From assembly GCA_002254565.1 (NCBI GenBank), contig NJEG01000005.1, positions 1 through 34,902 of the forward strand: DNA of 34,902 nt, read 5' to 3'. The position numbers were made by a program, and so were the translations under genes. Below, piece by piece: positions 1 to 34,902 of this stretch. This DNA comes from Candidatus Altarchaeales archaeon ex4484_2. Lineage in GTDB: Archaea; Altiarchaeota; Altiarchaeia; IMC4; QMZM01. The first letter of the stretch is position 1, and each line of letters starts with the position of its first letter. The notes beneath the pieces are model-generated. The model did no database searches. It was given only the letters and a program-made list of their open reading frames with translations, and had not been told where the DNA came from.

Positions 1-115
1 TGTCCGAGGCGTTCCGCTTTTTTTTTCTTTAAGCTGTGGAGGCCGTTCTCCAAGCCGATGAAACAACTTTTATGTATGACTTCACAGTTAAGTAATTATT
101 TTAAACATACAAAGG

Positions 116-472
116 TTGCCTAAAATGCCATGGATAGATGAGGAGAGATGTACGGGTTGTGGTATTTGCGTGCAAGACTGCCCGGTAAATGCTATAAACA
201 TGAGAGACGACAGGAAAGCTGAAATAGAAATGAATGAATGCATCAGATGCGGTAGATGCCACAGTATCTGCCCACAGAATGCAGTTAGACACGACAGCGA
301 ACTGATACCCAAAGAAATAAAAGAAAACATTAAATGGGTTAAAGGATTAATGGAATACCATAAAACAGCCAAAGAAAAAAAGGAATTCATCGGGAGAATC
401 AAAAAACACTTCAACAAAGAAAAAACAGTCGCAGAAAAAACCCTGGTGGAAATAAAAGCCCTTGAAGATTAG
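116..472 (+). CDS. 4Fe-4S dicluster ferredoxin-like protein (TTG start at 116 or ATG at 125)
   Basis: Two CxxCxxCxxxCP motifs: CTGCGICVQDCP and CIRCGRCHSICP. Confidence 0.9.
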   Translation: MPKMPWIDEERCTGCGICVQDCPVNAINMRDDRKAEIEMNECIRCGRCHSICPQNAVRHDSELIPKEIKENIKWVKGLMEYHKTAKEKKEFIGRIKKHFNKEKTVAEKTLVEIKALED

Positions 473-603
473 AGAACACAATTATGTGAAGCCAGCTTAA
501 ACCGCCCAGGTTATTGATATTCAGTTTAACAAACCCAAAGGCTTCTTCTCGAGGATGCCCATCAGCTTTTAGTACCATCAGTGGCCTGGATAGCATGAAA
601 CAG

Positions 604-1287
604 TTAATCCACCCTAATCTTACCATCCCTTATGTGAACCTCCCTGTTGGCTTTCCCAGCAATCCTTTCATCGTGGGTGACCATCACCAAAGTCTTACCC
701 TCCTCCCTGTTGAGCCTCAACAACAAACCCATTATCGAAGCCCCCGTCCTCGTATCCAAATTCCCTGTTGGCTCATCCGCCAAAATAATCAAGGGATTAT
801 TGGCTAAGGCTCTTGCAATCGCAATCCTCTGCTGCTGTCCGCCGGATAGTTCAGAAGGGCGATTGCTGAATTTATCCTCTAAACCCATTAGAGATAGAAG
901 GTCTTCAACCCGCCCCCTGCGTTCACCACGCTTCAAGCCCATGAAGCGCATAGGCATCTCGATGTTCTCGAAGGCTGTCATAGAGTGGATCAGGTTAAAC
1001 TGCTGGAATACGAAACCCAGCTTCTCTCGCCTCAGCCGGGCCTTCTTGGAATCGCTTAGAGAAGAGATATCCACGCCCTCAATATAAACAGAACCCTCTG
1101 TAGGTGAGTCAAGGCAGCTTATCAAGTTCAGGAGAGTGGATTTTCCGGAGCCAGAAGGACCAACAATGCTCACGTACTCCCCCAGTGATATGGTTAAATC
1201 CACACCCCTGAGTGCCCTGAACTCGTTCGGCTGCCCAATGTTGTAGGTCTTCACCAGCCCAACACATCTAATCTCGCCGTCACTCAT
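604..1287 (-). CDS. ABC transporter ATP-binding protein, MacB/LolD-like
   Basis: Walker A GPSGSGKST, signature LSGGQQQR, Walker B LIILADEPTGNLD. The likely start is the internal MSDGEIRC at 1287, overlapping the permease stop, not the longer ORF start at 1389. Confidence 0.93.
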   Translation of the reverse strand: MSDGEIRCVGLVKTYNIGQPNEFRALRGVDLTISLGEYVSIVGPSGSGKSTLLNLISCLDSPTEGSVYIEGVDISSLSDSKKARLRREKLGFVFQQFNLIHSMTAFENIEMPMRFMGLKRGERRGRVEDLLSLMGLEDKFSNRPSELSGGQQQRIAIARALANNPLIILADEPTGNLDTRTGASIMGLLLRLNREEGKTLVMVTHDERIAGKANREVHIRDGKIRVD

Positions 1288-2452
1288 AACGCAACACCTC
1301 GATCGGGTCAAGCCTGGAAGCGGACCATGCCGGGTAAAGCCCCGCCCCAATACCCAAAACCAGCGAGAACACGACCGCAATACCCACAAGCTCAGGGGTT
1401 ATTATGGTGTTGACTGTAGTGTATCTTGTTAACAGAGAGCATGCGCCGTAACCCAGAGCGAGACCTATGGTTCCGCCAATCAAGCTCAGAAAGGCTGACT
1501 CCTCGAGGACCTGTACCAGTATATTAGTGGTTGTTGCACCAATAGCCTTCATGATGCCAATCTCCCTCCTGCGCTCCATTACCGACATAATCATAGTATT
1601 AATAATCCCGATACCACCCACCAGTATGGAGATAGCGCCTATGCCATACACCGCCATCTGCAAGGTCCCAAGGGTCTCCTGCAGGCTCCGGACCATCTCC
1701 AAAGCAGAGAAAGCCCTTAAATCATCAGAGTAATCGTTTATTTCTTCAGTGACCTGCTCCACAAAATCCACATCCGTCATCTTCACCTTCAATCTATTTA
1801 TTGAATAATCATCTTCTAACTCCTGCATGGTTGTGAGAGGCACGAAGGCAACATCATCCACCTCAGAGTCTCCTGTCTCTTCAAGGACTCCCACCACATC
1901 AAAGTAGAAGCTTTCCTTTGAGTCATCATCTTCCTCACGCTCGTACTCTATCTCGTCCCCAACATTAAAGCCCTGTTCCTCGGCAACAGACGCCCCCAGG
2001 AGGACCACGCAGTCACCTGAATCCGATTCCTCGATTTTTCGGCCTTCCTCGGCGATAATGTTCTCCCCCACAAGATACTTCAAATCCTCAGGATAGATTC
2101 CAGTAAAAGACAACATTCCACCAGAGCTGCGCATCATATGGAATTTTATGAAACCTCTGCTACCACCGCCCTGGGTAATCTGGTACGCCCCGACTGGAAC
2201 AACGCTCTCCACCCCATCAATCCATTTTATTCCTTCGATTGTGTCCTCATCGATGCCCTCCTCCTCATCCCCAGTATATGAGACATCGATAACCCCTGCG
2301 ATGTCACCAAACTGCTGCTCTATCTGCCTGTTCAAGCTCTCCCCGATAGCCCCAAGCGAGAGAATCAAGCCGATGCCGATGGCTATCCCCAAAATCGTGA
2401 GGAAACTCCTGACCCTCTGCCTGAAGACGTTCCTTAACGCTACATCAATCAT
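1280..2452 (-). CDS. ABC transporter permease, MacB/FtsX family
   Basis: N-terminal TM, large periplasmic-type domain, C-terminal FtsX domain (GGIGIINTMIMSVMERRREIGIMKAIGAT). Confidence 0.92.
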   Translation of the reverse strand: MIDVALRNVFRQRVRSFLTILGIAIGIGLILSLGAIGESLNRQIEQQFGDIAGVIDVSYTGDEEEGIDEDTIEGIKWIDGVESVVPVGAYQITQGGGSRGFIKFHMMRSSGGMLSFTGIYPEDLKYLVGENIIAEEGRKIEESDSGDCVVLLGASVAEEQGFNVGDEIEYEREEDDDSKESFYFDVVGVLEETGDSEVDDVAFVPLTTMQELEDDYSINRLKVKMTDVDFVEQVTEEINDYSDDLRAFSALEMVRSLQETLGTLQMAVYGIGAISILVGGIGIINTMIMSVMERRREIGIMKAIGATTTNILVQVLEESAFLSLIGGTIGLALGYGACSLLTRYTTVNTIITPELVGIAVVFSLVLGIGAGLYPAWSASRLDPIEVLRYE

Positions 2453-2455
2453 CTT

Positions 2456-4132
2456 CTACCTGCTCTTCCACCAGCCATATCCCTTGTAACCAGCGAACAA
2501 CACAATAACAGCTGAAACAACATAGAATGCTGTTGTCGTTAAATCCAGTCCACCATTACCTGTTTTCTGGGTTCTGCTTGATAAGAAGGTGTTGAGGCCG
2601 CCTGTTGCACCACCAACCGTTACCTTCTCCACCTGGGTTACTCTCTCGTTGCCTGGACCATTGTATTCAAGTATCAGGGTGGCGGGCCCAGAAAGTGAGG
2701 CATCAAAGCTGAATGTGGTTTGCTTGGTTGCATCGATGTCTGCCTTGTATTCAATGAATCTCTGCACCTGTGTTTTGTTTGAAATCACACGAGCCTGGGA
2801 GGTTTCTTTAGAGGACGTTACATCACCTGGACCAAACAGCATTCTATTGAATCCTCCGGGCATCCTATTATCTCCCCTTCCAGTTTCGGTGGCTGAATCT
2901 GAATCAGAGACCGTTGCCCCAATACCCGTTACCAGAATAGCCTTAACTCCCTCAGCCGCTCTTGTGCCAACGTTCGCGACCTCGATTTTAACCGAGCCAG
3001 TGCCTGCCTCAACCTTGATAACCTCCAACATGACCTCCCCGCTAACATCCAATCCCACATTTTTCTCCACACTGTAGGAGGTGCCTCCCAGCTTATAGTC
3101 TAGGGTCAAGGGTGTGCCATATACTTTCATTTCCGCGTCCAAGCCAACTGCTACCCTAAATACTGCGTTAACTTCCCCACCAGCCTCAACAACTCCCAAG
3201 TATCTCTCGGAGGTGTCTGCTGGAGTGAATGGGTCGGAGAGAGACAGGGTGAGAGAAACATCTTCTGCGGGGATAGAACCAATATTCTTCAGGGAGATGT
3301 TCACTGGAACACGATCTCCAGGCCCCATGGATTCATAGCTTATCTTGGTTATCTTAAAGTCCACGCCAGCCTCATCCACCATCAACCCAATGGAGAGGTT
3401 GTCTGAAACCCTATCGCCTGAGCCATCAAGATAGGAAAGCGAGAGGCTTGCATCACATATCCCGGAATCCGAGGGCTTGACGTCATAGGATAAGGTGAAT
3501 ATGGTGTCAGCATCCACATCTCCAACATATCGTCTGCTAGAGCCTACAACACTCAAGCAGGAAGATGATAACTCAGCTATCATCCCCTCAACATCAGATA
3601 AACCCACAACCTCAAAAACTAATTCATTCAGGCTGTCCTTATATAGGGTTGTTTCTGTAGGCGTTACCTGAAATAACGGCTCACCTGAGACTGTGACAGG
3701 GATCTCCCAGGTGGTTTTCTGGTTGTAGACGGGATCACCTTCAGAGTCAGAGCCGTGGTAGTCAATGTCCACCTTTATCCCGGTTAAACCATTAGCTACA
3801 TCATCATCTACCTTAATCCAGACAGGCAGGGTCTTGGATTCCCCCGATTTGAGGTTGCCTAGATAGAACTTCTTGTTCACGTTAACTCTGGCTGTGCTGT
3901 GTATCCACACCTCAACATTACGGGCATTATATTCTCCCGTGTTTTCAACAACCAGGTTCAGTATACCGCTCTCACCAGGCTTCAGAGACGAATCCATCTG
4001 GGTTGAATCAAAGTCAACAACCACATTCGTCGGATTAGAGCTGCCGGAGGCGGCATAAACCGTCAACAAAATAGTCGAAAGCAATACAAAAAATAGCATA
4101 AACCACATAAGTCCTTTAGTCTTCATCTCCAT
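2456..4132 (-). CDS. Secreted CARDB/COG1361 (S-layer-like) beta-domain protein with C-terminal TM anchor
   Basis: N-terminal signal peptide, repeated 'LKPGESGILNLVVENTGEYNARNVEV'-type beta-sandwich motifs, C-terminal hydrophobic segment (AFYVVSAVIVLFAGYKGYGWW). Directly upstream of the MacB-like pair. Confidence 0.8.
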   Translation of the reverse strand: MEMKTKGLMWFMLFFVLLSTILLTVYAASGSSNPTNVVVDFDSTQMDSSLKPGESGILNLVVENTGEYNARNVEVWIHSTARVNVNKKFYLGNLKSGESKTLPVWIKVDDDVANGLTGIKVDIDYHGSDSEGDPVYNQKTTWEIPVTVSGEPLFQVTPTETTLYKDSLNELVFEVVGLSDVEGMIAELSSSCLSVVGSSRRYVGDVDADTIFTLSYDVKPSDSGICDASLSLSYLDGSGDRVSDNLSIGLMVDEAGVDFKITKISYESMGPGDRVPVNISLKNIGSIPAEDVSLTLSLSDPFTPADTSERYLGVVEAGGEVNAVFRVAVGLDAEMKVYGTPLTLDYKLGGTSYSVEKNVGLDVSGEVMLEVIKVEAGTGSVKIEVANVGTRAAEGVKAILVTGIGATVSDSDSATETGRGDNRMPGGFNRMLFGPGDVTSSKETSQARVISNKTQVQRFIEYKADIDATKQTTFSFDASLSGPATLILEYNGPGNERVTQVEKVTVGGATGGLNTFLSSRTQKTGNGGLDLTTTAFYVVSAVIVLFAGYKGYGWWKSR

Positions 4133-4217
4133 TTTTTTTTACCTCATAGTATGAACCTTGGTTTCATATTATTATGCTGGAAAAGACTACTCCTTACCCC
4201 CCCATCATCTTCACGAT

Positions 4218-4283
4218 AAGAAACATTGATGAAACCAGCTAAATTCCCTAGTGAAACACCCGTAACAATAAATGAAACATCAC
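4218..4283 (-). promoter_or_regulatory. Shared upstream element, copy A (three TGAAAC boxes, spacing 22/21 bp)
   Basis: TGAAAC at 4230, 4252 and 4273. The 29-mer tgaaacacccgtaacaataaatgaaacat (4252..4280) is identical to copy B. Lies upstream of the 2456..4132 gene. Confidence 0.65.
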
Positions 4284-4376
4284 CTTAAAAGAATCCCCTG
4301 GCTGGACAACATGCACGACAACAAGCAAAAAAAATATTGCCTTAACAACCTCCCCAAGAAAAGAATCAAGCATATA

Positions 4377-5126
4377 TCATATCTCTATCCTGGAGAAAAG
4401 CCATGCGCCCACCAGGTTCACCAGGATAGATAAACCTGCTAGAACAGTTAAATCAAGGGGTAGAGTAAATGACATAACCCCGGTTAAGGTAGCCCTCAAG
4501 CCATCAACCCCGTAGGATAATGGATTAACCAGAACTAGAAGCTTGATGAAGGAGGGTAAACCATCTATTGGGAACAATGCCCCTGAGAGGAAGAACATAG
4601 GCATAATCAAGAGATTCATTATCATAGGAAACGCCTGCATGTCATCTATCCTGGAGGCTATTGCAGTCCCGAAACCGGTTAAGAATATGGAAAGAAGAAA
4701 CATGAAGAAAACCGCCGGCAGGATGGAAAACCAGGAAACCGGCCTGAAGCCGATCAAGAAAGCCAACAGTAAAACAACCAGGCCCTGGATTACAGAGATA
4801 GTAGCCCCGCCAAGGGTTCTGCCGATCATAATATCAGTTCTTGATATTGGAGCAACCAGGGTCTCCTTCAGGAAACCAAACCTCCGATCCCATACCACCT
4901 CAATGCCCGTGAACATTGAAGTGAACAATATAGTCATCGCCACAATACCGGGAACCAGAAACTGCATGTAGTCAACCCCACCGGCCTTCTCGAAGACCGG
5001 GCTGAAGCCGAAGCCGAAGGCTACCAGAAACAACAAAGGCTGGCCTATGGAACCTATTAAACGGGACTTCGATCTCCAGTAACGCTTCAGCTGCCTGAGC
5101 CACATAACATAAATTGTTTGGATCAT
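4377..5126 (-). CDS. ABC-2 type transporter permease (DrrB-like)
   Basis: Six-TM ABC-2 architecture, RxLGGATISVIQG and NPLSYGVDGLRATLTG motifs, start overlaps the ATPase stop. Confidence 0.9.
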   Translation of the reverse strand: MIQTIYVMWLRQLKRYWRSKSRLIGSIGQPLLFLVAFGFGFSPVFEKAGGVDYMQFLVPGIVAMTILFTSMFTGIEVVWDRRFGFLKETLVAPISRTDIMIGRTLGGATISVIQGLVVLLLAFLIGFRPVSWFSILPAVFFMFLLSIFLTGFGTAIASRIDDMQAFPMIMNLLIMPMFFLSGALFPIDGLPSFIKLLVLVNPLSYGVDGLRATLTGVMSFTLPLDLTVLAGLSILVNLVGAWLFSRIEI

Positions 5127-5911
5127 CTCCTCACCCCCCGCCTTAACCGCATCCTATCCATTGAGGTAGCGTTCTCCTCCCTGATCGAGCGGCCTGTTAA
5201 CTGCAGGAAAGCATCCTCCAAAGAGCTGGTAGAGGTTGAACTCCTTATCTCCTCCACAGTTCCTGAAGTTATAATCTGTCCGTGGTCTATTATCGCGACA
5301 CGGTCAGCCACCTCCTCGGCCTCGGCCATGTAATGGGTTGTGAAGAAGATGGTCATCCCGTCATCTGCATTCAGCTCCAAGATGTGCTCCCAGATGTTAT
5401 TCCGGGTCTGCGGGTCCAAGCCAAGTGTTGGTTCGTCCAGAAAAAGAATTCGGGGGTGGTGTATGAGACCTCTTGCTATTTCCAGCCTCCTCTTCATACC
5501 ACCCGAGTAATATTTGACGTAATCATCCCGCCTGCTCCATAAACCAACCATCTCCATAAGCTGTTTGATGCGCTCCGTTCTTGTTTCTTTCTCAACACCA
5601 TAGAGTACGCCGTGAAACTCCATGTTCTCGTAGGCAGTAAGCTCTTCATCGATGCTCTGATCCTGGAATACTATCCCAAAAGACCTCCTTGCATCGTCCT
5701 GTTGTGTCAGGGGATTGAACCCATTAACCATTAGTTTCCCTGAGGAGGGTTTAAGGAGCGTTGTAAGCATCTTGATTGTGGTGGATTTACCGGCCCCGTT
5801 GGGGCCCAGGAAGGCGAAAATCTCACCCTCCCCAACATTGAACGATATGTCGTCTACTGCAGTGAAACCATTAAAGTTCTTTGTCAAATTCATAACCTTT
5901 ATCATATCCAT
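5123..5911 (-). CDS. ABC-2 transporter ATP-binding protein (DrrA-like)
   Basis: Walker A GPNGAGKST, signature YSGGMKRRLEIARGL, Walker B ILFLDEPTLGLDPQTR. Confidence 0.95.
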   Translation of the reverse strand: MDMIKVMNLTKNFNGFTAVDDISFNVGEGEIFAFLGPNGAGKSTTIKMLTTLLKPSSGKLMVNGFNPLTQQDDARRSFGIVFQDQSIDEELTAYENMEFHGVLYGVEKETRTERIKQLMEMVGLWSRRDDYVKYYSGGMKRRLEIARGLIHHPRILFLDEPTLGLDPQTRNNIWEHILELNADDGMTIFFTTHYMAEAEEVADRVAIIDHGQIITSGTVEEIRSSTSTSSLEDAFLQLTGRSIREENATSMDRMRLRRGVRR

Positions 5912-5912
5912 T

Positions 5913-6395
5913 TCACTTGATTTCCTCCAATCCAGTAAGGCATTTCCTCAACAACTCCTCAGTTTCGGCTTTTCTTTCAGGTGGTAGCTCATCCACCGTG
6001 TTTTTTATCTCAAATAGTAGATCATGCAACCCTATTTTCTCGCTGCCGAATATTTCAACGAAGAGGTTCCTGAAACACTGCATTTTTTCTTTGGGTACCT
6101 TCCTGTGTTCCCTTATATGATTCAACCTCCTCCGTCCCTGCACTGTTAGTTCAAGAACTTTTTTCGAGCGCTTATCTATTTTTTTTACCTTGATTAAACC
6201 CTCCCGCTCCAACTGGTCTAGGGTGGGATATACTGCTCCCTTGCTAGGAACCCACAGACCATCTGTTTTCTCCTTTATCTCTTTGATTATGTCATAGCCG
6301 GATTTGGGTTTTTTGTCTAGGGAGTGTAGAACGTATAGTGCCATAATCCCCCTTTCTCTTCCTTCACCGCTTGAGAACCTGCTTAAACTGCTCAC
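5913..6395 (-). CDS. PadR family transcriptional regulator (GTG start)
   Basis: PadR wHTH: IMALYVLHSLDKKPKSGYDIIKEI...GAVYPTLDQLEREGLI. Immediately upstream of the DrrAB-like exporter. Confidence 0.88.
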   Translation of the reverse strand: MSSLSRFSSGEGRERGIMALYVLHSLDKKPKSGYDIIKEIKEKTDGLWVPSKGAVYPTLDQLEREGLIKVKKIDKRSKKVLELTVQGRRRLNHIREHRKVPKEKMQCFRNLFVEIFGSEKIGLHDLLFEIKNTVDELPPERKAETEELLRKCLTGLEEIK

Positions 6396-6434
6396 GTTAT
6401 CTTTTGGGATTCAGCCCTTAAATATGGCACTATA

Positions 6435-6447
6435 TAGAACGGTTCTA
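6435..6447. promoter_or_regulatory. Candidate operator: TAGAAC-G-GTTCTA inverted repeat over a TATA-like element in front of the PadR gene
   Basis: Exact 6-bp inverted repeat with 1-nt centre, overlapping TATATAG, about 45 bp upstream of the PadR start. Confidence 0.5.
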
Positions 6448-6455
6448 AACAGAAA

Positions 6456-6872
6456 TCAAACCTTCAGTTTCACAAGATTCGTATTACCCAAAGGCTTCTT
6501 CTCAACGATGCCCCTGCCCTCCAGCCTCGACAGAATCCGGGAAACCTTCACCTTAGAAAGCCCTGACTCAGCCACGATATAGGTCTGCTCCAGCCTCCCA
6601 TCCTCAAGAAGTAATTCAACCACCAGGCGCTCGTCCTCAGGCAAAACCCCAAGAAGCCTCTGAAACTGTTTCCTGTTAATCCTCCACTGAAACAACAAAA
6701 CAATCAACGCACCAACGCCCATAGCAACAGCAGTCATCCCATAAACCATCAACGGGATAGAGGAGCCAGTGTCCGCCATATAATACCCGTTGAGTATGGA
6801 GAACATTATCCCCAGACCAAATACTGCAATAATCGCTACGGCTAGACGCGTCTCAGAGACCTCCATATTCAA
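6456..6872 (-). CDS. Membrane-anchored winged-helix transcriptional regulator (two N-terminal TM, C-terminal wHTH)
   Basis: Two hydrophobic helices, then LPEDERLVVELLLEDGRLEQTYIVAESGLSKVKVSRILSRLEGRGIVEKKPLGNTNLVKL. Confidence 0.75.
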   Translation of the reverse strand: MNMEVSETRLAVAIIAVFGLGIMFSILNGYYMADTGSSIPLMVYGMTAVAMGVGALIVLLFQWRINRKQFQRLLGVLPEDERLVVELLLEDGRLEQTYIVAESGLSKVKVSRILSRLEGRGIVEKKPLGNTNLVKLKV

Positions 6873-7144
6873 TCACTTAAATCCTCTTTCATCTCCAGAA
6901 AGGTTTCCTTATCTATCTCGCCCCGAACATACCTCATCTTCAACAAATCCATGGGCGTATCATGCCTCCCGGAACCCCGAAGAAGCCAATAAAATATCAA
7001 AGCCAGAACCAAAATGAAAAGAAGGTTCATGAGATAAAAAGTGGGTATGCCCAAAAGTTCATGCGGAAAAGGTTTATGCTTAAATGCAACATGAGAAAGC
7101 TTCTCCCCTGCACGGTGAACCAACTCGGTTGTTGTAACATTCAT
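6869..7144 (-). CDS. Small membrane protein with SHOCT-like C-terminus
   Basis: One TM segment plus C-terminal DLLKMRYVRGEIDKETFLEMKEDL (SHOCT-like); start and stop overlap neighbours. Confidence 0.65.
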   Translation of the reverse strand: MNVTTTELVHRAGEKLSHVAFKHKPFPHELLGIPTFYLMNLLFILVLALIFYWLLRGSGRHDTPMDLLKMRYVRGEIDKETFLEMKEDLSD

Positions 7145-7211
7145 TTTTTACACCAGATTTATATTATCGATTAAAAAGAAAAAAGAGGGTATAGATGATA
7201 AACCCCCATAT

Positions 7212-7715
7212 TTAGACACTGGGGAAACCCATCATTCTAAAACCATGGGAACGCCCCATATGATGGCCCCGGAAACCGGCTCCCTTGCTTTCCTTAATCG
7301 CCGCATTAACATCCTCCTCGGTCGCATCCTCAGAGAGACCAAGCCTCTCTTTAATGACAGGAAGCCTCTCCCCCCTCATCAACTGCCTTCTCTCATTCTG
7401 GGCGTCAAATAATTCCCTGACGGTTGAATCCCAGGACAGGCCAAGCTCATCCAGATCCTCCTCAAATAAGGCCTCACGTATCTCCTTGTGGGTTGCGTTC
7501 TTGGTTAAATCAAGGTCCGTTAGTCTATTACTCCTTATGGCATCCATCACCTCAGAATGAGTAGCGTCCTCATCCAGTCCAAGTCCTTCTTTAATTTCAT
7601 CAGTCACAGGGCATCCACCCCCTCTCTTACCTAAGCCGCCGAATCCGACAGCATAAACCAGTCCCATAACCAGCAAAGCCGCCAAACCAGCAACAAAAAA
7701 ATTCTTTAAATTCAT
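7212..7715 (-). CDS. Secreted small protein with helical repeats of the type LGLxxDATxxEVxxAI
   Basis: Signal peptide; repeats LGLDEDATHSEVMDAI, LDLTKNATHKEIREAL, LGLSWDSTVRELFDAQ, LGLSEDATEEDVNAAI. Confidence 0.7.
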   Translation of the reverse strand: MNLKNFFVAGLAALLVMGLVYAVGFGGLGKRGGGCPVTDEIKEGLGLDEDATHSEVMDAIRSNRLTDLDLTKNATHKEIREALFEEDLDELGLSWDSTVRELFDAQNERRQLMRGERLPVIKERLGLSEDATEEDVNAAIKESKGAGFRGHHMGRSHGFRMMGFPSV

Positions 7716-7734
7716 TTCATATCACCTCTATAGT

Positions 7735-7800
7735 AGAAGAAATAGCTGAAACCAGATAAGTCTAGGGATGAAACACCCGTAACAATAAATGAAACATACC
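7735..7800 (-). promoter_or_regulatory. Shared upstream element, copy B (three TGAAAC boxes, spacing 22/21 bp)
   Basis: TGAAAC at 7747, 7769 and 7790; identical 29-mer at 7769..7797. Lies upstream of the 7212..7715 gene. Confidence 0.65.
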
Positions 7801-7811
7801 CATTCTGGATT

Positions 7812-8167
7812 CTAGGCTGGAAGACCTGACTCATGATAGTAGTCCGCTAGCTCGTGATCCAGGAAATAACTAATCACGGTTCTTATCACCACAATACCCC
7901 CCCCAAGACGGCCACCTCCTCCAGAGTGGGATTAAATATTGTGTGGACTATATCAGCAGCAATCAAGAACTCCAAGCCAAGCAACAGATAGGAACCAAGC
8001 TGAGGTCTCAGGGCTTCCCTGCCGTGGGCAATCTTCCCGCCCTGGAAACAGGTGAACTCCAGACGAAGAAGCCTTAAAAAAACAACCAACACACCCCATA
8101 TAATAACAGAAACCCCAATGATGGCGATACCGAAAGAGATATACAACAATAAATCAATTAATTCCAT
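7812..8167 (-). pseudogene. DUF1622-like membrane protein, frameshifted at a G8 tract
   Basis: ORF 7886..8167 ends VAVLGGVLW*. Adding one G at the 8-nt G run (7897..7904) continues it as GGGIVVIRTVISYFLDHELADYYHESGLPA*, which looks like the expected DUF1622 C-terminus. Confidence 0.65.
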
Positions 8168-8196
8168 AATTAAATATAGAAAAGGGAATAATAAAC

Positions 8197-8844
8197 ATGG
8201 AAAAATACCACCCTATTATTTTAATACTGGTTCTGTTATCAACTGCATGCATGCAAGAGAATCCAGAGACGATGACAGATATGGTAAAAACACCGGCTGA
8301 TTGTGGGAAAATAGAGGACATCGAGAGCAGAGAGAGATGCCTGATGAATATGGCAATAGAGAACATGGAACCCAAACTCTGCGATGAGATACAGTACACC
8401 CCCTACAGAACAGCATGTCTCCAGAACACAGCCAAGAAACTCAAAAACCCTGGAATCTGCGAGAAAATAGAGGATAAAAGCCAGAGAAACAATTGCATCA
8501 CATCCATAGCCCAGGAAACATGCGACCCCCTCTTCTGCGAGAAAATAAACCAGACAAACGAAAGAGATAACTGCTTCACCCTAACAGCCTACCGCCAGAG
8601 AAACATCACCACATGCAATGAAATAGAAAACAGCTACAAGAGAGATGGCTGCCGTCTGGAGGTAGCAAAGACTCTGGGAGACTATCTCCTCTGCGACAGG
8701 ATACAGAAAAAAAACCTGTGGGATGAATGCACCCTCCATATAGCAATAGAAACCATGAACCCAAAAGTATGCGATAGATTTACTATAGTATACAAGAAAC
8801 AGGACTGTCTAGGAGCTATAAAGAGAGCGCAGCAAGGTGACTAA
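8197..8844 (+). CDS. Lipoprotein with seven 26-aa C-x11-C repeats
   Basis: Lipobox-like LLSTAC; seven repeats of the form C-x-x-[IF]-x9-C (e.g. CEKIEDKSQRNNC) at constant 26-residue period. Confidence 0.8.
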   Translation: MEKYHPIILILVLLSTACMQENPETMTDMVKTPADCGKIEDIESRERCLMNMAIENMEPKLCDEIQYTPYRTACLQNTAKKLKNPGICEKIEDKSQRNNCITSIAQETCDPLFCEKINQTNERDNCFTLTAYRQRNITTCNEIENSYKRDGCRLEVAKTLGDYLLCDRIQKKNLWDECTLHIAIETMNPKVCDRFTIVYKKQDCLGAIKRAQQGD

Positions 8845-8877
8845 ACCCGCCTCCGAGCCCATACAATTACATGATAT

Positions 8878-9080
8878 TTACCTGATGCGGTGCATTGGAA
8901 TCAACGAATCCCCCACAGAAAAAAAGCCACCCTCAACCCTATATCAGAGAAAGAAACCCTTCTTAGTTCATGAGATGAACGGTCAATGTAGTGCACCATA
9001 TACTCTCCCTCAACAAGCCTGTGATCCCATTTAATCTGGTACAGGGCATCCCGCTCAGTTAACTCTTTACCCAAGGTCAT
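8878..9080 (-). pseudogene. DUF504/UPF0248-like protein, one-nucleotide frameshift
   Basis: Minus-strand ATG at 9080 overlapping the agmatinase stop: MTLGKELTERDALYQIKWDHRLVEGEYMVHYIDRSSHELRRVSFSDI, then after +1 nt near 8936..8946: RVEGGFFSVGDSLIPMHRIR*. Not in the ORF track. Confidence 0.6.
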
Positions 9081-9933
9081 CAGCGAACACGTAACCCACC
9101 AGTTTATAGAGTAACCGGGCAGCCAGGTAATCAGGTGAACTAAAATCCTTTATGGGAGAAAACTCTACAACATCAAAGCCCACCACATTCCTCTCCCTGC
9201 ACAGTAATTTCAGGAAATCCAAGAGCAGGTACCAGTCCAGGCCCCCTGGCTCCGGTGTTCCCACGGAAGGCATGATGGATGGGTCAAAGACGTCTAGGTC
9301 AATCGTAAGATAAACATTATCCTCCAAGGCATCTATCGCCTCCCTGAACCATTTTTTGTTGTCAAAGATGTCCCGGGCCCAGAGGAGGGTGTAACCCCTT
9401 TTTTTTATCAGCTCATTCTCCTCCCTGCTGAGGCTTCTAACACCCACCTGCACTGCATCAGCCATCTCCCTTACACGTGACATAACACATGCGTGACTAT
9501 ATTTTTCCCCCCTGAACTCATCCCTCAAGTCCGCGTGAGCATCCAGCTGCAGAATCGATAAATCACTGTATCTCTCAATGAAGGCCTCCACCATTCCAAC
9601 AGAGAGAGAATGCTCTCCCCCGACCAGAACGGGAAACTTGCCGTCGCCTAAAACCCCAGCGGTTTTATCCCGTACCATCCTAACAGCCTCCAGGGGTTTC
9701 ATTCCCTCAAGTTCAAGCTCCAGAAGGGAGATACCAACCTCAAAGGGGCTGGAAACTAATTCCTCGTCGAACAACTCCAGATTCAGGAAAGCATCCATTA
9801 CAGCCTTAGGGCCCTTCGAGGTGCCCTTACCCCATGATACAGTAGCCTCATAAGGCGCTAATAGGAACACAACACCTGCTTTCTTGTATTCAACAAACTC
9901 CCAGGAGATACTTAAGGAATCGAATTCATGCAT
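9067..9933 (-). CDS. speB: Agmatinase / ureohydrolase family protein
   Basis: Ureohydrolase metal motifs: GGEHS, QLDAHADLRDE, TIDLDVFDPSIMPSVGTPEPGG. Confidence 0.9.
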   Translation of the reverse strand: MHEFDSLSISWEFVEYKKAGVVFLLAPYEATVSWGKGTSKGPKAVMDAFLNLELFDEELVSSPFEVGISLLELELEGMKPLEAVRMVRDKTAGVLGDGKFPVLVGGEHSLSVGMVEAFIERYSDLSILQLDAHADLRDEFRGEKYSHACVMSRVREMADAVQVGVRSLSREENELIKKRGYTLLWARDIFDNKKWFREAIDALEDNVYLTIDLDVFDPSIMPSVGTPEPGGLDWYLLLDFLKLLCRERNVVGFDVVEFSPIKDFSSPDYLAARLLYKLVGYVFADDLG

Positions 9934-11021
9934 TCTCTTAAATCACCCACGAAATCCTCTAAAACCTCTCTGGAAACATGAGGCATCACCACAATCCTGA
10001 TGGAATTGGTCTCCCGATCCAGCGAGAGAGCCCAGCCCCGCTCCAACAACAACCCATAAACCTGAGGCATTGAATCAGAGGTTAAGGCCACGAAATTAAT
10101 CTCCGGCTCAATAACAGGCTCCACACCCTCCACACCCTCCAAAAGAGACAACAAAAATCTGGTGTTCTCCATGCACTCCCATACCTTGCTCCTGAAGCCT
10201 TCCACCCCATAGAACATGAGGTTAGCCCACACAGCCGCTATAAAACCAGCACTCCTGGATCCGGTCAATGTAGGCAGGGGTTCCTCCAGATAGGAGGGTT
10301 TAAACCTCAGGCGCTTCATATATGATTCATCCCGGAAGAGTATACAACCTGAGGGTATGGGGGTGTAGCCCATCTTGTGAGGGTCTATGGTCAGTGAATC
10401 AATGTTCACAAGGCCGAAATCTATTCTCTCCGAGTTCTCGAGGAAGGGTAGTACCATACCAGCGAACGCAGCATCCACGTGAAAGAATACATCCCCACAA
10501 AGCCCATTAACCTCCGTTATAGGATCCACGACACCCAATGCCGAGGTCCCGGCAGTCAAAACCACAGCAAGAGTTTCATCCGAAATCCCCTCCTGTATAG
10601 AGGCCACATCAGCCTTGAATTTCTCATCCAGGGGAATCCACTTGATCTCCAGCTCCAATAAATCCGCCGCCTTATCCAGAGAATAATGGGCTGACTCGGG
10701 TACCAGAATCTCTCTCCTGCCAGGATATTTTTTCTTGGCAGCCCACAGTGCCTGAATGTTGGCTTCAGTCCCTCCGCTGGTTACGTAACCGGAAAGATTC
10801 TTTTTCCCTAAAATAGAGCTGAACCATTTGATCACATCCATTTCCAGCTCCCCGGAATTAGGGAAAACGTAGCGGTCTAAGACGTTCACGTCAGAGAAAA
10901 TCCTGTAGGCTTCAAGGGAAACATCAGAGGGTTCAGTGCACACGGAAGACAATATCCTCCCGTCCGCAAAGAACGGGTCTTTTTTCCTCAACTCCATAAG
11001 TCTCCCCAGTACATCATTCAT
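9912..11021 (-). CDS. mfnA: L-tyrosine (or aspartate) decarboxylase, PLP-dependent, MfnA-like
   Basis: GYVTSGGTEANIQALWAAK, VDAAFAGMVLPF, SLTIDPHKMGYTPIPSGCILFRD. Confidence 0.88.
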   Translation of the reverse strand: MNDVLGRLMELRKKDPFFADGRILSSVCTEPSDVSLEAYRIFSDVNVLDRYVFPNSGELEMDVIKWFSSILGKKNLSGYVTSGGTEANIQALWAAKKKYPGRREILVPESAHYSLDKAADLLELEIKWIPLDEKFKADVASIQEGISDETLAVVLTAGTSALGVVDPITEVNGLCGDVFFHVDAAFAGMVLPFLENSERIDFGLVNIDSLTIDPHKMGYTPIPSGCILFRDESYMKRLRFKPSYLEEPLPTLTGSRSAGFIAAVWANLMFYGVEGFRSKVWECMENTRFLLSLLEGVEGVEPVIEPEINFVALTSDSMPQVYGLLLERGWALSLDRETNSIRIVVMPHVSREVLEDFVGDLRECMNSIP

Positions 11022-11023
11022 TT

Positions 11024-11779
11024 TTATCCCTCAATCAGCTCCTCGACGGTTATCCGACCCTCATGCAGCGACGACCCTATCAGAACCCTGGACACACCCG
11101 CATCAAGGAGCACGGCCACATCCAGTAGAAACCGCACCCCACCACCATATATCAATTCCACACCATCAAGCCTGTCCACTATCATCTCGCACAAATCCAG
11201 ATTGGGACCGGAGGACATACCCACCCGATCCAGATCTATAGCTATGACCTTCACTATGGTTGGGCTATCTCGTATAAGATCCAAGAACACGTCAAGGTCA
11301 CAGTTCATCTCGCACAAGAGGCTTCCATTCCGTATGTCAAGGCCTAATGCAAACTTTTTAGGGAACCTCAACAGGTTAAGGGAGGTGAATGTTTCAGTAG
11401 CCAGTATAGGTATTATGCCCACCGCCTCTATGGAAAAAATAGCCTCCCCAGACCATGTGCCTATGTCTGCCATCACATCCAATCCAGTCCCCAACCTTAT
11501 TCCCTTAAGTAGATCAAGGTTGGGTGATTTATTCATTATGCCATCCAGGTCTGCTACATAGATGGACTTGAATCCCAGCTGCTTGTAGGCCATGGAAACC
11601 TGGAGAGGGTTTGAGGAATCCACCAACATGCTGCTCAACTCCCTATATATCTCCCGCCTCCCCTGTTTTGCTCCAACAGCCACACCGTCTTTTATATCAA
11701 TAACAGGCACAACGAAATCAATCAGTGACATATAGATATATTGGAATAGGATAGGAAAAGACAATTTATTTCGATTCAC
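11024..11779 (-). CDS. HisA/HisF-like TIM-barrel protein of the methanogen 'hisAF-related' type
   Basis: VPVIDIKDGVAVGAKQGRREIY, YVADLDGI, LIYGGGVRFLLDVAVLLDAGVSRVLIGSSLHEG; lies in the mfn neighbourhood. Confidence 0.75.
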   Translation of the reverse strand: MNRNKLSFPILFQYIYMSLIDFVVPVIDIKDGVAVGAKQGRREIYRELSSMLVDSSNPLQVSMAYKQLGFKSIYVADLDGIMNKSPNLDLLKGIRLGTGLDVMADIGTWSGEAIFSIEAVGIIPILATETFTSLNLLRFPKKFALGLDIRNGSLLCEMNCDLDVFLDLIRDSPTIVKVIAIDLDRVGMSSGPNLDLCEMIVDRLDGVELIYGGGVRFLLDVAVLLDAGVSRVLIGSSLHEGRITVEELIEG

Positions 11780-11823
11780 TACTAATATAGTAAGATATAT
11801 ATAGGCGATAGCACTAATTTAGT
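11780..11823. promoter_or_regulatory. Candidate divergent operator: two AT-rich inverted repeats flanking a TATA box
   Basis: TACTA-ATA-TAGTA (11780..11792) and ACTAA-T-TTAGT (11813..11823), centres 32 bp apart with atatatatag between, just before the Lrp/AsnC start at 11832. Confidence 0.45.
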
Positions 11824-11831
11824 TAAATAGG

Positions 11832-12299
11832 ATGAAAATCGACAGACTTGATTTAGAGATAATAAAACACCTGCAAGAGGATGCGAGATTAAGTTTCCGG
11901 CACCTGGGTAGGAAACTTAATGTGCCGCATACAACCGTGTTCACGAGAGCTGAAAAACTGGTAAAAAATGGAGTAATAAAAAAGTTCTCTGCCCTGATAC
12001 ACCCCCACGACATGGGCCTGCAGACAGGTTTCGTTATAATAGACGCCCCACCAGCCAAGTCAAAAGATATGGCGGAGAAGATATCCAAATTCAATGAAGC
12101 CCGGAGGGTGTACAGGACATTCGACGGGAAAATCATCACCAAGGTTGTGGTATCAGATCAACACAGAGGTTTAGAAAAATTCTTGACAAAAATAGGTGAC
12201 TATCCCATGACTACCCTGGCTGTGCATGATGTTGTGAAATTTGAGGAGGGAGTGCACCCTGAAATCCTGAAGTCGCTTGACATATACCAGGATAAATGA
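11832..12299 (+). CDS. Lrp/AsnC family transcriptional regulator
   Basis: N-terminal HTH: LDLEIIKHLQEDARLSFRHLGRKLNVPHTTVFTRAEKLVKNGVIKKFSALI; short regulatory domain after it. Confidence 0.85.
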   Translation: MKIDRLDLEIIKHLQEDARLSFRHLGRKLNVPHTTVFTRAEKLVKNGVIKKFSALIHPHDMGLQTGFVIIDAPPAKSKDMAEKISKFNEARRVYRTFDGKIITKVVVSDQHRGLEKFLTKIGDYPMTTLAVHDVVKFEEGVHPEILKSLDIYQDK

Positions 12300-13240
12300 A
12301 ATTCCTAGTCTATGAATATTTTTCTTCAGGAGGCCTTCCAGACCAAAAAAAGAGCCTGTTGATGGAAGGCCTCTGTATGCTGAATCTTATAGTAGACGGA
12401 TTACGAAGGGAAAAGCATCATGTTTATTCCGTGATAGGTGAGTTAAACAATATCGGAGGTGATGTGGTGGTATTAGAGAAACAAATGGATCCTGCATCCT
12501 TCCTCATGGAGAAAGTTGATGAGTTAGGTGTAGATTACGTCTATCCCATAGCACCTGATCGAGAGCTTGCAGTTATTGCATCAACCCTCAAGGGAGAGGT
12601 TGATGCGGTCTGTTCCGAGCCGGATGCATTAGAGAAGGCAGCTGATAAATGGCAGACATATATACTACTGAAAAAAAAGGGTTTGAGACAGCCTGAGACA
12701 TTCAAGGATCGCTGCCCAAAGAAGAATTTCTTGGTGAAGCCACGGTATGGTGTGGGATGTGAGGGTGTTTCCCTTAACTCAGGAACCAGCAGGGAATCCA
12801 TAAACCAGGAGTATATCAAGGGAACAGATGCCAGCGTGAGCGTATTCTCCGACGGCAGGAACTCTAAGGCAGTATCCCTGAACAAGCAACACATCACCCG
12901 GACAGGGAATATTTTAGGTTACAGTGGAGGGGTTGTTCCATTAAGTCACCCCCTCAGCGATGATGCCTTTATTTTAGCGGAGAAGGCAGTGAACAGCATC
13001 AAAGGACTTAAGGGCTGTGTAGGGGTGGATATGGTGTTATCAGATGAACCATATATCATAGAAATCAACCCGAGGGTTACCACCTCCATGGCAGCCCTGG
13101 AGCAGGCAGCCGACTTTAATGTAGCAGCTTCCTCGCTTGAAGCATATAAAGGAAATCTCCCCAAGAGACCTGAATTCAAGAGTAACGTGGAGTTCAATCT
13201 GACAGATGAGGGGATATCTTTTTTCCACACAGACATATAA
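12296..13240 (+). CDS. mfnD: ATP-grasp protein, probable tyramine-L-glutamate ligase (MfnD-like)
   Basis: KFLVYEYFSSGGL start, ATP-grasp signatures (FLVKPRYGVGCEGV, EYIKGTDASVSVFSDG, VDMVLSDEPYIIEINPRVTTSM); ATGA overlap with upstream gene. Confidence 0.82.
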   Translation: MKFLVYEYFSSGGLPDQKKSLLMEGLCMLNLIVDGLRREKHHVYSVIGELNNIGGDVVVLEKQMDPASFLMEKVDELGVDYVYPIAPDRELAVIASTLKGEVDAVCSEPDALEKAADKWQTYILLKKKGLRQPETFKDRCPKKNFLVKPRYGVGCEGVSLNSGTSRESINQEYIKGTDASVSVFSDGRNSKAVSLNKQHITRTGNILGYSGGVVPLSHPLSDDAFILAEKAVNSIKGLKGCVGVDMVLSDEPYIIEINPRVTTSMAALEQAADFNVAASSLEAYKGNLPKRPEFKSNVEFNLTDEGISFFHTDI

Positions 13241-13246
13241 TACAAA

Positions 13247-14206
13247 ATGAAGCTTCTGGGTCTGGACATAGGTGGAGCCAACATAAAAACCGCTTTTTCC
13301 GGAGTTGACGGGCTGATTCAGGGTTCCTGCTATTTCCCCATCTGGGAGAGAAAGCATGAACTAAGGCCTTTCCTAGGTAGGGTTGTGGAAGAATTCAAAC
13401 CAGAGAGGGTTGCCTTGACCATGACAGCAGAGTTGTCGGATGCTTTCAGCAACAAGAGGGAGGGGGTTAATTTTATAGTAGACTCATTAGAGGGGTGCTT
13501 TAACGGAAGAATTCTTGTTTCGTCCACTGATGGTGTTTTCGTATCCCCAAAAGAGGCGAGGGAAGAGTATATGAAGGTTGCCTCAGCTAACTGGGTTGCA
13601 ATCAGCCAATACGCTGCGAAGAGATATGATTCAGGGGTTTTAGTGGATGTGGGGAGCACCACCACAGACATCATACCCTTCAGCGAGGGATTAATCGTTC
13701 CAGAGGGTAGAACCGACTTGGAGAGGCTCCAAAGCGGTGAACTATTATATACCGGAGCCCTGAGAACTAATCTGGCAACTATAGCAGACTCTGTGCCAGT
13801 TAGGGGGGTGGAAACCGGAGTCTCCTCCGAGTTTTTCGCCTTAACAGCAGACGTCTACAGGGTACTTGGGGATATACAAGAAGAGGATTACGTGTGCGAC
13901 ACACCCGATGAACGAGGTAAGAGCACCAAGGAGTGCATGGCGAGAATTGCTAGAGTTGTCTGCGCAGACACATTAATGCTGGATGATGAAGAGATAAGGG
14001 ATATCGCCTGCTACCTGAAAGATAATCAGTTGGGTTTGGTCAGGAGGGGTATGGAGAAAATAGCCGATAGGTGGGGGCTCGATAAAGCATTCACCTGTGG
14101 TAGCGGCTCTTTTATCGCAGAGAAGGCAGCTTGTAAAGCAGGGCTTGAAATCCATCGACTTGAGATGAACACCGCATCCGCTATGTTAAATCTGTTGAGG
14201 GAATAG
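13247..14206 (+). CDS. mfnF: MfnF-like / hydantoinase-type kinase-fold protein of the methanofuran pathway
   Basis: LLGLDIGGANIKTAF; GVLVDVGSTTTDIIPF; AFTCGSGSFIAEKAA; next to the mfnD-like gene. Confidence 0.82.
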   Translation: MKLLGLDIGGANIKTAFSGVDGLIQGSCYFPIWERKHELRPFLGRVVEEFKPERVALTMTAELSDAFSNKREGVNFIVDSLEGCFNGRILVSSTDGVFVSPKEAREEYMKVASANWVAISQYAAKRYDSGVLVDVGSTTTDIIPFSEGLIVPEGRTDLERLQSGELLYTGALRTNLATIADSVPVRGVETGVSSEFFALTADVYRVLGDIQEEDYVCDTPDERGKSTKECMARIARVVCADTLMLDDEEIRDIACYLKDNQLGLVRRGMEKIADRWGLDKAFTCGSGSFIAEKAACKAGLEIHRLEMNTASAMLNLLRE

Positions 14207-14247
14207 AAAAAAGAATATATATCATAGGAGGATAATAGATTATAAGG

Positions 14248-14814
14248 ATGGATAAATCAGAACTTTCAGATAAGGTCTCTGAAGAGCTTGATAAACTACC
14301 CAAGGAGTACATAACTCTTATAACTGTGAACGCAAACGATTACCTGAGGGTAAACCTCCAAATCCTCAAGTTCCTATGCAATAACAAAGGCTTGTACGGC
14401 ATCTACGTGAGCATCAACAGACCCTACACTTCCAGCCTCCAGATAATGAAGGGAAACGACATAGAAACCGATAACCTATTCTTCGTGGACTGCATATCCA
14501 TACTACTCGGAGACACGCCTTTCAGGACAGCAAGATGCCTCTTCACCTCACCTGAAAACTTAACCGACATAGCTGTTTTAATCGACCAGTGGGTCAGGAG
14601 CCTGCCTGAAGGAGATAAATTCCTTTTCCTTGATTCATTATCCACCCTACTCATATATAACTCTGTGGGGAATGTAACAAAATTCTCACACTTCATCACA
14701 GGGAAGATGAGGCAGTGGGGTTTAAATGGGGTGTTGATGTCGCTGGAGAAGGAAAACAACCCGGAGATACTGGATAATATATCCCAGTTCTGCGACAGGA
14801 AGATAAACCTATAA
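14248..14814 (+). CDS. RecA/KaiC-like protein with no recognisable Walker A motif, module copy 1
   Basis: YITLITVNANDYLRVNLQILKFLC where a P-loop would be; Walker B-like GDKFLFLDSLSTLLIYNSVGNV. Paralogous to 16181..16750. Confidence 0.7.
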   Translation: MDKSELSDKVSEELDKLPKEYITLITVNANDYLRVNLQILKFLCNNKGLYGIYVSINRPYTSSLQIMKGNDIETDNLFFVDCISILLGDTPFRTARCLFTSPENLTDIAVLIDQWVRSLPEGDKFLFLDSLSTLLIYNSVGNVTKFSHFITGKMRQWGLNGVLMSLEKENNPEILDNISQFCDRKINL

Positions 14815-15142
14815 TGGAGGTTATAGGACAATACACTGCGGTAGAGTACATTGTCCTCTACATCATAGCTTCGATGTGTTTCATCTCCTATCTCTGGATG
14901 AGACAAAGCATAAAGAAGCTCACCAAGGGACATGTGAAGAAGCTCTTCAACTACATGCTGTGGATTGTTAAATGGGTTTCCTCTGCGCCATCTGGTTGTT
15001 TATCCTGCAGGTGAATTTCATAGAACTGGAACGTTCCAGCATTATCTCATCTTTCGCCGTTTTCATATCCATGCTTTTCCTGATAGTATCCCATATATCC
15101 GTGAAGATGAAGGAGGTCAGCGAAATCTTTGGCTTCAGATAA
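14814..15142 (+). pseudogene. Small integral-membrane protein, module copy 1, one-nucleotide frameshift
   Basis: ORF 14814..15014 breaks at GGG (14974..14976). With one extra G it reads ...WIVKWGFLCAIWLFILQVNFIELERSSIISSFAVFISMLFLIVSHISVKMKEVSEIFGFR*, collinear with the paralogue at 16758..17102. Confidence 0.75.
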
Positions 15143-16127
15143 CCTCGTCCAGCTCAGCCAGCTCGTCCACCACAAAATCAGCTCCTAGATCAATAAGCTT
15201 CTCCCTCAACCTTTTTTTCCCTGAATCATTCCTTATTGATGCAGTAACCCCTATGGAACGGAACCCTGCTCTCTTGGCCGCTATTACGTCATCAGGAACG
15301 TCGCCTACGTAGGCTATATTTCCCCCTCCGATAAAACCCTTCACTTCCTCAATCCTTTTCCTGCATTCCAGAAGCTGTGACGGATCCGGCTTCCCTGAGG
15401 GGAAGTCATCGCTTCCCACGATAAATTCTTCATTGAAGAATTCACGGAATCCATGCATCTTAAGGACAACGTCTATCTCGAAATGCTCTCTCCCTGAGGC
15501 AATCCCCATAATGTGTCTCTCTGATAACCTGCTCAGGAGCTTCTGAGCGGTCAGGGGCTTCTCATTTCTGATAAATCCCTTACTTTTAACGTGCTCCGGC
15601 TTGAAGCCATATTTCTTTCTGAATAAATCCCGCCCGAGATACATTTCCTGGAATAACTGCTTTATCAAATCAGTGTGCCAGAACTTCTCTGCTGTTTCCT
15701 CGCTTCCACCATAGAGCTCAACCAGAGCGTTTCGGAGATTTGCAAGCCCTCCCCCCTTAGCTGCTGTTCCCTTAAAAACAGGGTCTAAATCCAGACCCCT
15801 ATGGGATTCATCCCACATCATGGGAAGGTCCTTCAATGAATTAACGCATTTACCTCTGGAATCTATTTCTGAGATGATACCTGTCAGGAAACATAAAACC
15901 GCTCCGTAGGTTATCTCCCAGTCGTTGTTGAATCCCCCCGCCATCTTGAACTTCTGCGTGTCCTCTATAGACAGCAGGTAATCATCAAGCCCTAAGCCCA
16001 CTATTTCCGTGAAATAATACTGGGTTGTTTCCACGATAGCTTTCCTGTAGGAGTCACCGACATACACCAGAACGCCGTCGATGTCCCAGATAAGCGCCCT
16101 TAAATCCAAGTTAACTGTACCTCTCAT
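15135..16127 (-). CDS. HAD superfamily hydrolase (IA-type)
   Basis: DxDxV motif ALIWDIDGVLVYVGDSYRKA; KMAGGFNNDWEITYGA; GKPDPSQLLECRKRI; YVGDVPDDVIAAKRAGFRSIGV. Confidence 0.85.
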   Translation of the reverse strand: MRGTVNLDLRALIWDIDGVLVYVGDSYRKAIVETTQYYFTEIVGLGLDDYLLSIEDTQKFKMAGGFNNDWEITYGAVLCFLTGIISEIDSRGKCVNSLKDLPMMWDESHRGLDLDPVFKGTAAKGGGLANLRNALVELYGGSEETAEKFWHTDLIKQLFQEMYLGRDLFRKKYGFKPEHVKSKGFIRNEKPLTAQKLLSRLSERHIMGIASGREHFEIDVVLKMHGFREFFNEEFIVGSDDFPSGKPDPSQLLECRKRIEEVKGFIGGGNIAYVGDVPDDVIAAKRAGFRSIGVTASIRNDSGKKRLREKLIDLGADFVVDELAELDEVI

Positions 16128-16180
16128 TTTGTGGGGATTATATTAATCATACTCTGCTATAAATAAATTCAGAGGAGAAA

Positions 16181-16750
16181 ATGCTTGATGCAGGGAAACT
16201 TGAGGCAGATCTCTCAGACCTGCCCAGCAGGTATATCATATTAATAACAGGTTCAGGGAAAGAGTATCAGGAAGCCAAGCTCCGGGTACTGGATAATTTA
16301 TGCAACGAGAAGAGGATTAATGGCATATATGTCAGCCAGAAAACACCTGTTAAAAAGATTCTGTCTGTGTTCAAGAAGAAGGGGATTAAATCAGACAGGA
16401 TTTTCTTTATAGACGCTACGGGTGAGGACTACAAAGAGACAAAGAGGATAGGTAGATATCTCTATTTATCCCCCCAGCAGGTATCTGATATGGCTATCGC
16501 CATAGAGGGTTGGGTGAGAGTATTACCCGTAGGGGATAAGTTTCTTTTCTTAGACGATTACTCTGCCTTGTTCATATATAACTCCCTGGGCTCTGTGAAG
16601 GCCTTCGGCGACTTCCTGAGGAACAGGATGAGGCTCTGGGGCCTAAGGTACGTTTTCATCTCCGTTGAGCGAAGATATGATCTAAAGGTTCTGGATAGGA
16701 TATATAATATATGCGATAAAATAATTGAGGTCCAATCAATCGGTAAATAA
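16181..16750 (+). CDS. RecA/KaiC-like protein with no recognisable Walker A motif, module copy 2
   Basis: YIILITGSGKEYQEAKLRVLDNLC; Walker B-like GDKFLFLDDYSALFIYNSLGSV. Collinear with 14248..14814. Confidence 0.7.
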   Translation: MLDAGKLEADLSDLPSRYIILITGSGKEYQEAKLRVLDNLCNEKRINGIYVSQKTPVKKILSVFKKKGIKSDRIFFIDATGEDYKETKRIGRYLYLSPQQVSDMAIAIEGWVRVLPVGDKFLFLDDYSALFIYNSLGSVKAFGDFLRNRMRLWGLRYVFISVERRYDLKVLDRIYNICDKIIEVQSIGK

Positions 16751-16757
16751 AAAAAAA

Positions 16758-17102
16758 ATGGTTTCACTGGAGATATCCTATCTTGACCTGAATTACATGA
16801 TGCTTTTCCTAATCGCGAGCTTGTGTTTCGTGTCTTATATCTGGATCAGGGAGAGTATCAAGGGATTGAGTGTCGGCCTCCTCGAGGATTTGTTCAAGAC
16901 CTTCCTTTGGATAATCCGCTGGGGTTTCCTCTATGCCGTATGGCTTTTTGTTGTGGGAGTAGAGTACTTTGAAATCTCCATCGACCCATCCCTTAAGTCC
17001 CTGCTTGATTCAATATTTTTGGCTATTTTGTTCATGATTATTTCATATACAGCCACCAAGATGCAATCGCTGGGTAAAATCTACGGCTTCAAGAATAAAT
17101 AG
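16758..17102 (+). CDS. Small integral-membrane protein, module copy 2
   Basis: Three hydrophobic segments (MMLFLIASLCFVSYIWI, FLYAVWLFVVGVEYF, SIFLAILFMIISYTA) and C-terminal KMQSLGKIYGFKNK. Start moved from 16725 to the ATG at 16758, after the upstream stop. Confidence 0.75.
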   Translation: MVSLEISYLDLNYMMLFLIASLCFVSYIWIRESIKGLSVGLLEDLFKTFLWIIRWGFLYAVWLFVVGVEYFEISIDPSLKSLLDSIFLAILFMIISYTATKMQSLGKIYGFKNK

Positions 17103-17132
17103 TTTTTTAGGTCTGAAAGTGTATCTTATTTA

Positions 17133-18044
17133 ATGGAGATTGTTTTTTTAGGCACCAGTTGTGCTGTTCCCACAGAAAAGAGGGGGTTGCCTGCTGTTTT
17201 GCTGGAGTACCTTAACGAATACTATCTCTTCGACTGCGGTGAGGGAAGCCAGAGACAGATGCGGATTGCAGGCATCAATTTCATGAGGATAGACCACATT
17301 TTCATCACACACCTGCATGCCGACCACTTCATGGGCTTAGCCGGCCTTATTCAGAGCATGGATTTTCTGGAGCGCAACAGAGTGCTTAACCTATACGGGC
17401 CAGCAGGCTTTAAGAAGACCATGGAGCATATGATGTCGCTGGGAAGTTTCTCAATGGACTACATGAGCCTATCCATTAACGAGGTAAGCCCAGGATGGGT
17501 CCTGGACTGCGACCGATTCAGAGTTTCCTGTTTCAGGACAGAGCATACATCCAACTCCGTAGGATATGTGTTCGAGGAGGACAGCAAGAGGACGTTTCTC
17601 AAAAAGAAGGCCCTCAAACTGGGTGTTCCGGAGGGTGTGTTGTTTTCCAGATTGCAGAAGGGTCATGAGGTGGAGGTTGACGGCAGGAAGATTACGCCAG
17701 AGATGGTTTTATCTGACCCCGTTCCCGGGAGGAAGGTAGTTTATACAGGGGATACGAGAGCCTGCGATGGCGTAAGGGAAGCAGCTAGGGGAGCGGATGT
17801 TTTGATTCATGATTCCACCTTCAGCGACTCCGAGGAAGAGAAAACAACGTTGATGGCTCATTGCACAGCCAGACAGGCGGCTGAGGTGGCCAGGGAAGCT
17901 GGCGTGAAGAGACTGTATCTCACACACCTAAGCCAGAGGTACACTAACCCATCTATTCTGGAGCAGGAGGCGAGGGAGGTTTTCCCCAAGAGTTATGTGG
18001 CTGAGGACTTCATGAGAATCAAGGTCGCAAAACACGACCCCTGA
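17133..18044 (+). CDS. rnz: Ribonuclease Z
   Basis: Metallo-beta-lactamase motif ITHLHADHFMGLAGLI, FDCGEGSQRQM, YTGDTR, THLSQRY. Confidence 0.95.
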   Translation: MEIVFLGTSCAVPTEKRGLPAVLLEYLNEYYLFDCGEGSQRQMRIAGINFMRIDHIFITHLHADHFMGLAGLIQSMDFLERNRVLNLYGPAGFKKTMEHMMSLGSFSMDYMSLSINEVSPGWVLDCDRFRVSCFRTEHTSNSVGYVFEEDSKRTFLKKKALKLGVPEGVLFSRLQKGHEVEVDGRKITPEMVLSDPVPGRKVVYTGDTRACDGVREAARGADVLIHDSTFSDSEEEKTTLMAHCTARQAAEVAREAGVKRLYLTHLSQRYTNPSILEQEAREVFPKSYVAEDFMRIKVAKHDP

Positions 18045-18050
18045 AAAGAT

Positions 18051-18779
18051 ATGGACGCTGTTATACTGGCCGCAGGTAGAGGCAGGAGGCTGAGGCCCTT
18101 AACTGATGAGTTGCCTAAGGCCCTGCTACCGGTGGATGGTAGACCACTACTGGAGCAACTCATCATGAACCTGTCTAAAGCAGGTATAGAGTCATTCACT
18201 CTGGTTGTGGGATTTCTTGGTGATTTAGTGGTTTCTTTTCTCAAGGAAGAGGGTTTAGCAGGCAAGCTGGAGATAGATTTCGTCTACCAAAGAGAGCAGC
18301 TGGGTTCAGCGCACGCCCTCAGGCAGGTGAAGTTACGGGGAGGGGATTATCTGGTATCCGCATGTGACTGCCTTTACCCTGTAGGATACCTTAAAAAGTT
18401 CCTGGAGTTTCATTTTACAGGCGGGCAGGATATCACCTTGGCCCTGAAGAAACTATCCCCTGAAGAAATGAGTGAATCCAGCACTGTTTTATTGGAGAAA
18501 GATAAGGTAACAAAAATTATAGAGAAACCCTCCCGGGAGGAGTTTTTATCTCCCATAGCCTGCGCACCCCTCTATATTTTCCCGCCCGGAAGCGAAGGAT
18601 TTATCCAAGGGGTGAAAAAGTCGAAGAGGGGTGAGTACGAGATAACCTCGGTTATACAGAACATGCTCGACTCCGGATATGGCGCCAGAGGCCTTCAAGT
18701 AAAGGAATGGGCTCACCTCTCAGATACCAGAGACCTCCTGAGACTAAACTTCCCCTACCTCAAAAGGTTGTTGGAGTGA
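18051..18779 (+). CDS. Sugar nucleotidyltransferase
   Basis: VILAAGRGRRLRPLTDELPKALLPVDGRPLLEQLI. Confidence 0.92.
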   Translation: MDAVILAAGRGRRLRPLTDELPKALLPVDGRPLLEQLIMNLSKAGIESFTLVVGFLGDLVVSFLKEEGLAGKLEIDFVYQREQLGSAHALRQVKLRGGDYLVSACDCLYPVGYLKKFLEFHFTGGQDITLALKKLSPEEMSESSTVLLEKDKVTKIIEKPSREEFLSPIACAPLYIFPPGSEGFIQGVKKSKRGEYEITSVIQNMLDSGYGARGLQVKEWAHLSDTRDLLRLNFPYLKRLLE

Positions 18780-18829
18780 GATAACTTAATGGATTTATAG
18801 GTGTGTGTAGATAGTTTAATTGTTGGAAA

Positions 18830-20299
18830 ATGAGTCAGGAACTGGAGAGCTACGGGAGGGTAAAGATAACAAGCGAGGCAGAAAGCAACATACCATTATA
18901 TCAGGTGCAGGAGTTGGACTGGAACCAGAAGGAGAAGGAAATACTAGACGACCCCAAAGCATTCATAACAGACTACAAGCTGGTGCAGAAACAACTGGAT
19001 CCTATAAGGAACATAGAAGATAAAGAGAAATTCCTGGATGAACTAATCAGAGACAGGATAAAAACCAAAAAAATAGAAACAACAAACGAAAACGCCCTAG
19101 TCGACGGCATCATAGACAACCTGTTCTTCGGTTACGGTAAGATAGGGCCCCTGATGAGAGACGATATGCTCGAGGAGATCATGATAAACGGTATCAACAT
19201 CCCATTATACATATTCCACCGTAAATACGGGATGTGCGAGACAAACGTAAGATACGAAGGTAGAAATAGCATAAACGAGTTCATACAGGCAACAAGCCAC
19301 TTCGTTGAGAGAGATATAGGACCAGAAAATCCGATACTGGACGGGCACCTCATCGACGGAAGCAGGATAAACATCTCGGTTCCGCCAGCAGCACCATATG
19401 GTCCCAGCATCACCATCCGAAAATTCAGGAAATCACCTTTCACCATAATAGACCTTATCCTGAAAAAAACCATCTCCATTGAACTATCAGCATTCCTCTG
19501 GTTAGCAGTTGATGGTATGGGAGTGCACCCCTGCAACATTCTGGTGGCAGGAGGCTCAGGCGCTGGGAAAACCACCCTCCTGAACGCGCTGGCAATGTTC
19601 ATACCCGAACACGAGAGGGTGGTGACAGTAGAAGACACACTAGAGTTGAACTTCGAATTCCTCAAGAACTGGGTGCCCCTGGAGGGAGTCCCGTCCCTGG
19701 GGAAGGAAGATAAGGGAGGGGAAGTCACCCTCGAGGTTCTGGTGGAGAACACCCTCAGGATGAGGCCTGATAGGATAATAACAGGAGAGGTCAGGGGCAG
19801 GGAAGCTGAACCCCTTTTTGTGGCAATGGACATAGGACTCAACGGATCCATGGGAACCATACACAGCAACAACTCCAAGGAAACCGTAACCCGACTGGTG
19901 AACAAACCAATGGATGTCCCGCTGAGGATGCTCACCCTCCTACATCTTGTGGTTGTGTTAAACAGGCACTACGACCGAGAGAAAGGGATGTATCGAAGAG
20001 TCACGGAGGTAGGGGAGATCACTGGAATAGAGGGTGATGTAGTCCAGATAGGTGAAATCTACAAGTGGGACTACAAGACAGACAAGATAAAGAGAACAGA
20101 ATACCCGATACTGTTGAAAGAATATATATGCAGATGGTGCGGCCTCAGCAAAAAAGAACTTAACAAGGAGATATTCATCAGATGTAAGATACTTGAGCAC
20201 ATGGCAAAAAAGGGTATAAAAGAAAGAGACCAGGTAATCCCTGTGTTCAGGGAATACCATTATAGTCCCCAGAGGGTCATAGCCCGTTTCAGACAATAA
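18830..20299 (+). CDS. Type II/IV secretion system ATPase (CpaF/TadA/GspE-like)
   Basis: Walker A ILVAGGSGAGKTTLLNAL, Asp box VVTVEDTLELNF, RMRPDRIITGEVRGREAEPLFVAMDIGLNGSMGTIHSNN. Confidence 0.93.
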   Translation: MSQELESYGRVKITSEAESNIPLYQVQELDWNQKEKEILDDPKAFITDYKLVQKQLDPIRNIEDKEKFLDELIRDRIKTKKIETTNENALVDGIIDNLFFGYGKIGPLMRDDMLEEIMINGINIPLYIFHRKYGMCETNVRYEGRNSINEFIQATSHFVERDIGPENPILDGHLIDGSRINISVPPAAPYGPSITIRKFRKSPFTIIDLILKKTISIELSAFLWLAVDGMGVHPCNILVAGGSGAGKTTLLNALAMFIPEHERVVTVEDTLELNFEFLKNWVPLEGVPSLGKEDKGGEVTLEVLVENTLRMRPDRIITGEVRGREAEPLFVAMDIGLNGSMGTIHSNNSKETVTRLVNKPMDVPLRMLTLLHLVVVLNRHYDREKGMYRRVTEVGEITGIEGDVVQIGEIYKWDYKTDKIKRTEYPILLKEYICRWCGLSKKELNKEIFIRCKILEHMAKKGIKERDQVIPVFREYHYSPQRVIARFRQ

Positions 20300-20317
20300 A
20301 TAGGTTGATGCGAGAAT

Positions 20318-21646
20318 CTACTCCTTTTTTTCCAGGCGAGCGTATCTGAACAACACCAGCGATACCAGAACACTGGCGAATGAACCAGTGACTATACCCC
20401 ACCATACACCCTCCAGACCGAAGCCGAACTTAACAGCCAATAAATATGCTGCAGGCACAGCAAACAATATGCTTCGGGAGCAGTTAATCAACAAGGCCAG
20501 GGGAGCCCTGCCCGAGCCCAAAAAAGCGCCCGTTATAGAGAAGACAACACCCAGCACTATATAGCTTAAGGGCAGAATCCTCAACATTGAAGCACCATAT
20601 TCAATCACCAACGGCTCAGAATTAAATATTGAAGTAATCTCCGGGGCAAACAAATAAAAAACAACCCCGAACAAGCTCATAAAAGCTGAAGACATAACTC
20701 CAGCCTTCAGGGTAAAACTCCTAGCTCTCTCCACCTTACCAGCGCCTATATTCTGACCCACGATACTGACCAGAGCAATGGACACGCCCAAACCAGGTAA
20801 TATTGCAAGACTATCTAATCTGAAGCCGACCCCGAAGGCTGCTAGGGCATCAGTTCCGAAAAAACCCACAATAATAGTCAACATAAACATCCCCACACTC
20901 AAGCTGATATTTGAGAGAGCAGAGGGTATGCCCACTGAAAAGATACGTCTGATGTATTCGAAGTCGAACCCGAAATTCCTGAAGTCAAGCTTAACCCAGG
21001 CCCTCCCTGAGTGGACGTAATACAATACAAAGATAAGAGCATAAACCCTGGAGAATGCTGTTGCCAGGGCAGCGCCCTGAACCCCCAGCCCTGCCCAGAA
21101 AATCAGTACAGGGTCTAGTATGATGTTTAGTATAGCAGCTGAACCCATCACCTTCATAGGGGTTAACATATCACCTTCACCCCGTAGTATGCTGTTGCCG
21201 ACGAAGCTTAGAAGAGTTAATGGAGCGAAAGCGAGCAGGATGTTTATGTAATCCAGGGCCATGATCTTAAGGGATCCTGAGGCGCCCATTAAATCAAAAA
21301 GGAAGGGAGCAGCCAATATGCCTGCAAGGCTTAGAAATAAACCAAGGAAAAAAGCAGCAAGTAAACCATGTTCTGAGGCATTATCCGCTCTCTTCTGGGC
21401 TTTAGCCCCTATGAAACGGGCGACAACCGATGTTACGCCAACCCCGATACCAGAACCCAGGGAGATAATAAGGAATAACATAGGAAAGCTTATGCTAACA
21501 GCTGCAAGAGCCTCCGCGCTGATCTTGCCCACAAAGAAAGCATCCGCAAGGTTGAATGTGCTATGCAAGAAAAAAGCAACAACCATAGGCCATGAAGTCT
21601 TAACTAAGGTCTCAACTACCCCACCCTCAGTCAAATCCTCACCCAT
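20318..21646 (-). CDS. MATE family efflux transporter
   Basis: 12-TM MATE pattern: LVKTSWPMVVAFFLHSTFNLADAFFVGKISAEALAAVSISFP; GVTSVVARFIGAKAQKRAD; NSILRGEGDMLTPM. Confidence 0.93.
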   Translation of the reverse strand: MGEDLTEGGVVETLVKTSWPMVVAFFLHSTFNLADAFFVGKISAEALAAVSISFPMLFLIISLGSGIGVGVTSVVARFIGAKAQKRADNASEHGLLAAFFLGLFLSLAGILAAPFLFDLMGASGSLKIMALDYINILLAFAPLTLLSFVGNSILRGEGDMLTPMKVMGSAAILNIILDPVLIFWAGLGVQGAALATAFSRVYALIFVLYYVHSGRAWVKLDFRNFGFDFEYIRRIFSVGIPSALSNISLSVGMFMLTIIVGFFGTDALAAFGVGFRLDSLAILPGLGVSIALVSIVGQNIGAGKVERARSFTLKAGVMSSAFMSLFGVVFYLFAPEITSIFNSEPLVIEYGASMLRILPLSYIVLGVVFSITGAFLGSGRAPLALLINCSRSILFAVPAAYLLAVKFGFGLEGVWWGIVTGSFASVLVSLVLFRYARLEKKE

Positions 21647-21692
21647 GCAATAGGATTGTGACTCACTGAATAAAAAATCTTTTTTATTTCCT

Positions 21693-22103
21693 CTACGTAT
21701 AGACTTCCGCAGGATTAAAGACCCTTTCTTGAGTAGTCTTCAATTCATCCTCATCCAGGCGGCGGTAGAAGCAGCTCCGATATCCCATGTGACATGCACC
21801 ACCCTTTTGTTTAACCTTGAATAATAAGGCATCTCCGTCGCAGTCCACGTACACCTCAACAACCTCCTGGGTGTTGCCTGAGGACTCTCCCTTCCTCCAA
21901 AGCCGCCTCCTGTTTGTGGAATAGTAATGCATGACCCCAGTCTCCAGCGTCAACTCCAGGGATTCCCTGTTCATGAATGCAGTCATCAACACCTCATCAC
22001 TACCTGAATCCTGCACTATAGCAAGATACAAGCCATCTATACCATCAACAACCCTAGCCTTTAACTCATCAAAGAGTGAATTCATTCTCATCTCCAATTG
22101 CAT
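21693..22103 (-). CDS. hisI: Phosphoribosyl-AMP cyclohydrolase
   Basis: VLMTAFMNRESLELTLETGVMHYYSTNRRRLWRKGESSGNTQEVVEVYVDCDGDALLFKVKQKGGACHMGYRSCFYR. Confidence 0.97.
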   Translation of the reverse strand: MQLEMRMNSLFDELKARVVDGIDGLYLAIVQDSGSDEVLMTAFMNRESLELTLETGVMHYYSTNRRRLWRKGESSGNTQEVVEVYVDCDGDALLFKVKQKGGACHMGYRSCFYRRLDEDELKTTQERVFNPAEVYT

Positions 22104-22143
22104 TTATACCTGAATTATTAATTATTATGCAGGAAACAAAAAA

Positions 22144-22464
22144 ATGGCAATGAAAGGAAAAAACAGCGGAGACCAGCAAATTATCAGAGTAAGAGTCCCA
22201 AGAGATAACCAGTTTCTCGGAGAGGTTGAGCAGATGCTAGGCAACAGAAGAATGCTTGTGAGATGCACCGACGGCCACACCAGACTCTGCAGGATACCTG
22301 GGAAAATAAGGAAACGTATCTGGATAAAAGAGGGTTACATAGTCCTGATAGAGCCATGGGAGGTACAGTCTGATGAAAGAGGTGATATCCTGTGGAGATA
22401 TAACAAGGGACAGGTCAGCTGGCTGAAGAGAAAGGGACTTCTGAAGAAACTGGATGAAGAGTAG
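22144..22464 (+). CDS. eif1A: Translation initiation factor aIF-1A
   Basis: [61 protein letters not shown]. Confidence 0.97.
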
Positions 22465-22489
22465 ATAAACTTCTGTTTCCAAGTAGTAA

Positions 22490-23209
22490 TTGGTGAAAAA
22501 ATCTGAATACGAGCTCCGGAAAATATACGCTGGGGTCTTCGACAAATCAACGCTGCTATCTCTTGAGAGGCTGATGAGGGGGGGATATCTGGAAGAGTTA
22601 GAGTCAATGATATCCACTGGAAAAGAAGCCAATGTCTACCACGGGTGCATGGGAGAAAAAGAGATAGCGGTAAAGATTTATGCCATAGATGCTTCCTCCT
22701 TCAAGAACATGGAGAAATACATTTTGGGAGACAGGAGATTCAAGACCTGGAGGAATAGGAGGCAGTTGGTCTACACCTGGGCGCAGAAGGAATACAAGAA
22801 CCTGGCAAGAGTCCACGGCTTTATAGAGTGCCCCAGACCCCATCAAGCATACAGGAATATTCTTGTTATGGATTTCATTGGAAGAGACAACATACCAGCT
22901 CCTCGATTAAAGGATTCACCACCCAAAAACCCCAAGGAATACTTCAATAAGATAGTGGGCTACATTAGGGGGATGTATGAGAGGGGTTTGGTTCATGCAG
23001 ATCTCTCTGAATACAACGTACTGAATACAGGAGAAAAGCCAGTTATCATAGACTTATCCACCGGAGTCTTGTTAGACCACCCTCTAGCAGATAAATTCCT
23101 AAAAAGAGACATATATAATATCTGCCGCTACTTCAGGTCTGAGGGCGTGGATTGTGATGAAAAGGAGGTGCTGGCTGAAGTAAAAAAAATTTCCAGAGGA
23201 AATTTTTAA
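22490..23209 (+). CDS. rio1: RIO1-type serine/threonine protein kinase (TTG/GTG start)
   Basis: STGKEANVYHG, AVKIYAIDASSFKNM, LVHADLSEYNVL, PVIIDLSTGVLLDHPLA. Confidence 0.95.
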   Translation: MVKKSEYELRKIYAGVFDKSTLLSLERLMRGGYLEELESMISTGKEANVYHGCMGEKEIAVKIYAIDASSFKNMEKYILGDRRFKTWRNRRQLVYTWAQKEYKNLARVHGFIECPRPHQAYRNILVMDFIGRDNIPAPRLKDSPPKNPKEYFNKIVGYIRGMYERGLVHADLSEYNVLNTGEKPVIIDLSTGVLLDHPLADKFLKRDIYNICRYFRSEGVDCDEKEVLAEVKKISRGNF

Positions 23210-23236
23210 CTTGTATATTTTCGTATACAATAAAAA

Positions 23237-23662
23237 ATGAGTGAATACCTTGTTGAGCGGATTAAGGCATCAGGCCATCCTAATGTGTCAGCGAGGCATA
23301 AGACGACACTGGAGGTTACAGGAGATAATTACCTGACCCCCACAGGAGATTGTATAGTGGCCATAAATGCTGATAGATGTTTCCCTGAGTTCTCCCCTGG
23401 TTTCCTGGATCTGCTGAAGAGTGAAGGCTCCAGAGTTGAGGTGTTGATTGAGTGTAACGGTGTTAGGGATAAGGTAACCGCCAGAGGGGATAAGGCCTTG
23501 ACTCTAAACCATGGGAGTGAGATGGTGGTGAGGAAAAGCAGCTACGTATGTGGGAGGACACTGGCTGTTAAGGCAGATAAGGCAGCAGCTGACCTGAAAA
23601 GGGAGCTGGTGGATGAACTGAAACGGGGGAATGAGGTAATAGTAGAGTTGAGGGTTTATTAG
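23237..23662 (+). CDS. DUF371 domain protein
   Basis: GHPNVSARHKTTLEVTGDNYLTPTGDCIVAINADRC; LTLNHGSEMVVRKSSYVCGRTLAVKADKAAADL. Confidence 0.85.
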   Translation: MSEYLVERIKASGHPNVSARHKTTLEVTGDNYLTPTGDCIVAINADRCFPEFSPGFLDLLKSEGSRVEVLIECNGVRDKVTARGDKALTLNHGSEMVVRKSSYVCGRTLAVKADKAAADLKRELVDELKRGNEVIVELRVY

Positions 23663-24306
23663 CTGGTTATCCGCAGGGCCAGGCTCTCGTTTATTAAATC
23701 ATCACGGTATATGGAGAGGGAGATATATATTCTTGTAACCGCCTCCTCGAAGTAATCAAGTTCCCGGGTGTAGCCTACCAGTATGAGTTCCTGCTCCTCC
23801 CCTCTTTTGAGTTCTCCGTAGCTCCCGTACCGGTATTCATCAACCCTCATCAGGCTCCCCCCAGCACCAGGTGTGTAGTAGGAATCTTTTAGCTTGTATT
23901 CCCCGGAAACAGGTTTGATGAAGCCTATTACCTTAGGATAATATCTGAGCTTAATCCTCGCACCAGCCACATACCCGTCCTCCCCGCTCAGCGGGTACCT
24001 GGAATGAAGCCTTAATACAAAGGAGGAGCTCTCTGGTATTTCCTTCCTAAAGCCTTCCCGCAGGTAGACCCACGGGTATTTGGAGTCTATTTCCTCCTTA
24101 AGAGCATAGTCTGAGGTGAGGTTAGCTGGTGCTATGCTTATGGAGTCAAGGAGCTCCACCTTAAGGTACGGTGAGCTCCCTGATGCTTTAGTGTAGCTTT
24201 TTTCCCCTGCCTTTAGAGTATCCCGGACCGAGTAGGTTGTACAGCCGGACAACAGGATAACAACTGAGATAGATAAAATCAACAAAAAATTTTTTTTGTC
24301 GGTCAT
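23659..24306 (-). CDS. Hypothetical lipoprotein
   Basis: Signal peptide with lipobox LLSGC; no family recognised. Confidence 0.7.
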   Translation of the reverse strand: MTDKKNFLLILSISVVILLSGCTTYSVRDTLKAGEKSYTKASGSSPYLKVELLDSISIAPANLTSDYALKEEIDSKYPWVYLREGFRKEIPESSSFVLRLHSRYPLSGEDGYVAGARIKLRYYPKVIGFIKPVSGEYKLKDSYYTPGAGGSLMRVDEYRYGSYGELKRGEEQELILVGYTRELDYFEEAVTRIYISLSIYRDDLINESLALRITS

Positions 24307-24407
24307 TGTTCAATTCATCAGGTAAATATAAGGATTATATATTGAAGTATCAAGACATGTGATTGAATAAGAAGGTAGGAACGTAATAAATAAAGAGAGA
24401 GAAAAAA

Positions 24408-25232
24408 ATGTTCATGACACCGAAAAATAATCTTGTGACCATAGACAAGGACCAGAACCTGAAGGATGCATTAACCTTGATGAAGAAAAACAGGTTATCG
24501 AAGTTGATGGTTACAGAAGATGGAGAAATAATAGGTATATTAACGGACGGAGACATAGAGGAGAGACTTGGCACCGGAAGAGAGAGGAAACTTAAGACCA
24601 GCCAGATACACGTCTCATCAGCGATGACCAAGGACCTCAAGTACTGGGATGCTGAACCGGGAGATTTTTATATGTCTGGAGATATGCAGAGAGACCTGAG
24701 ATACGAGAAAATCAGGGAGATGGCGGAATCTATGCTTGAAAACAACATCTCTTCCCTGCCGCTCAGAGAGGAGGGGAAGGTGATAGGCTTGGTGTCCGAA
24801 ACAGACCTGGTAGAGACTCTTAGGGGCTCCAGAAAGCTGGTTGAGGAAGTCTACACAAGAGGCTGTTTAACAGTAAACCCAAACGATACGCTAGTCCATG
24901 CCAGGAAAATAATGCACGAGAACAACATAGGACGGCTGGTGGTGGAAAACAGGGGATACATCGCAGGTATTGTTACGGATAAGGACGTGGCTGAGGGACT
25001 TAATATATTCCGTAGGGCATTGGACAGTCTACATCACCCAGACATCAAGGCACTCAGGATAGGGGATGTGATGACACCCGACCCCTTACTCATAGACCAC
25101 GAGGACACCATAGGTCAAGCAGTGGAGATGATGCTGGAAAACAAAATCTCCGGCCTGCCGGTGACAGGAGAACACCCGGGGATAATAACCAAGAAAGACC
25201 TTATTAAAGGCATAGCATATAACCTGATGTAG
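24408..25232 (+). CDS. Multi-CBS-domain protein
   Basis: Repeated CBS motifs: LTLMKKNRLSKLMVTEDGEIIGILTDGDI; MLENNISSLPLREEGKVIGLVSETDL; MHENNIGRLVVENRGYIAGIVTDKDV; MLENKISGLPVTGEHPGIITKKDL. Confidence 0.92.
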   Translation: MFMTPKNNLVTIDKDQNLKDALTLMKKNRLSKLMVTEDGEIIGILTDGDIEERLGTGRERKLKTSQIHVSSAMTKDLKYWDAEPGDFYMSGDMQRDLRYEKIREMAESMLENNISSLPLREEGKVIGLVSETDLVETLRGSRKLVEEVYTRGCLTVNPNDTLVHARKIMHENNIGRLVVENRGYIAGIVTDKDVAEGLNIFRRALDSLHHPDIKALRIGDVMTPDPLLIDHEDTIGQAVEMMLENKISGLPVTGEHPGIITKKDLIKGIAYNLM

Positions 25233-25241
25233 GTACAGTAA

Positions 25242-25560
25242 CCAAAAAAGAAGCAAGCCTCGGGTTCGTAAAACCAGGTGTGAGTTCCCATGGGAACCCT
25301 TAAGGTCGTGGGGATGGAGTTACTTACTACTTATCGGTTTTGTACCCTCCCAAGGGATTCCTCAACTTGTTTATACTTTAATGTCTAATTATCTTTCACT
25401 AAGAGATAATGGTTACACAAAGTGTATTCCTGGGGCCGAAGGAATTGAAACTGATTCTAACCCTAGAGAGGGAAGGTAAGAGGATTTAATCTATCTTATG
25501 TGACAAATTTAGGGTAGATGCAGGAAGCAACAAAAACCAGAAGCAAGCCTTGGATTCCAG
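25242..25560. other. Intergenic remnant region with two near-identical TnpB-tail-like repeats and inverted repeats
   Basis: AGAAGCAAGCCTCGGGTTC (25249..25267) and AGAAGCAAGCCTTGGATTC (25539..25557), both readable as KxEASLGF; palindrome gttcccatgggaac (25284..25297); hairpin attatct..agataat (25388..25410). Confidence 0.4.
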
Positions 25561-25572
25561 ATACCAGCTGAA

Positions 25573-26604
25573 CTACGGACTAACAGCAACCTGCTTCAAG
25601 CCAAGACGCTCGTCTAAACCCAACATCAGATTCATGTTCTGCACCGCAGTACCGGAGCCGCCCTTTATCAGGTTATCTGTTGCTGAAAGCAGCAGAATCC
25701 TTCCCCGCCCCCTGTCGAAGTTAACCCCGATATCGCAGAAGTTGGTGTTAATAACATCCTTTAGGTTGGGCACGTTCTCCCCAGCCGAAGATAGAATCCG
25801 GACGAAAAACTCCTCACTATAGAAGTCACCGAATAGTTTACCTAAATCAATCTCCCCGTTTGAGAAGAGATTAACATATGATAATATCCCCCGGCAGTGG
25901 TTACCGATTGAAGGAGTGAATGAGATGCTCAGATCCGAATCAAACTCCCTGGACAGGATGTGCTCCATCTCAGGGGTGTGCCTGTGCTCCAGAACCCTAT
26001 ACGGCCTCAGGTTGGATGACATCTCGGGATGATGCAGGAAACGGGAGGGTTTAGCTCCTGCCCCGGAGGAGCCTGATACAGAGGAGACCACAATCCTTCC
26101 CAGGTCAAGTGACTTCTTATGCCTTGACAGAGGAGCCAGGGCCAGTATTATTGAGGTGGTATAGCACCCGGGATTAGCTATGAAACTTGCTTTCTTTATC
26201 TCCTCCCGATATAGCTCAGGCAGACCGTAGACTGCCTTATCAAGAAGCTCCGGGTTGTCGAAGCCCGGGTAGGTTTTTGAATCAATCTCCGGGTTCTTGA
26301 TGCGGAACTTGCCGCCCATGCTAACAACCTTAATCCCTCTCTCAAGAACTGATTGCATGGAATTAATCCATTCACCGGGTGGTGCAGCAACATAGAGGAA
26401 GTCAGCGTCCAGGTTCTCTAAATCCATCTCCCGGAACTCAGCATCCAGAAACCCTCTTAGGTAAGTGAGGTGTGAGGAAACCTTCTTCCCTGCCAGGCTC
26501 CTTGATACGGGAATTATTTCATCGATTTTGGGGTGATTAACCAGAAGCCGGAGCAGTTCGGAACCGATATACCCTGATGCCCCTATCACAGCAACAGAAG
26601 TCAT
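25573..26604 (-). CDS. argC: N-acetyl-gamma-glutamyl-phosphate reductase
   Basis: VAVIGASGYIGSELLRLL; FIANPGCYTTSIILALAPL; SSVSGSSGAGAKPS; HRHTPEMEHIL. Confidence 0.95.
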   Translation of the reverse strand: MTSVAVIGASGYIGSELLRLLVNHPKIDEIIPVSRSLAGKKVSSHLTYLRGFLDAEFREMDLENLDADFLYVAAPPGEWINSMQSVLERGIKVVSMGGKFRIKNPEIDSKTYPGFDNPELLDKAVYGLPELYREEIKKASFIANPGCYTTSIILALAPLSRHKKSLDLGRIVVSSVSGSSGAGAKPSRFLHHPEMSSNLRPYRVLEHRHTPEMEHILSREFDSDLSISFTPSIGNHCRGILSYVNLFSNGEIDLGKLFGDFYSEEFFVRILSSAGENVPNLKDVINTNFCDIGVNFDRGRGRILLLSATDNLIKGGSGTAVQNMNLMLGLDERLGLKQVAVSP

Positions 26605-26819
26605 TTTTGTTCCCCGGCCAGTTTCACATCCTCATGGGTTATTGTCTTCCTGCCAGCGTGTTTAGCGAAAACAGCAGCCCTCGTGGATAGCTCAACCGCA
26701 AAAGACTCCAGCTCATCCCTCAAGTCCTCAACAGCTCTCTCACTCACCCTGTCAACTCCCTTGGACAGCCCAGTCCTCCTCATAATCCTATCCACCGGCG
26801 CTAGAGGTATTTCAGCCAT
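26601..26819 (-). CDS. Archaeal histone
   Basis: 72-aa histone fold: EIPLAPVDRIMRRTGLSKGVDRVSERAVEDLRDELESFAVELSTRAAVFAKHAGRKTITHEDVKLA. Confidence 0.96.
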   Translation of the reverse strand: MAEIPLAPVDRIMRRTGLSKGVDRVSERAVEDLRDELESFAVELSTRAAVFAKHAGRKTITHEDVKLAGEQK

Positions 26820-26928
26820 AATCTAATCATTTATTGATTGCAATTATGGATTAATAAACTATTTTCTCTTCCTCTTGTGAGGGTATTTATTTTGTAACGA
26901 TTAATTAATATAAATACACGCTTATGTA

Positions 26929-29406
26929 GTGGTGATACCCATGACATCAAAAAAAGATAAGTTCATTCTATGGCTTGAGGAGACAGGAATAGAAGACATT
27001 CCCCTGGTTGGAGGGAAAAACGCCTCCCTGGGAGAGATGATAAAAGAGCTGGCTGACGAAGGCGTTAACGTACCCAACGGATTCGCCATAACAGCAGAGG
27101 CATATAAACACCTGCTCAAACACGGAGGCATAGAGGAGGATATAACAGAGATACTATCCGATCTGGATACACACAACATCCAGAACCTCAGAAGGAAGGG
27201 GAAGGAGATACGGGAATTAATCAGGAACCTGGATTTCCCGCAAGAGCTGAGGAATGCTATCACGGAGGCATATAGGGAGATGGGCTCCCGCTTCGGGTAC
27301 GGGGAAAACCCTGATGTTGCCGTGAGGTCTAGTGCAACAGCTGAGGACTTGCCTGATGCATCATTCGCAGGGCAGCAGGACACATACCTGAACATTAAGG
27401 GAGATAATGACCTCATAGAGGCCTGTAAGAAATGCTTTGCCTCCCTCTTTACTGATCGGGCCATATCCTACAGGGAGGATAAAGGATTCAACCACTTCGA
27501 TGTGTATTTGTCTATTGCCGTGCAGAAGATGGTGCGCTCGGATGCATCATCCTCTGGTGTCATGTTCTCTATCGATACCGAATCCGGGTTCAAGGATGCT
27601 GTGTTCATAACAGGTTCATACGGTCTGGGTGAAAACATCGTTCAGGGCGCAGTGAACCCCGATGAATTCTATGTCTTCAAGCCCACACTCAGGGAAGGCT
27701 ACAAACCAATCATAGGCAAAAAACTGGGCAACAAGAAGATAAAGATGGTATACTCCGATAAGGGAGATGAGAAGATAAGAAACATAGAAACCCGAGAAGA
27801 AGAAAGGGGAACATTCTGCATAAACGACGAAGAGATATTGAAACTAGCTAAGTGGGCTTGCATCATAGAAGACCACTACAGTGAAAAGGCGGGATACTTT
27901 AAGCCCATGGACATTGAGTGGGCGAAAGACGGTGACGGGGAGAAAGCAGGTACCGGAGAACTTTTTATAGTACAGGCCCGTCCCGAGACCGTGCACTCCC
28001 AGAAAGATTTCTCCATAATCAAGAACTACGTCCTCAAAGAGGAAGGCAACGTCCTGGTGGAGGGACATGCTGTTGGTGAAATGATAGGTCAGGGTAAAGT
28101 TAATGTTATAGTCTCAGCAGAGCATATCCAGAAATTCAAGAAAGGTGAGGTTCTCGTGACTGATATGACAGACCCTGACTGGGAGCCGATTATGAAGATT
28201 GCTGCTGCAATAGTAACCAACAGGGGAGGCAGGACCTGTCACGCAGCCATCGTCTCCAGGGAGCTGGGCATACCCTGCGTCATAGGAAGCGAGGACGCCA
28301 CCGAAAAACTCAGGGCAGGTCAGGAGGTGACCGTATCATGCGCTGAGGGAGAGACAGGCAAAGTCTACGACGGACTGCTTGATTTCAAGATTGAGGAGAT
28401 TAACCTGGAAAAACTCCCTGAAACCAGAACAAAGATTATGATGAACGTGGGTCTGCCTGACAAGGCCTTCGTGGAGGGGCAGATACCAAATGATGGCGTG
28501 GGCCTGGCAAGAGAAGAATTCATTATTAACTCCTACATCGGCATACACCCTCTTGCTCTGATACATTATGATGAACTGAAGAAGAAGGCAGGAAACGATA
28601 AGAGAATCAGGGAAGTAATCGAAAAAATCGATGAAAAAACCTCCGCCTACGAGAACAAGGTCGACTTCTTTATCGATGAGTTAGCGAGAGGAATTGGGAG
28701 GATAGCGGCAGGATTCTACCCTAATGACGTAATAGTCAGGTTATCTGACTTCAAAACCAATGAATACGCTAACCTCTTGGGGGGGTATCTCTATGAACCA
28801 AAGGAGAGCAACCCAATGATCGGCTGGAGAGGCGCCTCAAGATACTATGATGAAGACTTCAAGCCGGCTTTTGGTTTAGAGTGCAGGGCCCTGCTGAAGG
28901 CCAGGGAAGATATGGGTTTAAGGAATATTAAGGCCATGATACCCTTCTGCCGGACCGTGGAGGAGGGTAAAAGGGTTATTGAAACAATGGAGGAGTTCGG
29001 CCTGGTGCAGGGTGAAAACAACCTGGAGGTGTACGTTATGTGCGAGGTCCCAAGCAATGTTGTTCTAGCAGATCAGTTCGCTGAAATATTCGACGGCTTC
29101 AGCATAGGAAGCAACGACCTGACGCAGCTCACCCTGGGATTGGACAGGGACTCCGAGCTTGTTGCCAGAATATATGATGAGAGAAACGATGCCGTGAAGA
29201 GGCTTATAAAGCAGGTTATTGACGTCGCCAAAGAAAAGGGGAAGAAGATCGGTATCTGCGGGCAGGCGCCCTCAGACTACGAGGAATTTGCAACCTTCCT
29301 TGTCGAGTGCGGGATAGACAGCATGAGCCTGAACCCTGACACGGTCATTAAGACCAAGATTAAGATAGCTGATAAGGAAAGGGAACTGGGCATAAAACCG
29401 GATTAA
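26929..29406 (+). CDS. ppsA: Phosphoenolpyruvate synthase (GTG at 26929 or ATG at 26941)
   Basis: VGGKNASLGEMI, AVRSSATAEDLPDASFAGQQDTYLN, GGRTCHAAIVSRELGIPCVIG, SIGSNDLTQLTLGLDRDS, GICGQAPSDY. Confidence 0.97.
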   Translation: MVIPMTSKKDKFILWLEETGIEDIPLVGGKNASLGEMIKELADEGVNVPNGFAITAEAYKHLLKHGGIEEDITEILSDLDTHNIQNLRRKGKEIRELIRNLDFPQELRNAITEAYREMGSRFGYGENPDVAVRSSATAEDLPDASFAGQQDTYLNIKGDNDLIEACKKCFASLFTDRAISYREDKGFNHFDVYLSIAVQKMVRSDASSSGVMFSIDTESGFKDAVFITGSYGLGENIVQGAVNPDEFYVFKPTLREGYKPIIGKKLGNKKIKMVYSDKGDEKIRNIETREEERGTFCINDEEILKLAKWACIIEDHYSEKAGYFKPMDIEWAKDGDGEKAGTGELFIVQARPETVHSQKDFSIIKNYVLKEEGNVLVEGHAVGEMIGQGKVNVIVSAEHIQKFKKGEVLVTDMTDPDWEPIMKIAAAIVTNRGGRTCHAAIVSRELGIPCVIGSEDATEKLRAGQEVTVSCAEGETGKVYDGLLDFKIEEINLEKLPETRTKIMMNVGLPDKAFVEGQIPNDGVGLAREEFIINSYIGIHPLALIHYDELKKKAGNDKRIREVIEKIDEKTSAYENKVDFFIDELARGIGRIAAGFYPNDVIVRLSDFKTNEYANLLGGYLYEPKESNPMIGWRGASRYYDEDFKPAFGLECRALLKAREDMGLRNIKAMIPFCRTVEEGKRVIETMEEFGLVQGENNLEVYVMCEVPSNVVLADQFAEIFDGFSIGSNDLTQLTLGLDRDSELVARIYDERNDAVKRLIKQVIDVAKEKGKKIGICGQAPSDYEEFATFLVECGIDSMSLNPDTVIKTKIKIADKERELGIKPD

Positions 29407-29407
29407 T

Positions 29408-29418
29408 TTTTTTTTTCG
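29408..29418 (+). terminator. Candidate oligo-T terminator downstream of ppsA
   Basis: T-rich run directly after the ppsA stop codon. Confidence 0.45.
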
Positions 29419-29501
29419 TTTATATCTGCAGGATTAATCATTATACAACAATACGTTCAGCGCAGATTAAAGTGAACAAGTTGAAGGGATTAGAATAGAG
29501 T

Positions 29502-29948
29502 ATGGATATTAGAAAGGAACTTCAGGAGGATATTGACGGTGAAACCCTTAACTACTGCTTCAGCTGCGGCATATGCACTGGAGGCTGTCCTTCGGCCATG
29601 ATGACCGACAGCAGGTATAATCCCAGAAAGATACTTCACAGGGCTGTAATCGAAGGCAAGCTAGAGGATGATATCTGGCTCTGCACCAACTGTTACACAT
29701 GCCAGGAACGCTGCCCCACCAAGACGAAAGTCGCTGACCTGATTAGCCTGATGAGGAGAGTCTACGTTAAACACAACAAGATTCCCAGGTTCATAAAACC
29801 CCTGGTGGAGAACCTTGCTGCCTGCGGTTTCACCCAGGTTATAGGAGACCTCGAGAACAGGAGACGAGAGAGGATGGGATTGCCCAAGATGAAACACACC
29901 AGGGAGATCAGGAGGATAATGGAAAAGACAGGCGGTCTATATGAGTGA
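29502..29948 (+). CDS. hdrC: Heterodisulfide reductase subunit C-like 4Fe-4S protein
   Basis: NYCFSCGICTGGCPSAMMTDSRYNPRKIL and LCTNCYTCQERCPTKTKVADLI; overlaps hdrB. Confidence 0.92.
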   Translation: MDIRKELQEDIDGETLNYCFSCGICTGGCPSAMMTDSRYNPRKILHRAVIEGKLEDDIWLCTNCYTCQERCPTKTKVADLISLMRRVYVKHNKIPRFIKPLVENLAACGFTQVIGDLENRRRERMGLPKMKHTREIRRIMEKTGGLYE

Positions 29949-30807
29949 CAGATACGCTTACTTTATCGGCTGCACCACACCATTCAGGGTGTCCAACTAC
30001 GACCTGTCCACCAGGAGGGTCATGGAGAAACTGGGCATTGAATTAGTGGACATGAACGATGCCGGATGCTGCGGCCTCTACTATGAGGTGATTAATGAAT
30101 TAACATATCTCTCTATGGCAGCACGGATCCTGTCGATGGCAGAAGACGAGAAACTGGATCTGATGGTTATATGCAATGGATGCAACGGCTCCCTTTTTAG
30201 GGCTAACCGGAAGCTGAAGGAGAACCCGGAATTAAAGGATGAAGTCAACCAGGTCCTGGCAGATATAGACCGGGAGTTTAAGGGAACAATCGAGGTAAAG
30301 CATTATGTGAAGGTGCTCTGGGAGGATGTTGGCATGGAAAGGATTAGGGAGGAGGTGTCTAATCCGTTGGATGTTAAGGTTGCAGTCCACTATGGATGTC
30401 ATCTGCTGAGGCCTTCGGAGGAGATGCGCTTTGACAACCCCCAGGAGCCTGTCAGCCTGGACGAGCTAGTTGAGGCCACGGGAGCCAGCTCCATAGACTA
30501 CCTTGAGAAATCATTATGCTGTGGAGGCTATGTCCTGGCTGCAAACCAGGATATTGCATACAAGATGACAGGCAGGAAGCTGAGAAACGTAAAGAATGCT
30601 AAAGCCGATGTAATGATAACAGCATGTCCGTTCTGCAATGTCATGTACGACACCAACCAGAAAAGCATCGAGAGAGAGCTTAGGGAGGAGTTCAGGATCC
30701 CGGTACTCCACTATCCACAACTTCTAGGGCTTTCCATGGGATACTCTCCCAGAGAGGTTGGATTAGAGCAGAACAGGGTGAGAGTAGACCCTGGGATTTT
30801 TGGGTAG
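29941..30807 (+). CDS. hdrB: Heterodisulfide reductase subunit B-like protein
   Basis: Two CCG-type cysteine-rich domains: AYFIGCTTPFR..DAGCCGLY..CNGC and HYGCHLLRP..SLCCGGY..CPFC. Confidence 0.94.
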   Translation: MSDRYAYFIGCTTPFRVSNYDLSTRRVMEKLGIELVDMNDAGCCGLYYEVINELTYLSMAARILSMAEDEKLDLMVICNGCNGSLFRANRKLKENPELKDEVNQVLADIDREFKGTIEVKHYVKVLWEDVGMERIREEVSNPLDVKVAVHYGCHLLRPSEEMRFDNPQEPVSLDELVEATGASSIDYLEKSLCCGGYVLAANQDIAYKMTGRKLRNVKNAKADVMITACPFCNVMYDTNQKSIERELREEFRIPVLHYPQLLGLSMGYSPREVGLEQNRVRVDPGIFG

Positions 30808-30836
30808 ACTGCATGTATTTAACCCTGGAATTGTAA

Positions 30837-32725
<1,889 letters not shown>

Positions 32726-32726
32726 G

Positions 32727-33368
32727 ATGGCTAGATTCAGTTTGGTCGCCTTCGACCTGGATGGGGTGCTGGTTGACGGAACAGGAAGCTGGAGTGACGT
32801 GCACAAGGCCCTTGGGACCGACGGGCTCTCCCGGAGCCATGGAAGAGACTTCTATAACGGCAGGATAACCTTTGATGAATGGGCCAGAAAGGACACTGAT
32901 TTATGGAAGGGTGTTGATTTCGAAAAGATAAAGGAAGCACTTTATAAGACCACGTTGATGAACGGAGCGGAGGAAACAATAAACACACTGAGGGACTGGG
33001 GCTACCGGACTGCTATAATAAGCGGGGGACTTCAGATTCTCGCCGACAGGGTGAGGGAGGATTTAGGCATTGATTACGCTGTCGCAAACCGTCTATTATT
33101 CAACGACAACAAGCTCTGTGGGATAGACCAGAGGGTTGACTTCAAGGGCAAGGGCAGGATACTGGAAAAGATTATCAAAGAGAACGGGATTGAACGGGAT
33201 GAATCCGTTGCTGTGGGAGACTACATAAACGATATACCCCTATTTGAGGCAGCAGGTTACAGCATAGCGTTCAACCCCAAAGACGATAAACTTTTAGCTT
33301 ACGCAGATGAGATTATCCTGGAAAAGGATTTAACCAAGATTCTGCCTCTCCTGGAGGATGACAGATGA
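32727..33368 (+). CDS. HAD phosphatase, SerB-like
   Basis: VAFDLDGVLVDGTGSW; AIISGGLQILADRVREDLGIDYAVANRL; AVGDYINDIPLFEAAGYSIAFNPKD. Confidence 0.85.
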   Translation: MARFSLVAFDLDGVLVDGTGSWSDVHKALGTDGLSRSHGRDFYNGRITFDEWARKDTDLWKGVDFEKIKEALYKTTLMNGAEETINTLRDWGYRTAIISGGLQILADRVREDLGIDYAVANRLLFNDNKLCGIDQRVDFKGKGRILEKIIKENGIERDESVAVGDYINDIPLFEAAGYSIAFNPKDDKLLAYADEIILEKDLTKILPLLEDDR

Positions 33369-34537
33369 AAATGGAATATGCTGACAGGATAAACAGGATA
33401 CCTCCATACCTCTTCGCTGAGATAGATCGGGAGATAGAGAAAAAAAGGGGGATGGGAATGGACATAATAAATCTTAGTGTGGGAGACCCTGATTTACCCA
33501 CACCAGGGAATATAATCGAGGCCCTGAATAAAGCAGCTAGGAATCCAGAAAACCACAGGTATCCATCATATAAAGGTACGGTGGAATTCAGGGAGGCGGT
33601 TGCCGGCTGGTACAATAAGAGATTTAATGTTTCCCTGAATCCGGAAAACGAGGTTATCACCCTAATCGGCTCCAAGGAAGGTATAGCCCACACCCCTCTG
33701 GCTTTCCTTAACAGGGATGATGTTGCGCTAGTACCGGACCCATCTTATCCAGTGTACCGGATAAGCACATTGTTGGCTGACGGGAAACCCGTTTTAATGC
33801 CCCTTTTAGAGGAAAACGGATTCATACCCAACCTGGATGATATAGATGCTGAAACTAGACGCAAGGCGAAGCTGATGTTCCTGAACTACCCTAATGCACC
33901 TACGGCTGCAACAGCAGACAGGGAGTTCTTCAGGGAGGTGGTTGACTTCGCCTCCGATAGTGATGTGATAGTATGCCACGACAACCCGTACTCGGAGATG
34001 ACATTCGATAGCTATAAGGCAATGAGTTTCCTTGAGGTGAAGGGTGCTAGAGACGTGGGTATCGAATTCAACTCCCTCTCCAAGACCTTTAACATGACAG
34101 GCTGGAGGATTGGTATGGCAGTTGGTAACAGTGAGGTTATAGCAGGATTGGGAAAGGTTAAGGAGAACGTGGACTCAGGCGCGTTCCAGGCAGTGCAGGC
34201 TGCCGGTGTTGAAGCCCTTAAGGGGCCCATGGATTCAGTTGAAAAAAACAATAAAATAATCGAGGAAAGAAGGGATTACATGGTGGAGAGCCTGAACAAT
34301 GGAGGTTGGGGTATCAAGAAACCCAGTGCAACATTCTATCTATGGTTTTCTATACCAGAGGGTTATGATTCATCCATCGAATTCTGCGCCCACTTGTTGA
34401 ACAAGACAGGTGTTGTATTAACTCCGGGTGTGGGTTTCGGCAAGCAGGGTGAAGGCTATGTCAGATGTGCTCTGACCCAGCCTATTGATAGGCTGAAAGA
34501 GGCTGTTGACAGAATAAACAAAGCTGACTTAAGATGA
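33365..34537 (+). CDS. dapL: Class I/II aminotransferase, probable LL-diaminopimelate aminotransferase (DapL-like)
   Basis: INLSVGDPDLPTPGNIIEAL; YPSYKGTVEFREAVAGWY; VCHDNPYSEMTFD; NSLSKTFNMTGWRIGMAVGN. Confidence 0.8.
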   Translation: MKMEYADRINRIPPYLFAEIDREIEKKRGMGMDIINLSVGDPDLPTPGNIIEALNKAARNPENHRYPSYKGTVEFREAVAGWYNKRFNVSLNPENEVITLIGSKEGIAHTPLAFLNRDDVALVPDPSYPVYRISTLLADGKPVLMPLLEENGFIPNLDDIDAETRRKAKLMFLNYPNAPTAATADREFFREVVDFASDSDVIVCHDNPYSEMTFDSYKAMSFLEVKGARDVGIEFNSLSKTFNMTGWRIGMAVGNSEVIAGLGKVKENVDSGAFQAVQAAGVEALKGPMDSVEKNNKIIEERRDYMVESLNNGGWGIKKPSATFYLWFSIPEGYDSSIEFCAHLLNKTGVVLTPGVGFGKQGEGYVRCALTQPIDRLKEAVDRINKADLR

Positions 34538-34902
34538 TTGTTACTGTGGGTGGTATGGTGGGCGCGGGGAAATCACTACATCTCTGCAGGAGAGGTTATG
34601 AGAAAGATGGCAGGTGATAAGGGGATGAACCTGCAGGAGTTCTCAGCTTATGCCGAAAAACATCCAGAAATAGATAAAGAGATAGATAATGAACAGAAAA
34701 AAAAAGCCTCCGGGGACTGTGTGGTTGATGGCAGACTGGCCGCGTATTTTATTGATAACGCAGATCTCAGGGTTTGGCTAACAGCCCCAATTGAGGACAG
34801 GGCTAAAAGGATTGCATTAAGAGAGGGTATTGGGGTTAAGGAGGCCAGGAACGGGATTATTGACAGGGAAAAAAGCGAGAGAAGAAGATATAAGCTGATA
34901 TA
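34534..34902 (+). pseudogene. cmk: Archaeal cytidylate kinase, disrupted just after the P-loop (continues past window end)
   Basis: Frame 1 MIVTVGGMVGAGKS, then a shift to YISAGEVMRKMAGDKGMNLQEFSAYAEKHPEIDKEIDNEQKKKASGDCVVDGRLAAYFIDNADLRVWLTAPIEDRAKRIALREGIGVKEARNGIIDREKSERRRYKLI. About 13-14 residues appear missing at the junction. Confidence 0.75.

Follow-up and report, generated by a model that had tools for sequence, protein, structure and literature searches.

Predicted operator elements around TATA-like stretches and their candidate membrane-anchored DUF7343 regulator in an order of Altiarchaeota

Two near-identical 49-bp elements found in the analysed DNA of Candidatus Altarchaeales archaeon ex4484_2 (contig NJEG01000005.1; the whole stretch of 34,902 nucleotides is called the window) are very probably operators of promoters controlled by a membrane-anchored one-component regulator, the DUF7343 protein encoded at 6456-6872 on the minus strand. 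This prediction from sequence is based on the architecture of the elements, their conservation and position, their co-occurrence with the regulator and the association of its paralogues with the same boxes; from these we infer the binding, its sign and the signal.

Copy A of the element (4230-4278, minus strand) precedes the CARDB-MacB-ATPase genes, and copy B (7747-7795, minus strand) precedes an operon encoding a helical-repeat protein, a SHOCT-like protein and the winged-helix (wHTH) regulator. The original prediction had described a TGAAAC triplet at 4230, 4252 and 4273; the triplet is real, and a second set with the same layout lies at 7747, 7769 and 7790. The 29-mer repeat that it had reported is also present, 4252-4280 being an exact match to 7769-7797, and this 29-mer does lie, as had been stated, 120-148 bp upstream of the minus-strand gene (start codon at 4132). 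Since both copies lie upstream of minus-strand genes, sequences are given here in the gene direction, in which each copy reads GTTTCA-N5-TGnnAC-N4-GTTTCA-N16-GTTTCA. The distal, middle and proximal GTTTCA boxes occupy 4273-4278, 4252-4257 and 4230-4235 in copy A and 7790-7795, 7769-7774 and 7747-7752 in copy B. Several features had previously been overlooked. Indeed, TGnnAC is an internal inverted, relaxed half-site 5 bp from the distal box (TGTTAC in both copies, at 4262-4267 and 7779-7784), and together with the middle box it makes up a dyad of 16 bp; one relative, G016, has a perfect version (TGAAACGCCTGTTTCA). Furthermore, a TATA-like stretch is found between the middle and proximal boxes, in the N16 spacer, and ends 4-6 bp ahead of the proximal box; it is AATTTA in copy A (4240-4245) and CTTATC in copy B (7755-7760). 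Finally, copy B stands at the head of the wHTH-encoding operon, with just 31 nt between it and the 7212-7715 start codon; the ATG at 7715 is preceded by the SD sequence GAGGTGAT, and transcription would start at about 7732. Two-box pairs at the element spacings number 4 in the window compared to 0.05 expected from shuffles, none of 100 shuffles reaching 4, while the full 49-bp pattern has 2 window matches (expected 0.01), both exact though 3 mismatches were permitted. In the window's own genome, the profile model described below shows copies A and B as strong matches and all others at chance level.

The first gene behind copy A encodes a secreted CARDB/NEW3 protein (2456-4132), followed by a MacB/FtsX-type permease (1280-2452) and the ABC ATPase of a MacB-type transporter (604-1389). 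Behind copy B, the first gene encodes a secreted helical-repeat protein with LGLxEDATxEE repeats (7212-7715), for which no Pfam or NCBIfam family was found above cut-off and whose predicted structure is of high uncertainty. It is followed by a single-TM SHOCT-like protein (6869-7144), the partner gene of the wHTH here and in relatives, and by the candidate cognate regulator itself (6456-6872), composed of two TM helices and a C-terminal MarR-like winged helix. The same locus holds an ABC-2 permease (4377-5126) and an ABC-2 ATPase (5123-5911), whose membership in the regulon is uncertain, and a PadR regulator (5913-6395), which we reject as the cognate regulator. All these genes are on the minus strand. 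At 8197-8844 the window also encodes a small secreted protein with repeated Cys-containing units, and similar ones are found elsewhere in the genome and in the order.

A pattern search across 121 genomes detected the element in genomes related to that of the window, a lineage which named matches to the regulator protein place in Candidatus Altiarchaeota/Altiarchaeales. A sequence profile was then made from 20 elements picked by exact three-box matches, and its search displays 23 elements in 12 of the 24 Altiarchaeota genomes of the order, with E values up to 1.5e-5 and a clear gap to the next match at 0.0019. Since the 20 were chosen by exact boxes, their box invariance is by construction; this does not apply to the conserved linker positions or to three later elements with one mismatch each (in G002, G017 and G023). 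All 23 elements have the same orientation, each pointing into a member of three gene classes, namely small secreted helical-repeat genes (homologues of 7212-7715 or similar small secreted/lipoprotein genes), SHOCT-wHTH operons and CARDB-MacB-ATPase operons. The reading of the original prediction, an array of operators serving envelope genes, finds good support in the fixed spacing and orientation and in the recurrence before orthologous genes. Element-bearing genomes carry one to three copies, mostly at a single locus, and a reversed control pattern is absent from the order's genomes except G011, G022 and G027. The distance from the proximal box to the start codon is typically 28-55 nt, with 14-15 nt in G012 and up to 97 nt for copy A; these values fit expectation if transcription starts about 20 nt after the proximal box start. 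In one relative, a single ABC-2 ATPase gene is split between L107 (end of G017:C10) and L108 (start of G017:C84), two contigs which are probably contiguous. In G108, an unrelated archaeal genome, TGAAAC-containing arrays are seen at L023, L040 and L037-L039, mostly at contig ends; the 21-bp and 24-bp tandem arrays of this genome match the pattern but are unrelated repeats and were set aside.

The presence of the element follows that of the regulator. Close wHTH orthologues (E<1e-50) are found in 10 genomes of the order, all 10 of which carry elements, and no genome among the 24 has an orthologue without an element (Fisher p 7e-5 across the order). An element without the orthologue is observed in two genomes of the window's own genus, G001 and G002, which are 75% and 60% complete, respectively; in G001 the contig ends within the SHOCT gene, just short of the wHTH position. 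In most orthologue genomes the element lies ahead of the SHOCT-wHTH operon, either directly or via the helical-repeat gene; in G012 the pair itself has no element immediately upstream.

The 6456-6872 product matches Pfam DUF7343 (PF24034) with 57.8 bits for a cut-off of 27.6. Its translation starts with MEVSE at 6866, the recognition helix holds SKVKVSR and the wing GNTN. The AF2 model (mean pLDDT 78) displays two long hydrophobic helices at 5-33 and 39-60, a recognition helix at 105-117 and a wing at 121-134, the DUF7343 wHTH match being located at 79-136. According to this model, the protein would combine a DNA-binding domain with at least one TM region in one chain, as transmembrane transcription regulators (TTRs) do; it has no separate sensor domain, and its outside loop is of about ten residues. 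By Pfam it falls outside the MarR family (MarR_2 24.3 for a cut-off of 27, MarR 20.5 for 24.6), yet the predicted fold is a MarR-like winged helix: the best Foldseek matches (E about 1e-4, prob 1.0) are mostly MarR proteins, the closest solved structures being mostly repressors of this type, with a high rmsd because the TM part is unmatched. A PDB sequence search gave weak wHTH matches only. The window's genome encodes a second DUF7343 protein of 342 aa (L008, G000:C24, 449-1566); after its gene and ahead of the next one lies TGGAAC-N4-GTTTCA-N17-GTTTCA, and the two probably represent a second regulator-operator pair. Distant paralogues of the window's regulator are also seen as tandem-duplicated two-TM-wHTH modules, in one ORF at L115 (7368-8537) and L117 (1195-2073) and split by a stop at L116 (64-930).

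Outside the order, a protein-profile search found the sole other full-length wHTH orthologues (E below 1e-58) in G278, G311 and G244, which belong to one family of a different archaeal phylum. Each shows four boxes spaced 21-20-22 ahead of an operon for a secreted protein, SHOCT and wHTH; in G311 the last box has one mismatch. The G278 locus had been reached via a weak motif match, whereas G311 and G244 were reached via the protein alone and their boxes sought afterwards. Weak profile matches outside the order, in G278 and G295, adjoin a 173-174 aa paralogue, and one in G311 was treated as chance, lying inside an ORF (L190).

In other archaea, the TGAAAC boxes next to short DUF7343 membrane proteins follow two additional fixed layouts. 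One of them, the 32-bp layout (GTTTCA-N5-TGAAAC-N15-GTTTCA), is found beside genes for thioredoxin-like CPHC-type proteins; the other, the 24-bp layout (TGAAAC-N2-GTTTCA-N18-GTTTCA), is found beside membrane genes that include HMA-domain metal transport and DsbA-like ones. In all three layouts a TATA-like stretch lies at the same distance, 4-9 bp, ahead of the proximal box. At spacing 32, GTTTCA ranks first of all hexamers across 88 non-redundant loci (8; next 4), and it reaches a count of 11 at spacing 24; counts as high at any single spacing are otherwise seen for A-rich words only. A motif-first search for the 24-bp layout in 394 genomes gave 47 matches, compared to 2 with the pattern reversed. 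Of the 44 matches checked, 25 are no more than 700 bp from a DUF7343-type gene, as are 18 of the 26 mismatch-free ones; one of these sites, a palindrome, is scored on both strands. Several of the remaining one-mismatch matches fall within long ORFs and resemble chance occurrences. The box association varies with the recognition helix: for 87 DUF7343-type proteins picked by protein search, the box geometry occurs nearby at 13 of the 22 with a K[VI][KR][VI]xR-kind helix compared to 6 of the 65 others (p 6e-6). The list of geometries was fixed after part of the loci had been inspected, which biases it toward TGAAAC. Permuted hexamers give a mean of 0.12 of the 22 KVKVxR-type loci against the 13 observed, a control that leaves this bias in place, but the motif-first search and the two orthologues reached protein-first are independent of it. 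Exact boxes are absent nearby at the other 9 of the 22 loci. Moreover, GTTTCA pairs at 21-22 bp show no general enrichment near the 30 top-scoring DUF7343 genes, which mostly encode long proteins, and the box signal resides in the short two-TM forms. Box-linked regulators near metal or thioredoxin-like genes often display cysteine pairs in the inter-TM loop (CSHGxxCPMW, CTCGxxC, CGCxxP, CSC), seen at L164, L166, L167, L172, L175, L181, L237, L238, L241, L242, L244, L273 and L281, and members beside metal-ATPase or thioredoxin-like genes are possible sensors of metal or redox state. No such pair is present in the outside loop of the Altiarchaeal group. At L282, L283 and L284, a variant site TGAAACATGTTTCA(TGAAAC) overlaps the end of a DUF7343-type gene, beside other membrane proteins.

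Under the operator reading, the regulator would bind GTTTCA/TGAAAC half-sites, with the central dyad TGnnAC-N4-GTTTCA and the distal GTTTCA placed upstream of the putative TATA box and a further GTTTCA abutting its downstream side. Given the spacing of the sites, 21 and 22 bp apart, the protomers would share roughly one face of the DNA. The regulator would control its own SHOCT-wHTH operon (autoregulation), the small secreted protein and the CARDB-MacB exporter operon, which would represent a small envelope-maintenance regulon. The bound, membrane-tethered protein would most likely exclude TBP/TFB and hence repress, the repression being lifted when an envelope signal reaches the two TM helices. 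Repression is favoured as the sign of regulation, with modest confidence, since the TATA box lies between half-sites, one of which is in contact with its downstream edge. The main alternative, activation by the same regulator at the same sites, is a sizeable though lesser possibility, in which the distal box and the dyad would recruit TFB/TBP to a weak TATA/BRE and the proximal box would anchor the complex. It is suggested by the upstream dyad and by the poor TATA stretches of the three-box elements (GATATA, CTTATC, GATATC), with no conserved BRE, by the location of three of the four half-sites upstream of TATA, and by EarA and ArnR, which are activators at upstream sites (PMC13286277; PMC6396743). 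However, in each of the three layouts the proximal box directly adjoins TATA on its downstream side, and the inverted box of the 32-bp layout reaches the BRE position; simultaneous TFB binding thus looks hindered.

The boxes could instead define a class of promoters recognised by a specialised general factor, an alternative TFB or TBP, as they flank the TATA stretch at a fixed distance. This is very unlikely, given that the presence of the element tracks the wHTH orthologue and not the lineage, that paralogues of the same wHTH family adjoin the same half-site in other arrangements and that the box association varies with the recognition-helix sequence. Control of the boxes by the PadR protein is still less probable. 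PadR proteins often regulate neighbouring ABC transporters and this PadR gene sits between the two element copies, but true orthologues are found in only 2 of the 24 genomes (G000 and G012) compared to 12 with elements, and the gene has a different palindrome of its own over its TATA. Hence, of the two candidate regulators named by the original prediction, the membrane wHTH is retained, on co-occurrence, autoregulatory position and paralogues, and the PadR protein is rejected. The palindrome, TAGAACGGTTCTA at 6435-6447, is unrelated to TGAAAC, overlaps the TATA-like ctatatag upstream of the PadR gene and is likely the PadR operator. Finally, the view that the element is a repeat of mobile or CRISPR-like nature with no part in regulation, for which the exact 29-mer common to both copies could speak, can be dismissed, as the copies are not scattered in the genome but lie consistently before the same gene classes in the same orientation across 12 genomes, linkers diverge while boxes stay and an Rfam search gave no match.

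Membrane-anchored one-component regulators are already a known class in archaea, a bacterial and archaeal survey of TTRs counting 1,384 archaeal cases (PMC10269533). The window's regulator shares with them the one-component design of TM helices and DNA-binding domain; a text search of the survey (PMC10269533) showed no mention of DUF, operator or binding site, whereas a half-site, a promoter geometry and a regulon are proposed here for one archaeal family. ArnR and ArnR1 of Sulfolobus acidocaldarius, described in 2019 as the first archaeal membrane-bound regulators studied biochemically, control cell-surface genes and require two operator boxes for binding, TCGAC-N5-GTCGA, upstream of BRE (PMC6396743). 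They are composed of an N-terminal HTH, HAMP and sensor domains and two C-terminal TM helices (PMC6396743). In contrast, the window's regulator has N-terminal TM helices and a C-terminal wHTH, with GTTTCA on both sides of TATA; given the opposite topology and the different box, it falls outside the ArnR family. EarA, the Methanococcus archaellum regulator, is likewise a small archaeal wHTH that relies on a 6-bp box present several times in one promoter, but its box is a different hexamer, TACATA (PMC6396743), and it is described as binding upstream of the promoter (PMC13286277). The likeness to the MarR family concerns the predicted C-terminal fold and the dyad of about 16 bp, a membrane anchor taking the place of the soluble dimerisation and ligand region. 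In the bacterial Cpx/Spy-type envelope stress response, an envelope sensor acts on small secreted proteins and an exporter and is autoregulated; here the likeness would be in the inferred logic only, with no kinase or response regulator. The Sulfolobus A(N)TTTC UV motif was rejected as a parallel, the TGAAAC in its paper being part of a primer.

Together, these observations make it likely that a widespread archaeal family of small membrane-anchored DUF7343 regulators has a common half-site, GTTTCA/TGAAAC, and a promoter grammar in which TATA is bracketed at spacings specific to each family (21/22, also 21-20-22; 24 combined with the dyad TGAAAC-N2-GTTTCA; 32 combined with the dyad GTTTCA-N5-TGAAAC), with metal or redox sensing possible near metal-ATPase/thioredoxin-like genes and the Altiarchaeal group serving the envelope. 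DUF7343 proteins are found in 110 of 150 sampled archaeal genomes. The novelty is provisional since the literature searched, in which no paper was found on DUF7343 by name and nothing relevant on TGAAAC/GTTTCA hexamers in archaea, lies outside most subscription journals. Few of the archaeal membrane-bound regulators have known binding sites, and the predicted site, regulon and recognition helix make the DUF7343 family directly testable in vitro. The predicted site also lets targets be listed in uncultured archaea, and the boxes around TATA make concrete how a membrane-tethered factor may reach a promoter and block or help it.
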